DNA from: Glycomyces sambucus | GTDB lineage: Bacteria; Actinomycetota; Actinomycetes; Mycobacteriales; Micromonosporaceae | DNA: 64,000 bases | Direction: 5' to 3' | Assembly (NCBI RefSeq): GCF_900102815.1 | Contig: NZ_FNGF01000001.1 | Location: 703,443 to 767,442 of the forward strand | Part shown: one piece after another, positions 1-64,000 of the stretch | Layout of the letters: each line of letters starts with the position of its first letter | Position numbering within the stretch: position 1 is the first letter of the stretch | The notes under the pieces: generated by a model | The model's input: the letters and a program-made list of their open reading frames with translations, nothing else | What the model was told of the DNA's origin: nothing | The model's database searches: none | Position numbers and translations under genes: made by a program

Positions 1-99
1 GCGATGCGGGGGTGGTGGGGAGCCTTCGCGGTCTCCCTGGGAATGTTGTCGACCATGCGGCACAGCCTAGCGTCGATCGGGCGGACGGGTGAGTGGGAA

Positions 100-125
100 A
101 CCGCCCGGGCGCGGGCCCGGGCGGT
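100..125 (-). terminator. hairpin after the WecG-like gene
   Basis: Perfect 11-bp inverted repeat (100-110 with 115-125, loop GCGG) beginning 7 bases past the stop codon of the minus-strand glycosyltransferase gene. There is no long T-run, as is common for actinobacterial terminators. Nothing else could be supported in bases 1-131. Confidence 0.7.
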
Positions 126-131
126 CCACCG

Positions 132-896
132 CTATTCGCGCAGGAACGGGGGGCGCTTGCGGATCTCGCGCAGGTACGCCGGGTTGTTCTGGAAGTACCG
201 GCGCCACAGGCGCTTCGGCTCCTTGGTGAGCCGGAAGAGCCATTCGAGGCCGTTGCGCTGCATCCATGGCGGGGCCTGCGGGACGAGCCCGGCGTGGAAG
301 TCGAAGGCGGCGCCGACGCCGAAGAGCGCGGGGGCGTCGAGGCGGTCGCGGTGCGCGGCCATCCACCGCTCCTGCTTGGGGGTGGACAGGCCGACCCACA
401 CGAGCTGGGCGCCGGAGTCGTTGATGCGCTTGACGACCTCGGCGTCCTCCTCCTCGGTGAGCGGGCGGAACGGCGGCGAGTACATGCCGGCGAACCGGAC
501 GCCGGGGATGCGCTCGGCGAGCTTCTCGGCGAGGAGCTCGGGGACGCCGTCCTTGCCGCCGTAGAGGAACGAGGACCAGCCGCGCTCGGCGGCGCGGGCG
601 AGGACGTTGAGCATGAGGTCGGGCCCGTAGACGCGGTCCATCCACTCGGCGCCGGCCTTATGGCCGGCCCACACCATCGGCATGCCGTCGGGCGTGGTGA
701 GCCCGGAGGCGTTGTGGATGGCGAGCAGGTCGGGGTCGCGCTGGGACTCCATGACGCCGTGGACGCCGGTGACGCACACGTAGTGGCGCTCGCCGGTGTC
801 GACCCAGCGGGTGACCTCGGCGAGTGCCATCGCCTGGTCGACGGTGGAGACGCCGACGCCGAGGACGTCGACGCGGCGGAGGTTCGGGTCGGCCAT
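132..896 (-). CDS. WecG/TagA/CpsF family glycosyltransferase
   Basis: 254-residue protein of the family that moves an N-acetylmannosamine-type sugar from a UDP donor to a lipid-linked acceptor during surface polysaccharide or teichoic-acid-like polymer synthesis. Family marks seen: TTPDGMPMVW near residue 70, FLYGGKDGV near 110, and WVGLSTPKQERWMAAH near 175, which is the conserved PKQE box; length is normal. The ATG overlaps the TAA of the upstream epimerase gene by one base (TAATG), so the two are translationally coupled. The C-terminus ends in a basic tail (RRYFQNNPAYLREIRKR), typical of this family and suited to membrane association. The donor sugar cannot be read from sequence; pairing with an epimerase suggests both serve the same surface glycan. 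Confidence 0.85.
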   Translation of the reverse strand: MADPNLRRVDVLGVGVSTVDQAMALAEVTRWVDTGERHYVCVTGVHGVMESQRDPDLLAIHNASGLTTPDGMPMVWAGHKAGAEWMDRVYGPDLMLNVLARAAERGWSSFLYGGKDGVPELLAEKLAERIPGVRFAGMYSPPFRPLTEEEDAEVVKRINDSGAQLVWVGLSTPKQERWMAAHRDRLDAPALFGVGAAFDFHAGLVPQAPPWMQRNGLEWLFRLTKEPKRLWRRYFQNNPAYLREIRKRPPFLRE

Positions 897-1885
897 TACA
901 GGTTGTAGGTCGCCTTGACCTGGTCGTAGACCCACTCGTAGGTCTTCGACATGCCTTCGCGCAGCGAGATCGAGGGCTCCCAGCCGTAGTACTTCTGGAT
1001 GAGCGTGTTGTCCGAGTTGCGGCCGCGGACGCCGAGGGCGCCTTCGACGTGCTTGAGCTCGATGTCGATCCCGGCGATGTCGGCGACCAGGTAGTACAGG
1101 TTGTTGATGGTGGTCAGCTCGGAGGAGCCGAGGTTCAGGGGCTCGGTGACGTCGCCGCGGGTGAACATCTTGGTGCCGTGGACGCAGTCGTCGATGTAGG
1201 TGAACGAGCGGGTCTGCTCGCCGTCGCCCCAGATCTCGACCTCCTTCTGGCCGGTGAGGGCGGCGACGGCGATCTTGCGGCAGGTGGCGGCGGGGGCCTT
1301 CTCGCGGCCGCCGTCCCAGGTGCCGACGGGCCCGTAGATGTTGTGGTAGCGGGCGATGCGGGTCTCCAGGCCGAAGTCCTCGCGGAAGTGGCGGCACATG
1401 CGCTCGCTGAAGAGCTTCTCCCAGCCGTAGCCGTCCTCGGCGTCGGCGGGGTAGGCGTCCTCCTCCTTGAGCGGGGCGATGTTCGCCTCGGTCTGCTTGT
1501 ACCCGGCGTAGACGCACGCGGAGGAGGAGTAGAAGAAGCGGCCGACCTCGGACTCCTTGGCGGCCATGAGCATGTGGGTGGAGGGCAGGACCGAGAGCAT
1601 ACACAGGGCCTTGTTGTTCTCGATGAAGCCCATGCCGCCCATGTTGCAGGCGAGGTTGTAGACCTCGGCGGCGCCGTCGCCGACGGCGGTCTCGCAGTTG
1701 GCGAGGTCGGCGAGGTCCATCTGGAGGTTCTGGGTCCCGCCGTGGACCTGGTACCACTCGTCGAGGGGCTTCACGTCGACGGCCCGGACGGTCTTGCCCT
1801 CGGCGAGGAGGCTCGCCACCAGGTGCCCGCCGATGAAACCACCGGCTCCCGCCACTACCGCGTCCACGCTTGCCGCCATCGTCAC
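896..1885 (-). CDS. NAD-dependent epimerase, GDP-mannose 3,5-epimerase-like
   Basis: 329-residue extended short-chain dehydrogenase/reductase. An N-terminal Rossmann fingerprint GAGGFIGG (residues 13-20) binds NAD; the catalytic YxxxK appears as YGWEK. The stretch NLACNMGGMGFIENNKA is very like the NMGGMGFI signature of GDP-mannose 3,5-epimerases, and YHNIYGPVGTWDGGREKAPA also fits that branch. The family converts GDP-mannose to GDP-L-galactose/gulose; here this is inferred from motif similarity, and another NDP-sugar epimerase or dehydratase activity is possible. The start is the ATG at 1885; a second ATG two codons later is also usable. It is the first gene of a coupled pair with the downstream glycosyltransferase. 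Confidence 0.8.
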   Translation of the reverse strand: MTMAASVDAVVAGAGGFIGGHLVASLLAEGKTVRAVDVKPLDEWYQVHGGTQNLQMDLADLANCETAVGDGAAEVYNLACNMGGMGFIENNKALCMLSVLPSTHMLMAAKESEVGRFFYSSSACVYAGYKQTEANIAPLKEEDAYPADAEDGYGWEKLFSERMCRHFREDFGLETRIARYHNIYGPVGTWDGGREKAPAATCRKIAVAALTGQKEVEIWGDGEQTRSFTYIDDCVHGTKMFTRGDVTEPLNLGSSELTTINNLYYLVADIAGIDIELKHVEGALGVRGRNSDNTLIQKYYGWEPSISLREGMSKTYEWVYDQVKATYNL

Positions 1886-1976
1886 TCCTCGGTTGTCCGG
1901 GTACGGGGAAGAAGGACTTCAGCCTACCCGCCGGGTTTCGGCGCCCACCAGCCGGGAAATGGGGCCTGAGTCACCG

Positions 1977-2867
1977 TCAGGGGGAGGGTTCGGGGGCCGC
2001 TGCCAGGAGTTCCGAGGGGGTGACGGCGCGCAGCGACGGGTCGGGGTCGCCGGTGATCGCGGGCTCGAAGCGGGAGGCGACGCAGTAGAGGCGGGCGTCG
2101 GGGTCGCCGAGGAGGCGCTTGACGTAGCGCAGGCGCTTGAGCTGGCGCTCGACCATCCGGAACCGCCAGCGGACGGTCCCGAGGGCGATCGGCGCGCCCT
2201 TGTCGTCCCAGGTGGCGAGTTCGAGGGTGCGCATCTGCCGGAACCGCGGGTCGGGGACGGTGACCCGCGTGGCGGTGGCGGCGCCGGTCGCGTCGCGGGC
2301 CCATTCGCGGGCGAGGTCGAGGAACTCGGGGCGGGCCACGTACCGGTCGAAGCGGGCGCGGTTCATCGTCCACAGCTTCTCGGTGATGTACCCGCGCCGC
2401 CAGCGCGGCAGGTGCGGGCGCAGGACCGCGTAGTGGAAGCGCGCGAGCCGGTCGGTGAGGGTCCAGAAGGGGTTGCCGGCTTCGAGGGGGTTGGCGCGGG
2501 GGGCGAGGAGTCCGGCGGCTTCGAGGCGCGGGAGGAGGGCGAGCAGGTCCTCCTCGGGGAGGCGGGTGAGGCTGCGCAGGTCGTAGGCGGTGCGGGGGCG
2601 GACGACGACGAGGGCGAGGACGGCGTCGGCGGCCTCGTCGACCTCGGTCTCGCCGAGGAGCGCGGCGGCGCGGCCGGCGGCCTGTTCGAAGTGGGGGCCG
2701 TCGGGGGTGAGGAACCCGGTCCGGAGCCAGTCGGCGGTGTCGTCGAACCGCTGCGGGGGCGCGGTGGTGAGGAGGGCGGGGTCGCCGCCGGTGACGGCGT
2801 GGACGGCGACGGCGGTCTCCGGGTCGGCGACGCCCAGGGAGCGGATCGACTCGCGCAGTTCGTTCAT
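1977..2867 (-). CDS. DUF234-like protein lacking an ATPase domain
   Basis: 296 residues, no signal peptide or membrane segment. The arrangement of a winged-helix-like middle (about 85-150: LRSLTRLPEEDLLALLPRLE then AAGLL), the segment GNPFWTLTDRLARFHYAVLR and then FDRYVARPEFLDLAREWARD resembles the C-terminal half of archaeal-type AAA ATPases (winged helix plus DUF234, nuclease-like fold). The usual N-terminal P-loop ATPase part is missing: there is no Walker A anywhere. It could be a stand-alone remnant or an adaptor. The assignment rests on pattern likeness only. It starts at an ATG and sits 57 bases upstream of nothing it is clearly coupled to; the next gene on the same strand begins 91 bases downstream. 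Confidence 0.5.
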   Translation of the reverse strand: MNELRESIRSLGVADPETAVAVHAVTGGDPALLTTAPPQRFDDTADWLRTGFLTPDGPHFEQAAGRAAALLGETEVDEAADAVLALVVVRPRTAYDLRSLTRLPEEDLLALLPRLEAAGLLAPRANPLEAGNPFWTLTDRLARFHYAVLRPHLPRWRRGYITEKLWTMNRARFDRYVARPEFLDLAREWARDATGAATATRVTVPDPRFRQMRTLELATWDDKGAPIALGTVRWRFRMVERQLKRLRYVKRLLGDPDARLYCVASRFEPAITGDPDPSLRAVTPSELLAAAPEPSP

Positions 2868-2924
2868 GGTGAGGGCGATGCTACTCGGCCCCTGCGACTT
2901 CCGGGGTCCGCGGCGGCCTCGCGG

Positions 2925-3413
2925 TCACAGGGCCTTGTACATGAGGTGGAGGTCGACCGGGCCCTCGGCGGGGTGGTCGAAGGCGCCGGGGATGAGGGCG
3001 AGGGTGGCCATGCCGAGGGAGTGCCAGAGCTTGACGGCGTGGACGTTGGTGGCGACGACGGCGTTGAACTGCATGGCGTGGAAGCCGTCGGCCTTGGCGC
3101 GGGCGAGGGCGGCCTCGCCGAGGGCCCGGCCGATGCCGCGGCGCCCGTACGCGGGGTCGACCATGAAGCCGGCGTTGGCGACGTGCGCGCCCTGCCCGGG
3201 GAGGTTCGGGTGGATCTCGACGGTCCCGGCGACGCGGCCGTCGACGACGGCGACGAGCCGCGAGGCGGGCTTCGGGCGCTCCATCCAGTAGGCGCGCGTC
3301 CACGACTCGGTGGTGTCCGGCGGCCACGGGTAGGTCTCGCCCGCTTGGACGATCGGTCGCATGAAGGCCCACATGGCGGGCCAGTCGCCCGGGACGGCGT
3401 CGCGGATCTGCAT
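2925..3413 (-). CDS. GNAT family N-acetyltransferase
   Basis: 162-residue single-domain protein. The acetyl-CoA pyrophosphate-binding motif A is visible as YGRRGIGRALGEAAL (about 112-126), preceded by the strand HVANAGFMVDP; the C-terminal half ends ALKLWHSLGM-like, the usual alcohol/amine acetyltransferase finish. The overall pattern (IRDAVPGDWPAMWAFM at the start) matches phosphinothricin acetyltransferase-like or general GNAT proteins. The family transfers an acetyl group from acetyl-CoA to an amine; the substrate is unknown. The gene lies 18 bases from the stop codon side of the FAD monooxygenase gene on the same strand, so they may share a transcript. Confidence 0.85.
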   Translation of the reverse strand: MQIRDAVPGDWPAMWAFMRPIVQAGETYPWPPDTTESWTRAYWMERPKPASRLVAVVDGRVAGTVEIHPNLPGQGAHVANAGFMVDPAYGRRGIGRALGEAALARAKADGFHAMQFNAVVATNVHAVKLWHSLGMATLALIPGAFDHPAEGPVDLHLMYKAL

Positions 3414-3431
3414 GCGCTCGAAGGTATCGGA

Positions 3432-4589
3432 TCAGCGCGGGGGCTGCCAGTCGGCCAGTGACGCGGCCTGGCTCTGGACCCACGAGTCGGGGACGGCGCG
3501 CAGGAGGCCGCGGGTGACGCCGCGGCCGCCGGAGGCGATGGTGTGGACGCGGCGCGAGAGCCGGGCGACGCGCTTGAGGCGGGGCAGGCGGGCGCGGTCG
3601 TAGGAGGCGAGGGCGTCGGGGACGGACTCGGGGGTGCGGCGCAGGGCCCAGCCGAGGGTGACGGCGTCCTCCAGGGCGAGGCTGCCGCCCTGGGCGAGGA
3701 TGGGGGCGACCCCGTGGGCGGCGTCGCCCATGAGGACCAGGCCGCCGCTGCCGCCGGCGGCCTGGTGGAGGCGTCCGGGGACGGGCCACACGTACCGGAC
3801 GGACTGCTGGGTGAGCTCGGAGGGCCGGGTGGCGGCGATGTACTTGCCGACGGGGGCGGGCCAGTCGGCGAACCAGCGGTTGATGAGCTCGTGCTGGATC
3901 TGGGGGGACTCGGGGCGCATGCCTCCGGGCACGGTCGCCCACCAGCAGGCGCCGGCGTGCCCGAGGTCGCCGTAGCCGAAGCGGCGGCGGTCGGGGCCGT
4001 AGACCTCGACGGCCTCGGCGCTGCGCTCGGGGGCGCGGTGGGCGGGGATGATCCCGCGGAACACCACCACCCCGGCGTCCACGGTGGGCGATCCGGGGGC
4101 GACGAGGGGCCGGGTCGGGGAGTCGATGCCGTCGGCGGCGACGACGAGGTCGGCGTCCCAGCGGCGGGTCGCGTCGCCCGCGGCGAGGTCGACCATGTCG
4201 ATCCGGTCGACCTGCACGGCGGGGTGGACCTCGACGCTGTCGCCCAGGCGCGACACGAGCGCCTCGTAGAGCATCGCGTTGTGGACCATGACGGACGGGG
4301 TGCCGTCGTCGGCGCCGAGCATGGCGCCGCCGAAGGAGCTGGACAGGCGGTCCTCGTTGCGGATCTCGAAGCGCTCTACCGGGGTCCCGGCGGCGTCGAG
4401 GGTCGCGTCGACCCCGAGCGCGCGCAGTGCGCGCACGCCCGAGGCCCACAGGATCATGCCGAGGTCGTCGCCCTTGAGGCGCTCGCGGCGCTCCAGGAGC
4501 GCCACCCGCCAGCCGAGCTTCGACAGCACGATCGCGCTGGCGAGCCCGGCGACGCCGGCGCCGACGACTACGGCTCTACGGTTCTGCAT
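3432..4589 (-). CDS. FAD-dependent monooxygenase (PHBH/UbiH type)
   Basis: 385-residue flavoprotein. Dinucleotide-binding GAGVAGLASA lies near residue 10, with the conserved acidic end of beta-2 (LLERRE); the middle DG motif appears as VVAADGIDSPTR; the FAD ribityl-binding GD motif is VLMGDAAHGVAP near 290. This is the class A flavin monooxygenase layout, so it probably hydroxylates or epoxidises an aromatic, polyketide or isoprenoid substrate with NAD(P)H. No membrane helix. The ATG at 4589 was chosen; an in-frame GTG two codons earlier is an alternative. It lies 29 bases downstream of lgt on the same strand, which is probably a matter of packing rather than function. Confidence 0.85.
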   Translation of the reverse strand: MQNRRAVVVGAGVAGLASAIVLSKLGWRVALLERRERLKGDDLGMILWASGVRALRALGVDATLDAAGTPVERFEIRNEDRLSSSFGGAMLGADDGTPSVMVHNAMLYEALVSRLGDSVEVHPAVQVDRIDMVDLAAGDATRRWDADLVVAADGIDSPTRPLVAPGSPTVDAGVVVFRGIIPAHRAPERSAEAVEVYGPDRRRFGYGDLGHAGACWWATVPGGMRPESPQIQHELINRWFADWPAPVGKYIAATRPSELTQQSVRYVWPVPGRLHQAAGGSGGLVLMGDAAHGVAPILAQGGSLALEDAVTLGWALRRTPESVPDALASYDRARLPRLKRVARLSRRVHTIASGGRGVTRGLLRAVPDSWVQSQAASLADWQPPR

Positions 4590-4618
4590 CTGCACCTGCC
4601 CGGGGGAAGCGGTGTCGG

Positions 4619-5650
4619 TCAGGCGTCGTCGCGGGACTTGCCCGCTTCGGCCTGGGGTTCGTCGGACGGCTCGTCCGCGACGCCGTCCTCCTCGGGTCGA
4701 GTGTCCTCGTTCTCGTCGGTGTCGGGGGTCCCGGTCTCCTCGGGGGCGGTGAGGAGGACGCCCTTGGGGAGGGCGCCGTCGATGTACCCGTTGGCCTTGG
4801 CGGCCTCGGAGTCCCAGGAGGTGATGAGGCGCTCGCCGCCGTCGTAGGCAACGACCTTGCGGGAGCCGCGGACCAGGAGCAGGTAGGCGATGGCGAGGAC
4901 CACGACGACGACGCTGACCCACTGGTTGAGGCGGAGGCCGAACGCGGCCTCGGCGGGGTCGATGCGCAGGCCCTCGATCCAGAACCGGCCGGTCCAGTAC
5001 AGGAGCACGAAGAGGGCGACGAGGCGGCCGGCGCCGAACTTCCACTTGCGGTCGGCGAGGACGAGGACGATGGCGACGCCGGTGTTCCACAGGGCCTCGT
5101 AGAGGAACGTGGGGTGGAAGGTGGCGTAGTTCTCGTAGCCGGCGACGCGGTGGTCGGCGTCGATGGCGACGGCCCACCAGGCGTCGAGGGGCTTGCCGTA
5201 CAGCTCCTGGTTGAACCAGTTGCCGAGGCGGCCGATGGCCTGGCCGACGGGGACGCCGGGCACGCAGGCGTCGGCGACGGTGGCGAAGGGGAGCTTGAGC
5301 TGGCGGCAGCCGAGCCACAGGCCGACGCCGCCGAGGAGGATGGCACCGGGGACGCCGAGGCCGCCCTCCCAGACCGCGAGGGCCTTCCAGGGGTCGCCGT
5401 CGGGGCCGAAGTAGGCGTCGGGGCTGGTGAAGACGTGGTAGATGCGGGCGCCGACGATGCCGAAGGGCACCGCCCACACCGCGAGGTCGAGCACGGCCCA
5501 CTCGGGGGCGCCGCGGCGGCGCAGCCGCACCTCGGCGATCCAGCAGGCCGCGACGATGCCGGCGATCAGGCAGAGCGCGTAGGCGCGGATCGGGATGGGG
5601 CCGAGGTGCCAGACCGACTCGGCAGGGCTCGGGATTGAAGCGAAGTCCAC
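4619..5650 (-). CDS. lgt: Prolipoprotein diacylglyceryl transferase
   Basis: 343-residue polytopic membrane enzyme that moves diacylglycerol from phosphatidylglycerol to the lipobox cysteine of prelipoproteins, the first step of lipoprotein maturation (the gluB product in this window is one likely client). The Lgt signature GQAIGRLGNWFNQELYG is intact, with the upstream WEGGLGVPGA element and YEALWN. About seven membrane spans precede a hydrophilic acidic tail of some 70 residues (rich in E, D and T), longer than in enteric Lgt but common in Actinobacteria. The start is taken as the GTG at 5650 (VDFASIPSPAES); the ribosome site is weak. Lgt directly after trpA is a common actinobacterial gene order. 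Confidence 0.93.
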   Translation of the reverse strand: MDFASIPSPAESVWHLGPIPIRAYALCLIAGIVAACWIAEVRLRRRGAPEWAVLDLAVWAVPFGIVGARIYHVFTSPDAYFGPDGDPWKALAVWEGGLGVPGAILLGGVGLWLGCRQLKLPFATVADACVPGVPVGQAIGRLGNWFNQELYGKPLDAWWAVAIDADHRVAGYENYATFHPTFLYEALWNTGVAIVLVLADRKWKFGAGRLVALFVLLYWTGRFWIEGLRIDPAEAAFGLRLNQWVSVVVVVLAIAYLLLVRGSRKVVAYDGGERLITSWDSEAAKANGYIDGALPKGVLLTAPEETGTPDTDENEDTRPEEDGVADEPSDEPQAEAGKSRDDA

Positions 5651-5710
5651 GACGCAAAACCTATCGGGTGGTGGCGGAGCGGCCGGGCGCGGGCCGGGCG
5701 GGGGGCACGG

Positions 5711-5875
5711 AGGGGCCCGGACCACGGGTTCGGGCGAGGTCGGGGCCGAGTCCGTTTGTTCGCTCGCAAGGCGGAAGACCTCCTGGATACCGGGGTGGTA
5801 TCCAGGAGGTCGACAACGCAGCGAGCGGGCGAATGGGCCGGGCCCGGACCGGTGGGACCCGTGGTCCGGGCCCCT
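5711..5875. repeat. nested inverted-repeat element in the trpA-lgt gap
   Basis: The gap holds a perfect 19-bp inverted repeat (5711-5729 with 5857-5875, beginning AGGGGCCCGGACC). Inside it, in nested order, are a 7-bp pair CGCTCGC/GCGAGCG (5761-5767 with 5821-5827) and a 14-bp hairpin (5778-5791 with 5797-5810). A further GGCCCGGACC at 5841-5850 is a third partial copy of the outer arm. It could be an elaborate terminator or a small palindromic, MITE-like insertion. No flanking target duplication was seen. Confidence 0.7.
5778..5810. terminator. 14-bp perfect hairpin downstream of trpA
   Basis: ACCTCCTGGATACC at 5778-5791 pairs perfectly with 5797-5810 around a five-base loop. It lies about 100 bases past the trpA stop and before lgt, both on the minus strand, so it would lower read-through from trp genes into lgt. 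No T-run follows on either strand. Confidence 0.6.
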
Positions 5876-5910
5876 ATCCCCGCGGGCGGGGCCTGCGGGG
5901 CCTGAGTGGA

Positions 5911-6699
5911 CTAGCGGCGCACGCCTTCCGCGAGGTCGGCGGTGAGGGCGGCGAGGCGCTGGTGGCCGGCGGGGACGTCGTCGGTCTCCAGGTAGCAGTT
6001 GACCATGGCCGAGCCGACGATGACGGCGTCGGCGTAGGCCGCGATCTCGGCGGCCTGGTCGCCCGAGCGGACGCCGAGGCCGACGCCGATCGGCAGGTCG
6101 GTGCGAAGCCGGGTGCGGCGCACGAGTTCGGGCGCGGCGACGGAGGTCGCGGCGCGGGCGCCGGTGACGCCCATGACCGACTGCGCGTACACGAACCCGC
6201 GGCAGGCCGCGACGGTGGCGGCGATGCGCTCCTCGGTGGAGGACGGCGCGACCAGGAAGACCCGGTCGAGGTCGTGCTCGTCGGAGGCGGCGATCCACTC
6301 GGCGGCCTCGTCGGGGATGAGGTCGGGCGTGATGAGCCCGGCCCCGCCCGCGGCGGCGAAGTCGCGCGAGAACCGCTCGACCCCGTAGCGCTCCACCAGG
6401 TTCCAGTAGGTCATGACGAGGATCGGGACGCGGCCGGCGACGGCCTCGGTGACCTCGAAGACCTGCCGGGTGCGGAACCCGCCCGCGAGCGCCTGGTCGG
6501 CGGCGCGCTGGATCGCGGGGCCGTCCATGACCGGGTCGGAGTAGGGGATGCCCAGCTCGATGACGTCGGCGCCGTGGTCGATCATGATGTCGACGGCCTT
6601 GATGGAGTCGGCGAGGGTCGGGAACCCGGCCGGGAGGTAGCCGACGAGGGCGGCGCGGCCCTCGGCCTTGGTCTTCGCGAACGCGTCAGCGGCTCTCAT
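5911..6699 (-). CDS. trpA: Tryptophan synthase alpha chain
   Basis: 262-residue TIM-barrel subunit that cleaves indole-3-glycerol phosphate to indole and glyceraldehyde 3-phosphate; indole passes to TrpB. Catalytic elements are seen: ELGIPYSDPVMDGP carries the acidic pair, and GVGLGVRSGDQA is the phosphate-binding loop near the C-terminus. The ATG at 6699 is preceded by AAGGAGG inside the end of trpB and follows the trpB stop by four bases, so it is preferred over an upstream ATG within trpB. Normal length. Last gene of the trp run. Confidence 0.97.
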   Translation of the reverse strand: MRAADAFAKTKAEGRAALVGYLPAGFPTLADSIKAVDIMIDHGADVIELGIPYSDPVMDGPAIQRAADQALAGGFRTRQVFEVTEAVAGRVPILVMTYWNLVERYGVERFSRDFAAAGGAGLITPDLIPDEAAEWIAASDEHDLDRVFLVAPSSTEERIAATVAACRGFVYAQSVMGVTGARAATSVAAPELVRRTRLRTDLPIGVGLGVRSGDQAAEIAAYADAVIVGSAMVNCYLETDDVPAGHQRLAALTADLAEGVRR

Positions 6700-6703
6700 G
6701 CGG

Positions 6704-7912
<1,209 letters not shown>

Positions 7913-7982
7913 GGTACTTACTCCCCTTCGCTTCTCTCGATCGGTGCTGCTCTCGATCCGACGCGCCCTAGGCCGGCGCGCC

Positions 7983-8789
7983 TCAGATCGGGCGCGGCGT
8001 CGCCGGGTGCGATCCGGCGGTGACCAGCTCGCGGACGGCGTCGCGCGGGCTCTTCTGCTTGACGACCCCCTCGCCGACGAGCACGGCGTCGGCGCCGGCG
8101 CTCGCGTAGCGGATGAGGTCGCGGGTGCCGCGGACGCCGGACTCGGCGACCTTCACGACGTCCCGGGGCAGGCCCGGCGCGATCCGCTCGAACACCGAGC
8201 GGTCCACCTGGAGCGTAGTCAGGTCGCGGGCGTTGACGCCAATGACTTTGGCGCCCGCGCGCATGGCCCGGTCGGCCTCGTACTCGGTGTGGACCTCCAC
8301 GAGCGCGGTCATGCCGAGCCCGGTGATCCGCTCGTGCAGCGACACGAGCGTGTCCTGGTCGAGCGCGGCCACGATGAGCAGGACGAGGTCGGCGCCGTGG
8401 GCGCGGGCCTCCAGGACCTGGTAGGGGGAGACCACGAAGTCCTTGCGCAGCACCGGGATCGAGACCTTCGCGCGCACGGCGTCGAGGTCGTCGAGGCTGC
8501 CCTTGAAGTAGGACCGCTCGGTGAGCACGGAGATGACCGAGGCGCCGCCGGCGGCGTACTCGGCGGCCAGCACGGCCGGGTCGGGGATGTCGGCGAGGGC
8601 GCCCTTGGAGGGCGAGGCGCGCTTCACTTCGGCGATGACGCCGACGCCGCCGCCCGAGAGCGCGGCGTACCCGTCGAGCGGGGGCCTGGCGGCCTCGGCG
8701 CGCTCGCGGACGACCTCGATGGGCACCTCGCTCTGGCGCCGCTCGAGATCGGCGCGGACTTCGGTGATGATCTGCTCCAGCACGTTCAC
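7983..8789 (-). CDS. trpC: Indole-3-glycerol phosphate synthase
   Basis: 268-residue TIM barrel that closes the pyrrole ring of carboxyphenylaminodeoxyribulose phosphate. Diagnostic motifs: [12 protein letters not shown] (catalytic Glu and Lys near residue 55), VLRKDFVV and VLVGEGVVK. Stand-alone, not fused to TrpF. The GTG start at 8789 overlaps the stop of the upstream membrane-protein gene (GTGA), a typical coupled junction. trpF, trpD and trpE are not in the window. Confidence 0.96.
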
Positions 8790-9475
8790 CTACGCGGTCC
8801 TTTCTCCTGCGCCGATGCCGTGATAGTAGGCGACGAGGGGTCCTGGCCGGAGTCGAGGGCGTTCCACAGCGACACCGGGTCCTCTGCTATGGCGGCGCCC
8901 CCTGCGGGGGACGCTTCGTAACGGTCCGTGGCGGGCCAGGCGCCGGCCCGCGCGGTGGTCCAGGCGCCCGCGCCCGCGAGGATCAGCCCCGCGGCGGCGA
9001 GCACGATCGGCCACGCGCCCGCCGTCAGGTGGAGGACGCCGCCGAGGGCGGCGGCCAGGCCCGCGAGGGCCGCGACGGCGCCGAGGACGCGGCGGGCGCG
9101 GTTCCCGGTGGCGAGCATCGCGAGGAACGCGGCGCCGCCGGCGAGCGCGCACGGCAGCGCCCACGAGGCGAGGTCGGTCCCGGACTGGACGGTGGTGGCG
9201 GTGAGCCCGGCGTGGCCGGTCTCGGCGGTCGAGGTCCAGCCGCGGGAGGCCGCGAGGGCCCCGAGCGCGGCGGCGAGGACCCCGGCGAGGAGCACGCGGG
9301 TGCGCTCGGCGGCGCGGGGGTCGGAGTCGCGGGATTCGGAGGCGCTCGGGACTGCGGTGCCCGACCCTGAAGCGCGTGACTCTGAAGCGCTCGGTCCGTC
9401 GGCGTCCTCGTGGGGCGCCGCGGCGTCGTCCGCGGGGTCCTCCGCTCGGCGGGGGGCCGCATCGTCGCTGCTCAT
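8786..9475 (-). CDS. Trp-region conserved membrane protein
   Basis: 229 residues. A hydrophilic Ser/Ala/Glu/Asp-rich N-terminus of about 60 residues is followed by four hydrophobic spans (around 62-78, 100-118, 128-150 and 155-172). Position and topology match the actinobacterial Trp-associated membrane protein family usually found just before trpC; its role is unknown. The N-terminus contains the repeated segment PSASESR twice, from an imperfect DNA duplication at about 9330-9400. The ATG overlaps the hisI stop (ATGA) and its own stop overlaps the trpC start (GTGA), so it is coupled on both sides. In many actinobacteria trpE lies between hisI and this gene; here it does not. Confidence 0.85.
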
Positions 9476-9807
9476 GCGATCTCCCTTCCGGAGAAGCAGG
9501 TGCGGGTGCCGGTGTGGCACGCGGGGCCGGTCTGGTCGACCTGGAGGAGCACGGTGTCGCCGTCGCAGTCGACGGCGACCGAGACGACCGCCTGGCGGTG
9601 CCCGGAGGTCTCGCCCTTGACCCAGTACTCGCCGCGGCTGCGCGACCAGTAGGTGGCCTGCTTCGTCGCGAGGGTGCGCCGCAGCGCCTCCGCGTCCATC
9701 CACGCGAGCATGAGCACTTCGCCGGTGTCGTGCTGCTGCGCGATCGCGGGCACGAGCCCGTCGGCGTTGAAGCTCAGGTTCGCCAGGACCTCTTCTCGAC
9801 CTTCCAC
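9472..9807 (-). CDS. hisI: Phosphoribosyl-AMP cyclohydrolase
   Basis: 111-residue HisI that hydrolyses the purine ring of phosphoribosyl-AMP, the third step of histidine synthesis. The core [19 protein letters not shown] and the metal cysteines in [14 protein letters not shown]...CHTGTRTCF are all present. Not fused to HisE. The start is taken as the GTG at 9807, which gives the normal family length; a longer in-frame extension upstream lacks family similarity. First gene of the hisI/trp run, and divergent from the reductase gene 79 bases away. Confidence 0.94.
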
Positions 9808-9886
9808 GAGTACTGATTGTGATCGCTGCGCGCCGCGCCCCGCCACCCGGCCCCTGCGGGGAGTGCATCGTGGGATTCTCGGGACC

Positions 9887-10555
9887 ATGGAGCGCCCTTA
9901 TGTCATTCTTTCGGCCGCGGTGAGCCTCGACGGGTTCCTCGACGACGACTCGCCCGATCGGCTCGTGCTGTCCAACGAGGCCGATTTCGACCGGGTCGAC
10001 GAGGTCCGCGCGGGCGTGGACGCGATCGCGGTCGGCGCCGGGACGGTCCGCGCGGACGACCCGCGGCTCCAGGTGCGGTCGGCGACGCGCCGGGACGAGC
10101 GCCTGGCGCAGGGCCGGCGGGCCACGCCGCTGCGGGTGGTGTTCTCGCCCTCGGGCGAGCTGGACCCGGGCGCGCGGCTGTTCTCGGGCGGGGACCCGGT
10201 CGTGGTGTACACGTCCGAGGCGGGCGCGGCGGCGTGCCACGTGGGGCCGGAGGCGGCGGAGGTGGTGGCGACCGCGGCGCGGGAGGTGGACCTGGAGGCG
10301 GCGCTCGCGGACCTGGCCGGGCGCGGGGTGGCGCGGCTGCTGGTCGAGGGCGGGGGGACGGTGCACACGGCGTTCCTGTCGGCGGACCTGGCCGACGAGG
10401 TGCACGTGGCGGTGGCGCCGTTCCTGCTCGGGGAGCGCGGCGGGGCCCGGTTCGTGTACCCGGCGCCGTTCCCGCAGTCGCCGGCGCGGCCGCTGCGGCT
10501 GGTGGAGGCGCGGGCGATCGGGGCGGTCGCGCTGCTGGTGTACCGGCGGGATTAG
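9887..10555 (+). CDS. RibD C-terminal-type (pyrimidine/dihydrofolate) reductase
   Basis: 222-residue NADPH reductase domain without the N-terminal deaminase of RibD. Marks: [12 protein letters not shown] at the start, [14 protein letters not shown] near 45, and [14 protein letters not shown] near 150, the fold's conserved GG loop. The family reduces riboflavin-pathway intermediates or similar pteridine-like compounds; the actual substrate is unknown, and such stand-alone proteins are often not riboflavin enzymes. The ATG at 9887 gives normal family length. Divergent from hisI, so the 79-base gap must hold both promoters. Confidence 0.82.
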
Positions 10556-10657
10556 CACGGTTCGAGGCCCGGTCTGGGCGGATCGGCCGGATAGAGGCTA
10601 TTGGTCCCTTATGGTGGCTTCAGTCCCCTGCCCGAGCCGCACGTGAGGAGCCGCGCC

Positions 10658-12418
10658 ATGGCCGTGAGCGAGACGCCCGCCGAACCCGAGCGCCCCGTCG
10701 AGGCGGAGGCGCCGCCTCCCGAAGTGCCGATCGAGGACGAGGAGCGGCAGGCGACGCTGCCGGTGGACCGGCCGGTGTTCTGGACCGCCGCGTGCATCAC
10801 CGTCGCGGTGATCCTGTTCGGCGCGTTCTTCCCCGAGCAGTTCGAGGACGGCTCCACGGCGGCCCTGAACTGGGTCATCGCGAACTTCGGGTGGCTGTTC
10901 ATCATCGCGGGGAACATCTTCTTGGTGCTGGCGGTCTACATCGCCGCGAGCCGGTACGGGAACATCAAGCTCGCGGTGAACCCGGACGAGCAGCCCGAGT
11001 TCGGGACGCTGCCGTGGATCTCGATGATGTTCGCCGCCGGCATGGGCATCGGCCTCATGTTCTACGGTGTGGCCGAGCCGCTCTCGCACTACTTCGACGC
11101 GCCGCCGCCGCTCCAGCTCAACCCGCAGTCGCCGTTCTACGCCGACCAGCTGGAGGAGGGCGCGCTAGTCTACTCCTACTTCCACTGGGGACTGCACCCG
11201 TGGGCGATCTACGCGGTGGCCGGGCTCGCGCTCGGCTACTCGACGTTCCGCAAGCAGCGCGGCAACAACATGAGCGACGCGTTCGAGCCGCTGACGGCCG
11301 GCAAGCGCTGGGGCCCGGCCACCGGCAAGGCCATCGACCTGCTCGCGATCTTCGCGACCGTGTTCGGGACGGCCGCGAGCCTGGGCCTGGGGGCGCTGCA
11401 GGTCGCGGTGGGCCTGGAGATCGTCGCGGGCGTGCAGGACTCGAAGTTCCTGGAGGTCATCGTCATCGTGGCGCTGACGGCCGCGTTCGTGGCCTCGGCG
11501 TTCTCGGGCGTCCACCGCGGCGTCAAGTGGCTGTCGACGACGAACGTGGTCCTCGCGCTGTTCCTGGTCGTCTTCGTGTTCTTCGCGGGCCCGACCCTGT
11601 TCATCCTCGACGCGTGGCCCAACGCCGTCGGCGGGTACCTCGCGGAGCTGACGAACCTCTCCAGCGTCACCGGCGCGTTCGGCGGCGAGGAGTGGATGGC
11701 GGCCTGGACGATCTTCTACTGGGCGTGGTGGCTGTCGTGGGCGCCGTTCGTGGGCACGTTCATCGCCCGCATCTCGCGCGGGCGCACCATCCGGCAGTTC
11801 ATCGTCGGCGTGCTCCTCATCCCCTCGGCCGCGTCCACGCTGTGGTTCGCGATCCTGGGCGGGACGGCCCTGTGGAAGCAGGACCACGGCTACTTCGACT
11901 ACGCCGACTCGATCGGGCAGGGCGAGGAGTACGCGCTGTTCGCGCTCCTGGACTCGCTGCCGCTGTACAGCCTCCTCGCGGGCCTGTCGATGATCCTGGT
12001 CGCGATCTACTTCGTGACCGGCGCCGACTCGGCCTCGCTGGTGCTCGGGTCGCTGTCGAGCCGCGGCTCGCTCGCGCCGAAGAAGGCGCTCGTGGTGTTC
12101 TGGGGCGCGACGATCGGCGCGGTCGCGGCGGTCCTGCTGCTGTCGGGCGGCCTCGAAGGGCTCAAGAACGCGACGATCATCGTCGCGCTGCCGTTCGTGG
12201 TCGTCATGCTCGCGCTGTGCGTGGCGCTCATGCGGGAGCTGACGACCGACCCGGCCGCGAACGTCCTGCGCCACCACATGCGCCAGCGCGGCTTCCGGGA
12301 CGCCATCCGCCGCATCGTCGGCGAGGAGTTCGACACCCGGACGGCCGCGAAGAACCCGTGGGGCCGCGCGCGCATGCGCTTCCCCTCCGGCGGACGCCGG
12401 ACCGGAACCGACGAATAG
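10658..12418 (+). CDS. BCCT family transporter
   Basis: 586-residue betaine/choline/carnitine-type secondary transporter. The acidic, proline-rich cytoplasmic N-terminus (about 40 residues) is followed by 12 predicted spans. Family marks: MMFAAGMGIGLMFYGVAEP and the tryptophan-rich FYWAWWLSWAPFVGTFIARI that lines the substrate box. It would take up glycine betaine or a related quaternary amine, probably with Na+ or H+; substrate not determinable. The ATG at 10658 has GTGAGGAG upstream and is preferred over an upstream TTG. C-terminal tail short (about 45 residues) and basic. Confidence 0.93.
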   Translation: MAVSETPAEPERPVEAEAPPPEVPIEDEERQATLPVDRPVFWTAACITVAVILFGAFFPEQFEDGSTAALNWVIANFGWLFIIAGNIFLVLAVYIAASRYGNIKLAVNPDEQPEFGTLPWISMMFAAGMGIGLMFYGVAEPLSHYFDAPPPLQLNPQSPFYADQLEEGALVYSYFHWGLHPWAIYAVAGLALGYSTFRKQRGNNMSDAFEPLTAGKRWGPATGKAIDLLAIFATVFGTAASLGLGALQVAVGLEIVAGVQDSKFLEVIVIVALTAAFVASAFSGVHRGVKWLSTTNVVLALFLVVFVFFAGPTLFILDAWPNAVGGYLAELTNLSSVTGAFGGEEWMAAWTIFYWAWWLSWAPFVGTFIARISRGRTIRQFIVGVLLIPSAASTLWFAILGGTALWKQDHGYFDYADSIGQGEEYALFALLDSLPLYSLLAGLSMILVAIYFVTGADSASLVLGSLSSRGSLAPKKALVVFWGATIGAVAAVLLLSGGLEGLKNATIIVALPFVVVMLALCVALMRELTTDPAANVLRHHMRQRGFRDAIRRIVGEEFDTRTAAKNPWGRARMRFPSGGRRTGTDE

Positions 12419-12467
12419 CGGGGCACCACGTAGGTTATGGGGTGAACCTGCGGCGGAAGGAATCCTC

Positions 12468-13430
12468 ATGAAGGCGATCGTGGTCGAGCGGACCGGCGGG
12501 CCGGGCGTCATGACGGTCCTGGAGGGCGAGGACCCGGGCCCGCGGCCCGGGCAGATCGCCGTCAGGGTCGCCGCGGCCGGCGTCAACTTCATCGACGTGT
12601 ACCACCGGACCGGCGCCTACGGGCTGCCGCTGCCGTTCACGCCGGGCCTGGAGGGCGGCGGGTACGTGGCGGCCCTCGGCGAGGGCGTGGAGGGCTTCGC
12701 GATCGGCGACGAGGTCGCCTGGAAGAGCGTCCCCGGGTCCTATGCGGACCTGGTCGTGGCCGACGCCGACCAGTTCGTGCCCGTCCCCGAGAAGGTGGCG
12801 GTCGAGACCGCCGCCGCGGTGATGCTCCAGGGCCTCACCGCGCACTACCTGTGCAACAGCGTGTACGACGTCCAAGAGGGCGACACCGTGGTCGTCCACG
12901 CCGCCGCCGGCGGCATGGGCCTCCTGCTCACCCAGATGGTGAAGTACAAGGGCGGCAAGGTCGTCGCCACCGTCTCCACCGACGCGAAGGCCGAGCTCGC
13001 CCGCCAGAACGGCGCCGACCACGTCATGCGCTACGAGGGCTTCGGCGCCAAGGCCCGCGAGCTCACCGGCGGCGAAGGGGTCGCGGCCGTGTTCGACGGG
13101 GTCGGCAAGACCACGTTCGACGAGGGCCTGGAGGCGCTGCGCCCCCGGGGCGTCATGGCCCTGTTCGGGCAGGCCAGCGGGCCCGTCCCGCCGGTGGACC
13201 CGCAGCGGCTGCACCAGGGCGGCTCGCTCGTGCTCACCCGCCCGACCCTCGGGGACTTCACGCGCACCCGCGAGGAGTACCTGGCCCGCGCGGCCGACGT
13301 GTTCCAGATGATCGAGGACGACAACCTGCTCGTGCGCGTCGGCGAGACGTTCCGGCTCGAAGAGGCCCCCGAGGCGCACGAGGCGCTCCAGTCCCGCAAG
13401 ACCACCGGGAAGCTCCTGCTCATCCCGTGA
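12468..13430 (+). CDS. Quinone oxidoreductase (MDR family)
   Basis: 320-residue zinc-independent medium-chain reductase, QOR type. The NADPH-binding segment HAAAGGMGLLLTQM (about 145-158) and the GroES-like N-terminus with the pattern GVNFIDVYHRTGAYGLPLPF are typical of NADPH:quinone reductases. No zinc-binding cysteines are seen. AAGGA lies six bases before the ATG. Probably reduces quinones or reactive enals. Together with the next gene it forms a pair of related but distinct MDR enzymes, separated by 65 bases that hold an inverted repeat. Confidence 0.9.
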   Translation: MKAIVVERTGGPGVMTVLEGEDPGPRPGQIAVRVAAAGVNFIDVYHRTGAYGLPLPFTPGLEGGGYVAALGEGVEGFAIGDEVAWKSVPGSYADLVVADADQFVPVPEKVAVETAAAVMLQGLTAHYLCNSVYDVQEGDTVVVHAAAGGMGLLLTQMVKYKGGKVVATVSTDAKAELARQNGADHVMRYEGFGAKARELTGGEGVAAVFDGVGKTTFDEGLEALRPRGVMALFGQASGPVPPVDPQRLHQGGSLVLTRPTLGDFTRTREEYLARAADVFQMIEDDNLLVRVGETFRLEEAPEAHEALQSRKTTGKLLLIP

Positions 13431-13438
13431 CGTTGCGA

Positions 13439-13471
13439 GGTGTACCGGGCCCAGAATGGGACCGGTACACC
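13439..13471 (+). promoter_or_regulatory. 10-bp inverted repeat, candidate operator
   Basis: GGTGTACCGG (13439-13448) and CCGGTACACC (13462-13471) form a perfect 10-bp inverted repeat with a 13-base spacer between the two MDR genes. The spacing suits a dimeric repressor such as a HxlR, MarR or TetR protein, or a weak terminator of the first gene. No regulator gene is adjacent. Confidence 0.5.
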
Positions 13472-13495
13472 GGAGGCGACGGAAAGGGAACCGAC

Positions 13496-14428
13496 ATGGC
13501 GACGATGCGAGCGGTGGTCCAGGACGAGCTCGGCGGACCGGAGGTGCTGCGGATCGCCGAGGTCGAGCGGCCCGCACCGGGCCCGACCGAGGTGCTGGTG
13601 CGGGTCCACGCGGCGGGCGTGAACCCGACCGACTGGAAGTCCCGCGAATCGGGCGGGCTCACGGGGCTGAAGCCCCCGTTCACGCTCGGGTGGGACGTCT
13701 CGGGCACCGTGGAGGCGGTCGGGGTCGGCGTGCGGCTGTACGCGCCCGGCGACGAGGTCTACGGGATGCCGCGCTTCCCGCACCCGGCGGGCGGTTACGG
13801 CCAGTACGTGGCCGCGCCGGCCCGCCAGTTCGACTTCAAGCCCGCCGGGCTGTCCCATGTGGAGGCGGCGGCGGTGCCGCTGACAGGGTTGACGGCGCAC
13901 CAGGCCCTGGTCGACAACGCGGGTGTGCGCGAGGGGCAGCGGGTGCTGGTCCACGCCGCCGCGGGCGGGGTCGGGCACTTCGCGGTGCAGATCGCGAAGG
14001 CCCACGGCGCGTACGTGATCGGCACGGCGAGCGCGGCGAAGCACGACTTCCTGCGGTCGCTCGGCGCCGACGAGGTGATCGACTACCGCGAGACGGACTT
14101 CGCCGAGGTCCTGTCGGACGTCGACGTCGTGGTCGACCCGATCGGCGGCGAGTACGCGGCGCGGTCGGCGTCGGTGCTCAAGGACGGCGGATTCCTCATG
14201 TCGGTGATCCCCGGCGACCTCCCCGAGTCCGAGCGCGCCCGCGTGCGCACCGGGTTCGTGCTGGTCGAACCGGACTGGAGCGGCATGCGGGCCCTGTCGG
14301 CGCTCATCGACGCGGGAAGGCTCCGCCCCACCGTGGCCGAGACCTACCCGCTGGAGGACGTGGCGAAGGCCCACGAGTCGCTCCAGACCGGCCGCACCAC
14401 CGGCAAGATCGTGCTCACCGTCGACTGA
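13496..14428 (+). CDS. NADP-dependent oxidoreductase (MDR family)
   Basis: 310-residue zinc-free medium-chain dehydrogenase/reductase. AAGGVGHFAVQIAKAHG (about 149-165) binds NADPH; GVNPTDWKSR and GWDVSGTVEAVG are typical of the enoyl/quinone reductase-like branch of actinobacteria. Probably an NADPH-dependent alkenal or quinone reductase. A GGGAA ribosome site precedes the ATG. The stop codon lies inside the first unit of a 22-base tandem repeat, and a strong terminator follows. Confidence 0.88.
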   Translation: MATMRAVVQDELGGPEVLRIAEVERPAPGPTEVLVRVHAAGVNPTDWKSRESGGLTGLKPPFTLGWDVSGTVEAVGVGVRLYAPGDEVYGMPRFPHPAGGYGQYVAAPARQFDFKPAGLSHVEAAAVPLTGLTAHQALVDNAGVREGQRVLVHAAAGGVGHFAVQIAKAHGAYVIGTASAAKHDFLRSLGADEVIDYRETDFAEVLSDVDVVVDPIGGEYAARSASVLKDGGFLMSVIPGDLPESERARVRTGFVLVEPDWSGMRALSALIDAGRLRPTVAETYPLEDVAKAHESLQTGRTTGKIVLTVD

Positions 14429-14523
14429 CGGCAGAGGCCCGGTCGATTGACGGCAGAAGTTCGGCCGACTGACGGCAGGGGCCTGGTCGACTGAAGGCAG
14501 AGGCCCGGCCGATCGACGCAGGG
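14421..14523 (+). repeat. 22-base tandem repeat over a stop codon
   Basis: Four units of 22 bases (14421-14442, 14443-14464, 14465-14486, 14487-14508) plus a 15-base partial copy. The first unit starts TCGACTGACGGCAG and its TGA is the stop codon of the oxidoreductase gene. Later copies carry a TGA at the same place, and differ from one another at a few positions. Confidence 0.93.
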
Positions 14524-14540
14524 AGCCTCCCAGATGACGC

Positions 14541-14574
14541 GCGGCGTCCGGACCCGGCCGGGTCCGGACGCCGC
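14541..14574 (+). terminator. Rho-independent terminator
   Basis: Perfect 15-bp stem (14541-14555 with 14560-14574), loop GGCC, followed by GTCGTTTTCC. It ends the plus-strand oxidoreductase transcript just after the tandem repeat. Confidence 0.9.
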
Positions 14575-14622
14575 GTCGTTTTCCGGCCAGCGCCGCGGCC
14601 CCGCGGCGGGTTCCATTGGGGC

Positions 14623-15252
14623 ATGCATGTGAACACGCCGTTGAAGGTCCACTACTACGGGAGCGCCGTCGTGCTCCTCGGCACCCGCGACGCGGAGGGC
14701 CGCGCGAACGTCGCGCCGATGTCCTCCGCGTGGTGGCTCGGGCAGTCGGCCATGCTCGGGATGGGCGACCGGTCGCGGACCGCGCAGAACATGCGCGCCA
14801 CCGGGGAGGTCACCGTCAACCTGGTCCCGAGCGGCCTCGCCGACGCGGTCGACCGGCTCGCCGACCTCACCGCGATGGACCCGGTCCCGGAGACCAAGGC
14901 CGCCAAGGGGTACCGGTTCGAGCCCGACAAGTTCGGGGCCGCGGGGCTCACCGAGCAGGCCGCGGACCTCGTGGCCGCGCCGCGGGTCGCGGAGTGCCCG
15001 ATCCAGCTCGAATGCCGCATCACCGCGGTCCACCCGTTCGGGCGCGGCTGCTCCGCGTTCGAGGCCGAGATCCTGCGGTCCCATGTGGACGAATCACTGC
15101 TGGTGCCCGGCACCGCGTACGTCGACCCGATCGCGTGGGACCCGATGATGATGAAGTTCTGCGACTACTTCGGGGAGGCCCGGAACCTGCGCGACTCCAC
15201 GCTCGCCGCGAACTGGCGCATGCCGAGGGGCCGCCTCGGCGCCCGCGCCTGA
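14623..15252 (+). CDS. Flavin reductase-like (FMN-binding split barrel) protein
   Basis: 209-residue protein of the flavin-reductase-like FMN-binding family. Early residues YGSAVVLLGTRDAEGRANVAP and SSAWWLGQS match the split-barrel flavin-binding core; TGEVTVNL also fits. Members use FMN for NAD(P)H-linked reduction or act as small flavoproteins of unknown function. It is preceded by a strong terminator and followed by another, so it is likely monocistronic. No signal peptide. The ATG at 14623 is used. Confidence 0.78.
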   Translation: MHVNTPLKVHYYGSAVVLLGTRDAEGRANVAPMSSAWWLGQSAMLGMGDRSRTAQNMRATGEVTVNLVPSGLADAVDRLADLTAMDPVPETKAAKGYRFEPDKFGAAGLTEQAADLVAAPRVAECPIQLECRITAVHPFGRGCSAFEAEILRSHVDESLLVPGTAYVDPIAWDPMMMKFCDYFGEARNLRDSTLAANWRMPRGRLGARA

Positions 15253-15255
15253 GCG

Positions 15256-15292
15256 CGGTGCGGGCCCGTCCGAAGAGGACGGGCCCGCACCG
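15256..15292. terminator. bidirectional 16-bp hairpin
   Basis: CGGTGCGGGCCCGTCC (15256-15271) pairs perfectly with 15277-15292, loop GAAGA. It lies 4 bases past the stop of the flavin-reductase-like gene and downstream of the convergent ABC gene, so it can end both transcripts. No T-run. Confidence 0.85.
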
Positions 15293-15342
15293 ATGCCTCA
15301 TGCCCGGTTCCGAGACCGAACGCAGTCCGCGACCGCGCCCGC

Positions 15343-15376
15343 TTGGCGGTCGTGCCTCGTTCGCGGTCGTGCCCGG
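15343..15376. repeat. 17-base direct duplication near an ABC gene stop
   Basis: Two adjacent 17-base units (15343-15359 and 15360-15376) share CGGTCGTGCC. They lie 14 bases beyond the stop codon of the minus-strand ABC gene, another example of the short tandem duplications seen at gene ends in this window. Confidence 0.7.
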
Positions 15377-15389
15377 TCCAGGATCGCGC

Positions 15390-17171
15390 TCAGTTCGAGC
15401 GCGTCTGCTCCACCCACGAGCCGTGCAGGCCCGCGTAGACCGAACCGGCCTCCGCCGCGAGCGCGGCGTGCGGGCCCTGCTGGACCAGCTCGCCCGCGTC
15501 GAACACCAGGACCTCGTCGGAGGTCTCGGCCGTCGAGAGCCGGTGGGCGATGATCACGGTGGTACGCCCGCGCGTCACCGCGTCCAGGGCCGCCGACAGG
15601 CGCAGCTCCGTGGCCGGGTCCACCGCGCTCGTCGCCTCGTCCAGGACGAGCAGGTCCGGATCGGTCACGTACGCGCGCACCAGGGACACGAGCTGCCGCT
15701 CCCCCACCGAGAGGTTCGCGCCGCCCTCGCCCAGCTCGGTGTCGAGCCCGGCCGGCAGCGTCTCGACCCAGTCGGTCAGGCCCAGCTCGGCGAACGCCAC
15801 GTAGATCTCGGCGTCGGTCAGCTCGGGCCGCGCGAACCGCACGTTCCGGGCCAGCGTGCCGTTGAACAGGAAGCCCTCCTGCGGCACCATCGTCACCCGC
15901 CGCCGCAGCGACGCGAACGTGATCCCCTCCAGCGGCGAGCCGCCGAGCAGCACCCGGCCCGAGGTCGGGTCCATCAGGCGCGTCAGCAGCTTCGCGAACG
16001 TGGTCTTGCCCGAACCGGTCTCGCCGACCACCGCGACCTTCGAGTGCGCGCGGATCTCCACGTCGATCCCGTGCAGCACCTCCGCGCCGCCCGGGTACGC
16101 GAACCGCACCCCCTCGAACCGGACCCCGAGGGGCCCTTCGGGAAGCGCGATCCCGTCGACCGGGTCGGCCACGTCAGGCGCGGTGTCGATGATGTCGAGG
16201 ACCCGGCGCCAGCCCGAGACCGCGTTCTGGGCCTCGTTCAGCGTCTCCGTGCCGATGACCACCGGCTGCGTGAACAGCACGACCAGGAACAGGAACGCCG
16301 TCAGCTCGCCCACCGACATCGACCCGTCGGCCACCAGGAACGCGCCCAGCACCACCACGATCACGTTGACGCCCAGATAGACCAGCTCCCCCGCGCCGAA
16401 CGACAGCGCCGAGCGGCTGATCGCGCGGGTCTGGTCGCGCCGGTGCTCCTCGATCGAGGCGTCCAGGCGCTCGCTCGTGCGCGCCCCGACCCCGTACGCG
16501 CGCACCGTGCCCGCGCCGACCACGGACTCCGCGACCGCCGAGAGCATCGCCGAGACGCTGCGGCGCACGCTCGTGTACGCCGACGCCAGGTGCTTCTGGA
16601 GCCACTTGATCATCCACGTCACCGGCAGGAACACGATCCACACCGCGACCGCGAGCTGCCACGAGTAGACGACCATGACCACCGTCGCCACGATGATCTG
16701 CGCCATCGAGGTCACCAGGACCATGCCGCCCTGCTGGAGGAACTGGCTGATCTGGTCGATGTCGGTCGTCACGCGCGCCGTCAGGGCCCCGCGCCGCTCC
16801 GACTGCTGGTGCAGCATCGACAGGTCGTGGATGTGCCGGAACGTCTTGCGCCGCAGCGACGCCAGCGCGTGCTCGGAGACGACGAACAGGCGCCGGTTCA
16901 TGACGTAGTTCGCGAGCGTCGTCAGGACGAGCGCCGCCGTGCCGAGCGCCGCGACGGTGAACACGTACCCGAGGTCGGGCCCCCCGTCGCCCAGCAGGCC
17001 CTCGTCGAGGATCTTCTGCGCGCCGATCGGCACCACGAGGCGCCCGAGCGCGGTCACGGCCGCGAGGAACACGGTGAACCCGAGGCCGCTGCGCAGTTCG
17101 GGCGAGAGCTGGAGGCCGCGCTTGACGGTCTCCCACGGGCCGGGCTGGGTGGGGGTCTCCTGGGCGGTCAC
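15390..17171 (-). CDS. ABC exporter half-transporter, consensus subunit
   Basis: 593 residues: six membrane spans (about 30-320) then a nucleotide-binding domain. Walker A is GETGSGKTT; Walker B LLVLDEATSAVD carries the catalytic glutamate; the switch histidine is present in IIAHRLST. The signature motif is LSVGERQ, departing from LSGGQ. It pairs with the upstream gene, whose own ATP site is degenerate; a weak signature here and weak catalytic residues in the partner fall in the same composite site, the pattern of heterodimeric type IV exporters such as TM287/288. The GTG overlaps the partner's stop (GTGA). Substrate unknown; drug, lipid or peptide export is likely. Confidence 0.92.
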   Translation of the reverse strand: MTAQETPTQPGPWETVKRGLQLSPELRSGLGFTVFLAAVTALGRLVVPIGAQKILDEGLLGDGGPDLGYVFTVAALGTAALVLTTLANYVMNRRLFVVSEHALASLRRKTFRHIHDLSMLHQQSERRGALTARVTTDIDQISQFLQQGGMVLVTSMAQIIVATVVMVVYSWQLAVAVWIVFLPVTWMIKWLQKHLASAYTSVRRSVSAMLSAVAESVVGAGTVRAYGVGARTSERLDASIEEHRRDQTRAISRSALSFGAGELVYLGVNVIVVVLGAFLVADGSMSVGELTAFLFLVVLFTQPVVIGTETLNEAQNAVSGWRRVLDIIDTAPDVADPVDGIALPEGPLGVRFEGVRFAYPGGAEVLHGIDVEIRAHSKVAVVGETGSGKTTFAKLLTRLMDPTSGRVLLGGSPLEGITFASLRRRVTMVPQEGFLFNGTLARNVRFARPELTDAEIYVAFAELGLTDWVETLPAGLDTELGEGGANLSVGERQLVSLVRAYVTDPDLLVLDEATSAVDPATELRLSAALDAVTRGRTTVIIAHRLSTAETSDEVLVFDAGELVQQGPHAALAAEAGSVYAGLHGSWVEQTRSN

Positions 17172-19009
17172 GCCGCGCCCTCCTCGTCGAATTCGCGCTC
17201 GGCCTCGGCCCGCTCGTAGGCGGTGACCAGGTCGGCGTAGGGCTGGTGGGTGCGCAGCAGCTCGGTGTGCGGGCCGCGGGCGGTGATGCGGCCGCCTTCG
17301 AGGAAGACGACCTCGTCGGCGAGGGCGATCGTGGCGCGCCGGTAGGCGACCACGAGGACGCTCGCGACCTCGGAGGAGCCCTTGAGGCCGGCGAGGATCT
17401 GGGACTCGACCTTCGGGTCGACGGCGCTGGTGGCGTCGTCGAGGACGAGCAGCCGGGGCCGGCCCGCGAGGGCGCGGGCGAGGGTGAGGCGCTGGCGCTG
17501 GCCGCCGGAGAGGCTGGTGCCGCGCTCGCCGACCTCGGTGTCGAGGCCGTCGTCGAGGTTGAGGACGAACTTCTCGGCGCCGGCGGCGACGAGGGCGTCC
17601 CAGATGCGGTCGTCGTCGACGCCGGGGCGGCCGAGGGCGATGTTGGCGCGGACGGTGTCGTCGAAGACGAAGGGGATCTGCTGGACGAGGGCGGTGGTCC
17701 GCGCGAGGCTCGCGTGGTCGAGGCCGCGGAGGTCCTCGCCGTCGACGCGCACGGCGCCGCGGCTCGGGTCGACCAGGCGCGCGGCGAGGTGGGCGAGGGT
17801 GGACTTGCCGGAGCCGGTGGCGCCGACGAGGGCGACCGTGGTGCCGGGGGTGACGCTGAAGGTGACCTCGCGGAGGGCTTCGTGGCCGTCGGGGTAGGCG
17901 TAGGCGACGGCGTCGAACTCGAGGCTCGCGGGGGCGGTGCTCGCCGGGAGCTGCTTGTCGCCGTAGGCCATGTCGCCGGTGGCGGCGAGGACGTGGTCGA
18001 CGCGGGCGCGGCCGACGACCGAGCCGGGCAGGTCGCCGAGGACCCAGCCGATGGCGCGGACGGGGAAGGCGAGCACGGAGAACATGAAGGAGACGGTGAC
18101 CAGCTGCTCCAGGCTGATCGCCCCGGCTTCGAAGCGGGCGAGGCCCACGAGGAGCGCGACGAGGACGGCGATCTCGGGGAGGCCGGAGATGGCGGGCTCG
18201 AAGGCGGCGCGGAGGCGGCCGACGCCGATCATGGCGTCGCGCAGCTCGGTGGCGGAGGCGCTGAAGCGCTCGGTCTCGGCGGACTCCCGGCCCATGGCCT
18301 TGACGACGAGGGCGCCGTCGAAGGACTCGTGGCCGACCGCGGAGACCTCGGCCCGGAGCTCCTGGGCGCGCTTGGCGCGCGGGGCCATCTTGGTGGCGAA
18401 GACGGCGTTCAGGGCGAAGAGCGCGGGGAACATACCGAGGGCGACCAGCGCGATGGCCCAGTCGATGGTGAAGAACGCGATCATGGCGACGACGACCATG
18501 AAGAGGGTGCCGCACGCGAAGGGCAGCGGGGCGAGGGGGCGGGTGGCGGCCTCGACGTCGGCGTTCGCGTTGGAGAGGAGGGTCCCGGTGGGGTGCTTCT
18601 GGTGCCAGGAGACCGGGAGCGCGAGGTAGCGGCGGGTGATGCGGCGGCGCCAGGCGGCCTGGACGCCGAACTGCATGACGCCGGCCCCGATGCGCCTGGC
18701 GCACATGGAGGAGAAGCGGATGATCGAGGTGCCGAGGAGGGCGGCGGCGCCGAGGAGGACCGTGCCGACGGCCACCTCGCCGCTCTCGTAGGCGGGGACG
18801 GCGATGCCGGCGACGACCCAGCCGACGACGTAGGAGAGGAAGAGGGTCATGCCGGTGTTGATCATGGCTCCGGCGGCGCCGACGGCGAACGGCTTGGGTT
18901 TGAGCCGGATCATGTCGCCGAGGTTGCGCAGGCCGCGCCCGAGGATGCGCTCGTCCGCTCCCGCGGCGAGGTCGTCGGGATCGGCGGCGGTGCCGGTGGG
19001 CAGCGTCAT
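17168..19009 (-). CDS. ABC exporter half-transporter, degenerate-site subunit
   Basis: 613 residues with the same membrane-domain plus ATPase layout. Walker A GATGSGKST and signature LSGGQRQR are canonical, but Walker B is LLVLDDATSAVD (Asp in place of the catalytic Glu) and the switch loop reads VVAYRRAT, with Tyr where His is expected. This subunit therefore supplies the non-hydrolysing site of the heterodimer. Start: ATG at 19009 with GGAG six bases upstream; a longer in-frame extension has no ribosome site or similarity. First gene of a two-gene operon with the 15390-17171 gene. Confidence 0.92.
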   Translation of the reverse strand: MTLPTGTAADPDDLAAGADERILGRGLRNLGDMIRLKPKPFAVGAAGAMINTGMTLFLSYVVGWVVAGIAVPAYESGEVAVGTVLLGAAALLGTSIIRFSSMCARRIGAGVMQFGVQAAWRRRITRRYLALPVSWHQKHPTGTLLSNANADVEAATRPLAPLPFACGTLFMVVVAMIAFFTIDWAIALVALGMFPALFALNAVFATKMAPRAKRAQELRAEVSAVGHESFDGALVVKAMGRESAETERFSASATELRDAMIGVGRLRAAFEPAISGLPEIAVLVALLVGLARFEAGAISLEQLVTVSFMFSVLAFPVRAIGWVLGDLPGSVVGRARVDHVLAATGDMAYGDKQLPASTAPASLEFDAVAYAYPDGHEALREVTFSVTPGTTVALVGATGSGKSTLAHLAARLVDPSRGAVRVDGEDLRGLDHASLARTTALVQQIPFVFDDTVRANIALGRPGVDDDRIWDALVAAGAEKFVLNLDDGLDTEVGERGTSLSGGQRQRLTLARALAGRPRLLVLDDATSAVDPKVESQILAGLKGSSEVASVLVVAYRRATIALADEVVFLEGGRITARGPHTELLRTHQPYADLVTAYERAEAEREFDEEGAA

Positions 19010-19490
19010 TGGGTCTCCGGTCGAGTGGGTGGGCTCCGGGCTGGTTCCTAGCCGCACGGCAAGCGGCCGCTTGCAATCATGCCTCGCCTCGGGGACGGTC
19101 GCCAACCCTCTTTGAGAGCTGAAGGCCGTTTACCATCCCGAGCCCCCACCCACCCTGAGGGGACCGTAGCGGCCAGCATTGCCCGGGGGTGCGACAAGAT
19201 CCGCCCCCGCACGCGCCCGTGTCACCCGGAGCGGGACACGAATGTAGTCGGCATCACTGCATCGAAAGGTTTCGAACGCGTCCCCGGCGCTTCGAGAGCG
19301 CGGAGCGCGCCGGAGGGAGCGGCGACCGCAGGAGGTGGCCGACCCGTGGAGCGCGCCGAGGGCGAGCGGCCCCGCGGGGCCGAGGACGATCGACGGCGCG
19401 AGCGGCGACGCGCTTCGCGCGTCGCCGCTCAGCGGGTCGGGAGGCCGGCGCTTCGAAAGCGCGGAACGCTCGGCTCTCGGCTCTCGGCGC
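19010..19490. other. intergenic region between ABC pair and hisF
   Basis: About 480 bases without a credible gene. The left part, next to 19009, should hold the promoter of the minus-strand ABC operon; no convincing -35/-10 pair could be fixed. The right part is the 3' flank of hisF and holds a hairpin (19400-19430) and short tandem repeats. Open frames here lack start context and similarity. Confidence 0.6.
19400..19430 (-). terminator. hairpin downstream of hisF
   Basis: GAGCGGCGACGCGC (19400-19413) pairs perfectly over 14 bp with 19417-19430 around TTC. It lies 60 bases past the hisF stop on the minus strand and probably ends that transcript. Confidence 0.7.

Positions 19491-19491
<1 letters not shown>
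19471..19491 (-). repeat. 7-base tandem repeat abutting the hisF stop
   Basis: CGGCTCT CGGCTCT CGGCGCT at 19471-19491; the last base is the outer base of the hisF stop codon (19491-19493). It is the shortest of the stop-associated tandem repeats in this window. Confidence 0.75.
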
Positions 19492-20252
<761 letters not shown>

Positions 20253-20310
20253 GCGGAGAAGACTACCGTGCGGCCCCGGCCGTGGCGTCGGCCATATTTC
20301 GGGGCCTGGA

Positions 20311-20366
20311 CTTGAACATGTTCAAGAAGCTGCGTAGGTTGAAGCCAGGAGTTGAACACGTTCAAC
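20311..20366 (+). promoter_or_regulatory. promoter with two TetR-type operators
   Basis: CTTGAACATGTTCAAG (20311-20326) is a perfect 16-bp palindrome and GTTGAACACGTTCAAC (20351-20366) a near-perfect one; both share the half-site TTGAAC-N2-GTTCAA and their centres are 40 bp apart. TTGAAC at 20312-20317 can serve as -35, with TAGGTT at 20335-20340 as -10 (17-base spacer), so the first site covers the -35 and the second lies just past the start point. The downstream TetR protein is the likely binder, giving autoregulation of the two-gene operon. Confidence 0.75.
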
Positions 20367-20400
20367 TCTCGAACTCCCCCTTCCAGAACGGAGCACTGTC

Positions 20401-20820
20401 ATGGACATGACGGTCGTCGCCTACATCGCCTACCTGCTCGTCGCCGTACCGCTCACCGTCTGGGTCGCCCGCACCCTCGGCACCAACGGCTTCCACTTCA
20501 TCAAGGACGTCTTCGACGGCGACGAGCAGCTCGCCCAAGCCGTCAACCGCCTCCTCCAGGTCGGCTTCTACCTCCTCAACTTCGGGTTCGTGGCGCTGTG
20601 GCTGCGCACCGGCGACGAGGTCGGCACCGCCCGCGGGGTCTTCGAGACCGTCGCCGTCAAGATCGGCGCCGTGCTCCTGGTCCTCGGCCTCCTGCACGTG
20701 CTCAACATCGTCGTCCTCAACGGCTTCCGCAAGCGCGGCCGCGTCGTCGACGCCCGCGCGCTCGGCGCCATGGAGCCGCCGCAGCCGCGGCCGGGGCAGT
20801 ACGGCCCGCAGCCACAGTAG
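20401..20820 (+). CDS. small membrane protein in a TetR operon
   Basis: 139 residues with three hydrophobic spans (about 5-24, 51-67 and 84-105) and a proline/glutamine-rich cytoplasmic tail ending in PGQYGPQPQ. Function not recognised. It is the first gene behind an operator-flanked promoter and lies 10 bases from the TetR gene, so its level is probably set by that regulator. ACGGAG precedes the ATG. It might be a small efflux or stress membrane protein, but no family motif proves this. Confidence 0.75.
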   Translation: MDMTVVAYIAYLLVAVPLTVWVARTLGTNGFHFIKDVFDGDEQLAQAVNRLLQVGFYLLNFGFVALWLRTGDEVGTARGVFETVAVKIGAVLLVLGLLHVLNIVVLNGFRKRGRVVDARALGAMEPPQPRPGQYGPQPQ

Positions 20821-20830
20821 GATCGCCTTT

Positions 20831-21550
20831 GTGAGCGCCTCTGCTTCCGGCCCCGACGAGTCCGACGCGTCCGCCCGCCCTTCCAGCAAGGGCGAGCGGA
20901 CGCGGCAGCGCATCATCGAGACCGCGCTCGACATGTTCGCCGAGCGCGGCTACGACAAGACCACGATGCGGGCGATCGCGGCCGAGGCGGGCGTCTCGGT
21001 CGGGAACGCGTACTACTACTTCAAGTCCAAGGAGCACCTGATCCAGGGCTTCTACGAGCAGGCGACCATGCGGCACGCCGAGCTGACGCCCACGATGCTC
21101 GAAGGCAAGGAGACCCTGGCCGAGCGGATCGAGGCCGCGCTCCTGGCCTGGCTCGACATCGCCGGGCCGTACCACGCGTTCGCGGGCCAGTTCTTCCGGA
21201 ACGCCGCCGACCCGTCGAGCCCCCTGAGCCCGTTCTCGGAGGACTCCGGGGAGAGCCGCGACCGCGACATCGCGCTGTACCGGGAGGTCCTGGAGGGCTC
21301 GAAGACCAAGGTGCCCAAGGACATGGCCGACATCCTGCCGGAGATGCTGTGGCTGCACCAGATGGTCGTGGTCCTGTACTGGGTGTACGACGCCTCGCCG
21401 GGCCAGGAGAAGTCCCGCGAGCTGGCGCGGCGCACCGCGCCGCTGGCGTCCCGGGTGGTGGCCCTGTCGCGGCTGAAGATCCTGCGGCCGCTGGTGAAGC
21501 AGGGCGAGGAGCTGGTCCGGGACTTCCTCATCACCAGGAAGCCGGAGTAG
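20831..21550 (+). CDS. TetR family regulator
   Basis: 239 residues. The N-terminal helix-turn-helix domain reads ERTRQRIIETALDMFAERGY ... TTMRAIAAEAGVSVGNAYYYF (about 21-66), a textbook TetR DNA-binding region; the rest is a ligand-binding helical domain. GTG start with AGGA ten bases upstream, right after the membrane-protein stop. It probably represses its own operon through the two palindromes at 20311-20366. The inducer is unknown. Confidence 0.92.
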   Translation: MSASASGPDESDASARPSSKGERTRQRIIETALDMFAERGYDKTTMRAIAAEAGVSVGNAYYYFKSKEHLIQGFYEQATMRHAELTPTMLEGKETLAERIEAALLAWLDIAGPYHAFAGQFFRNAADPSSPLSPFSEDSGESRDRDIALYREVLEGSKTKVPKDMADILPEMLWLHQMVVVLYWVYDASPGQEKSRELARRTAPLASRVVALSRLKILRPLVKQGEELVRDFLITRKPE

Positions 21551-21596
21551 GGGCGCCGCGGTCGGGACGATCGCAGCGGGCCGTCCCCCGAGCAGC

Positions 21597-21638
21597 CCGA
21601 AGGGCCGGCCGGACGCCGTTGTCCGAGCGGCCCTTCGG
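21597..21638. terminator. bidirectional terminator
   Basis: CCGAAGGGCCG (21597-21607) pairs perfectly with 21628-21638; the 20-base interior can itself fold (CGGAC with GTCCG). It lies between convergent genes, the TetR gene and the hypothetical at 21662. Confidence 0.75.
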
Positions 21639-21661
21639 TAGTGCGTGGTGCGTGCGGTGCG

Positions 21662-22072
21662 TCAGCAGTCCCGCAGCTCGGGCGACTGGTTGAGCAGCTG
21701 CCCGCGCGGCGAGATGAACTTGCGGTAGGTGTCCGAGTCGACCTCGGAGACCGGGAAGGCCGCGATGCGGTGGCAGTTCTGGAAGGCGAGCTTGACGCCG
21801 TGGTGGCGCTCGAGCGCGCCCCGCATCGAATCCGAGGCGAGGACCCGCAGGAGCTGGCCCCGCGCCTGCTCGTCCGGCGGCGGCGTGGTGTTGTCCGCGA
21901 ACTGGGTGGACCCGGAGGACGAGACCACCCCGTTCTTCAGGTCGTGGACGACCTTCGCGATCAGGTCCCACGCGAACGGCAGGGACTGCTTGACGCAGTC
22001 GACGAAGTCGGCGTCGGTCACCTCCCCCGCTTCGGCCTTGGTGAGCAGGTCTTCAGAGACGTCAAGGGACAT
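21662..22072 (-). CDS. conserved actinobacterial hypothetical (SCO5389-like)
   Basis: 136 residues. The sequence pattern (SLDVSEDLLTKAEAGEV, FADNTTPPPDEQARGQLLR, LAFQNCHRIAAFP, ending RGQLLNQSPELRDC) is one I recognise from a small conserved actinobacterial family exemplified by Streptomyces SCO5389; its function is unknown. No signal or membrane segment. The ATG at 22072 has GAGAGGAG seven bases upstream. It follows a CooC/MinD-like ATPase gene by 139 bases on the same strand. Confidence 0.75.
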   Translation of the reverse strand: MSLDVSEDLLTKAEAGEVTDADFVDCVKQSLPFAWDLIAKVVHDLKNGVVSSSGSTQFADNTTPPPDEQARGQLLRVLASDSMRGALERHHGVKLAFQNCHRIAAFPVSEVDSDTYRKFISPRGQLLNQSPELRDC

Positions 22073-22211
22073 GCGTACTCCTCTCGGTTCGAATCGGTTC
22101 ATTGTGCGGGCGGTAGGCGCCGGCCGCTGTCGGGTACTCGACGCAGACCCTTCCGGCCGCGCCGGGCGTCCAGAAGGGCCGGCGGCGCCTGCGGCCTGTC
22201 GTGGATCGGCC

Positions 22212-23180
22212 CTAGTGGACGGGCGCGCCGAGCAGGTGCTCGCCGAGCACGTAGTCCGGGACGATCTGGTCGGCGAGGTCCACCCCGGCCTTGTCGTTGC
22301 CCCAGGCGAGGGCGGCCTTGCGGTGGAACTCGTGGGCCTGGCGGGTGAACTTGGCCCAGTCCTTGCCCCCGGCGACGGCCCGTTCGCGGGCGGCGTCGAC
22401 CACGGCGAGGTTCGCGGGTTCGAGGTCGGCGACGGGGCCGACGCTGCCGCGCTCGGCGGCCTTGACGTACTTCGAGCGCGAGCACCAGCCCAGGAGGGCG
22501 TCGCCCACGTGCTCGCGCAGGAACGCGACGTCGTCCTCGTCGTCGGTCTTGTTGCCGATCACCGAGATCCGCACGTCGTAGTCCTCGGCGTAGCCCAGGT
22601 ACTGCTTGTAGACGCCGACCGAGCGGAGGGTCGGCTCGCACACCAGGAACGTGTGGTCGAAGCGCGTGAACATGCCCGAGGCGAAGGCTTCGGCGCCGGC
22701 GACCATGTCGACCACGACGAACTCCTCGGGGCCGTCCACGAGGTGGTTGAGCAGGAGCTCGACCGCGCCGACCTTCGAGTGGTAGCAGGCCACCCCGAGG
22801 TCGTCGTCGACGAAGCCGCCGGTGGCGGCGAAGCGGATGCCGTCGTGCTCGGTGAAGAGCCGGTCGAGCAGCGGGTTCGACTCGCGCACGGTGAGCAGGC
22901 GCGAGCCGGGTCCGGGCGGCGTGGTCTTGAGCATGAGCTCGGCCGAGGGCACGAGCGGGTTGGCGCCGCGCAGGTAGTCCTTGATGTCGGCCAGGTGCTC
23001 CCCCAGCACCGGGCCCATCGCGGCGGCCTCGGCGTCGAGGCCGAGGGCCGCGGCGAGGTGCTGGTTGATGTCGGCGTCGACGGCCATCACGGGGTGGCCG
23101 AGCGCGGCCGCCCTCCGGGCGAAGAGCGAGGCCATCGTGGTCTTGCCCGATCCGCCCTTGCCGACGAAGGCGAGTTTCAT
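22212..23180 (-). CDS. CooC/MinD-like P-loop ATPase
   Basis: 322-residue SIMIBI-class ATPase. It starts MKLAFVGKGGSGKTT, a deviant Walker A of the MinD/ParA/CooC kind (signature lysine in GKGG), followed by VMAVDADINQHLAAALG (switch) and FVVVDMVAGAEAF (Walker B). CooC-type proteins help insert metals or act in partner maturation; MinD types act in positioning. No amphipathic C-terminal membrane helix typical of MinD is apparent, so a maturation or signalling role is more likely. Start: ATG at 23180; an upstream in-frame ATG is less well placed. Confidence 0.82.
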   Translation of the reverse strand: MKLAFVGKGGSGKTTMASLFARRAAALGHPVMAVDADINQHLAAALGLDAEAAAMGPVLGEHLADIKDYLRGANPLVPSAELMLKTTPPGPGSRLLTVRESNPLLDRLFTEHDGIRFAATGGFVDDDLGVACYHSKVGAVELLLNHLVDGPEEFVVVDMVAGAEAFASGMFTRFDHTFLVCEPTLRSVGVYKQYLGYAEDYDVRISVIGNKTDDEDDVAFLREHVGDALLGWCSRSKYVKAAERGSVGPVADLEPANLAVVDAARERAVAGGKDWAKFTRQAHEFHRKAALAWGNDKAGVDLADQIVPDYVLGEHLLGAPVH

Positions 23181-23280
23181 GGTTCCGGTCCCCACTAATT
23201 GAAAATGGTTGTTGATTTCAAGAAGAGGGTAGCAGTCCCGGGACGCGACGAGGGTTCATATCGGATGGGCCGCACGCGAA

Positions 23281-23312
23281 AGGGCCCCGCCGGCCGGTGC
23301 CGGCGGGGCCCT
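23281..23312 (-). terminator. terminator of the gluABCD-type operon
   Basis: AGGGCCCCGCCGGC (23281-23294) pairs perfectly over 14 bp with 23299-23312, loop CGGT. It lies 21 bases past the end of the last permease gene on the minus strand and is followed there by TTTCG. Confidence 0.9.
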
Positions 23313-23332
23313 GCTGGTCGTGCGGAGTGTCG

Positions 23333-24247
23333 TCAGGCCACGGTGGTGCCGGCGACGCCGCCCGCGACCGTGGACTCCAGCTGCGCCGCGGCCTTGGGCG
23401 CGGCGGTCGTCTTGCGCATGCGGCGCTCGACCAGGACCACCAGCTTCGAGAGGGCGTACGCCAGCACGAAGTAGATGAACGCGGCGATGATGAGCGCCTG
23501 GAGAAAGGAGTTGCTGTAGTCGTTGCCGATGATCCGGGCGGAGTGCAGCAGCTCGGGGTAGGTGATGACGTAGCCCAGCGAGGTGTCCTTCAGGAGGATC
23601 ACCAGCTGCGCGAGGACCGCCGGGAGCATGTTCCGCAGCACCTGCGGCAGCACGATGAGGCGCTGCACCTGGCCGTGGCGCAGGCCGATCGCCTTGCCCG
23701 CCATCGCCTGGCCCGGAGGCAGGGCGTTGACGCCGGCGCGGAGGATCTCGGCGAGGATCGCGGCGTTGTAGATGCCGAGGCCCAGCACCAGGAACGTCAG
23801 GCGCCGGGCGTCGCCGCTCCAGCCGAGCGTCTCGGTGGTGAAGCCGAAGTGCCCGTCGATGGTGAACGACACCCAGATGAGGAGCACCAGCGGCAGCGAC
23901 CGGAAGAACTGCACGTACCCGGTCGAGGCCCAGCGGGTCAGCGCGAACTGCGAGATCCGCCCGAACCCGAAGACGATGCCGAGCACGATGGCGACCACCG
24001 AGCCGAGTGCGAACGCCACCAGGGTGTTCACGATCGCCGGGACCCAGGTGGTCTCCACCACGAGGGCGTCGAGCGGGTTGACCCAGCGGGAGGACTCGAA
24101 GAAGCCCTCGCCGTAGAGCACCCAGGCGACGTAGGCGAGCACGCCGAGGATGACGGCCGCCGAGACGGCGGCGGCGATGTTCGCGTTGCGCCGCCCCTTG
24201 GGACCGAGCACGTCGAACAGGACGGTGGTCTCGTTTTTTCTGCTCAT
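23333..24247 (-). CDS. gluD: glutamate-type ABC importer, permease D
   Basis: 304-residue His/Glu/Gln/Arg/opine-type permease. About six spans; the EAA loop is visible as AGKAIGLRHGQVQRLIVLPQ. Longer than GluC because of an N-terminal cytoplasmic stretch and a C-terminal tail (RRMRKTTAAPKAAAQ). Works with GluC as a heterodimeric channel for glutamate or a related polar amino acid. It lies 13 bases after gluC and ends the operon. Confidence 0.88.
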   Translation of the reverse strand: MSRKNETTVLFDVLGPKGRRNANIAAAVSAAVILGVLAYVAWVLYGEGFFESSRWVNPLDALVVETTWVPAIVNTLVAFALGSVVAIVLGIVFGFGRISQFALTRWASTGYVQFFRSLPLVLLIWVSFTIDGHFGFTTETLGWSGDARRLTFLVLGLGIYNAAILAEILRAGVNALPPGQAMAGKAIGLRHGQVQRLIVLPQVLRNMLPAVLAQLVILLKDTSLGYVITYPELLHSARIIGNDYSNSFLQALIIAAFIYFVLAYALSKLVVLVERRMRKTTAAPKAAAQLESTVAGGVAGTTVA

Positions 24248-24260
24248 GAGTCGGCCCCTC

Positions 24261-24917
24261 TCATCGGACGAACGCGGTGCGCTTCTCGGCGATCCGCACG
24301 AGGTAGCTCAGGACGAGGGCGATCAGCAGGTAGCCGACGGTCACACAGATGATGACGCCCCACAGGTCGAAGCGGCTCTGCGTGTCCTCGATGAGCCGCC
24401 GCGAGCGGGCGGTCAGTTCGGGCACGCCGATGGCGAGCACGAGCGCGCTGTTCTTGACCAGGGCGATCAGGAGCGAGCCGAGGGGCGGGATGACCGCGCG
24501 GACGGACTGCGGCAGGATCACCGTGCTCAGGGACTGGCCGAAGGTGAGCCCCAGCGAGCGGGCGGCCTCGGCCTGGCCCAGCGGGATCGAGTTGATGCCC
24601 GAGCGCATGGTCTCGCCGACGAACGCGCCGGTGTACATGCCGAGTCCGAGCAGGGCCCAGACCCAGTTGTCCGCCACGATCCCGACCTTGGGCAGGCCGA
24701 AGTACATGATGAACAGGACGGCGAGCAGCGGGACGTTGCGGAACAGCTGCGTGTAGGCGTTGGCGGCCCAGCGGGCGGGGAACGCGGGGCTGACGTGCAT
24801 GACCACGAGGACCATGCCGATGGCGAGCGCGATGGCGTAGCTGGTGAGGGTGACCCACACGGTGGTCCACATACCCGCACCGAGGGCCTCGATCATCAGG
24901 TCGAAATTGTCGAACAA
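24261..24917 (-). CDS. gluC: glutamate-type ABC importer, permease C
   Basis: 218-residue permease of the polar amino acid uptake family with five or six spans; the EAA motif EAARSLGLTFGQSLSTVILP (about 119-138) docks on the ATPase. TTG start at 24917 with GGAGGAG eight bases before it. Forms the membrane channel with GluD. A strong hairpin lies in the 78-base gap to the binding-protein gene upstream. Confidence 0.9.
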   Translation of the reverse strand: MFDNFDLMIEALGAGMWTTVWVTLTSYAIALAIGMVLVVMHVSPAFPARWAANAYTQLFRNVPLLAVLFIMYFGLPKVGIVADNWVWALLGLGMYTGAFVGETMRSGINSIPLGQAEAARSLGLTFGQSLSTVILPQSVRAVIPPLGSLLIALVKNSALVLAIGVPELTARSRRLIEDTQSRFDLWGVIICVTVGYLLIALVLSYLVRIAEKRTAFVR

Positions 24918-24937
24918 GCGGACTCCTCCATAAGGCG

Positions 24938-24972
24938 GGCGGCGGCGGCCGTCTCACGCGGCCGCCGCCGCC
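24938..24972 (-). promoter_or_regulatory. intra-operon hairpin between gluB and gluC
   Basis: A perfect 14-bp stem built of GGC repeats (24938-24951 with 24959-24972, loop TCTCACG). Located after the binding-protein gene and before the permease genes, it likely protects or partly terminates the transcript so that the binding protein is made in excess over the channel. Confidence 0.65.
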
Positions 24973-24995
24973 TCACCGAACGGTTGCGAAGGGAC

Positions 24996-25928
24996 CTAGT
25001 ACCGGTTGGGGGCCGGGAGCGGGTCCGGGGTCGGCATGCCGGCGGCGCCGAAGGTCAGGTCGAACGCCTTCTGCCAGTCGCCGTTGGCCAGGATCTCGTC
25101 GATCATGTCGTTGACGAAGTTGCGGGCGTCGGTCTCGCCGAGCGGCATGGCGACGCCGTAGGGCTCGTCGGTGAAGTTGTTCGAGGACTCCAGGACGCGG
25201 AAGGCGTCCGGCTTGTCGACGGTGAAGCCGTACAGGATGGTCTCGTCGGTGCTGACGGCGTCGGTCTGGCCGTTCTCCAGGGCCTCGGCGCAGGCGGCGT
25301 AGTCGGCGAGCGGCGTGATGACGGCCTCGGGGTTCTCGGCCTCGAGGTTGCCGATCGAGCCGGAGCCCTCGGCGATGCACACGTTCTTGCCGGCGAGGTC
25401 GGCCACCGAGTTGATGTCGGTGTTGTCGGCCGCGACCATGACGTTCTGGCCGGTCTCGAAGTACGGGCCGCCGAACTCGAACTGGGTCAGGCGCTCGGGG
25501 TACATGGAGTACGAGGCGATGACCGCGTCCACGGTGCCGTCGTTGATGTAGGTCTCGCGGTTCTGCGAGGTGGTCTCGACGAAGACCAGGTTGGCGTCGT
25601 CGCCCTCTTCGACGACCTCGCCGAAGATGTAGGTGGCGAGGAGGCGGGCGATCTCGGCGTCGAAGCCCTCGATCTTGCCGGTGGCGGTGTTCTTCTGGCC
25701 GATGAGCGGCTGGTCGAACTTGACGCCGACGGTGAGGACGCCCTTGTCCTGGATGTCCTGGATGTAGCCGGCGGGGATCTCCGCGGCCTGCCCCAGCTCG
25801 TAGGACCCGACGGACTCTTCCAGGGACTCCTGCTCCTCGGCGTCCTGGCTGGCCTCGCCGGAGCAGGCGGCCAGGGACATGAGGCCGACCGCCGCGATCG
25901 CGGCGGCGGCCTTGCGGAATGCGCGCAT
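24996..25928 (-). CDS. gluB: glutamate-type ABC importer, binding lipoprotein
   Basis: 310-residue substrate-binding protein. The signal peptide ends in the lipobox SLAAC with acylated C22, so it is a lipoprotein on the outer face of the membrane and a client of Lgt. The binding-protein type 2 pattern is clear: GVLTVGVKFDQPLIG, GFDAEIARLLA, TVDAVIASYS, TDAVSTDETILYGF. The family binds glutamate, glutamine or aspartate. The ATG at 25928 follows the ATPase gene by 65 bases. Confidence 0.92.
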   Translation of the reverse strand: MRAFRKAAAAIAAVGLMSLAACSGEASQDAEEQESLEESVGSYELGQAAEIPAGYIQDIQDKGVLTVGVKFDQPLIGQKNTATGKIEGFDAEIARLLATYIFGEVVEEGDDANLVFVETTSQNRETYINDGTVDAVIASYSMYPERLTQFEFGGPYFETGQNVMVAADNTDINSVADLAGKNVCIAEGSGSIGNLEAENPEAVITPLADYAACAEALENGQTDAVSTDETILYGFTVDKPDAFRVLESSNNFTDEPYGVAMPLGETDARNFVNDMIDEILANGDWQKAFDLTFGAAGMPTPDPLPAPNRY

Positions 25929-25993
25929 AGCTGTTTCCTTCCTTATGGGTGGGGCTGACTGGTGGTGCTCTGGTGCGCTGCGGACCGAGGCGG

Positions 25994-26746
<753 letters not shown>

Positions 26747-27000
26747 TCGTATCCCTGTGGTCGTGTGGAACCCTCGACTGGCGCGGGGCGAGCGGATTGG
26801 GCTTTAAATACCTTAGGAATAGTAGTGTGACAGCTCACGCGCGGTCACCGGGGCGGCCGAGGGCGGCAACTAGTCGGCAATTAAGTAACGGCATCATAAA
26901 GAACGACCTGCGCAAATCGGGTCGGACGCGGCGCAGGGGCCACGGTGACGCATCCGTCGTCCGGTGGCCGCGCGGGCGCGGCGGGGATTATCGTCGGGGT
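26747..27000. promoter_or_regulatory. divergent promoter region, gluA and lipB
   Basis: 254 bases without a gene, with AT-rich islands unusual for this genome: CTTTAAATACC near 26800, TTAAGTAACGG near 26880 and CATCATAAAG near 26891. GTGACAGCTCAC (near 26826-26837) is a small palindrome (GTGA...TCAC) that could be an operator. GATTAT at 26986-26991 may be a -10 for a nearly leaderless lipB message. Confidence 0.5.
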
Positions 27001-27738
27001 ATGACCGACACTGTCGACGAACGCACCGCGGCTGCCGCGACCGGCACCGTCTCGACCAGCACTGTCGTTTCCAGCAGCACTGTCGTATCCACAAGCACTG
27101 TCGATGGCATCACCGTCGAGAAGCGCGGCCTCATGGACTACCAGGAGGCCTGGGACTACCAGAAGGAACTCCAGCAGCGGCGGATCGACGACGAGATCGG
27201 CGACACCGTCCTGCTGCTCCAGCACCCCAGCGTGTACACCGCGGGGCGCCGGACCGAGACGTGGGCGCTGCCGCAGGACGGCACCCCGGTCGTCACGGTC
27301 GACCGCGGGGGCCAGATCACCTGGCACGGCCCCGGCCAGATCGTCGGGTACCCGATCATGAAGATGCGCAGCAAGGTCGACGTGGTCGGCTACGTGCGCC
27401 GCGTCGAGGACATGATCTCGGCCGTGTGCCACGAGATGGGCGTGACCTCGGCGAGGGGGCGCCTCCACGACCGCACCGGCGTGTGGCTGCCGGAGGACGG
27501 CAAGGGCCCCGAGCGGAAGATCTGCGCGATCGGCGTGCGGGTCCGCTGGGCGACGACCATGCACGGATTCGCGCTCAACTGCAACCCGGACATGACGTTC
27601 TGGGACCGGATCGCGCCGTGCGCGATCACCGACGCCGACGTCACGAGCCTGTCGCAGGAGCTGGGCCGGGACGTCACGGTCGAGGAGGTCCTGCCGCTCG
27701 TGGAGAAGCACCTGGGGCTCCTGCTCGAACGGGACTAG
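27001..27738 (+). CDS. lipB: Lipoyl(octanoyl) transferase
   Basis: 245 residues. LipB moves octanoyl groups from acyl carrier protein to lipoyl domains of the 2-oxoacid dehydrogenases and glycine cleavage H protein. Core motifs: RGGQITWHGPGQIVGYP, RKICAIGVRVR (catalytic Lys), HGFALNCNPD and IAPCAITD (catalytic Cys). The first ~35 residues are not part of the family: they are Ser/Thr/Val-rich and come from an 18-base in-frame tandem repeat. No other start codon lies between that extension and the core, so the ATG at 27001 is kept. lipA is not in the window. Confidence 0.94.
   Translation: MTDTVDERTAAAATGTVSTSTVVSSSTVVSTSTVDGITVEKRGLMDYQEAWDYQKELQQRRIDDEIGDTVLLLQHPSVYTAGRRTETWALPQDGTPVVTVDRGGQITWHGPGQIVGYPIMKMRSKVDVVGYVRRVEDMISAVCHEMGVTSARGRLHDRTGVWLPEDGKGPERKICAIGVRVRWATTMHGFALNCNPDMTFWDRIAPCAITDADVTSLSQELGRDVTVEEVLPLVEKHLGLLLERD
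27055..27108 (+). repeat. 18-base in-frame tandem repeat in lipB
   Basis: Three 18-base units (27055-27072, 27073-27090, 27091-27108), each containing AGCACTGTCG, encode TSTVVS, SSTVVS and TSTVDG. They form the low-complexity N-terminal extension of LipB. Confidence 0.9.
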
Positions 27739-27751
27739 CGGGAATTCGGGG

Positions 27752-27777
27752 ACGGGCGCGGCCGGGGCCGCGCCCGT
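27752..27777. terminator. terminator between lipB and the hydrolase
   Basis: ACGGGCGCGGC (27752-27762) pairs with 27767-27777 around CGGG, followed by TTCGTCG. It sits 13 bases past lipB and 9 bases before the end of the convergent hydrolase gene, so it can serve both. Confidence 0.85.
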
Positions 27778-27786
27778 TTCGTCGTC

Positions 27787-29169
27787 CTACGGGCAGTCCG
27801 GGTTCGCCTCGGGCTGCCCGGCCGCGAGGTCGGGCTCCTGGCCGACGAGGACCTTGAGGATGTTGTCCCAGGCGTCGGACTCGGGGTAGAAGATCTCGGA
27901 GTGCGAGTGGACGCCCTCGACGGGCTTCCCGGCGATGCCCAGGTCGTGGAGGCTCACGCCGTAGTCGTCGACCGCGTCCGGGGCGTCGGAGAGGCTGCCG
28001 GTGGCGAGGTTCCGCACGCCGGGGAAGTCGTCGGGGTCGGCGCCGTGGCCCAGGAGCGGCACGTACGGCATGCCCTGGACGTAGGAGATCGGGTCGCCGG
28101 GCGCGGTGATGGAGTAGCGGGCGCGGCAGGGCTCGGTGTAGTCCCCCGGGCCGTAGACGTCGTTGCCCATGCCCGCGGAGGCGATGTGCAGGACCCGGTC
28201 GGCCTCCAGGTCGAAGGTCTCGGCGTAGCCGATGACCGCGCCGCCGTAGGAGTGGCCGGCGAGGGTGAGCGCGACGCCGTCGCCGAGCTGGTTGCGCAGG
28301 TCGAACGTGAACGACGCCAGGGTCTGGGCCGCGACCTGCGACCAGGAGGCCCAGGACTCCTCGACCCAGCCCGAGGGCCAGGAGGCGGCGGCCCAGACGA
28401 CGACCGCGAGCTCGCCGTCGGCGGCGTCGACGAAGGACTCCGCGCGCTGGTGGTAGAGGTCGAAGTTCTCGCTGGAGAGCACGGCCGAGCCGCCGGGGAC
28501 GAGGACCGCGACGTTCGCGGCGGCCTCCAGGTCGCCGACGACCTCGATCCAGGAGCCCTCGCCGGCGTTGTCGTACGGGTCGAGGTAGAGGAACTCGCGG
28601 CCCGAGCCGATGAGGCGCTGGAGCTCCTCGCGGGGCGGGCGCGCGGCGTCGTCGGTCCAGGGGCGCTCGGGGCTGTCGTAGGCCGCGGAGGCGGCCGTGG
28701 CGGCCTCCAGGACGAGCCGGTTGGCGGCCTCGCGGGCGGCGAAGGGCGCGCCGGGCATCTCGCCGACGACCGAGGGGTAGAGGACGGCGAGCCACGCGGT
28801 GCGCTCCTCGCCGAGGCCGGTGAAGAAGTCGTGCACCGCGACCGGGTCGAGGCCGCCGCCGGCCTCGTGGAGGGCCGCCAGCGCGGCGCCGAGTTCGCCG
28901 GAGTCGGCGGTGGGGACGGCGGCGACGAGGGCGGCCGCGGTGGCGGGGTCGGCGAGCGCGGCGGCGAGTGCGGCGGCGGGGTCGTCGCCGGCGACGGGGG
29001 CGGCGGTGCGCATGGCGGCGAGTTCGGTGCCGGGGTCGGCGGCGAGCACGGGGACGGCGTGGGCCTGCTCGGCCTCGGCTTCGCCGAGGCGGGCGAGTCC
29101 GGCGAGGTAGACGAGCGCGAGGACTGCTACGGCCGTCACGACCGTCGCGCGCCACCACCGGAGTCTCAC
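27787..29169 (-). CDS. DUF1023 alpha/beta hydrolase
   Basis: 460 residues. An N-terminal hydrophobic stretch (about 8-26, after MRLRWWRAT) is a signal peptide or anchor, so the protein acts outside the membrane. Residues 40-150 are Ala/Glu/Asp-rich and helical; then comes the alpha/beta hydrolase part with the nucleophile elbow LAGHSYGGAV (Ser near 306) as in the actinobacterial DUF1023 family, a later Asp in APGDPISYVQGMP and a C-terminal HSHSEIFYP with the likely catalytic His. Substrate unknown; esterase or lipase-like. GTG start; it lies downstream of an ABC ATPase on the same strand with a 244-base gap. Confidence 0.85.
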   Translation of the reverse strand: MRLRWWRATVVTAVAVLALVYLAGLARLGEAEAEQAHAVPVLAADPGTELAAMRTAAPVAGDDPAAALAAALADPATAAALVAAVPTADSGELGAALAALHEAGGGLDPVAVHDFFTGLGEERTAWLAVLYPSVVGEMPGAPFAAREAANRLVLEAATAASAAYDSPERPWTDDAARPPREELQRLIGSGREFLYLDPYDNAGEGSWIEVVGDLEAAANVAVLVPGGSAVLSSENFDLYHQRAESFVDAADGELAVVVWAAASWPSGWVEESWASWSQVAAQTLASFTFDLRNQLGDGVALTLAGHSYGGAVIGYAETFDLEADRVLHIASAGMGNDVYGPGDYTEPCRARYSITAPGDPISYVQGMPYVPLLGHGADPDDFPGVRNLATGSLSDAPDAVDDYGVSLHDLGIAGKPVEGVHSHSEIFYPESDAWDNILKVLVGQEPDLAAGQPEANPDCP

Positions 29170-29413
29170 CGGGTCAGCGTAGCCGAGGGGCCGTTCGGGC
29201 GGCGAGTTCTGCGTGTGTGAGCCCGGTTGGCGGGCAGGCGCAATGGTGCGGGGGTCGGGGCGCGGTGCCCGGTTCGGGAGCGCGGTGGGTACCCGGGGTG
29301 CGGTTTGCGGGCAGGGGCGACTCCGGGGACCGGCGTTCGCTGGGCCCCCGGTCGAAACCCTGGCACGGGGGTATGACAGTTCGGGGGTCCCGAGGGCGGT
29401 GCCGTGTGGTGAG

Positions 29414-30205
29414 TCAGGCGGCGGTGGCGGTGAAGCGGTTGCCGTTGGCGGTGAGGGTCAGGGGGAGGCCGAACGCCTTGGAGAGGGTCTCGGAGGTCAG
29501 GGCCTCGGCGATGGGGCCGGCGGCGATGACGCCGCCGCCGGAGAGGATCAGGGCGTGCGTGAAGCCCGGCGGGATCTCCTCGACGTGGTGGGTGACCAGG
29601 ACCAGGGCCGGGGCGGCCTCGTCGCGGGCGAGGCCGGCGAGGGTGGCGACGAGCGCTTCGCGGGCGCCGAGGTCGAGGCCGGCGGCGGGCTCGTCGAGGA
29701 GCAGCAGCTCGGGGTCGGTCATGAGCGCGCGGGCGATGAGGACGCGCTTGCGCTCGCCTTCGGAGAGGGTCCCGAACAGGCGGTCGGTGAGCTGGGCGAC
29801 GCCGAGCCAGCGCATGAGCGAGGCGGCGCGCTCGTCGTCCTGCGGGTCGTACTCCTCGCGCCAGCGGCCCATCATGCCCCAGGCGGCGGTGCGGACGACG
29901 TCGAACGCCTTCTCGTCGTTGGGGATGGCGTCGGCGACCTGCGTGGTGGTGAGGCCGATCCGGGGGCGCAGCTCGAACACGTCGACGCGGCCGAGGCGTT
30001 CGCCGAGGATCCGCACGACGCCGGAGGTGGGGTGGTTGCGGGCGGCCGCTAGGTTGAGCAGCGTCGTCTTCCCCGCACCGTTGGGGCCGAGGACGACCCA
30101 CCGCTGGTCGGCGTCGACTTGCCAGTCGACGCCGTCGAGGAGCTGGTTGCCGCCGCGTCGCACGGTGACGCCGGACAGGTCGAGGACGCGTTCAGACTGA
30201 GCCAC
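29414..30205 (-). CDS. ABC-type ATPase, single
   Basis: 263 residues with all ATPase motifs: Walker A GPNGAGKTT, signature TLSEGERKR, Walker B LLLLDEPAAGLD and switch VTHHVEEIPPG. The VTHHxEEIP form and the signature LSEGER resemble the ModF/YlmA-like stand-alone ATPases. No permease gene is adjacent on this strand, so the partner, if any, is elsewhere or the protein acts as a soluble ATPase. GTG start at 30205. Confidence 0.85.
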   Translation of the reverse strand: MAQSERVLDLSGVTVRRGGNQLLDGVDWQVDADQRWVVLGPNGAGKTTLLNLAAARNHPTSGVVRILGERLGRVDVFELRPRIGLTTTQVADAIPNDEKAFDVVRTAAWGMMGRWREEYDPQDDERAASLMRWLGVAQLTDRLFGTLSEGERKRVLIARALMTDPELLLLDEPAAGLDLGAREALVATLAGLARDEAAPALVLVTHHVEEIPPGFTHALILSGGGVIAAGPIAEALTSETLSKAFGLPLTLTANGNRFTATAA

Positions 30206-30418
30206 GGGTCAATGAAACCACGTGGCCCGGTCGCCCGGACGGGGGCGGGCCGCGAGGTGGGAGTAGGACACACGGGCGAGCCCCCGCGACGGGCGCGCCC
30301 GCGCCGGACCCGGCCGCCGTGCAACGGCGCGGCCCGGAGCGGCGTCTTCATACGTACCGTCCACCGGTGCCGCCGCGGCCGCGGCGCGCACGGTGCACCC
30401 AGGAGTGGAAACGAGTTC

Positions 30419-31492
30419 ATGCCCCCGATCATCGAGATATCGGGGCTGCGGAAGACCTACAGAAGGAGCTTCCGCCAGCCCCATCACGCGCTGGACGGCC
30501 TCGACCTCGAGGTCGCCGCGGGCCAGGTGCACGGTTTCCTGGGCCCCAACGGGTCCGGCAAGACCACGACGCTGCGGGCCCTGCTGGGGCTCATCCGCGT
30601 CGACGGCGGGACCATGCGGGTCTTCGGCGAGGAGGTGCCGCACCGCCTGCCGCAGGTGGTGTCGCGCATCGGCGCGGTCGTGGAGTCCCCGCAGTTCTTC
30701 AAGCACTTCTCGGGGCGCCTGACGCTCCAGCTGCTCGCCGAGAGCGCGGGCCTCCCGAAGGAGCGGGTCGAGGCGGTCCTGGAGCAGGTGGGCCTGCGCG
30801 AGGCCGCGAAGGCGTCGGTGAAGGGCTACTCGCTGGGCATGCGCCAGCGCCTCGCGGTGGCGCAGGCGCTGCTGAAGCAGCCGCAGCTGTTGATCCTGGA
30901 CGAGCCGGCGAACGGGCTGGACCCGGCCGGCATCCACCACATGCGCGAACTGCTGCAGTGGCTCGCGCACGAGCAGGGGGTCACGGTCGTGGTCTCCTCG
31001 CACCTCCTGTCGGAGGTGCAGCAGCTGTGCGACTCGATGACGATCGTGTCGCGCGGGCGCCGGATCGTGGACGGCTCGGTGGCCGACATCATCGCCGGGC
31101 ACTCGGGGGCGTCGTTGAGCGTCCGGGTCCCGGACGCGGGCGCGCTGCCCGAGGCGGCCGAGGCCCTGAAGACGGCGAAGGCCGGGGTGGGCGCGGTGGT
31201 CGAGCGCGACCGGCTGGTGGTCACGGGCGCGCCGGAGCCGGCGTGGGTGACGCAGACGCTGGCGGAGTCGGGGATCTACCTGTCGGAGCTGGTGACGCAG
31301 ACGAAGAACCTGGAGTCGGTGTTCCTGGAGTTGACGGGCACGGCCCCGCAGCCGGGGCAGACCGTCCAGATCGGGCAGTCGGTGGCGGTGCCGCAGGCGG
31401 CGGCGCAGTCGGCACCGGCGGGGGCGCCGATCGAGGCGCCCGTGAACGCGGCCCCGGAGTCCGGGCCCGAGGCCGAGGAGGCGCAGCGGTGA
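30419..31492 (+). CDS. ABC-2 type exporter, ATPase
   Basis: 357 residues. GPNGSGKTTTLRALLGL is Walker A; signature YSLGMRQRLAVAQALL; Walker B LLILDEPANGLDP; switch VVSSHLLSEVQQ. This is the ABC-2/DrrA-like group that drives drug, lipid or antibiotic-type export. An extended C-terminus of about 120 residues ends in a Pro/Ala/Gln-rich tail. The stop overlaps the permease start by four bases. The AGGAG ribosome site is rather far (13 bases) from the ATG. Confidence 0.9.
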   Translation: MPPIIEISGLRKTYRRSFRQPHHALDGLDLEVAAGQVHGFLGPNGSGKTTTLRALLGLIRVDGGTMRVFGEEVPHRLPQVVSRIGAVVESPQFFKHFSGRLTLQLLAESAGLPKERVEAVLEQVGLREAAKASVKGYSLGMRQRLAVAQALLKQPQLLILDEPANGLDPAGIHHMRELLQWLAHEQGVTVVVSSHLLSEVQQLCDSMTIVSRGRRIVDGSVADIIAGHSGASLSVRVPDAGALPEAAEALKTAKAGVGAVVERDRLVVTGAPEPAWVTQTLAESGIYLSELVTQTKNLESVFLELTGTAPQPGQTVQIGQSVAVPQAAAQSAPAGAPIEAPVNAAPESGPEAEEAQR

Positions 31493-32511
31493 ACCTGTTC
31501 AAAGCGGAGCTGCGGCGCATCGCGCGCCGGCGGCTGACCCTGGTCTTCGGGATCCTCCTGCTCGCGGGCGTGGCGGGCCTGTCGATCATCATGGCGTCGA
31601 TCTCCACGAAGGGCCCCAGCGAGGCGGACCTCGCGGCGGCGCAGGCGCAGGCCGACGAGTGGAACGAGCAGAACCCGGACTTCCGGGACTGCGTCGAGGA
31701 CGAGTCGTACTTCGAGCAGAACCCGAACTACAGCTGGGTCGAGACCGACCCGGAGTACGAGGGCATGGAGCACCGGGAGGCGTGCGAGTACTTCGTGGGC
31801 GGCTCCCGCGCCCAGGACTACATCTGGACGTACACGTTCAGCTTCGAGGACGAGGCGCCGTTCGTGATCATCGGCATCGTCGTGGTCACCGGCCTGGTCA
31901 TGATGATGCTGTCCTCGTCGGCGATCGGCGCCGAGTGGTCGAGCGGCGGCATGTCGAACCTGATGGTGTGGCACCCGAACCGGATGCGGCTGTGGGGGAC
32001 GAAGCTCGGCGCGGCGCTGACGGCGTGCGCGGCGGCGGTGGTCGTGCTGGCGGTGCTCGCGTTCGGGCTGCTGCTGGCGGCGGCCGCGCTGCGCGGGGAG
32101 ATCGGCGACCTCGACGGGCCGTGGTGGGAGGAGACGCTGACGTACGTCCTGCGCACGGGCGTGCTCGCGCTGGGGATGACGGTGCTGGGCGCGTCGCTGG
32201 CGATGCTGGGCCGGCACACGGCGATCGCGGGCGGCGTCATCGCGGGCTACCTCATCATCGGGGACCTGATCGTGCAGATGGTCTCGATGAACCTGTCGAT
32301 GAAGTTCCCCGAGCGCCTGTCCCTGTACACGTGGGTGGGCGCGTGGATCACCGGCCGGGTCGAGCTCCAGGACTGGAGTTCGATGACGCTGGAGTCCGCC
32401 GGTGACGTCATGGTCATCACGTGGGGCGAGGCGGGCCTGCTCCTGGGCGGGATCGTGCTGCTGTTCGGGGTGCTGGCGACCTGGTCGTTCCAGCGCCGCG
32501 ACGCCGCGTAG
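31489..32511 (+). CDS. ABC-2 type exporter, permease
   Basis: 340 residues with six predicted spans; the first follows a short cytoplasmic N-terminus (LFKAELRRIARRR). Between spans one and two is a large, Glu/Asp/Tyr-rich external loop of about 100 residues (WNEQNPDFRDC ... EACEYFVGG) with two cysteines that could form a disulfide. GTG start overlapping the ATPase stop (GTGA). Forms an exporter with the 30419-31492 ATPase; substrate not determinable. Confidence 0.85.
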   Translation: MNLFKAELRRIARRRLTLVFGILLLAGVAGLSIIMASISTKGPSEADLAAAQAQADEWNEQNPDFRDCVEDESYFEQNPNYSWVETDPEYEGMEHREACEYFVGGSRAQDYIWTYTFSFEDEAPFVIIGIVVVTGLVMMMLSSSAIGAEWSSGGMSNLMVWHPNRMRLWGTKLGAALTACAAAVVVLAVLAFGLLLAAAALRGEIGDLDGPWWEETLTYVLRTGVLALGMTVLGASLAMLGRHTAIAGGVIAGYLIIGDLIVQMVSMNLSMKFPERLSLYTWVGAWITGRVELQDWSSMTLESAGDVMVITWGEAGLLLGGIVLLFGVLATWSFQRRDAA

Positions 32512-32524
32512 CGAGAACGACGAG

Positions 32525-32557
32525 ACCGCCCCCGCCGCATTGCGCGGCGGGGGCGGT
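32525..32557. terminator. bidirectional terminator
   Basis: ACCGCCCCCGCCGC (32525-32538) pairs perfectly with 32544-32557, loop ATTGC. It lies 13 bases past the ABC permease stop and near the end of the convergent ROK gene. Confidence 0.88.
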
Positions 32558-32576
32558 GCCGTTCAGCAGCTCAGTT

Positions 32577-32647
32577 GAGAAAGCTCGGTCGAGAAAGCTC
32601 GGTCGAGAAAAGGTCAGTCGAGAAAGCTCGGTCGAGAAGACTCAGTC
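32577..32647. repeat. 14-base tandem repeat over the ROK gene stop
   Basis: Five units of 14-15 bases (32577-32590, 32591-32604, 32605-32619, 32620-32633, 32634-32647), consensus GAGAAAGCTCGGTC. The last unit includes the stop codon (32642-32644) of the minus-strand ROK gene. On the coding strand the units read as copies of the gene's final TTCGACTGA segment. Confidence 0.93.
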
Positions 32648-33811
32648 GAACAGGCTCTCGCGGACCGCGTCCAGGCCGTGGAGGATCGCGCCGCGCATGA
32701 TGGGCTCCTCGATGACCGTGCCCGCGACGACGCTCGGGTTGACCGGGGCGAGCTGGGAAGTGTGGGCCGCGACGCGGCCGGCGAGGACGAGCCCGCCCGC
32801 GTAGCCGACCGGCCCGCCCAGCACCACGACCGTGGGGTCCAGGAGGACGCACACGGCGACGATGCCGAGGGCGATGCCCCGCGCGATCTCGTCGAGGCAG
32901 GCCGCGCCCGCCTCGCGGGCCTCAACGGCGGCGGTGAGCACGTCCTCGGGCTCGGCGGCCTCGAAGCCGTGCTTCGCGCCGATGTCGAGCACCGCGTCGC
33001 CGCCGATGACCCGCTGGTACGAGCCCTTCGACAGGCGCGTGACGATCCCGCCCGTGGGCAGGTCGCCGCCGGGCACCGGGAGGAACCCGATCTCCCCCGC
33101 CGCGCCGGAGGCGCCGCGGTAGAGGTTGCCGTTGAGGATGACGCCGAGGCCCAGGCCGCCGCCGAACCACGCGTACACGAAGTCCGTGGCCCCGCCCGCG
33201 CCGCCCGAGCGCTGCTCGGCGACCGTGGCGAGGTTGACGTCGTTCTCGATCGCGACCGCGGCCGCGAACTCCTCGTTCAGGGCCGTGCGCAGGCCGCGGT
33301 GCCAGGCCGGGAGGTTCCACGAGAACCCGATGTCGCCGCTGGCGGGGTCGATCACGCCGGGCGTGCCGAGGGTGATCCGCTGGACCTTCGCCATCTCGAT
33401 GCCCGCGTCGGCCACCGAGTCGGTGACGACGCGGCGCACCACCGCGACCGGGTCCGTGGAGCCCTCCACGTCGATCTCGGCGCGGCCGACGATGCGGCCG
33501 GTGAAGTCCGCGCAGGCGCCCTTGGTGGTCACGGGCCCGACCTCGACGCCCACGACGTACGTGAACGCGGGCACGGCGGCGTACAGCGACGCGTTGGGGC
33601 CGCGCCCGCCGGACTTGGACCCGACGACCTCGACCAGGCCGCGCGTCTGGAGGCGCTCCATCATCTGCGAGGCGGTGACCTTCGACATCGAGGTCCGCTC
33701 GGCGAGCTGGGCGCGGGTCTGGGGCCCGTCTTCGAGCAGGAGCTTCAGCGCGGCCTGGTCGTTGAGGACGCGCAGCAGCTTGGGCACCCCGGGGGTGTGG
33801 CTCTTCGGCAT
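32642..33811 (-). CDS. ROK family regulator without zinc motif
   Basis: 389 residues. An N-terminal winged helix (about 8-65; TRAQLAERTSMSKVTASQMMERL) precedes a ROK sugar-kinase-like domain with the ATP/sugar loop GGGLGLGVILNG and GEIGFLPV. The ROK zinc motif CxCGxxGC is missing: the corresponding region is PTGGIVTRLSKG. It therefore acts as a transcription regulator, probably sensing a sugar or sugar phosphate, with an altered or lost metal site. The ATG at 33811 has AAGGAAG upstream. Its neighbour is the large glutamate dehydrogenase gene 70 bases upstream, on the same strand. Confidence 0.85.
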   Translation of the reverse strand: MPKSHTPGVPKLLRVLNDQAALKLLLEDGPQTRAQLAERTSMSKVTASQMMERLQTRGLVEVVGSKSGGRGPNASLYAAVPAFTYVVGVEVGPVTTKGACADFTGRIVGRAEIDVEGSTDPVAVVRRVVTDSVADAGIEMAKVQRITLGTPGVIDPASGDIGFSWNLPAWHRGLRTALNEEFAAAVAIENDVNLATVAEQRSGGAGGATDFVYAWFGGGLGLGVILNGNLYRGASGAAGEIGFLPVPGGDLPTGGIVTRLSKGSYQRVIGGDAVLDIGAKHGFEAAEPEDVLTAAVEAREAGAACLDEIARGIALGIVAVCVLLDPTVVVLGGPVGYAGGLVLAGRVAAHTSQLAPVNPSVVAGTVIEEPIMRGAILHGLDAVRESLFD

Positions 33812-33881
33812 TCGTACTTCCTTATCCTCCGAGCCCACATTATCCACGGGGTCCCCACACGCCACCGCCGCGTGTGAGCGG

Positions 33882-36800
33882 TCAATCGCCGTCGGTCTCC
33901 ACGAGGCCGCGGATCTGCCGGAGCGCGACGGAGAGGACGGCGAGCTTCTCGTCGGAGCGCTCGGCCTCCTCGGTGGCCTCGTGGAGCGAGGCGATCTCGG
34001 TAGCGTGGCGCTCGGCCCACGACTCGACGGCCTCGGCCGGGTCCGTGCCCGGCTTCGCCTGGAGGACGCTGGCGGTGAGGCCGTGCATGGCGCCGTACAG
34101 GTCGTAGCGCAGCGCCGACCGGGCGAGGGTCTGCCAGCGGTTGGTGCGCGGCAGGGCCGAGATCTGGTTGAGCATCTCGTCGAGGTGCACCTGCGCGGCG
34201 ATCCCGTAGTAGACCTTCGCGGTGGTCTCCAGGTCGGTCTCCAGCAGCCGCGCGCACTCCACGACGTCCACGAGGCCGAACCCGAAGATGGGGGCGGAGG
34301 CGTCGCGGGCGATCTCGGCGGGCATGCCCTGGTCCTCGAGCTGGTCCACGAACTCCTCGAACCCGACGGCCTCGGAGTCGGTGAGCAGCACCGGGAGCAT
34401 CGGCTGGAGCACCGCCAGGCCCGGGCGCAGCCGCTCGGTCTCGGCGGCGACGTCGAGGTGCCCGCGCCGGTGCTGGACGAGCCAGCGGACGCCGCGGTCG
34501 AGGAGCCGCCGGATCACGAGCATGGCCGCGACCTGGGCCTCCTGCGGGACCTGGCTGTCGAGCGCCTCGATGCGGCGCCACAGGTCGGGCAGGCCGAAGG
34601 CGTCGCGGATGATGACGTACGCGCGGATGACGTCCACGACGTCGGCACCGGTCTCGTCGGCGATGCGGAAGAAGAACGTGGTGCCGCCGCGGTTGACGGC
34701 CTCGCCGACGACCGCGGTGGTGACGATCTCGCGGTGGAGCGGGTGCTCCAGCATGAGGTCGGCGTACGGCTCGCGCAGCGGCGCCGGGAAGTACTCGCGC
34801 AGCACCGGCGCGGTCCACTCCTCGGCGGGCAGGTCGGAGTCGAGGACGGCCCGCTTGGCCCAGATCTTCACGTACGAGAGCAGGACCGACAGCTCGGGCT
34901 CGGTGAGTCCGCCCCCGGCGGCGGAGCGCTCCTTGAGCTGCTTGTCGCTGGGGAGCCCTTCGATCTCGCGGTCGAGGCCGACGGTCTTCTCCAGGTGCTT
35001 CATGAGCCTGATGTGGACGGGCAGGAGGCGCCGGTTGAGGCGGATCGCGTTGGCCAGGGCCATGTTCTGGCCGTAGTTGTCGGCGAGGACCGCGTCGGCG
35101 ACGGCGTCGGCCATGTCCATGAACAGCTTGTCGCGCGAGGCCGGGTCGCACCGGCCGGTGAGGGTCGCCGAGCGGAGCAGGATCTTGATGTTGACCTCGT
35201 GGTCGGAGGTGTCGACGCCCGCGGAGTTGTCGATGAAGTCGGTGTTCATGCGCCCGCCGGTGCGCTCGGGGCCGCCGGTCTGGGCGTACTCGATGCGGCC
35301 GAGCTGCGTGAAGCCGAGGTTGCCGCCCTCGCCGACGACGCGGCAGCGCAGGTCCTCGCCGTTGACGCGGACCGCGTCGTTGGACTTGTCGCCCGCGGCC
35401 GCGTCGGTCTGGGCGGCGGACTTGACGTAGGTGCCGATGCCGCCGTTCCACAGCAGGTCCACGGGCGCGGTGAGGATCGCGCGGATGAGCTCGGGCGGGG
35501 TGAGGTCCTTGACGTCCGCGTCGATGCCGAGGGCGGCCCGGACCTCGTCGGAGACGGGGATGGACTTCGCGGACCGCTCGTACACGCCGCCGCCCGCGGA
35601 GATGAGCGACTTGTCGTAGTCGGCCCAGGTCGAGCGCGGCAGGTCGAACAGGCGCCGGCGCTCGGCGGAGGAACCGGAGGCGTCCGGGTTCGGGTCGACG
35701 AAGATGTGCAGGTGGTTGAAGGCGGCCACGAGCCGGATGTGCTCGGACAGGAGCATGCCGTTGCCGAACACGTCGCCGGACATGTCGCCGATGCCGACGA
35801 CCGTGAAGTCCTGCGTCTGCGTGTCCAGGCCCTCCGCGCGGAAGTGGCGCTTCACGGACTCCCAGGCGCCGCGGGCGGTGATGCCCATCTTCTTGTGGTC
35901 GTAGCCGACCGAGCCGCCGGAGGCGAACGCGTCGCCGAGCCAGAACCCGTACTCGGCGGCGACGGCGTTGGCGATGTCGGAGAACGTCGCGGTGCCCTTG
36001 TCGGCGGCGACCACGAGGTACGGGTCGTCGCCGTCGTGGCGGACCACGTTCGGCGGCGGGACCACCGTGTTGTCGGCGTCCCGGTTGTCGGTGATGTCGA
36101 GCAGCGCGGAGATGAACTCGCGGTAGCGGGCGACGCCCTCGGCCTGGAACGCGGCCCGGTCGGCGAAGCCCTCCTGCTTGAGCACGAACCCGCCCTTGGC
36201 GCCCACGGGCGTGATGACGGTGTTCTTGACCTCCTGGGCCTTGACGAGGCCGAGGATCTCGGTGCGGAAGTCCTCGCGCCGGTCCGACCAGCGCAGGCCG
36301 CCGCGCGCGACCTTCCCGTACCGCATGTGCACGCCCTCGAAGTTCGGGGAGTACACGAACACCTCGAACATGGGGCGGGGCTTGGGCAGGAAGTCGATCG
36401 CGCGGGCGTCGAACTTGAACGCCACGTACTCCTTGGGGCGCCCGGAGTTGCCGCGCTGGAAGTACGAGGTGCGCAGGGTCGAGCGGATGAGCGTCAGGAA
36501 CGCGCGCAGGATCCGGTCGGCGTCGAGGCTGGGGACGCCCGCGAGCCCCTCGGCGAGGGTCTCGTCGATGCGGGCGACGGCGGCGTCGCGGTCGGCGCCC
36601 ACGCGCGGGTCGAAGCGGGCCTCGAAGAGCCGCACCAGGTTCGCGGCGATCTCGGGGTGGGCGCCGAGGGTCGCGGCGATGAACTCCTGGGAGAACACGA
36701 ACCCGCACTGGCGCAGGTACTTCGCGAGGGCGCGCAGGACCACGACCTGCCGCCAGGTGAGCCCGGCGTGGATGACGAGCTCGTTGAGCCGGTCGGACTC

Positions 36801-38747
36801 GGCCTCGCCGGCCCACGCGGCGCGGAACGCGTTCTCGAAGCGGATGCGCAGCTGCGGCACCGACTCGGCGGCCTCGCCGGGCAGTTCGAGCCCGAAGTCG
36901 TGCAGGTGGATCGTGCCGTCGGCGCGCTTGATGTGGTACGGGCGCTCCTCGGCGACGCGCACCCCGAGGTCGCGCAGGACCGGCAGGGCCTCGGAGAGCC
37001 CGATGGGCTCGCCGAACGCGTACAGCTTGAAGTGGACGTCGGCGTCGTCGCCGCCGCGGCGGAACAGCTGGAGCTCCATGTCGCCGCTCTCGCGGAGCAG
37101 TTCGAGCTTCGCGATGTCCTTGGCGGCGTCGATGGGCGAGTGCTCGGCCTTGTAGGCGGGCGGGTAGGCGTGGCCGTACGCCTTGTAGAGGCTGCGGGCC
37201 TGGCCCTCGCCCACGTGGTGGTCGAGCTGGAGGGCGAGGTCGGCGTCCCAGGAGCGGGTGGCGTCGGCGAGCTCGGCCTGGATCGACTCGACGTCGACCG
37301 GGGGGTGGTCGGCGAACGGGTCGATGCGGACGACGAAGTGGAGGCGGGCGAGCACCGACTCGGTGACGCGCGCGTCGTAGTCGACGGCCTTGCCGTGGAG
37401 GCGGCGGCGCAGGATCGCCTCGATCTTGACCCGGTTCTCGGTGTTGTACCGGTCCCGGGGCAGGTAGACGAGGCAGGAGTAGAAGCGGCCGTAGACGTCG
37501 CGGCGCGCGAACAGGCGCAGGCGGCGGCGCCCGGCCAGGCGCAGCACGCCCATCGAGGTCGAGTACAGGTCGTCGGTGCGGGCCTGGAACAGCTCGTCGC
37601 GCGGGTAGGTCTCCAGGGCGGTGACGAGGTCCTTCCCGGAGTGGGAGGACAGGGTCACGCCCGAGCGCTCCAGGACGTCCTGGACCTTGCGCTTGACCAC
37701 GGGCAGGTCGGTGACGCTGGAGAGGTACGCGGCGGAGGTGAACAGGCCGAGGAAGCGCAGCTCGCCGTCGGGTTCGCCGTTCGCGTCGAAGGTCTTCACC
37801 CCGATGTAGTCCATGAAGGACGTGCGGTGGACGGTGGAGCGCGCGTTCGACTTGGTGATGACCAGGAGCCGCTTGGTGCCGATCTGGGCGCGGGCGTCGG
37901 CGTTGAAGGTGCTCAGCGGGCGCGGCGAGGCGGGGGCCTTGCGCAGCAGGCCCAGGCCGGTCTCGGCGAGCGGCGCCAGCGCCTGCTCGTCGCCTTCGCC
38001 GGTGAGCTTGTACTGGCGGAAGCCCAGGAACGTGAACTTGTCGTCGGCGAGCCAGCGCAGCAGTTCCACGGTGTCGTCGATGTCCTTGGGGGGCACCGGG
38101 AGCGACACGGTGCCGGGGGTGCCGGCGGCGGCGCTGGTGAGGTCGGCGGCGATCTCCAGGGCCTTGGCGCGCATGGCCTGCCAGTCGGCGACGCACGCGG
38201 CGACGTCGGCGAGGACGACCTCGATCTCGGCTTCGAGGCGCTCGATGTCCTCGGCGCCGGAGAGGCGCTGGACCTCGATGTGCATCCACGACTCGGCGGC
38301 GCCGCCCTCGGCGGGCGCCTCCTGGAGGTTCCCCTCGGCGTCGCGGCGGACCGTGACGATGGGGTGGACGAACACGGCGATGTCGACGCCGTGGCGGTTG
38401 AACAGGCCGGTGAGCGAGTCCACCAGGAACGGGGAGTCGTCGCAGACGAGGTCGACGCGCGTCGAGGAGGCCGCGTCGGGGCCCTCGGCGTCGTCGGGGC
38501 AGTCGATCTCCAGGCAGACCTGGCCGGGGGCCCGCACCTCGGCCATGCGGCGGTGGTGGGCGGTGGTCTCCAGGAGCTGCTGGGCGCTGCGCCCGACGAG
38601 GTCGTCGTCGGCCACGAGGCTCCAGTAGAGCTCGACCAGCCTCGCCAGGGATTCGTCGGATCCGGCCAGTCGGGCCGCCTCGGTCAGCAGTTCCTCCCGG
38701 TCGGGGAGGGTCTCGCGGAACTCTTCGTCTCCGATGAACGCCAACAC
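33882..38747 (-). CDS. NAD-dependent glutamate dehydrogenase, large (GDH180) type
   Basis: 1,621 residues, the usual size of the actinobacterial ~180-kDa enzyme that oxidises glutamate to 2-oxoglutarate and ammonia with NAD+. A long regulatory N-terminal half is followed by the catalytic core: [20 protein letters not shown] near 810 and [15 protein letters not shown] near 850 hold the substrate lysines, and [22 protein letters not shown] near 950 precedes the NAD-binding part. The GTG at 38747 is preceded by GGAG. Transcribed towards the ROK gene. Likely acts in glutamate catabolism, opposite to the biosynthetic NADP enzyme. Confidence 0.95.
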   Translation of the reverse strand: [1621 protein letters not shown]

Positions 38748-38962
38748 GTCTCGATACTCCAGTCCGAATCACCGTCGACCCACATCATTGTGAGCCCTTT
38801 CCAGGCTAGATCTTAGGGTTCGCAGTCGACGCCGGGGTTACACCGAAGTTGCCGACGCGACCGGAGTGATCGCGATCTCCGCCGCGGGCGTTCCCCTGGG
38901 GGCGCCACGTTGGCGGTAGAGTGACGTCAAGGAAACACCCCACACAACCTGAAGGCACCGCC

Positions 38963-39580
38963 ATGACCCTCGTCATCGTCCTGCTGATCGCCGCCGCGGC
39001 CGTCCTCGGCTGGGTCCTGTGGCGCAACGGCCAGCGCAAGCGGGAGGCCGAGCGGACCGCCGCGGCCCCCGGCCCGGTCGACCCCTTCGCCGACGCCGAC
39101 ACCGACGTCCTGCGCGGGGACCCCCGCCGCCTCAAGGCCGCCGACCTCGTCGAGCTGTACGGCAAGACCCTCGCCGTCCGCGGGACCCTGCGCCTCTCCG
39201 AGGGCGACTACCGGTGGGCGGAGCACTTCCTCGACACCGGCACCGGCGTCAAGCGCTGGCTCTCGGTCGAGGCCGACCCCGATCTGGAGGTCGTCATGTG
39301 GGAGGAGCTGACCGACTCGGACCTGAAACCGGGACCGCGTGAACTCAGCCACGAGGGCGTCTCGTACCGTTCGGACGAGAAGGGCACCGCCCGGTACACG
39401 TCCGAGGCGACCACCGGGCTCGCCCCGACCGGCACGGTCCACTACCACGACTACGCCGGGCCCGACGGCCAGAAGCTCTCGTTCGAGCGCTTCGGCGACG
39501 AGGGCAAGTGGGAGCTGGCCAAGGGCCTCACCCTGGACCGCAACCAGATCACGATCTACCACCAGAGCGAAGAAGTCTGA
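38963..39580 (+). CDS. DUF4178 membrane-anchored protein
   Basis: 205 residues. One N-terminal membrane helix (residues 3-20) leads to a soluble DUF4178-type domain: GDYRWAEHFLDTGTGVKRWLSVE (about 92-114) is the recognisable block, followed by LEVVMWEE. The domain's function is unknown. ATG at 38963 with GAAGG upstream, preferred over an in-frame ATG 14 codons earlier. First gene of a compact five-gene set ending in a membrane spermidine-synthase-like protein; gap to the dehydrogenase gene in the other direction 215 bases. Confidence 0.85.
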   Translation: MTLVIVLLIAAAAVLGWVLWRNGQRKREAERTAAAPGPVDPFADADTDVLRGDPRRLKAADLVELYGKTLAVRGTLRLSEGDYRWAEHFLDTGTGVKRWLSVEADPDLEVVMWEELTDSDLKPGPRELSHEGVSYRSDEKGTARYTSEATTGLAPTGTVHYHDYAGPDGQKLSFERFGDEGKWELAKGLTLDRNQITIYHQSEEV

Positions 39581-39608
39581 CCCACCACCGATCCCCCCGG
39601 AGCACCAG

Positions 39609-40121
39609 CTGATAGCGCACATCGAGGTGCCGTTCGCCGACGTGTCGGCAGCCTCGCTCACCTTCCGGCCGGACGCGCCGCCCATGCCGGTCCTCGACCG
39701 CATGGACCGCGACGCCGGCCCCCTCCGGCTGTCCCTGCGCCTCCTGGGCGCCAGCCACCAGGCCGTCGTGGCCACCCCTGACGGGTTCATCGCCGAGACC
39801 CTCGCGTACCGCACGAACCTCGGGCCGGACCTGCCCGAGGCGTTCACGCAGCGCGTCGGCGCCTGGCGGCACCGCTACGAGTGCACCGTCGAGACGCTGA
39901 CCGTGCCCGAGCTGCGGCGGCGGGTGCGGGAGCTGCGGGACCGGGCCGTGCAGCGCACCGCCGAGCCGGACCTCCTCGTGGGGCTGTTCGGCGGCGACCC
40001 GGACGCGCTCACGGCGCTGGAGGTCACCGGGACCGAGCCGCTGTCGTGGCGCACCGTCCACACGTACCCCCAGTACGGCGAGGTCGTGACCACCGTCAGT
40101 CGCGTCGTCCCCGTAAGCTGA
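39609..40121 (+). CDS. DUF2617 family protein
   Basis: 170 residues. The pattern IAHIEVPFADVSAASLTF, LRLLGASHQAVV and ETLAYRTNLGPDLPEAF marks the actinobacterial DUF2617 family (function unknown). The start is unsure: GGAG precedes a CTG at 39609, which restores the typical family N-terminus; a GTG at 39627 is the alternative but would cut six residues. Soluble, no signal. It lies 28 bases after the DUF4178 gene and 32 before the DUF4247 gene. Confidence 0.75.
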   Translation: MIAHIEVPFADVSAASLTFRPDAPPMPVLDRMDRDAGPLRLSLRLLGASHQAVVATPDGFIAETLAYRTNLGPDLPEAFTQRVGAWRHRYECTVETLTVPELRRRVRELRDRAVQRTAEPDLLVGLFGGDPDALTALEVTGTEPLSWRTVHTYPQYGEVVTTVSRVVPVS

Positions 40122-40153
40122 GCCGAACCCCGAGAGACCACCGAGGACCGCCG

Positions 40154-40618
40154 ATGACCAACGGACAGCAGCATCCCCCGACCCCCGCTTCCCGCGGCAT
40201 GAACTGGAAGCACTGGACGGCGATCGTCGTCGTCCTGGCGCTGTGCTGCGGCGGGGTGTTCCTGATGAACTCGAACTTCTCCAACCCCACCGGGACGATC
40301 CGCGACCACTACACGCGGGCCTCGAACCTCGACGAGGGCGGCGGCAAGGCGTACACGTCGAGCCTGTCGCCGGCCACCGTCGCCGACCAGATCGACGACG
40401 ACGCCGAGGCGCGCGAGGAGCGCTCCTCCGGCGGCGTCTACTACCTCCAGTACTCCAAGCACATCGTCGCCGTGTCCCCCTACCGCGGCGGGTCGAAGAT
40501 CCTGGTGCACGACTACCGGTCCGGGTATAACCACTACTCGTCGGTGTTCCTCCTGTGGGGCTGGTCCTCCTCGCCCCCGTCGCCGTTCCGGGGCGGCGGC
40601 CCCGGCTCCGGCAAGTAA
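40154..40618 (+). CDS. DUF4247 membrane protein
   Basis: 154 residues. One N-terminal hydrophobic helix (about 21-37, LALCCGGVFLM) and an outside-facing domain with TASNLDEGGG-like spacing, YYLQYSKHIVAVSPY and ILVHDYRSGYNHYSS, recognisable as DUF4247 (function unknown). The tail is Gly/Ser/Pro-rich. ATG at 40154. Middle gene of the DUF4178/2617/4247/350/synthase cluster. Confidence 0.82.
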   Translation: MTNGQQHPPTPASRGMNWKHWTAIVVVLALCCGGVFLMNSNFSNPTGTIRDHYTRASNLDEGGGKAYTSSLSPATVADQIDDDAEAREERSSGGVYYLQYSKHIVAVSPYRGGSKILVHDYRSGYNHYSSVFLLWGWSSSPPSPFRGGGPGSGK

Positions 40619-40652
40619 GCCCAGTCCCGAATACCGAAAGGCACGGCCTCCA

Positions 40653-41090
40653 ATGATCGAAGAGCTCAGCCGCGACGTCCTCGAACCCCTCGTCGGCGCG
40701 GTCGCCTACAGCGTCGTGGGCATCGCGCTCATGGTGCTCGGCTACCTGGTCACCGACTGGCTCACCCCCGGGAAGCTCGGCGAGCTGATCTGGACCGAGC
40801 GGAACAAGAACGCCGCGATCCTGCTCACCTCCAACGTCCTGGGCGTGGGCCTGATCGTGGTCGGCGCGATCTGGGCGTCCGAGGGCGGCGTGCTCCGCGG
40901 CGTGGTCTCCACGTTCGTGTACGGCGTGATCGGCCTGGGCGCCATGGCGATCGCGTTCCTCATCCTCGACCTGCTCACCCCCGGGAAGCTCGGCGACACC
41001 CTCACCGAGGAGGAGCTGCACCCGGCGGTGTGGGTCAACGCGGCGATGCACGTGGCCCTCGGCGGGGTCATCGCGATGGCGCTGTCGTGA
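40653..41090 (+). CDS. DUF350 membrane protein
   Basis: 145 residues, four spans built from two repeats of a DUF350 unit: each half carries the same turn, DWLTPGKLGE near 37 and DLLTPGKLGD near 110. DUF350 proteins are commonly found beside polyamine-related or glutathionylspermidine-synthase-like genes (for example yjfL in E. coli). The stop codon falls in the first copy of an 18-base tandem repeat that runs up to the next gene's start. Confidence 0.85.
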   Translation: MIEELSRDVLEPLVGAVAYSVVGIALMVLGYLVTDWLTPGKLGELIWTERNKNAAILLTSNVLGVGLIVVGAIWASEGGVLRGVVSTFVYGVIGLGAMAIAFLILDLLTPGKLGDTLTEEELHPAVWVNAAMHVALGGVIAMALS

Positions 41091-41143
41091 AAGGCGGCAC
41101 CGTCGTGAAGAGCGGCACGGTCGTGAAGGTAGTGCTGTCTTGA
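41084..41143 (+). repeat. 18-base tandem repeat across the DUF350/synthase junction
   Basis: Three units starting GTCGTGAA (41084-41101, 41102-41119, 41120-41136) and a partial fourth. The first contains the DUF350 stop TGA at 41088-41090; the last touches the TTG start (41140) of the synthase-like gene. Confidence 0.9.
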
Positions 41144-42723
41144 CGGCTGCGGCCGACACCCCCCAGACGACGACGTTGAGCGCGCGCCGGGTCCGCCTGG
41201 CGCGCTTCGGCCTGCTCGCGACCGCGTTCGCGGTCTCCGCGTGCGGCCTCGTGTACGAACTCGCGCTCATCACCCTGGGCGCCTACCTGGTCGGGAACAC
41301 CGCGAAGCAGGCGTCGATCGTCCTGGCGATCATGGTCTTCGCGATGGGCATCGGGGCGCTGGCGGCCAAGCCGCTGCGCCGCTGGCCCGCCCTGGCGTTC
41401 GCGGCCGTGGAGCTCGCCCTGGCGCTGCTGGGCGGGTTCTCGGTGATGCTGCTGTACGCGGCGTTCGCGTGGACCGACCTGTACTCGCTGCCGCTGGTGG
41501 TGGTCGCGGCCGCGATCGGGCTCCTCATCGGGGCCGAGATCCCGCTGCTCATGGAACTGCTGCAGCGCATCCGGGAGCAGGCCGCGGGCGCCGCCGTGGC
41601 GGACCTGAACGCCGCGGACTACCTCGGCGGGCTCATCGGCGGCCTGGCGTTCCCGTTCGTGCTGCTGCCGTTCTTCGGGCAGATCCAGGGCGCGCTCATC
41701 GTCGGCGCGGTCAACGCGGTGGCCGGGGTGCTCCTGGTGTTCATCCTGTTCAGGAACGACCTCTCCAAGCTCGCGAAGCAGCTCCTGGCCCTGGTGTCCG
41801 TCCTGACGGCGCTGCTGCTGGTCGCCGCGTTCGCGTACACCGACAGGTTCGAGACCGACGCGCGCCAGGCGCTGTACGCGGCGCCGATCGTGTACACCGA
41901 GGACACCCAGTACCAGCAGATCGTCATGACCGAGTCGGCCTCGCCGTTCGGCGAGCAGGACCTGCGGCTGTACTTGAACGGCGACCTCCAGTTCTCCTCG
42001 GTCGACGAGTACCGGTACCACGAGGCGCTGGTCCACCCGGCCATGGACGGGCCGCGCGCGAACGTCCTCGTCCTCGGCGGCGGCGACGGGCTCGCCGTGC
42101 GCGAGATCCTGCGGTACGGGGACGTGGAGACGGTGACCCTGGTCGACCTCGACGGGGCCGTCACCGACCTCGCGCGGGGCTTCAACGACCTCGTGGCGCT
42201 CAACGGCGACTCGCTGGACGACCCGAAGGTCACCGTCGTCAACGAGGACGCGTTCACGTGGCTGCGGCAGCAGACCGGGACCTGGGACGCGATCATCGTC
42301 GACATGCCCGACCCCGACGCCACCGAGACCGCGAAGCTCTACTCGACCGAGTTCTACACGCTCGCCGGGGACCACCTCGGCGAGGGCGGGCGGATGGTCG
42401 TCCAGGGCGGGTCGCCGTACTTCGCGCCGAAGACGTACTGGACCATCGCCGCGACCCTCGCCGACGCCGGCTACGAGCCGACCCCGTACTGGGTCTCGGT
42501 GCCCTCGTTCGGCGACTGGGGGTACCTCATGGTCGGGGCCGACGGGCGGGCGCCGGAGCTGGGCCTGGACACCTCCGTGGGGCCGTTCCGGTCGCTCACC
42601 CCCGAACTGCTCGACGCCGCCCAGGTGTTCCCGCCCGACCGCGCCGAGATGGACATGCCTCCGTCGACGCTCATGCACCCGGTGATCCTCGACCTGGTCG
42701 AGTCCGAATGGCAGCACTACTGA
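41140..42723 (+). CDS. membrane polyamine aminopropyltransferase-like protein
   Basis: 527 residues: seven N-terminal spans (about 20-240) then a spermidine-synthase Rossmann domain. SAM-site glycine loop VLGGGDGLAVREILRY near 311-326, acidic VDLDGA, and the substrate loop DMPDPDATETAKLYSTEFY near 388 are intact. Spermidine synthases transfer the aminopropyl group of decarboxylated SAM to putrescine; with a membrane domain, the acceptor may be lipid- or surface-associated. TTG start. No speD is nearby. Last gene of the five-gene cluster; it shares a 50-base repeat junction with DUF350. Confidence 0.88.
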   Translation: MTAAADTPQTTTLSARRVRLARFGLLATAFAVSACGLVYELALITLGAYLVGNTAKQASIVLAIMVFAMGIGALAAKPLRRWPALAFAAVELALALLGGFSVMLLYAAFAWTDLYSLPLVVVAAAIGLLIGAEIPLLMELLQRIREQAAGAAVADLNAADYLGGLIGGLAFPFVLLPFFGQIQGALIVGAVNAVAGVLLVFILFRNDLSKLAKQLLALVSVLTALLLVAAFAYTDRFETDARQALYAAPIVYTEDTQYQQIVMTESASPFGEQDLRLYLNGDLQFSSVDEYRYHEALVHPAMDGPRANVLVLGGGDGLAVREILRYGDVETVTLVDLDGAVTDLARGFNDLVALNGDSLDDPKVTVVNEDAFTWLRQQTGTWDAIIVDMPDPDATETAKLYSTEFYTLAGDHLGEGGRMVVQGGSPYFAPKTYWTIAATLADAGYEPTPYWVSVPSFGDWGYLMVGADGRAPELGLDTSVGPFRSLTPELLDAAQVFPPDRAEMDMPPSTLMHPVILDLVESEWQHY

Positions 42724-42800
42724 GCCGGACCCGCCCCCGGGCCCGGGGCGCCGCGGGGAGCGGTCCGTCCCTGTCGGTGGCCGCTGGCAGACTCGCGGGC

Positions 42801-43301
42801 ATGGAGTTCTACCCCTACCCGCCCGCGGCGAGCGCCCGGATCGACCCGTTCGACACGAAGACCGCCGCCGTCCAGTACCGCGTGTGGGGCGGCTCGAGGT
42901 CGACGTACGCGTTCACCGGGCGGGTCGCGCCCGGCCCCGACTTCCCGATGGACGGCCACATCCCCATGGGATACAAGGTCCTCCAGTACGCCCAGAAGAT
43001 CGCGGTGTTCGAGGACGCGGAGCTCGTGCGCGAATGGCCGCGGGTCGAGGAGGGACCGCGCCGGGAGCACGAGCCGGTCCCCGAGCCGGTGCCGGGCGTG
43101 AAGCGCAAGACCCGGCCGCTCCCCCCGCTCGCCTCGATCTGGGAGGTGAACACGTGCGGCTTCATGGTCGAGTCGCCGTCGGGCGAGGTGAAGCTCCTCG
43201 GCTACGACGCCGGCGAGGCCATGGAGGCGGGCGCACTGGCCTCCATCGACAAAGGCACCGCCGCGGTGTGGTTCGTGTACGCGGCCGAGGACTGGCACTG
43301 A
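42801..43301 (+). CDS. hypothetical protein
   Basis: 166 residues, no signal or membrane segment. Aromatic-rich start (MEFYPYPPAASARIDPFDTK), later VWGGSRSTYAFTGRVA and a basic middle (KRKTRPLPPL). Not recognised. It follows the polyamine-synthase-like gene by 77 bases on the same strand and may be part of the same run. Codon usage is like its neighbours. Confidence 0.6.
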   Translation: MEFYPYPPAASARIDPFDTKTAAVQYRVWGGSRSTYAFTGRVAPGPDFPMDGHIPMGYKVLQYAQKIAVFEDAELVREWPRVEEGPRREHEPVPEPVPGVKRKTRPLPPLASIWEVNTCGFMVESPSGEVKLLGYDAGEAMEAGALASIDKGTAAVWFVYAAEDWH

Positions 43302-43369
43302 ACCTGTCGGCCGAGGCCGATCCCCACTATCCTGAGAGCGCCCCCGCCCCTTCCCCCCTTGGAGACGCG

Positions 43370-43819
43370 ATGCCGTCCGCCGAAGGCCCCCGCACCATTC
43401 GAGTCGGCTACTCCCGCAAGGCGTCCGTGCTCACGATCGGCCTGGGGTTCGTGCTCGCGGCCTGCGCCGCGGTCACCGTGTTCACGCCGTTCATCCCCGT
43501 GCTGGTCCCCATCGGACTCACGGGCCTGGCCCTGCTCGGCGGCGGCCTGCGCTCGTTCTTCCGGCCCCGGTACCTCTACAGCCCCGAGACCGGCGTCCTC
43601 ACGGTCTTCATGGTGTTCGGCCCCGGCAGCGAGGGCACCCCGGGGCCGGAGGGCGAGCGGGTGTACTCCGACGGCCGGCGGGTCTACCGCGAGTCCCCTG
43701 ACGGCGAGCGGCACCGCGTCAGCTTCACCGGCACCGACCGCGCCGACATGGCGCGGCTCCTCCAGGCGCTTCCCCAGGGCCGCGGGCCCGCGATCACCGG
43801 GCCCGGCGACCGGCCCTAG
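43370..43819 (+). CDS. hypothetical membrane protein
   Basis: 149 residues. Two close hydrophobic spans (about 20-37 and 40-62: VLTIGLGFVLAACAAVTVF, then VPIGLTGLALLGG) followed by a cytoplasmic domain rich in Tyr, Gly and Arg (RRVYRESPDGERHRVSF). Not recognised. The ATG has GGAGACG upstream. Its end overlaps the convergent reductase gene by four bases (CTAG). Confidence 0.65.
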   Translation: MPSAEGPRTIRVGYSRKASVLTIGLGFVLAACAAVTVFTPFIPVLVPIGLTGLALLGGGLRSFFRPRYLYSPETGVLTVFMVFGPGSEGTPGPEGERVYSDGRRVYRESPDGERHRVSFTGTDRADMARLLQALPQGRGPAITGPGDRP

Positions 43820-44379
43820 TGCGGGATGGGGCGCCCGGTCGGGGCGTACTCCAGCAGGACGATGCGGCCGTCGAGGACGCGCTGGTCCACGAGGTCGAGG
43901 TCGGCCTCCTCGACCCCCGCGAGCATCGGTTCGCGCCCGCCGGGGCCGACCAGGAGCGGGAAGACCATGAGGCGCAGGCGGTCGACCAGGCCCGCGTTGA
44001 GGAGCTGCCGCACGATCGAGAGGCTGCCCATGGTGCGCAGCGGCGCCGCGGACGCGTCCTTGAGCGCGCGGACAGAGGCGGCGAGGTCGCCGGACTCGAT
44101 GCGCGCGCCTGGCCAGTCGACGCTGGCGAGCGTCCGGGAGAACACGGTGGTGGGGAGGCGGGTCATGGTCTCGTACGCCTCGTCGCGGGCCTCGCCGGGC
44201 ACCGAGTCGAGGGCTTCGTAGGTGAGGCGGCCGAGCAGCACGTGCTGCGGGCGGGCCGACTCCTCCTCGATCCAGCGCCCCAGGTCGGGGCCGTAGTAGC
44301 CGAAGTAGCCGGGCGAGCGCTCGCCCTTGGCCCAGCCGTCGGCGGACACGAACAGGTCGGCGGTGAGTGCGGCGGTCAT
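43816..44379 (-). CDS. dihydrofolate reductase / RibD-C family protein
   Basis: 187 residues with the DHFR-like fold pattern: DLFVSADGWAKGE, VLLGRLTYEALDS, and GSLSIVRQLLNAGLVDRLRLMVFPLLVGPGGREP, the hallmark of the RibD-C dihydrofolate-reductase-like group common in actinobacteria. NADPH-dependent; real substrate unknown. Second such gene in the window (the other starts at 9887). Convergent four-base overlap with the previous gene. Confidence 0.85.
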   Translation of the reverse strand: MTAALTADLFVSADGWAKGERSPGYFGYYGPDLGRWIEEESARPQHVLLGRLTYEALDSVPGEARDEAYETMTRLPTTVFSRTLASVDWPGARIESGDLAASVRALKDASAAPLRTMGSLSIVRQLLNAGLVDRLRLMVFPLLVGPGGREPMLAGVEEADLDLVDQRVLDGRIVLLEYAPTGRPIPH

Positions 44380-44463
44380 CGAAGGTCCCTTCGTCGCGGG
44401 TCACCTGTGGTGACTGACCGGGGGCCGCGGATTCATCGCCGCCGGGCGTACCGAGCACGCGGA

Positions 44464-44494
44464 CCGGGCCCGAGCGGGTGCGGCTCGGGCCCGG
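44464..44494 (-). terminator. hairpin downstream of the efflux pump gene
   Basis: CCGGGCCCGAGC (44464-44475) pairs over 12 bp with 44483-44494, loop of seven bases, sixteen bases past the stop of the minus-strand MFS gene. Confidence 0.75.
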
Positions 44495-44509
44495 GGTCTG
44501 TCGCGGGCG

Positions 44510-46090
44510 CTACTTGGCGCCGAGGACGGTCTCCTCGCCGACCACGATCTCCTCGACCAGGTCGACGGTCTCGCGAAGGCGGACGGGCGTCAGGAACAGC
44601 GCCGCGATGAAGCCCGCGGCGGCGATGCACGCGGAGATGAGGAACAGGTGCCCGGTCGCGTCGCCGTAGGAGGCGCGCACGATCTCGGCGATCGGCTCGG
44701 GCATCGCGTCCAGGTCGAGGCTGCTGCTCGACTGGCCCGCGGTGCCCGCGTCGATCCCGATGGCGGCGAGCCCCTCGCGGATCTTGTCGGCGACCTGGTT
44801 CGCGAGGACCGCGCCCAGGACCGAGACGCCGATCGTGCCGCCCAGGGAGCGGAAGAACGTGATCGCGCCCGAGGCCGCGCCGAGTTCGCGCAGCGGCACC
44901 GAGTTCTGGACCACCAGGACCAGGTTCTGCATCGACATGCCCACGCCGACGCCGACCGCGAACATCCCGAAGCCCATGAACACCAGGGAGGTCTCGTGGT
45001 CGATGGTCGCGAGCATCGCGAACCCGGCCGTCAGGACCAGGGTCCCGGTGATGATGTACGGCTTCACGGAGCCGGACTTCGAGACCATGCGCCCGGCGAC
45101 CGCGGAGGCGACGAGCACGCCGAACATCATCGGGATCGTCAGCAGGCCCGCCTCGGTCGGCGAGAAGCCGCGCGAGATCTGGAAGTACTGGCCGAGGAAC
45201 ACCGAGCCGCCGAACATGGCCATGCCGACCGCGAGGCTCGCCACGGTCGCCAGCGCCGGGTCGCGGCGCTTGAGGACGTGCAGCGGGACCACGGGCTGGC
45301 TGACGCGGGTCTCGACCAGGGCCGCCGCGACGAGGATGACCACCGCGCCGCCGGCCATGGCGAGGGTCTGCCAGGAGATCCAGTCGAAGTCGTCGCCGAC
45401 GAACGTGACCCACAGGAGCAGCAGGCTGACGCCGGCCGCGATGAGGACCGCGCCGAGGTAGTCGACCTTGGTGTCGGTGTTCTTGGTCTCGTCGAGGTGC
45501 AGGGTCCGGGTGAGCATCGCGAAGGCGATGACGGTGATCGGGACGGCGAGGAAGAAGCACCACTGCCAGCCGAGCCAGTCGGTGTCGGTGATGGCGCCGC
45601 CCAGGAGCGGGCCGCCGACGGTGGAGACGGCCATGACGCCGCCGAGGTAGCCGTTGTACCGGCCGCGCTCCTTCGGGCTGACCATCGCGCCGATGATGAC
45701 CTGGACGAGGACCTGGAGGGCGCCCATGCCGAGGCCCTGGACGGCGCGCAGGGCGATGAGCTGCTCGGTGTTCTGCACCAGGCCGCACGCGAGCGAGGCG
45801 GCGGCGAAGATCACGATGGCGATCTGGAGCAGGCGCTTCTTGTCGAACAGGTCGGCGAGCTTGCCCCACACCGGGGTCGAGGCGGTGCTGGCGAGGAGGG
45901 TCGCGGTGACGACCCAGGTGTACTGGGACTGGCTGCCGCCGAGGTCGCCCACGATCTGCGGGAGGGCGACGGAGACGACGGTCGAGGAGACCATCGCGGC
46001 GAAGAGGACCATGAGCAGTCCGGAGAGGGCCCGGAGGACCTCGCGGTGGGTCATCTGGGCCTTCGGCGGAGCGTCGGATACGGCGGTCAA
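44510..46090 (-). CDS. MFS drug exporter, DHA2 (14-span) family
   Basis: 526 residues with 14 predicted spans. The DHA2 marks are seen: motif A GKLADLFDKKRLL, LRAVQGLGMGAL (motif B region) and NGYLGGVMAVSTVGGPLLGG (motif C). Export of drugs or toxic amphipathic compounds with H+ is likely. TTG start at 46090, with AGGAGG seven bases before it. Divergent from a TetR gene; the 162-base gap between the two start codons (46091-46252) carries matching operator sites, so repression by that TetR is likely. Confidence 0.92.
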   Translation of the reverse strand: MTAVSDAPPKAQMTHREVLRALSGLLMVLFAAMVSSTVVSVALPQIVGDLGGSQSQYTWVVTATLLASTASTPVWGKLADLFDKKRLLQIAIVIFAAASLACGLVQNTEQLIALRAVQGLGMGALQVLVQVIIGAMVSPKERGRYNGYLGGVMAVSTVGGPLLGGAITDTDWLGWQWCFFLAVPITVIAFAMLTRTLHLDETKNTDTKVDYLGAVLIAAGVSLLLLWVTFVGDDFDWISWQTLAMAGGAVVILVAAALVETRVSQPVVPLHVLKRRDPALATVASLAVGMAMFGGSVFLGQYFQISRGFSPTEAGLLTIPMMFGVLVASAVAGRMVSKSGSVKPYIITGTLVLTAGFAMLATIDHETSLVFMGFGMFAVGVGVGMSMQNLVLVVQNSVPLRELGAASGAITFFRSLGGTIGVSVLGAVLANQVADKIREGLAAIGIDAGTAGQSSSSLDLDAMPEPIAEIVRASYGDATGHLFLISACIAAAGFIAALFLTPVRLRETVDLVEEIVVGEETVLGAK

Positions 46091-46180
46091 AGGACGGCCT
46101 CCTATGGTGTTTCGGAGGAACGGCCGCGGGAGCGCACGGCTCCGCGGCCTGGGTTCGCGGTGGTTTCCGGGGGCGCGACG

Positions 46181-46238
46181 TTAGTGAACGCGGCGTCTCT
46201 TATTACAAGCTAGCATTTAGTGAACGCATCGTTCACTA
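46181..46238. promoter_or_regulatory. TetR operators between efflux pump and regulator
   Basis: TAGTGAACG (46218-46226) and CGTTCACTA (46230-46238) form a perfect 9-bp inverted repeat around CAT, just before the TetR gene. The same half-site TTAGTGAACGC recurs at 46181-46191, 36 bp away. The AT-rich sequence between (near 46200-46216) probably holds both divergent promoters. Confidence 0.8.
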
Positions 46239-46252
46239 TTGAAAGGAACGTG

Positions 46253-46846
46253 GTGACCGAATCCACACCGGGCCGCCGACGCGGCGACGACCTGGAGCAC
46301 GCCATCTTCGACGCCGCGCTCGCCGAGCTCGCCGAGGTCGGCTACGCCAACGTCCGCATGGAGGCCGTCGCCGCCCGCGCCAAGGCCGGCAAGGCGTCGC
46401 TGTACAAGCGCTGGCCCGACCGCGCCCGCCTCATCCAGGCCGCCGCCCGCTACAAGGCCACCGAGGTCGAGCCCGAGTTCGAACCCAGCGGCGACCTCCG
46501 CGGGGACCTCGTCAAGGTCATGCGGCACATCGCCGCCCAGCAGGCCAGCCCGTTCGGCGAGGCGATCCGCGGCTGGATCGGCGAGCTGCGGAGCACCCCG
46601 GCCGAACTGACCGAGGAGCTCCGCACCAGGATCGAGAACCCGCGTATAAGGATCTTCGCGAAGATCTTCGAGGACGGCGTCGCCCGCGGCACCGTCAAGC
46701 CCGAGGCGCTCCACCCGCGCGTGGTCAACCTCGCCCCCGCGCTCCTCACCCACTACTTCCTCACGAAGGCCGAACCCGTCGACGACGCGGGCGTCGACGA
46801 GATCCTCGACCACATCGTGATGCCGCTCATCAGTACCGGCGCGTAG
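46253..46846 (+). CDS. TetR family regulator of the efflux pump
   Basis: 197 residues. DNA-binding domain: HAIFDAALAELAEVGYANVR ... VAARAKAGKASLYKRW (about 14-52). The rest is the ligand-binding bundle. GTG at 46253 with AAAGGAA upstream; an in-frame GTG at 46220 lies inside the operator and was not used. Likely represses itself and the MFS gene, released by a drug-like ligand. Its 3' end overlaps the convergent CPBP gene by 17 bases. Confidence 0.9.
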   Translation: MTESTPGRRRGDDLEHAIFDAALAELAEVGYANVRMEAVAARAKAGKASLYKRWPDRARLIQAAARYKATEVEPEFEPSGDLRGDLVKVMRHIAAQQASPFGEAIRGWIGELRSTPAELTEELRTRIENPRIRIFAKIFEDGVARGTVKPEALHPRVVNLAPALLTHYFLTKAEPVDDAGVDEILDHIVMPLISTGA

Positions 46847-47720
46847 GCCCGGCCCACCCCAGGCGGCCCCGCGTCGCCGCCACGAGGACCACCGCGATCA
46901 GCGCGAACACCGCGAGCTGCACGACCTCGTACCGGAAGCTGTTGTCGACCCCCGGGAACAGCACCGGCAGCAGCGTCACGTTGAAGAACGTGTGCGCCAC
47001 GATCGCGACCGGGCCGCTCCCGCCCGTGCGGTTGTACAGCCACGTGAACAGGTACGCGATCGCCACCGTGAACCCCAGGAACACCAGGTAAGGGCGCAGC
47101 GTGGCGGCCGGGTCGCCCCCGGCGTGGTTGTAGCCCTCGATGAGGAACAGCGGCAGGTGCCACAGGCCCCACACGAGGCCGAGCGCGAACGTCCCGCGCA
47201 CCGGCCCGAACCGCTCCTGGAACCGCGGCGTCGCGAAGTTCCGCCACCCCGGCTCCTCCCCCAGCGGGCCGCCCACCACCAGCACCAGGAAGAACACGAG
47301 CACCCACCCGCCGAGCTCGCCGGGGTCGGGCGCGAACGCCGCCGCCGCGCCCGGCAGCGGCAGCACGCACAGCATGAGCACCGCGGGCAGGCCGAGCACG
47401 ACCAGCAGGTACCAGCGGGCGCCCACCCGCCAGCGCACCAGGTCGGCGACCAGGGCCCGCACCCCCGGGCGGCCGTCGGTCGCCGCGGTGACGAGGAACG
47501 CCGCCAGGAACGGGCCGACGAACGGCGCCGCGAACATCCACGGCACCAAGGGGAGCCCGAGCGCGATGCACCCCAGCACGTACGCGAAGGACGGCACGAA
47601 CGACAGCACCACGAAGCTCGAGAGCGGCCGCGAGCCGACGAACCGGACGAGCGCGGAGCGGTGAGGCGAGCGGCGCGGTGAGCGGTGCGGTGAGCAGTGC
47701 GGGGACAGGGTCTGGACCAT
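46830..47720 (-). CDS. CPBP intramembrane metalloprotease-like protein
   Basis: 296 residues, about eight spans. The three CPBP (Abi) motifs are seen: GGPLGEEPGWRNFATP (EExxxR), FALGLVWGLWHLPLF (FxxxH), and IVAHTFFNV (HxxxN/S). These proteins cleave membrane substrates or act in prenyl processing; substrate unknown. The N-terminus PHCSPHRSPRRSPHRS is an in-frame four-residue repeat from a 12-base tandem repeat. The ATG at 47720 is followed at once by the repeat. Overlaps the 3' end of the TetR gene by 17 bases. Confidence 0.85.
   Translation of the reverse strand: MVQTLSPHCSPHRSPRRSPHRSALVRFVGSRPLSSFVVLSFVPSFAYVLGCIALGLPLVPWMFAAPFVGPFLAAFLVTAATDGRPGVRALVADLVRWRVGARWYLLVVLGLPAVLMLCVLPLPGAAAAFAPDPGELGGWVLVFFLVLVVGGPLGEEPGWRNFATPRFQERFGPVRGTFALGLVWGLWHLPLFLIEGYNHAGGDPAATLRPYLVFLGFTVAIAYLFTWLYNRTGGSGPVAIVAHTFFNVTLLPVLFPGVDNSFRYEVVQLAVFALIAVVLVAATRGRLGWAGPTRRY
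47656..47703 (-). repeat. 12-base tandem repeat at the CPBP gene start
   Basis: Four 12-base units (47656-47667, 47668-47679, 47680-47691, 47692-47703), consensus GAGCGGTGCGGT, encoding a repeated PHRS-like tetrapeptide at the N-terminus of the CPBP protein. Confidence 0.88.
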
Positions 47721-47868
47721 GTGGACTCCTTCGGGGACGTTGACGTGCGCTCCAGCATGCGTTCCGGAGCCCGGTCCGCGATATCGGCCGGCGGAGGGAT
47801 CGTCGGGAGCCCGAAATCCGTCTTTCGGCAGAGGGCGCGGGGTGCGGCGGGCGGCTACGGTTCCCGGC

Positions 47869-49026
47869 ATGGTCAGCGACTCGCGATTCCGCCTCCACCC
47901 GTACGTCCGGCCCGCCGCCGCCGCCGTGGCGCTCGGGGCCCTGCTCGTCCTCGCCCCGGCGGCCTGGACCTTGGTCCTGCCGGCCGCGGTGGCGGTGCTC
48001 GCCCTCGCGGCGCCCGGCCGCGCCGCGGCGTGGCGGCGGTCGGGCCGCGCCCTCCTTGCGGCAGCGGCGGTCTCGCTCATGTGCACGGCTCTGCACCGCG
48101 GCCCGCTCGACGGGCTCGCGGGCGTCTGGCTCCTCCTCGAACTCGGCGCCCTCGCCGTCCTCATCGGCGTCGCGGTGCGCCGCGCGCCAGTGGGGGGTGC
48201 GGTGCTCGCCGCGGCCGCGGGGACGGTCGCACTCGGCGTGCAGCCGCTGCGGATGCTGATCCCGGCCTCGGCCGCGCCGACCGAGTACGTGTTCTTCCTC
48301 GGCTGCTGGACGCTCGCCGCCCTGGCCGCGATCGGCGTCGGCGCGATCCGGCGCCTCGCCGCCGCCCGCCGGGCGCGCACCCTCGCCGCGGCGCGGCGCG
48401 ACGAACGGCTCGCACTCGCCGGGGACCTGCACGACCTGGTCGCGCACGACGTCACCGGCATCGTCCTCGACGCGCAGGCCACCCGCGCCGAGGGCGACCC
48501 CGCGCAGGCCCCCGAAGCGCTCGAACGCATCGAACGCGCCGGCCTCGACGCCCTCGCCGCGATGGACCGGACCGTGAGCGTCCTCCGCGGCGCCGACGCG
48601 CCCGGCACCCGCACGCACGGCGCGGCCGACGTCCCGGACCTGGTGCGGCGCTTCGAGGGCACCGCGCGGATCCCGGTCCGCCTCGACTTCGACCCCGATG
48701 CGGCCCAACGCGTCTCGCGCGAAGCGGGGGACGCCCTCTACCGGCTGGTGGCCGAGGCTCTGACGAACGTGCGGCGGCACGCCCCGAACGCCACGGGAGT
48801 GGAGGTCGGGCTGACCGTCGAGGGCGCCGCGCTGCGGGTCCGGGTCGCGGATGCGGGCACGGGGAGCGGGCGGCACCGGCTGCCGCGGCTCGCCGGCCAC
48901 GGCGGGACCGGCCTGGCCGCCCTCGCCGCCCGGGTGGAGGCCCTCGGCGGGGCGCTCGACGCCGGGCCGGCGTCCGGCGGCTGGGCGGTCGAGGCGACCC
49001 TGCCGCTCGCGCGGGAGGCCGCGTGA
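47869..49026 (+). CDS. two-component sensor histidine kinase, HPK7 type
   Basis: 385 residues. Four to five N-terminal spans (about 15-160) without a large external domain, then a HisKA_3 segment with the phosphorylated H188 in AGDLHDLVAHDVTGIVLD and a HATPase_c domain (EALTNVRRHAPNATGV is the N-box; DAGTGSGR and GHGGTGLAALAARVE the G boxes). NarX/DesK-like. Its last four bases overlap the regulator gene (GTGA). The signal is unknown and would be sensed in or at the membrane. Confidence 0.92.
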   Translation: MVSDSRFRLHPYVRPAAAAVALGALLVLAPAAWTLVLPAAVAVLALAAPGRAAAWRRSGRALLAAAAVSLMCTALHRGPLDGLAGVWLLLELGALAVLIGVAVRRAPVGGAVLAAAAGTVALGVQPLRMLIPASAAPTEYVFFLGCWTLAALAAIGVGAIRRLAAARRARTLAAARRDERLALAGDLHDLVAHDVTGIVLDAQATRAEGDPAQAPEALERIERAGLDALAAMDRTVSVLRGADAPGTRTHGAADVPDLVRRFEGTARIPVRLDFDPDAAQRVSREAGDALYRLVAEALTNVRRHAPNATGVEVGLTVEGAALRVRVADAGTGSGRHRLPRLAGHGGTGLAALAARVEALGGALDAGPASGGWAVEATLPLAREAA

Positions 49027-49652
49027 TCCGGGTCCTCATCGCCGACGACCAGGACACCGTCCGGCGCGGGCTGCGGCGCCTCATCGACGTGCACGAGGAC
49101 ATGACCGTGGTGGGCGAGGCGGCCGACGGGGTGCAGGCGGTGGCGCTGGCCCGGTCGCTGCGGCCCGACGTGGCGCTGGTCGACGTCCGGATGCCCCGGC
49201 TCGACGGGCTCGACGCGACGCGGCTCCTCGCGGACGGCCCGGTCCGGGTCGTCGTGGTCACCACGTTCGACAACGACAAGTACGTCCACGCCGCGCTCCG
49301 GGCCGGCGCCTGCGGGTTCATCCTGAAGCGCTCGGGCCCGGCGCTCCTCGCCGAGGCGGTGCGGGCCGCCGTCGCGGGCGAATCGCTCATCAGCCCGGCC
49401 GTCACGGTGCGGCTCCTCGAACACCTCGCGCCCGCGAGACCCGAACGCGCGGAACCGAACCCGCTCACACCCCGCGAGACCGAACTGGCCCGGCTGGTGG
49501 CGCACGGGCGGACCAACGCGGACATCGCCGCCGAGCTGTTCATCTCGGTGGGCACCGTGAAGACGCACGTGGCGAACATCCAGGCGAAGCTCGGCGCCGC
49601 GAACCGGGTGGGCATAGCGGCGTGGTGCTGGAGGACCGGCCGCGCGGCCTAG
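49023..49652 (+). CDS. NarL/LuxR-type response regulator
   Basis: 209 residues. Receiver domain with D54 as phosphate acceptor (ALVDVRMPRLDG), DD pair at 8-9 and K in GFILKRSG; C-terminal LuxR helix-turn-helix LTPRETELARLVAHGRTNADIA (about 151-172). Translationally coupled with the kinase at 47869. Target genes unknown. Its stop overlaps the convergent gene by four bases. Confidence 0.93.
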   Translation: MIRVLIADDQDTVRRGLRRLIDVHEDMTVVGEAADGVQAVALARSLRPDVALVDVRMPRLDGLDATRLLADGPVRVVVVTTFDNDKYVHAALRAGACGFILKRSGPALLAEAVRAAVAGESLISPAVTVRLLEHLAPARPERAEPNPLTPRETELARLVAHGRTNADIAAELFISVGTVKTHVANIQAKLGAANRVGIAAWCWRTGRAA

Positions 49653-50296
49653 GCGATGGACGCGGCGGCGGCGCGCAGGGCGGCGAGCTCCTCCGGTGAG
49701 GACTGCCGGGCGAGCGCGGCGATCTCGCAGATGAAGACCCGCTCATCGGCGGGGAACGCGGCGGCGACCCGCTCCGGGTCCTCCGTCAGGGCCCGGTAGA
49801 TGTCGCGCCCCTCCGCGAAGAACAGGTCCACGAGCACGAGACCGCCGTCGGCGCGCCGCATGACGTTGCCGGGGTTCCGGTCGAGCCCGCCCCAGAACGG
49901 GATCGACTGGGCCGCTGCGGCGTTCAACCGCTCGGCCTCCGAGCGCACGGCGGCGACCGGATCGCCGGATTCAGCGGCGTCCCACCGCTCGGTGACGGTC
50001 GCGCGCTCCTCGTCGGAGGCGGGCATGAGCGCCTCCATCACCGTGACCCGCCCGCCGCCTCTCAACTCGGCGTCGAAGTCGACGCGGGGCAGCATGGGGT
50101 GCCCGGAGAGCTTGCGGCACAACTCGACGAAGACGCCGTACCCGGGCTCGAAGGCGCACACGCGGGCGACGAGGCGACCGTCCGGCGAGCGCCAGACGTA
50201 GGCCCAGTCCCCGATGCCGCAGACGTTCCATCCATCAGCGAGCAGGCGCCCGGCGACGGCGCGGTGATCCAGGTCGGCGAATTCGGTGTAGTCCAC
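49649..50296 (-). CDS. kinase-fold-like hypothetical protein
   Basis: 215 residues. The segment GGLDRNPGNVMRRADGGLVLVDLFF resembles the catalytic loop and DFG-like strand of aminoglycoside-phosphotransferase or protein-kinase-like folds (D-x4-N, then an acidic metal site), and GDWAYVWRSPDGRLVARV looks like the N-lobe strand. The GTG at 50296 follows no obvious ribosome site. Substrate unknown; weak assignment. Convergent with the regulator gene. Confidence 0.5.
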   Translation of the reverse strand: MDYTEFADLDHRAVAGRLLADGWNVCGIGDWAYVWRSPDGRLVARVCAFEPGYGVFVELCRKLSGHPMLPRVDFDAELRGGGRVTVMEALMPASDEERATVTERWDAAESGDPVAAVRSEAERLNAAAAQSIPFWGGLDRNPGNVMRRADGGLVLVDLFFAEGRDIYRALTEDPERVAAAFPADERVFICEIAALARQSSPEELAALRAAAASIA

Positions 50297-50402
50297 GCCG
50301 CGAGCCTAAAGGCCCGGCCTCCGCCGGCGACACCGGTTTTCGGGGACTGTCACAGGCGGCGCATACGATCGCGTCACCACTCACCGCGAAGGAGCAGAGC
50401 CG

Positions 50403-50813
50403 ATGGGCGCTTGGGATTACGGACCGTTCGACAACGACGGCGCCTGGGACCGCATCGCCGAACTCGGCGACGACGCCGCCGCGAACACCGAGCGGCTCGA
50501 AGCCGCGATGCTCGAAGTCCTGGTGGTCCTCGACTACGTCGAGAACCCCGAGGCCCAGGGCGCGGTCGGCGCGGCGGTCCTCACCGCGGTCCGCCTCGGC
50601 GCCCCCGCCCCTTCCGAGCGCATCACCGAACTCCTCGCCGCCCACCCGTTCGACGCCGACGACCTCCGCGACCTCGCGCGCCGCACCCTCAAACGCGTCA
50701 CCGAGAACCCCGTCGACAACGAATGGCACGACCTCTGGCTCGAATCGGGAGCCCTCGACAAGGCCGTCGGCCTTCTCGCCCCGTACAAGGCGGTCCTCGA
50801 AACGGAGCGCTGA
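50403..50813 (+). CDS. DUF4259 protein
   Basis: 136 residues. Begins MGAWDYGPFDNDGAWD, the signature start of the DUF4259 family (usually MG-W-GPFDND). Soluble, acidic, function unknown; found widely in Streptomyces and relatives as a single small gene. AAGGAGCAGAGCCG lies before the ATG. Convergent with the next membrane-protein gene. Confidence 0.85.
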   Translation: MGAWDYGPFDNDGAWDRIAELGDDAAANTERLEAAMLEVLVVLDYVENPEAQGAVGAAVLTAVRLGAPAPSERITELLAAHPFDADDLRDLARRTLKRVTENPVDNEWHDLWLESGALDKAVGLLAPYKAVLETER

Positions 50814-50819
50814 CCTCCG

Positions 50820-51209
50820 TCAGAGCAACCCGATCGCGACGCTGATGAGCGCGGCGATCGCCACCGCGGCGACGCCCGAGATCAGCCCGCCGAGCGCCGA
50901 ACTGCGATTGGTGGCCTCACCGCGCTCGGCCTTCCCGAGCCCGATGCCGCCGAACACGATCGCGAGCACGCCCGCGACCACCCCCAGGCAGCACAGGTAC
51001 GGCATCCAGCTCGTCACGACACCGCAGATCCCCAGCACCAGCGCGGCCGTCCCCATCCCGTTCTGCGGCCCGAGAGGCATGCGGCCCTGGGGAAGCACCG
51101 GGTACACGGGGTAAGGGACGTAGACGACCGACGGCGGCGGATGCATGGTGACCGGCGGGGGCGCGGACTCCTCAGCAGGCCCGGGCTCGGCGGCGGGGGT
51201 TTCGCTCAT
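50820..51209 (-). CDS. DUF4190 membrane protein
   Basis: 129 residues. Proline-rich cytoplasmic N-terminus (about 50 residues, PPPSVVYVPYPVYPVLP) then two spans around GTAALVLGICGVVTSWMP and GVVAGVLAIVFGGIGLGKAERGE, a third near the end. The GLGKAERGEA turn is typical of DUF4190. Function unknown. Six bases from the convergent DUF4259 gene. Confidence 0.8.
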   Translation of the reverse strand: MSETPAAEPGPAEESAPPPVTMHPPPSVVYVPYPVYPVLPQGRMPLGPQNGMGTAALVLGICGVVTSWMPYLCCLGVVAGVLAIVFGGIGLGKAERGEATNRSSALGGLISGVAAVAIAALISVAIGLL

Positions 51210-51340
51210 GCAGTTGCTCTCACAGTATTCGGGGCGGTCGCACCGAGTCTATTTCGCCACCACCGAACCCGCTGCCCCCGAACCGTCCCTCTGACCGAAC
51301 GTCCCCCCAACCCCACCCGATCGGCCCGGCCGGGCGACTG

Positions 51341-51367
51341 GGGCCGGACGCGACACGCGTCCGGCCC
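51341..51367 (-). terminator. terminator of rtcB
   Basis: GGGCCGGACGCG (51341-51352) pairs perfectly over 12 bp with 51356-51367 around ACA. It starts 13 bases past the rtcB stop on the minus strand. Confidence 0.8.
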
Positions 51368-51379
51368 TCTCATCGGCGT

Positions 51380-52567
51380 TCAGCCCTTGACGCAGACGAC
51401 CTGGCGGAGGCGGGCGGTGATCTCCACGAGGTCGGACTGGGCGGCCATGACCTCGTCGATGTCCTTGTAGGCGCCGGGGATCTCGTCGATGACGCCGGGG
51501 TCCTTGCGGCACTCGACGCCCTCGGTCTGGGCGATGAGGTCCTCGGCCGTGAACCGCTTGCGGGCGGCGGTGCGGCTCATCCTGCGGCCGGCGCCGTGCG
51601 ACGCGGACTCGTAGGCGGCGCCGTTGCCGAGGCCGCGCACGATGAAGCTCGAAGCGCCCATCGACCCGGGGATGATCCCCATGTCCCCCAGCCCGGCCCG
51701 GATGGCGCCCTTGCGGGTCACCAGGAGCTCCAGGCCGTCGTGGGTCTCCTCCGCGACGTAGTTGTGGTGGACGGAGATCTCGGGTTCGAAGCGGGCCCTC
51801 TGGAACTTCTTCTTGACGACCTGGCGCAGCAGCGCCATCATGACGGCCCGGTTGCGGCGGGCGTACTCCTGCGCCCAGAACAGGTCGCGCCGGTACGCCT
51901 CCATCTGGGGCGTGTCGGCGATGAACACCGCGAGGTCGGGGTCGGGCAGGTCCGTGTTGTGCGGCAGACCCTTGGCCTTCTCGATGTGGTGCTGGGCGAG
52001 GGCGTTGCCGATGTACCGGGAGCCGGAGTGGAGCATGAGCCACACCTGCCCATCGTCAGATAGGCATACTTCGATGAAGTGGTTGCCGCCGCCCAGCGTG
52101 CCGAGCTGCTTCGCCGCCTTCGCCTCGGCCCGGCGGGCCGGGGACTGGGCGAGCTCGCCGAAGCCGGACCAGAACTCGTGCCAGCCGTGCAGGCCGGTCT
52201 TGAGGTGGCCGGTGTCGACCGAGCTCTTGTGCATCGCCTGGCCGACCGGGATCGCGGCCTCGATCTTCGAACGCAGGTGCCCCAGGTCGTCGGGCAGGTC
52301 CTCGGCGGTCAGCGACGTCCGCTGCGCGGTCATGCCGCAACCGATGTCGACCCCGACCGCGGCCGGGGAGACCGCGCCGCGCATCGCGATGACCGAGCCG
52401 ACCGTCGCGCCGATCCCGTAGTGGACGTCGGGCATGACCGCCACGCCGTGCACCCATGGGAGCTTCGCGATGTTGTACAGCTGGCCCTTCGCCTGGGGCT
52501 CGACGGCGTCGACGTCGCCCCACAGGCGGATCGGAGCCGCCTTGGACTCGAGGTCGGTGAATGACAT
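51380..52567 (-). CDS. rtcB: RNA-splicing ligase RtcB
   Basis: 395-residue RtcB, which joins 2',3'-cyclic phosphate or 3'-phosphate RNA ends to 5'-OH ends with GTP and Mn. Metal and GMP residues are seen in MPDVHYGIGATVGSV, GVDIGCGM, GGGNHFIEV, HSGSR and the SASHGAGR loop carrying the guanylylated His. Normal length. No rtcA or RtcR-type activator is next to it. It lies 102 bases downstream of the channel gene on the same strand, with its own upstream room for a promoter. Confidence 0.95.
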   Translation of the reverse strand: MSFTDLESKAAPIRLWGDVDAVEPQAKGQLYNIAKLPWVHGVAVMPDVHYGIGATVGSVIAMRGAVSPAAVGVDIGCGMTAQRTSLTAEDLPDDLGHLRSKIEAAIPVGQAMHKSSVDTGHLKTGLHGWHEFWSGFGELAQSPARRAEAKAAKQLGTLGGGNHFIEVCLSDDGQVWLMLHSGSRYIGNALAQHHIEKAKGLPHNTDLPDPDLAVFIADTPQMEAYRRDLFWAQEYARRNRAVMMALLRQVVKKKFQRARFEPEISVHHNYVAEETHDGLELLVTRKGAIRAGLGDMGIIPGSMGASSFIVRGLGNGAAYESASHGAGRRMSRTAARKRFTAEDLIAQTEGVECRKDPGVIDEIPGAYKDIDEVMAAQSDLVEITARLRQVVCVKG

Positions 52568-52669
52568 GAGGGGCTCCTCTCGAAGGGTACACTGTGGACA
52601 ACGGGCCCGGTTGCGCTGTCCATGTTCCTATGCGCGAGAGCGAAAGGCCAACACATTTATCCGCACAGG

Positions 52670-54898
52670 TCAGGCGAAGACGATCCAGTAGGTCAGCGCC
52701 GCACCGACGACCACCGCGGGATAGGCGATCCGGGAGCCGATCGTGAGCCACTTCAGGCGCCGCTTGCGGCCCTTCGCGGCCCAGGAGGAGCCGACGAGGT
52801 CGATCACCAGCAGGCCCACGCAGATCAGGATGAACAGGTAGTACAGCCACTCGATCGCCACGGTGTAGCTGATCGCCGGGAGCACCCCGGTGACCGAGTT
52901 GAGCATGACGGCGCTGGAGAGGATGCCGGTGATCGCCATCGACACCCGCGAGGTCACCGCGTCGTACCCGAGGAACAGCGACACGTACGTCGCCATCACC
53001 AGCAGGCACAGCGGCAGCAGGTTCTTCACCAGGAACCCGCCCACGTCCCGCCGCACCTGGAGGTCGGTCACGAACTGGCTGTAGTAGAGCCCGCCCGCCG
53101 CGTCCGCGCTCGGGTCGCCCATGTTCGCGGTGGTGCCGACGGTCTCGGCGGTGAACAGCGCCTGGTCGACCCGCCAGTTCGGGATACGGTCGATCGTCGC
53201 GCTCGCGTCGCCCGCGCTCGCCAGCCGCTCGGCCTGGGACTGGGCGCGCACGGCGGCGTCGAGGACGTAGACCACGCTGCTGTCGGGCAGGGTCCGGTTC
53301 TGGAGCACGATCGGCAGGTGCTGCACGTCGAACGGGAACCGCCGGAACTCCAGCTCCGCCTTGAAGGTCCCCTCCACGTGGTACAGCCGGTACTTCCTCT
53401 CCCCGACCTGCTTGGCCTCCAACGGGTCCCCGAGCGACAGGCTCTTGTCGGCGGAGTTGGGGAACCACACGTCGAGCACGTCGTCGCCGCCGGTGTAGTT
53501 GAACCATATGAACATGTCCGCCGAGAACGTCCCCGCCTGCGTGTCGAGGTCGCGGATCTCGTTGATGTTCACGCCGGTGCTGACGATCTGGGACGGGACG
53601 AGGACCTCCTCCTCGAACTCGACCACGGTGCCGTCGGCGGCCAGTTCCCGCCCGGCGACGGGCTCGTACGGGACGAGCTGCACCGGCGCCGAGACCGGGC
53701 GGGTCCCGCTGAAGACGCCCATGCGGACCGGCCGCACCAGCGTCCGGTCGTCGAAGTACAGCGGCCCGGTCAGGCCCGCGACCGCGGTCTCGGGCGAGTC
53801 GGTCGCGGCCCACGCGTCGCGCAGGAGCTCGCGGTCGGCAGCGCGGTCGCCCGGTTCGAGGCTCGCCCCCGCGAGGCCGCGGGCGATGAGCGTGACGGCG
53901 TCGCTGCCGGTGACGGCGGGCCAGTCCGGGACGTACCCGTGGGTGCGCACGAACGCGAGCAAGAACTCCAGCGCCCCACCGGAGAGCGAGTCGGTGAGCA
54001 CCGGCGCGGTCGCGTACACGGGCGCGGCCAGCGCGGCCTCGTCGGCGCCGCCCGCGGTGAGCGCGTCGTGGACCTCGGCGGTGAACGCCTCGGAGCTGAG
54101 CTTGTCGCCGCCGATGACCGGCTCGGTGACCCCGGCGGCGCGCAGTGCCGGGATGAGCCGCCCGGCGGTGTCGGGCCGCAGGCCCAGGACGATCGCGCCG
54201 CGGTCGGGGTCGGCGGCGATCGCGGCGGCGGCGGCGTCGAGCGCGGCGTCGGTGTCCCCGGCGAGGTCGATCGCGGTGTCGGTGGCGGTCCCGGTGAACG
54301 CGGAGGTGAAGCCGCCGTGGACGTCGCTGCCGTACCGGTCGTCGCCCCACACGATCGTGGCCCGGTCGAGCCCGAGGACGGCCTCCACGTAGGCGGCGAG
54401 GAAGGCGCCCTGCTGCGTGTTGTCGAAGATCCCCTGGAAGTACCAGGGCCGGTCCGCGGTGAGGTCGTCGCCGGTGGCGGAGGGGCTGATCGCGGGGATG
54501 CCGCCGGCGGCGTAGACCGGGGACGCGGCGATGGACGGGTCGGTGGTGGTGTGGCCGATGACGGCGAGCGCGCGGCCGTCGGCGGCGATCGCCTCGGCGT
54601 TGCGCTTGGCCTCGAGCGGGTCGCCGCCGTCGTCGTAGGCGAGGATCTCGACGGTGCGGCCCGCGATGCCGCCCGCGTCGTTGAGGCGGTCGACGGCGAG
54701 GCGCACGCCCGGGAGCAGGTCGGTCTCGATCCGGGTGGTGTCGTCGCCGCCGAGGTCGCCGGCGACGGCGATGTACACGGGTTCGGGCGCGGCGGCGCGG
54801 GCGATGAGGACCACCGCGAGGGCGGCGAGCGCGGCGAACACGAGCACTCCGGCGGCGGCGAGGGTCCAGCGCCTGCGGTGCGTCGCGGTCGGTGCCAT
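52670..54898 (-). CDS. periplasmic-binding domain fused to pentameric ligand-gated ion channel
   Basis: 742 residues. A signal/anchor helix (11-35) leads to a LivJ-type type-1 binding domain (about 40-410): GVRLAVDRLNDAGGIAG, AYDDGGDPLEAKRNAEA, GIPAISPSATGDDL. Next is a Pro-loop receptor extracellular domain (about 425-615): TFSADMFIWFNY, DVWFPNS, VEGTFKAELEFRR and the hallmark FPFD at 521-524 with Q526. The Cys-loop cysteines are absent (528 is Leu), as in other prokaryotic channels. Four helices follow: M1 622-643 (Pro629), M2 651-672, M3 676-703, M4 718-742. With R651 as 0', pore residues would be S653, T657, L660 (9' gate), V664 and N667. ATG start. It should be a ligand-opened channel whose ligand is set by either domain; the arginase-like gene upstream hints at amino acid or amine ligands (inference). 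Confidence 0.9.
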   Translation of the reverse strand: MAPTATHRRRWTLAAAGVLVFAALAALAVVLIARAAAPEPVYIAVAGDLGGDDTTRIETDLLPGVRLAVDRLNDAGGIAGRTVEILAYDDGGDPLEAKRNAEAIAADGRALAVIGHTTTDPSIAASPVYAAGGIPAISPSATGDDLTADRPWYFQGIFDNTQQGAFLAAYVEAVLGLDRATIVWGDDRYGSDVHGGFTSAFTGTATDTAIDLAGDTDAALDAAAAAIAADPDRGAIVLGLRPDTAGRLIPALRAAGVTEPVIGGDKLSSEAFTAEVHDALTAGGADEAALAAPVYATAPVLTDSLSGGALEFLLAFVRTHGYVPDWPAVTGSDAVTLIARGLAGASLEPGDRAADRELLRDAWAATDSPETAVAGLTGPLYFDDRTLVRPVRMGVFSGTRPVSAPVQLVPYEPVAGRELAADGTVVEFEEEVLVPSQIVSTGVNINEIRDLDTQAGTFSADMFIWFNYTGGDDVLDVWFPNSADKSLSLGDPLEAKQVGERKYRLYHVEGTFKAELEFRRFPFDVQHLPIVLQNRTLPDSSVVYVLDAAVRAQSQAERLASAGDASATIDRIPNWRVDQALFTAETVGTTANMGDPSADAAGGLYYSQFVTDLQVRRDVGGFLVKNLLPLCLLVMATYVSLFLGYDAVTSRVSMAITGILSSAVMLNSVTGVLPAISYTVAIEWLYYLFILICVGLLVIDLVGSSWAAKGRKRRLKWLTIGSRIAYPAVVVGAALTYWIVFA

Positions 54899-54997
54899 GG
54901 GCGCTCCTCCTCCGGGTGCACCTACCAGCAGTACCGGAATCGGGGCCGCGGTTCAGGGGTTTCGCGCGATTGGCGCCTGGAGGAGGGCGCTGGGAAC

Positions 54998-55041
54998 GCG
55001 CTACTGAAGGGCTTCGACAGCGCTATTGCAGGGCTTCCACC
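54998..55041. repeat. 22-base duplication over the arginase stop
   Basis: Two 22-base units (54998-55019 and 55020-55041; 18 of 22 bases identical, both starting GCGCTA). The second contains the stop codon (55023-55025) of the minus-strand arginase gene; the first has a stop at the same place, giving a copied gene end. Confidence 0.85.
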
Positions 55042-55937
55042 AGGAGGTCGGTGAGGGCCTTCGCGTACTCGCCGTCGGGGTCGTAGTCGGGGTCGAAGAC
55101 GGTGAGGTCCATGCCGGAGCAACGGTCGTCGGCGGCGCAGGTGGCGACGATCTGGCTGAGTTCGCCCAGGGAGATCCCGCCGGGCGCGGGGCCGTCGACA
55201 GCGGGCATGACCGAGGGGTCGAGGACGTCGACGTCGACGTGGAGCCAGAACGTGGCGACCTCGCCGAGCGCGTCGAGGGCCCATTCGGCGCTGCGGCCGA
55301 CGCCCCCGGCGCGCAGGGCCGGGACGGTGCGCAGCGCGATCCCGGTGGCCTCCAGTTCGACCCGGTGGGGGTCGTCGGCGCGCAGGCCGAGCATGACCAG
55401 GTGGTCGGTGTCGACGTAGGGGCGCAGGCCGCCGATGTCGGTGAGGTCGGGCTGGCCGCGGCCGGTGGCGAGCGCGAGCTCTTCGGCGGCGGCGGCGCCG
55501 ACGTACTGGGAGTTCCCGGGGTGGCGGAAGTCGGAGTGGGCGTCGATGAAGACGAGGCCGCGGGCCTTGCGGTCGCGCTCGGTGCGGCGGCGGGCGGCGA
55601 GGGCCGAGCCGAGGAGGATCGAGCAGTCGCCGCCGAGGACGAGCGGGAAGCGCCGCTCCTGCCACAGGCGCTCGACGCGGTCGGCGAGGCGCCGCGTGTA
55701 CTCGGCGATGGCCTTGGCCTGGCCGACGCCGTCGCCGGGGCGCCAGGGGGAGGCGTCGAAGCGCGGCGGGGTGAGGCAGCCGGCGTCGAGGGCGTTCAGA
55801 CGCGAGACGAGCCGGTGGTCCCGAAGGGCCCCAGGGGCTTTCGCGGCGCCGGGGACGGTGTGCGGGGTGGGCGGCCGGAGGCCGAGGTTCGAGGGCGCGT
55901 CGAGGACGGCCACGCGTCTCGTCCGAGTCGCCGGCAC
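55023..55937 (-). CDS. arginase/agmatinase family protein
   Basis: 304-residue ureohydrolase-fold protein. Two-metal motifs: FIDAHSDF (about 130) and HVDVDVLDPSVMPAV (about 232) are intact. The first metal motif is VLGGDCSILLG, with Cys in place of the usual metal-binding His of GGDHS, so activity or metal content may differ. Such GGDCS forms occur in actinobacterial arginase-like proteins of unproved substrate. GTG start after GGGAGGTGAG. It is upstream of the channel gene by 124 bases on the same strand. Confidence 0.85.
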   Translation of the reverse strand: MPATRTRRVAVLDAPSNLGLRPPTPHTVPGAAKAPGALRDHRLVSRLNALDAGCLTPPRFDASPWRPGDGVGQAKAIAEYTRRLADRVERLWQERRFPLVLGGDCSILLGSALAARRRTERDRKARGLVFIDAHSDFRHPGNSQYVGAAAAEELALATGRGQPDLTDIGGLRPYVDTDHLVMLGLRADDPHRVELEATGIALRTVPALRAGGVGRSAEWALDALGEVATFWLHVDVDVLDPSVMPAVDGPAPGGISLGELSQIVATCAADDRCSGMDLTVFDPDYDPDGEYAKALTDLLVEALQ

Positions 55938-56021
55938 CGCTCACCTCCCACCATTACGCTGTCCCGCTAGCTTGGCACAGGGAACGCCGCGGCACCAGGT
56001 GATCTACCTCCTCCGAAAGGA

Positions 56022-56057
56022 CGGACCTCCGCGGCCGGGAATTGCCGCGGAGGTCCG
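56022..56057 (-). terminator. terminator of the rnhA/ybbN-like run
   Basis: CGGACCTCCGCGGC (56022-56035) pairs perfectly over 14 bp with 56044-56057, eight-base loop, 29 bases past the stop of the YbbN-like gene. Followed on the minus strand by CGTCCTTTCGG. Confidence 0.85.
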
Positions 56058-56086
56058 AATTCGATTGTGGCGCTTGTATTCCGGCG

Positions 56087-56962
56087 TTAGAAGAGGACGG
56101 CGCTGAGTTTGCGGCGGGCCTTGCCCACGGCGGGGTCGTCGGCGCCCGCGACGGTGAACAGCTCCACGAGGCGCTTGCGGACGCGCTCGCGCTCCTCGCC
56201 GAAGTTCTTGGCCACCAGCTTGATGAGGCGGTCGTAGGCGGCCTCGGCCTGGCCCGACAGGAGCTGGACGTCGGCCGCGGCGAGGGCCGCGTCGATGTCG
56301 TCCGGGGCGGCGTCGGCGAGCTCGATCGCGTTGTCGGGCACGGTACCGACGCGACGGAGCATGCGCACCTGCGCGATCCCGGCCTCGGCCTCGCCGGACG
56401 CCGGGTGGTTCTTGAGGTACTTGTCGTAGGCGGCCTCGGCGGCGTCGAGTTCGCCTTCGACCATGAGGTTCTCGGCGTTCGCGAGCTCCGGGTCGGCCGG
56501 CTGCGGGACGTCGAGCCCCGCGGCCTGGGTGATGCGCCCGATCCACTGGCGCAGGGCCTGCTCGGACTGCGGGCCCTGGAGCAGGTCGAGCGGGCGGCCC
56601 TGGGCGAGGGCCACGACGGCCGGGAGGGCCTGGAGCTGGAGCGCGGCGGCGAGCTGCTGGTTCTCCAGGACGTCGGCGCGGGCGTACACCCACGCGCCGC
56701 CCGCCTCGCCGGCGAGCCGGCCGAGGACGTCGCGGACCTGGAGGCTCTCGGGGACCTGGTCGGCCCAGAACGCGACGACCACGAGCGCGTCGAGCGAGCG
56801 CTCCAGGACCTCGGTCTGGACAGTGGCGTCGGTGACGTCGATCGCGAGGACGCCCGCGCCGCCGGGCGCGGCCTGGGCCGATGCCTGCTGCGCCTGCGCG
56901 GCGGCGGCGAGGGTGCTGAGGTCGACGCCTCCGGAGAAGCGGGACGGTACCTGGTCGCTCAT
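56087..56962 (-). CDS. YbbN/CnoX-like thioredoxin-fold protein
   Basis: 291 residues: an Ala/Gln-rich start, a thioredoxin-like domain (about 35-150) and C-terminal TPR-like helices (LMVEGELDAAEAAYDKYL near 170). The thioredoxin active site CxxC is missing: the position reads VAFWADQVPES, so it is a redox-inactive holdase or adaptor, as in actinobacterial YbbN proteins. Start taken at the ATG at 56962 (MSDQVP); an in-frame ATG four codons earlier and a GTG at 57031 are alternatives. Follows rnhA on the same strand. Confidence 0.85.
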   Translation of the reverse strand: MSDQVPSRFSGGVDLSTLAAAAQAQQASAQAAPGGAGVLAIDVTDATVQTEVLERSLDALVVVAFWADQVPESLQVRDVLGRLAGEAGGAWVYARADVLENQQLAAALQLQALPAVVALAQGRPLDLLQGPQSEQALRQWIGRITQAAGLDVPQPADPELANAENLMVEGELDAAEAAYDKYLKNHPASGEAEAGIAQVRMLRRVGTVPDNAIELADAAPDDIDAALAAADVQLLSGQAEAAYDRLIKLVAKNFGEERERVRKRLVELFTVAGADDPAVGKARRKLSAVLF

Positions 56963-57046
56963 GGTGGTGATCATTCCATTCTCATCTGGGATCGGCGGTG
57001 CGGGCCGGGCCCGCTGTGGGCCGTCGGTCACGGCCCGGGACCGGGC

Positions 57047-57511
57047 TCAGCGGCGCCCGGCGGCCTCGTCGCGGCCTTGGCAGGCGAGCTTGTCGGCGCG
57101 CTCGTTGCCGGGGTCGCCGGCGTGGCCCTTGACCCAGCGCCAGTCGACCTCGTGGCGGGCGGCGGCCTCGTCGAGGCGCCGCCACAGGTCCGCGTTCCTG
57201 ACCGGCTCCTTCTTGGAGTTGACCCAGCCGTTGCGCTTCCAGCCGTGCATCCAGGTCATGATGCCGTTGCGCACGTACGAGGAGTCGGTGTACAGCACCA
57301 CTTTCATGGGCCGCTTCAGGGACTCCAGGGCCTGGATGGCGGCCATGAGCTCCATGCGGTTGTTGGTGGTGGCCTTGTCGGAGCCGTACAGCTCCTTCTC
57401 GTGGCCGCCCCACTGGAAGTACACGCCCCATCCGCCGGGGCCGGGGTTGCCGGAGCAGGCCCCGTCGGTGTAGATGACGGCGGTGTCCACGATCTCGTCC
57501 GTTTTCGGCAT
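57047..57511 (-). CDS. rnhA: Ribonuclease HI
   Basis: 154 residues. Catalytic acids all seen: D16 in [15 protein letters not shown] in NNRMELMA, D in LYTDSSYV, D in GNERADKLA. Removes the RNA strand of RNA:DNA hybrids. The GHAG loop and tryptophans of the handle region ([10 protein letters not shown]) are normal. It lies 10 bases after the GDT1-family gene, likely in one transcript. Confidence 0.95.
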
Positions 57512-57521
57512 GACCGCCAGC

Positions 57522-58109
57522 TTATCCCGCCAGCGCCGTCACGGCCTCGACGCCCAGCAGGACGCCGATGACGAGGAACAGCCCGGAGGAGACGTAGCGG
57601 ACGACCTTCTCGGGGATGCGCTTGGCGACCCAGGCGCCGGCGAAGACCGCGAGGAGGTCGGCGGCGAGCATGCCGAGGGTGCCGCCGATCCACACGCCCC
57701 AGCCGTTGTAGCTGGAGCCCAGGCCCATGCCGATGATCATGGTCTTGTCGCCGAACTCGGCGAGGAACATGGCGGTGATGACGGTGAGGAGGCCGGAGCG
57801 GCGCTCCTTGACGGGGCCGTCGTCGTCCTCGTCGTCCTGGCCGCCGCGCAGGCCCCAGAGGCCGAAGCCGATGAACATCACGGCGGCGGCGAGGCGGATC
57901 CAGTCGGTGGGCAGCAGGTTGCCGACGGCGGCGCCGACGCCCACGGAGAGCCCGATGAGCGCGCCGATGGCGATGACGAGTCCGAGGACGACGGTGCGGA
58001 GGCGGTACTTCGTGGCGAAGGTGAGGGCCATGAGCTGGCTCTTGTCGCCGAGTTCGCCGACGAAGATGGCGCCGAAGGCGACGCCGGCGGCGATGAGCAG
58101 TGCTTCCAT
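57522..58109 (-). CDS. GDT1/TMEM165 family manganese exporter
   Basis: 195 residues, six or seven spans in two inverted repeats, each with the family's E-x-G-D-K-S/T signature: ELGDKS at 19-24 and EFGDKT near 118. A charged loop [16 protein letters not shown] separates the halves. The bacterial relatives (MneA type) export Mn2+. The upstream leader carries a yybP-ykoY-type manganese riboswitch, which supports the substrate. Overlaps no gene; rnhA follows 10 bases later. Confidence 0.92.
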
Positions 58110-58118
58110 TGCGGGTGA

Positions 58119-58326
58119 TCCTCCCAGTGTTCAGGCCGGGAGGAGGGGACACGGCGACCTCGACCCGGCCGTACGGCCTTGGTCGAAGGTCTCGCTCGCC
58201 CCGGGGACCGAGGCCGTGCGGCCGGGCCTGCTCCTCGCGGAGCTCGCGAGCCGTTCGTGCGCTCGCGGGGCCAGTGTGTCGACCGCAGCGTTGGGAGCTA
58301 CTCCCCTTCGTGCGCTGGCAACTATA
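58119..58326 (-). promoter_or_regulatory. yybP-ykoY-type manganese riboswitch and its promoter
   Basis: On the minus strand, CGAAGG (58310-58305) begins a leader with the class motif GGGGAGTAGC, and pairs with CCTTCG (58189-58184) near the 3' side, after the conserved GCGAGACC element, as P1 of this class. A rival hairpin at 58156-58191 (around GGCCGTACGGCC) would take the 3' strand of P1, a ready off-state. A second helix pairs GGGAGGA (58125-58119), which is the ribosome site, with TCCTCCC (58144-58138). TATAGT at 58326-58321, on the stop codon of the MFS gene, fits a -10 box just before it. High Mn2+ would keep P1 and allow the exporter to be made. Confidence 0.85.
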
Positions 58327-59554
58327 CGTGAGCGGGGGGCGCGGGCGCGACGGGCGCGGGGTGTGGTGCCCGTCGCGCCAGGCGGCGCATGGTGAGCGGG
58401 CCGCCCACGGCGATGAACACGGCGAGGCCGGCGGGGACGAGGAGTCCGACCGTCAGGTCCGTGCCTTCGGCGAGGTAGCCGATGGCGGCGGGGCCGATGA
58501 GGAGGCCGGTGGAGCCGGACATGGAGATGAGGGCGACGTTCGAGGGCGTGCCTCCGGCCTGGCCGATGGCGCTGAACAGGACGGGGACCATGACGGCGAT
58601 GCCGGTGCCGGCGAGGGCCCAGCCGGTCCAGGCGAGCGGGAGGCCGCCGCCGGGCGCGGCGGCGGAGGCGAGGACGAGGGCGTAGCCGAGGACGGCGAGG
58701 GCGCCGGCCCACAGGAGGGTGCGGCCGGGGCCGAGGCGGGCGCGGATGGGGTCGCCGAGGAGGCGGAAGACGGTCATGGCGACGGCGAAGACGGTGTAGG
58801 AGAGGGGCGCGAGGGCGTCGTCGGCGCGGAGGACGTTGGCGGCGTGGAGGTTCGCCCAGTCGATGGCGCCGGATTCGACGAGGTGGCCGCCGAGGCCGAG
58901 GAGGAACAGCGCGGCGAGGAGGACCGCGCCGATCTTCGCGGTGGCGGGGGCGCCGCTGCCGCCGCCCGTCGGAGTACCTCTCACAGTGTCTCGGGGCGGC
59001 AGCAGCGGACGGGTGGTGACCGCCATGGCGGCGGTGCTGACGACCGCGACGGCGATGAGGACGGCCTGGTTCCCGAAGCCGAGGACGAGGCCGACGGAGG
59101 TGGCGGCGCCGGCGGCGGCGCTGCCGAGGCTCCACAGGCCGTGGAACGCGGAGATGATCGGGCGGCCGTAGCGCTGCTCGAGTTCGACGGAGTGGGCGTT
59201 GATGCCGACCTCGATGAAGCCGACGCCGACGCCGTAGAGGGCGGCGCAGGCGAGGAGCGTGGCGTAGTTCGGGGCGAGCGCGGGGGCGATGAGGACGAGC
59301 TGGGTGGCGGGGGCGGTCCACAGCAGGAGGCGGCGGGAGGTGATGCGGTCGGCGATGCGCCCGGCGAGGCCCATGGAGGCGAGGCCGACGAGCTGGATGA
59401 GCAGGAGCGCGGTCCCGAGCCGGGCTTCGCCGAGGCCGAGGCGGGCGTCGAGGCCGGGGAGCGCGGCGGCCCAGGCGCCCATGACGAAGCCGGAGGTGGC
59501 GAAGGCCCCGTGGAGGCCGAGGCGGGCGCGGCGGAGCGCGAGCGGGTCAGACAT
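58322..59554 (-). CDS. MFS transporter, 12-span, ROK-linked
   Basis: 410 residues, 12 predicted spans. MFS marks: motif A-like GLAGRIADRITSRRLLL and GINAHSVELEQRYGRPIISAFHGLWSLGS, which resembles the FucP/YbjJ-like group of sugar or unknown-solute MFS proteins. No drug-type motif C. The ATG at 59554 follows a leader with a 15-base tandem repeat. It diverges from a ROK regulator gene; both lie around shared palindromes, so the ROK protein probably controls it. The substrate is likely a sugar or sugar acid. Confidence 0.85.
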   Translation of the reverse strand: MSDPLALRRARLGLHGAFATSGFVMGAWAAALPGLDARLGLGEARLGTALLLIQLVGLASMGLAGRIADRITSRRLLLWTAPATQLVLIAPALAPNYATLLACAALYGVGVGFIEVGINAHSVELEQRYGRPIISAFHGLWSLGSAAAGAATSVGLVLGFGNQAVLIAVAVVSTAAMAVTTRPLLPPRDTVRGTPTGGGSGAPATAKIGAVLLAALFLLGLGGHLVESGAIDWANLHAANVLRADDALAPLSYTVFAVAMTVFRLLGDPIRARLGPGRTLLWAGALAVLGYALVLASAAAPGGGLPLAWTGWALAGTGIAVMVPVLFSAIGQAGGTPSNVALISMSGSTGLLIGPAAIGYLAEGTDLTVGLLVPAGLAVFIAVGGPLTMRRLARRAPHPAPVAPAPPAHV

Positions 59555-59583
59555 GGGGGTCCCGGTTCGTGGTGAGGTGCGTT

Positions 59584-59640
59584 GCTTCGTGATGCTCTGC
59601 TTCGTGATGCTCTGCTTCGTGATGCGCTGCTCGATGCGTT
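59584..59640. repeat. 15-base tandem repeat in the MFS leader
   Basis: Units GCTTCGTGATGCTCT at 59584-59598 and 59599-59613, a variant at 59614-59628 and a shorter 12-base unit at 59629-59640. It lies 30 bases upstream of the MFS start codon. Confidence 0.9.
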
Positions 59641-59679
59641 GCTCCGCGGTGCGGCGGGTCGCATGACGCGGCGGAGTTT

Positions 59680-59745
59680 TGTTCTCGGTGAGAACATAAC
59701 AGGGTCCGGCCGTCGCCGTCAACAGTTATGTTCTCGGCAAGCACA
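59680..59745. promoter_or_regulatory. ROK operators between MFS and ROK genes
   Basis: TGTTCTC GGT GAGAACA (59680-59696) is a perfect palindrome; TGTTCTC GGC AAGCACA (59729-59745) a half-conserved one. GAGAACATAAC (59690-59700) and GTTATGTTCTC (59725-59735) also form an 11-bp inverted repeat. Downstream, GGCTGG-CATAAT-CCAGCC (59756-59773) puts a -10-like box in a small palindrome right at the ROK start codon, so the message may be leaderless. Confidence 0.75.
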
Positions 59746-59773
59746 AATACGGGGCGGCTGGCATAATCCAGCC

Positions 59774-60940
59774 ATGCCGCAGACGATGACGAGCGCCGAC
59801 CTGAGGACCCACAACCAGGTCCGGCTCCTGCGCGCCGTCCACGACGCGGCCGTGCCGCTCACCCGGGCCGAGGCCGCGCGAGTCCTCGGCATCGGCCGCA
59901 ACACCGCCGCCGCGCTCGTCGGCGAGCTCGAACAGGCCCGGCTCCTCCACGAGGTCCCGGCCGAGACCGGCGGGCGCGGGAGGCCGACCACGCTGCTCGT
60001 GCCGCATCCCGAAGGCCCCCTGGCGTTCGCGGTGGACTTCCGCGAGGACACCTGGACCCTCGCCTCGGTCGAACTCGGCGGCGCGATCACCGAACTCGAA
60101 GGGGGCGAGCACGACCGGACCCCGCACGCGTTCACCGAGATCCGGGCCGCGATCGAGCGGCACGCGACCGACCGGCTCGCGGTGGTCGGCTTCGCCACGT
60201 CCGGGCCGATCCGCGACGGGCGGCGCCTGCACATCTCGCACCTCGGCTGGGACGAGGTGGACCTCGACGTCCTCATCGGCGCGGACTGGCCCGAGACCCT
60301 GGTCGACAACGACGCGCGCCTCGCCGGCCTCGCCGAGGCGCGGCGGGGTGCGCTGCGCGGCACGGGGACCGCGATGCACTTCCACATCGACTTCGACATC
60401 GGCGGCACGCTCCTCCTGCGCGGCGACGCCCAGCGCGGCGCGCACGGCATCGCGGGCGAGTTCGGGCACATGCCGCTCACCGGGTCCGCGCTCGAATGCA
60501 TGTGCGGCGTGCGCGGGTGCTGGAGCCTCGACGTGGGCGCGAACGCCCTCGTCCGCCGCTTCGGCGCCCGCCCCGGCTACGTCGAGGGCCGCGATTTCGC
60601 CCGCGAGATCCTGCGCCGCGCCGAGGACGGCGACCCGCAGGCCGCCGCCGCACTCGACGCGAACGCCGCGGCGCTCGGCAAGGGCCTGGGCGCCTTGGCG
60701 AACGCCCTCGACCCCGAGGCGATCAGCCTCTCAGGGCTTGGCTTGGACCTGATCCGGCTGCGCCGCGACCTCATCGAGTCGGCGTGCGCCGAGAACCTGA
60801 TGGCCTTCCGCCGCGACGCGCCCCCGCAGATCCTCCCGGGCACCATGGGCGACGCGGGCCCCCTCACCGGCGCCGCCGAGATCGCCTGGGACGCCCTCCT
60901 CACCCCCGATCGGGTGAAAAACCGCCTTCAGGGCGCCTGA
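59774..60940 (+). CDS. ROK family transcription regulator with zinc motif
   Basis: 388 residues. N-terminal winged helix (about 12-60; RAEAARVLGIGRNTAAALVGELE), ROK domain with GGTLLLRGDA and GEFGHMPL, and the zinc motif CMCGVRGC, here followed by Trp-Ser rather than the usual Cys/Glu. This is a sugar-responsive repressor (NagC/XylR/Mlc kind). ATG at 59774. Controls itself and the divergent MFS gene by the operators nearby (inference). Confidence 0.9.
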   Translation: MPQTMTSADLRTHNQVRLLRAVHDAAVPLTRAEAARVLGIGRNTAAALVGELEQARLLHEVPAETGGRGRPTTLLVPHPEGPLAFAVDFREDTWTLASVELGGAITELEGGEHDRTPHAFTEIRAAIERHATDRLAVVGFATSGPIRDGRRLHISHLGWDEVDLDVLIGADWPETLVDNDARLAGLAEARRGALRGTGTAMHFHIDFDIGGTLLLRGDAQRGAHGIAGEFGHMPLTGSALECMCGVRGCWSLDVGANALVRRFGARPGYVEGRDFAREILRRAEDGDPQAAAALDANAAALGKGLGALANALDPEAISLSGLGLDLIRLRRDLIESACAENLMAFRRDAPPQILPGTMGDAGPLTGAAEIAWDALLTPDRVKNRLQGA

Positions 60941-61039
60941 ACGACCGGTTCTTGTCGGACCCGTCGGCAATGCTCGCCCCCAGACTGCGGTTCCCCTCTG
61001 GGTGGGTGGGGGCTCGGGATGGTCTACAACCTTGAGCTT

Positions 61040-61966
61040 TTAACGCGCGTTGAGGAGCCGGTCCGTCTCGGCGGCTTCGGGCGCCGTGGCCGGGCCGCGT
61101 TTGGTGACCGCGAGGGCTGCGGCGGCGTTGGCCCGGCGGACTGCGGTGTCGATCGGGTCGGCTCGGAGGAGGGCGGCGGCGAGGACGCCCGTGTGGGCGT
61201 CGCCGGCGCCGGTGGTGTCGACCGCGTTCACTTGGAAGCCGGGCACGAGGCGGACTCCCTGGTCGTCGGCGATCCAGGCGCCTTCGCTGTTGTCGCGGGC
61301 GATCACGGTGCCGCCGGGGCGCAGGCGCGGCCGCAGGGCGGCGGCGCGGTCCGCGAGCGGTGCGTCGGCGAGGGCCGGGGTCAGCAGGCGGGTCTCCCTC
61401 GCGTTGGCGCTGAGCACGTCCGTGCGCGCCAGCGCCGCGCCGAGGACGCCGGGCGGGAGGTCGGCGACCAGCGGGGACGGGTCGAGGACGACCCGCAGGG
61501 CCTCCGGAAGCCCCGGGAGCCAGGCGGTCAGGGCCTCGGCGTTCACCGGGTGGGCGAGGCCGTAGCCCGAGACCACGACAATGTCTTCCACTTCCACAGA
61601 CACTAGTCGCAGGTCCGCAAGGCGCAGTTGGCCTTCCGCCCCCACATAGGTCACGAACGTCCGCTCGGCGCTGTCGTCGACGAGGACGATGCTGTAGCCG
61701 CTGTCGAGGTCGCTCAGGCCCGGCCCCGCGACCGCGAAGCCGTGCAGGGCCTCACGCACGATCGACCCGAACGGCCCCGTCCCGTACTGCCCCGCATACA
61801 GCACCGGCGCGCCGTCGCGAGCCGCGGCGGTCATCGCGTTGAAGCCGCCGCCCGCCGTGATCTGCGAAGAGGAGGCGATCACGTCGCCCCCGGGTTCGGG
61901 CATCGCGCCGATCGCGAGTCCGATGTCGACGATCACATTGCCGGTGTAGACGACGCGGCCGCTCAT
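61040..61966 (-). CDS. PfkB-family sugar/nucleoside kinase
   Basis: 308 residues. Ribokinase-like: start GNVIVDIG, glycine-rich GGGFNAMTAAARDGA near 40, and the catalytic DTTGAGDAHTGVLAAAL near 247 with the base Asp. Phosphorylates a sugar or nucleoside with ATP. The ATG overlaps the permease stop (ATGA). With the NCS1 permease and the ADP-ribosylglycohydrolase it forms a set like the E. coli yegTUV genes. Convergent with the ROK gene; the 99-base gap holds no clear terminator. Confidence 0.9.
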   Translation of the reverse strand: MSGRVVYTGNVIVDIGLAIGAMPEPGGDVIASSSQITAGGGFNAMTAAARDGAPVLYAGQYGTGPFGSIVREALHGFAVAGPGLSDLDSGYSIVLVDDSAERTFVTYVGAEGQLRLADLRLVSVEVEDIVVVSGYGLAHPVNAEALTAWLPGLPEALRVVLDPSPLVADLPPGVLGAALARTDVLSANARETRLLTPALADAPLADRAAALRPRLRPGGTVIARDNSEGAWIADDQGVRLVPGFQVNAVDTTGAGDAHTGVLAAALLRADPIDTAVRRANAAAALAVTKRGPATAPEAAETDRLLNAR

Positions 61967-63366
61967 GCCACGGGCTCCTTCCGGGCCGGCTTCGCGCCGC
62001 CCAGCGCGAAGTACAGCACGGCGGCGGCCGCGAAGGTGACGATCCACGCGATGCCGTCCTGGCCGATGCCGCGCATCACGTACCCGAGGACGATCGCGAG
62101 CAGCCAGGCCCCGGTGGCGCGCCGCTCGATGCCGCCGCGGTACCAGTACGCGCTGGTGCGGCGCACGTCCATGAGCGCGGCCGGGTCGTAGGTGCGGCGC
62201 TTGAGCATGTCGACGAGGAACACGCCGAGCCACGCGGTGATCGGGACGGCCAGCAGCGAGATGAAGGTGATGAACGGCCCGTAGAAGTCCCCGGCGATGA
62301 GCATGAAGTAGATCGAGCCGAGGAACGTGACGACCACGTCCACCGTGACCGCGTACACGCGCTTGATGCGCACGCCGAGCGTCAGCGTCGTCAGGCCCGC
62401 CGAGTACACCGACAGGTGGTTGGAGAGCAGCAGCCCGCCGAACGCGGCGATGAGGTACGGCACGGCCATCCCGGCCGGGAGCATCGCGCGGATCGCGGCG
62501 ACCGGGTCGGGCGCGGTCGCGAGGTCGGGGCTCCCGGCCGTCAGCAGCGAGCCGAGCGCGATGAGCAGCAGCAGCGGGACGCCCGCGCCCGCGGCGCTGG
62601 AGGCGACCAGGTGCGCGGCCTTGACGGAGGTCTTCTGGTAGCGGGCCATGTCGGCGCCCGCGTTGGCCCAGCCGATACCGGTGCCGGCGGCGATGGTGCC
62701 GATGCCGAGGAGGACCGCGGACCAGGACCCGGCGGCGGTCGCGGTGACGGCGTCCCAGTCGACGGTGGCGATGAGGAACGCGGCCACGACGAGGTTGAGC
62801 GCGCCGAAGATCCAGGTGGCCCACCGCTGGATGACGAGGATCGCGGCGTGGCCGAGCCCGGAGACCAGGAGCGTGCAGACCACGAACAGGCCGATCGCGA
62901 CGAGCGTCAGCACCGGCGCGTCCTTGGCGGCGATCTCCTCCCCCGCGGCGAGGGAGAACAGCGAGAGGAGCACGAACGCGGCGGTCGTGGTGTTGACGGT
63001 CTCCCAGCCCAGGCGCGACAGGAGCGACACGAGCGTGGGCCCGGCGTTGCCGCGGACGCCGAACACGGCGCGCGAGAGCGTCATCGAGGGCGCGCCCCCG
63101 CGGCGGCCCGCGACGGACACGATGCCGACGAGCGCGAACGACCCGAAGGCGCCGATCGCGGCCACGACCACGGCCTGCCAGATGTTCAGGCCGAGCGCGA
63201 CCAGGGTCGCGCCCAGCGGCAGGCCGAGGACGGAGATGTTGGCGGCGAACCACACCCAGAACAGCTGGAAGGCGTTGCCGTTGCGCTCCCCGTCGGGCAC
63301 GGGTTCGATGCCGCGCTGCTCGATCGCGGTGAGCGAGCCGCCGGGGGCGGCGTCGGTGGTGGTCAT
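61963..63366 (-). CDS. NCS1 family permease (purine/cytosine type)
   Basis: 467 residues, 12 spans. NCS1 pattern: FWVWFAANISVLGLPLG, SLLSRLGWETVNTT, GWANAGADMARYQ and VYSAGLTTLTLGVRIKR. The family imports purines, cytosine, allantoin, nucleosides or related heterocycles with H+ or Na+. The ATG has GGAG eight bases upstream. Coupled to the PfkB gene (ATGA). Likely imports the nucleoside-like substrate used by the neighbouring hydrolase and kinase. Confidence 0.88.
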   Translation of the reverse strand: MTTTDAAPGGSLTAIEQRGIEPVPDGERNGNAFQLFWVWFAANISVLGLPLGATLVALGLNIWQAVVVAAIGAFGSFALVGIVSVAGRRGGAPSMTLSRAVFGVRGNAGPTLVSLLSRLGWETVNTTTAAFVLLSLFSLAAGEEIAAKDAPVLTLVAIGLFVVCTLLVSGLGHAAILVIQRWATWIFGALNLVVAAFLIATVDWDAVTATAAGSWSAVLLGIGTIAAGTGIGWANAGADMARYQKTSVKAAHLVASSAAGAGVPLLLLIALGSLLTAGSPDLATAPDPVAAIRAMLPAGMAVPYLIAAFGGLLLSNHLSVYSAGLTTLTLGVRIKRVYAVTVDVVVTFLGSIYFMLIAGDFYGPFITFISLLAVPITAWLGVFLVDMLKRRTYDPAALMDVRRTSAYWYRGGIERRATGAWLLAIVLGYVMRGIGQDGIAWIVTFAAAAVLYFALGGAKPARKEPVA

Positions 63367-63410
63367 GGTCGGACTCCAGTCTTCGTTGAATGGAACGGGC
63401 GAGGGGGCGT

Positions 63411-64000
63411 TCAGATCCGGCGGCGCTCGCGGACGGCGAGGAGGCCGGTGCACAGGGACGCGAGGTCGAGGCGGTTGCGGTCCTGGACGACCGCGAGGGC
63501 GTCGGCGGGCCAGGCGGCGGCGCCGTGGACGGCGCCGAGGACGGCCCCGGCCATGGCCGCGACGGTGTCGGTGTCGCCCCCGGCGCGGGCGGCGGTGCGC
63601 AGGGTCGTCCACGGGTCGGTGGAGGCGGCGGCGAGCGCGAGGGCCGCGACGACGGACTCCTGGGCCGCGACCGAGGTGCCGACGAGGTCGATGAGGAGCC
63701 GGGCGTGGTCGGCGGGGTCGGTGTCCCGGAGGAGCGCGGCGGCCCAGCGGACGCGGGGCCCGATGCGGCCCCCGGCGGCCCAGTGGGCGCGGCGTTCGGC
63801 GAGGTCGGCGTAGTCGGCGCCGATCGCGACCGCTTCGGCGGCGGTGGCGCCGTCGATCGCGGCGGAGACGGCCGCGCCGACCGCGGCCGCGGCGGCGAGG
63901 CCGAGGCTGGAGTTGTGGGTGATGCGCGCGGAGTCCTGGACGGCGTCGAGGAAGGGCGTGCGCGGCGCGAACGGGACGGCGATCCCGACGGGCGTCACGC
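63411..64000 (-). CDS. ADP-ribosylglycohydrolase family protein (5' end beyond the window)
   Basis: The C-terminal part of the family is visible (about 195 residues): SARITHNSSLGLAAAAAVGAAV and the metal-binding GGDTDTVAAMAGAVLGA near the end. The remaining N-terminal portion and start lie past base 64000. Family members remove ADP-ribose from proteins or cleave related N-glycosidic bonds using Mg2+. It lies 44 bases upstream of the permease gene in the same direction, giving the hydrolase-permease-kinase set. Confidence 0.85.
   Translation of the reverse strand, partial: VTPVGIAVPFAPRTPFLDAVQDSARITHNSSLGLAAAAAVGAAVSAAIDGATAAEAVAIGADYADLAERRAHWAAGGRIGPRVRWAAALLRDTDPADHARLLIDLVGTSVAAQESVVAALALAAASTDPWTTLRTAARAGGDTDTVAAMAGAVLGAVHGAAAWPADALAVVQDRNRLDLASLCTGLLAVRERRRI

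Follow-up and report, generated by a model that had tools for sequence, protein, structure and literature searches.

A Pro-loop channel gene of Glycomyces sambucus with an N-terminal periplasmic-binding domain, and its relatives on MscS-type pores

Introduction

Why should one protein set two ligand-binding modules above a single pore? The question is raised by a stretch of 64,000 nucleotides of Glycomyces sambucus DNA (the window), for which the original prediction had proposed a single frame at 52670-54898 carrying a LivJ-type binding domain ahead of a complete Pro-loop channel. How the extracellular domain (ECD) of nicotinic and GABA-type receptors drives the pore has usually been approached by mutation and by engineered chimeras, and the Glycomyces channel offers a compact, intact, single-gene case for asking if a flytrap domain opens a Pro-loop channel.

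Results

The gene and its domains

The coordinates of the frame were borne out, and its strand, absent from the prediction, is the minus strand: one open frame of 742 amino acids encodes a LivJ-like type-1 periplasmic-binding domain (PBP-I), a Pro-loop ECD and a four-helix pore, directly downstream of a ribosome-binding box, GGAGGAGG. The plus strand of the same interval holds another, different open frame. The features are listed below by window position:

52670..54898, minus: whole gene, fusion of PBP-I, Pro-loop ECD and four-TM channel, 742 aa (open reading frame and profile matches)
54803..54859, minus: residues 14-32, hydrophobic N-terminal stretch, either an uncleaved anchor or a signal peptide (19 residues, hydropathy 2.81)
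53723..54781, minus: residues 40-392, LivJ-like type-1 periplasmic-binding domain (Pfam Peripla_BP_6 over these residues, E 6.5e-27; 4gnr match)
54473..54544, minus: residues 119-142, stretch pairing T119 with LIVBP Ser79 and T142 with LIVBP Thr102 (alignment to 1z15 and family conservation)
53615..53683, minus: residues 406-428, variable PBP-ECD linker (57% identical between the two Glycomyces species, dN/dS 1.26 over 23 codons)
53048..53614, minus: residues 429-617 (start approximate), Pro-loop (pLGIC) ECD (profile against the GLIC ECD, hhalign against stand-alone pLGIC ECDs)
53327..53338, minus: FPFD Pro-loop tip, residues 521-524 with P522 and D524 (18/18 in PBP-pLGICs)
53174..53257, minus: residues 548-575, enlarged loop past the Pro-loop sheet (D547-W575 span)
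53048..53053, minus: R616-R617, pre-M1 arginine, adapter partner of D524 (alignment)
52673..53047, minus: residues 618-742, four-helix pore; M1 about 619-645, M2 651-673, M3 685-703, M4 724-742 (Neur_chan_memb, profile, hydropathy)
52880..52948, minus: M2, residues 651 (R, 0') to 673, with S653 2', T657 6', L660 9' and V664 13' (alignment)
55023..55937, minus: arginase-family gene, upstream backbone neighbour (PF00491, 1.6e-33)
51380..52567, minus: rtcB gene, downstream backbone neighbour (PF01139, 8.5e-126)

Both halves of the protein were placed by profile searches, a check that had been set beforehand, and the channel half falls with the Pro-loop channels (Pfam, phmmer, ECD and pore profiles). 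In Pfam, Neur_chan_memb covers residues 628-701 (E 2.7e-7, exceeding its cut-off), and in NCBIfam the BCAA-binding subfamily (9.6e-20), LIC (4e-17) and LGIC_1 (2.9e-7) match, all of them far under the whole-protein cut-offs. In phmmer searches of the PDB, branched-chain-amino-acid binding proteins match the PBP (4gnr, 3.9e-25 to 9.6e-25) and a GABA-A chain matches residues 504-741 (5.6e-12). The Pfam ligand-binding-domain model gave no match to the protein, and the ECD was therefore tested by a profile of its own: built from an 8-sequence ECD alignment, this profile matches GLIC (1.3e-7), identifying the ECD as homologous to the pLGIC ligand-binding domain. The hhalign comparison of the PBP-pLGIC ECD profile with stand-alone pLGIC ECDs gave 99.5% and 8.9e-23, and the pore-domain profile matches a GLIC-GlyR chimera (1.1e-20).

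The residue-level claims of the prediction (FPFD at 521-524, Pro629 in M1, Leu660 at 9') were all confirmed by alignment. Four TM helices, the M1 proline and the hydrophobic 9' residue are present (Pfam, hydropathy, alignments), as are the [F/Y]PxD Pro-loop and the pre-M1 arginine (P522, D524, R617). The only cysteines, 631 and 693, both sit inside pore helices, so that there is no Cys-loop, as had been foreseen, and the protein lacks the disulfide flanking the Pro-loop that marks Cys-loop receptors in the narrow sense. Neither an MS_channel beta-domain (Pfam scan) nor a PBP-II domain with an inserted P-loop pore (Pfam, NCBIfam) was found in it. AlphaFold2 models from 2-row alignments had mean pLDDT values of 37 and 38.

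A known architecture in an additional phylum

Prokaryotic Pro-loop channels with added N-terminal sensors were already known as a class, as the original prediction held, but the singular chimera that it implied is not one. The accessible part of PMC549065 (Tasneem et al., 2004) describes fusions of PBP-I and Pro-loop channels in alphaproteobacteria, M. magnetotacticum and B. japonicum, and already draws the NMDA-receptor parallel, so that the likeness to ionotropic glutamate receptors stands as regards the LivJ-like domain preceding a ligand-gated pore, but not as something new; it is moreover an analogy only, the agonist-binding domain being a different one and the pore unrelated. We found 16 further PBP-pLGIC fusions, in Pseudomonadota genomes, which brings the family to at least 18 sequences. 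The Glycomyces protein, with PBP-I N-terminal to a full LBD and four-TM core on a single chain, has the make-up of the class of Tasneem et al., and shares with the PBP-I-fused ART-LGICs (PMC549065, accessible part) the order PBP-I, Pro-loop LBD, four-TM pore, without a Cys-loop; it differs in its host, an actinobacterium and not known to have a Gram-negative outer membrane, and in showing remote identity only, and its class match to the M. magnetotacticum and B. japonicum proteins is by published description. The string 'actinobacter' is absent from the accessible text of PMC549065 and PMC4795631, two surveys searched for the phylum. The Glycomyces channel is thus an added member, from a phylum unnamed in these two surveys, of an architecture known since 2004.

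Its relatives from an alphaproteobacterial order (L072, L078-L082) are 26-28% identical to it over ECD and TMD, and it groups with them (100/98, 97/98; 88/51 in the ECD tree); in a smaller ECD tree it groups with the MscS types described below instead. With GLIC, ELIC and DeCLIC it shares homologous ECD and TMD, the FPxD/YPxD motif and the pre-M1 arginine, but it has a bigger loop from the Pro-loop sheet to W575 (29 residues from D547 to W575, where 8 stand-alone pLGICs have 15-16) and no acidic residue at -2', where GLIC has Glu. The enlarged 548-575 loop is common to the Glycomyces, alphaproteobacterial and MscS-type relatives. GLIC and ELIC are not known to have an N-terminal sensor domain, and DeCLIC has two beta-rich N-terminal domains in place of the PBP (PMC9897478, accessible part).

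The Pfam pLGIC models are insensitive in this family: L072, L120, L122 and L125 gave no match, and L127 and L128 remained sub-threshold. The NCBIfam LIC and LGIC_1 models match L120 and L127, and LIC alone matches L072, all under cut-off. A genome search with PF02932 was positive in 0/14 control genomes and failed to find three stand-alone channels picked up by the ECD profile in the same phylum sample; because of this low sensitivity, the PF02932 counts are lower bounds.

Ligand pocket and pore

The PBP belongs to the fold family of the LivJ/LivK amino-acid-binding proteins and shares some of their ligand-pocket pattern, but it is fused to a channel rather than free and secreted, and no ABC transporter gene occurs among the 10 neighbouring ORFs scanned. 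In the alignment to 1z15, T119, T142 and D265 pair with LIVBP S79, T102 and E226, which, together with Tyr202, we take to be ligand-contact residues; Tyr202 pairs with L240. The pattern is uneven across the PBP-pLGICs, with S/T at 119 in 15/18, T at 142 in 9/18 and D/E at 265 in 9/18. The ligand is likely amino-acid-like, judging from the sequence, the closest solved relative being a branched-chain-amino-acid binding protein; urea-binding models match weakly (E 0.0012, far under the NCBIfam cut-offs).

Prime numbers in M2 were set by alignment to GlyR and by the usual convention. The presence of Arg at 0' and the lack of an acidic ring at -1' or -2' make an anion-permeable or weakly discriminating pore likelier than one strictly selective for cations. 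Another PBP-pLGIC, L125, has Asp at -2'.

Neighbourhood and constraint in Glycomyces

The channel gene is flanked by the arginase-family gene and rtcB, which five congeners (L085, L088, L089, L090, L098) carry side by side, about 90-160 bases apart and without an intervening channel. In three others (L086, L091, L092) the arginase gene is about 0.5-1.15 kb from rtcB, without a channel match, and six loci (L087, L093-L097) gave no arginase match within the short flank examined. This adjacency indicates that the channel gene was inserted into an existing neighbourhood (or lost elsewhere); the arginase gene being backbone, no neighbour points to the ligand. A functional link between the channel and the arginase-family gene was accordingly dropped. 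The channel gene is present in 2/22 Glycomyces genomes, the source genome counted. No foreign base composition was seen as a sign of recent transfer: its GC is 0.728 and its GC3 0.983, with GC3 of 0.949-0.969 in five neighbours and 0.915 in a histidine-kinase gene. A scan for viral relatives found none; 5 phage-record matches from another search cover the PBP only. The 7 flanking ORFs at 4 loci of alphaproteobacterial relatives held no clear shared partner; among them, methyltransferases adjoin L074 and L075 only. CheW had no match in the G. sambucus genome (the control was positive in 7/14 genomes), so that classical chemotaxis is unlikely in this species; the chemotaxis-receptor role proposed in 2004 is unsupported there.

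The orthologue in G. artemisiae is intact and 87% identical. It is under purifying selection, with dN/dS between the two species of 0.49 in the PBP, 0.17 in the ECD and 0.10 in the TMD (0.31 overall).

A homologous PBP-ECD pair on MscS-type pores

A homologous PBP and Pro-loop ECD also occur, in no fewer than 25 Pseudomonadota proteins, ahead of a pore of MscS type. The PBP is present, at least in part, in 25/25 of these rows, and MS_channel_2nd is above cut-off in all 16 of the 25 that were tested; solved MscS entries contain 7 chains. A literature search found no published description of such proteins (Azospirillum L047/L048 and others). The Glycomyces PBP and ECD are collinear with those of the Azospirillum fusions (33% over 531 residues; 29% over 622). 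This alignment and the profile comparisons with PBP-pLGIC ECDs (99.6%, 3.7e-24) and stand-alone pLGIC ECDs (97.9%, 4.4e-13) identify the MscS-type ECD as a Pro-loop ECD; compared directly with solved pLGICs it matched none, the 3 matches up to E 10 having a best E of 0.44, to an unrelated protein.

According to the accessible part of PMC4795631, the FPxD aspartate forms a salt bridge with the pre-M1 arginine, and the proline is the sole absolutely conserved residue. P522, D524 and R617 are each kept in 18/18 PBP-pLGICs, whereas their equivalents remain in 9/25, 0/25 and 1/25 of the PBP-ECD-MscS proteins, counts that are not independent events since the rows inside each group are kin; aligning the MscS types at the pre-M1 position is also difficult (Arg in 0/8 in one alignment, 1/25 in another). 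The core ECD residues G442, W465, W575 and D547 occur in 18/18 PBP-pLGICs and 25/25 MscS types.

A tree that includes 38 free PBPs gathers the fused PBPs (the first 16 found) in a single clade (99/97). In the ECD tree the MscS types are one clade (96/96) within the pLGIC types, beside the channels of Glycomyces and the alphaproteobacteria; a topology that unites all PBP-pLGICs in one clade still passes the AU test (p 0.092, and 0.247 in the smaller ECD tree). With PBP and ECD combined, the two pore types split strongly in a tree of 16 rows (100/98) and weakly in one of 41 rows (69/54; L130 and L104 left out). The union of PBP-pLGICs and MscS types is weakly resolved from stand-alone pLGICs (87/62), and in the ECD tree one stand-alone row is misplaced (AU p 0.466). 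Long branches were flagged in the PBP, ECD and PBP+ECD trees.

Discussion

On balance, the sequence leads us to favour the view that this is an intact member of the Pro-loop superfamily, gated by ligand and bearing a second sensor on top, whose flytrap closure would be relayed by the ECD to the pore. Five subunits would assemble, and an amino-acid-like ligand outside the cell would shut the PBP clefts that lie above the ring of ECDs; these domains, which may or may not bind a ligand themselves at the subunit interfaces, would then relay the closure through the Pro-loop/pre-M1 adapter to M2. PBP and ECD would act as one module, since related pairs also sit on MscS-type pores, where the adapter residues have decayed.

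Other readings share parts of this scheme. The accessible part of PMC549065 (Tasneem et al., 2004) proposes, for the PBP-I-fused architecture, that the PBP captures and enriches the ligand, that true gating comes from ligand binding where the ECDs of adjacent subunits meet, and that the protein serves chemotaxis. The much higher conservation of the ECD than of the PBP between the two Glycomyces species would fit this, but the lack of a CheW match, and the retention of the PBP in 25/25 MscS-type relatives despite the loss of the pLGIC adapter from their ECD, make it unlikely here. The weaker constraint on PBP and linker would also suit a purely modulatory PBP, acting as an allosteric brake in the manner of DeCLIC or the NMDA-receptor N-terminal domain while protons, divalent ions or amines gate at the ECD; the gating kinetics of DeCLIC are indeed influenced by its N-terminal domain (accessible parts of PMC9897478 and PMC12664993). 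However, the N-terminal domains of DeCLIC are beta-rich and not PBPs (PMC9897478), and we regard this option as rather unlikely.

The persistence of the PBP-ECD pair on MscS pores without the adapter residues implies that the ECD serves something beyond the pLGIC gate, and might even make it mainly a structural collar or adapter for the PBP with no ligand site of its own. We find this quite improbable; the four core ECD residues are invariant in both groups, although this fits a role in the fold as well as one in ligand binding. As for misassembly, a frameshift between the halves or a decaying gene, the presence in so few genomes of the genus and the insertion between two backbone genes could raise the suspicion; the independent intact orthologue in G. 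artemisiae and its dN/dS make a frameshift or chimeric assembly implausible, and with the ribosome-binding box and the 16 further PBP-pLGICs they render this explanation hardly credible.

Returning to the two-sensor channel and its relatives, we consider it probable that PBP-I and Pro-loop ECD form a portable sensor, which moved once from a pentameric four-helix pore to the unrelated MscS pore, in the ancestor of one Pseudomonadota clade, the FPxD/pre-M1-Arg adapter then decaying; the Glycomyces and alphaproteobacterial channels would be the nearest lineage with the original pore. Such a natural domain swap would part the ligand-sensing residues from those that drive the pLGIC gate. Nature here provides a comparison set, with 18 PBP and Pro-loop ECD proteins on their own pore type and at least 25 on an MscS pore, in which a proposed universal ECD-pore adapter, invariant in the former and nearly erased in the latter, meets an evolutionary test. 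The MscS proteins would, if this is true, be ligand-gated channels, perhaps dual-ligand and cyclic-nucleotide-modulated; two of them carry a C-terminal cyclic-nucleotide domain.

A periplasmic binding domain and a Pro-loop channel in one frame

The gene at 52670-54898 (minus strand), on contig 5 of a 5.6 Mb genome that is 99.5% complete, is a single open frame of 742 aa. The original prediction of a LivJ-like PBP-I domain (PBP) and a Pro-loop channel in one frame is confirmed by Pfam, PDB and profile matches: Peripla_BP_6 matches residues 40-392 (6.5e-27) and Neur_chan_memb residues 628-701 (over cut-off), while PDB searches returned branched-chain-amino-acid binding proteins for the front half and GABA-A/GLIC-type chains for the back half. 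NCBIfam models for branched-chain-amino-acid binding and the LIC/LGIC_1 subfamily also matched, all far below their whole-protein cut-offs. Since the Pfam ligand-binding-domain model had no match on the window protein, we built ECD profiles: the ECD-only profile matched GLIC (1.3e-7), and the ECD+TMD profile matched a GLIC-GlyR chimera (1.1e-20) in an alignment where the 0' R/K and the 9' L coincide. FPFD (521-524), P629 and L660 lie where they had been predicted, R617 precedes M1, and the only cysteines are at 631 and 693.

The proposed chimeric architecture thus stands for the window protein, but it is not new, because passages of PMC549065 describe M. magnetotacticum and B. japonicum channels with an N-terminal PBP-I domain, draw the parallel with the NMDA receptor, and propose roles in ligand concentration and chemotaxis. 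The window protein is therefore a further member of an already known architecture, and the original interpretation is supported in part. The N-terminal domains treated in passages of the DeCLIC papers (PMC9897478, PMC12664993) are of other kinds. Our literature search, with most subscription papers outside its scope, found no later functional study of any PBP-pLGIC (PBP and ECD on a four-helix pLGIC pore).

Relatives on MscS pores

A tblastn search against plasmids matched 211 records, of which none covered more than 80% of the query. Nine of them, from Azospirillum, matched residues 39-547 or 41-585, corresponding to the PBP and much of the ECD. Those of these relatives whose pores were read have MscS pores (Pfam MS_channel_2nd; MscS structures). 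The Azospirillum sp. B510 copy, whose annotation reads ABC transporter substrate-binding protein, has a cNMP domain in addition. The window protein aligns unbroken from the PBP into the ECD with one MscS-type relative (33% over 531), and a second such alignment (29% over 622) reaches residue 636, at the start of M1. Of the 25 MscS-type proteins 16 were tested with MS_channel_2nd, and all 16 exceeded its cut-off. Proteins of this type are encoded at:

L047, 5845-8931: PBP-I, Pro-loop ECD and MscS pore
L048, 5896-9267: PBP-I, Pro-loop ECD and MscS pore
L062, L065-L068, L102-L111, L113-L118, L121: further proteins with PBP-I, ECD and MscS pore

Two of them, L048 and L076 (a fuller stretch of L068), carry a C-terminal cyclic-nucleotide domain, and some genomes have several ECD matches (five in genome G1070). 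Stand-alone Pro-loop channels occur on Azospirillum plasmids that also bear PBP-ECD-MscS genes (L063, L064), and on a Streptomyces plasmid (L049).

The extracellular module of the window protein also occurs on MscS pores, and the adapter (P522 and D524 of the Pro-loop, R617 before M1) goes with the pore and not with the module. PMC4795631 describes a salt bridge between the FPxD Asp and the pre-M1 Arg, and names the Pro as the sole residue conserved without exception. The adapter was tallied on an enlarged alignment without L101 (a duplicate), L050 (a near-copy) and two proteins truncated ahead of the pore; the counts are not independent events, because rows within each group are related. All three residues are present in 18/18 pLGIC-pore fusions; among stand-alone channels, P is found in 8/8, D in 7/8 and R in 6/8, with K in one more; in MscS-pore fusions, P is found in 9/25, D in 0/25 (24 G, 1 S) and R in 1/25, the pre-M1 column being hard to align in this group. 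The same MscS fusions keep G442, W465, D547 and W575 in 25/25. A module shared between pore types, with an adapter tracking the pore, is the larger point beyond the window protein; our literature search found no published description of a PBP+ECD module shared with MscS pores.

ECD-profile searches gave three samples; their fractions should not be read as frequencies, since genomes within a sample may be related. (a) In the class of L007 (Cypionkella; Alphaproteobacteria), 6/385 genomes matched: four with PBP-ECD-MscS (L065-L068), one of which also has a stand-alone channel (L071), one with PBP-ECD-4TM (L069) and one with a stand-alone channel only (L070). (b) In the order of the L069 genome, 7/76 matched; six of these have PBP-pLGICs that are complete, and the seventh match is truncated at a contig end. 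(c) In the same phylum, 40 of 299 genomes matched and 30 loci were classed: 18 MscS type (including L101, the already known L065), 10 pLGIC type (among them L130, with only the tail of its PBP, and L125, cut after M2) and two cut before the pore. The pLGIC-pore profile matched 5/10 of these pLGIC types at 1e-4, the other five being classed by eye from [Y/W]PFD, a pre-M1 Arg and an M2 stretch. Pfam pLGIC models had no match on L072, L120, L122 and L125; NCBIfam LIC/LGIC_1 matched L120 and L127.

Ancestry of the module

In a PBP tree, the domains from 16 fused proteins group as one clade (99/97) apart from 38 free PBPs, the latter being search returns and no full sample. In an ECD tree from which the adapter residues were left out, the 25 MscS types form one clade (96/96), which adjoins the Glycomyces and alphaproteobacterial channels (set support 96/82; these eight channels together, 88/51), with the other PBP-pLGICs outside this set. 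This topology is consistent with the module having moved once, from a pLGIC to an MscS pore, and is not proof of it: a tree uniting all PBP-pLGICs in one clade is not rejected (p 0.092), a PBP+ECD tree of 41 rows splits the two pore types at 69/54 only, and long branches are flagged in the trees. One protein may be intermediate between the two types:

L120, 1132-3522, minus strand: ECD nearest to MscS types, four-helix pore

Its ECD has MscS types as nearest rows by path, and it also has YPFD and the pre-M1 Arg, with a pore of the four-helix Pro-loop kind. The D547-W575 span counts 29 residues in Glycomyces. It is 15-16 in stand-alone channels, 17-18 in other PBP-pLGICs and 22 in L120, and ranges over 26-37 in the alphaproteobacterial channels and 25-79 in the MscS types.

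Probable mechanism

For the window protein, domain order, adapter residues, pore helices and purifying selection are established from sequence. Five subunits would form a pentamer with the PBP outside the membrane, and closure of the flytrap over the ECD ring would act through P522/D524/R617 on M2. The ligand is probably amino-acid-like, because the nearest solved relative is a branched-chain-amino-acid binding protein and because T119, T142 and D265 align with S79, T102 and E226 of LIVBP, which we take to be ligand-contact positions; this pattern varies within the family, and LIVBP Tyr202 is not kept. M2 points rather to anion selectivity or weak selectivity: its 0' residue is R, and neither -1' nor -2' is acidic. 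By alignment reading, an acid is clearly absent at -1'/-2' in 16/18 PBP-pLGICs (L125 has Asp at -2', L120 is ambiguous), against 5/8 stand-alone channels that have one at -2'.

Sequence signs of a working gene, and its distribution

By all sequence signs examined, the window gene is a working gene. Glycomyces artemisiae, the nearest named relative in our scan, has a full-length copy, 87% identical, and both species have a GGAGGAGG box upstream of the start codon. Between them, overall dN/dS by simple count (dS being rough because of 98% GC3) is 0.31; by part, it is 0.49 for the PBP, 0.17 for the ECD, 0.10 for the TMD and 0.61 over codons 1-39. Two segments stand out:

54803-54859, minus strand: hydrophobic N-terminal segment of 19 residues, then ARAAAP; candidate cleavable signal or retained anchor (from sequence)
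53615-53683, minus strand: PBP-ECD linker, the fastest-evolving part (dN/dS 1.26 over 23 codons, two-species comparison)

The linker differs by 3 residues in length between the two species. By eye, the N-termini of two alphaproteobacterial proteins, L072 and L080, look cleavable.

The channel is present in 2/22 Glycomyces genomes, the window's own included. The query matched 101/101 genomes of the family, and among the matches listed only the window's own gene matched beyond residue 421. Among 396 Actinomycetota genomes, Neur_chan_memb was over cut-off in the window's genome only, with two weaker matches besides (0/14 in control genomes); the ECD profile matched four: the window's, and three whose stand-alone channels (366-386 aa) had escaped the Pfam search. 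A search for CheW in the window's genome found none.

The arginase/rtcB neighbourhood of the channel is backbone, because an arginase-family gene directly adjoins rtcB in five channel-less Glycomyces loci (L085, L088, L089, L090, L098). The channel adjoins arginase on the rtcB side both in the window and in G. artemisiae, where the rtcB beside it (L052, 10768-11112) is reduced to roughly its last third (about codons 280-394). Elsewhere in the G. artemisiae genome lies a distant rtcB-like gene with 45% identity (L099).
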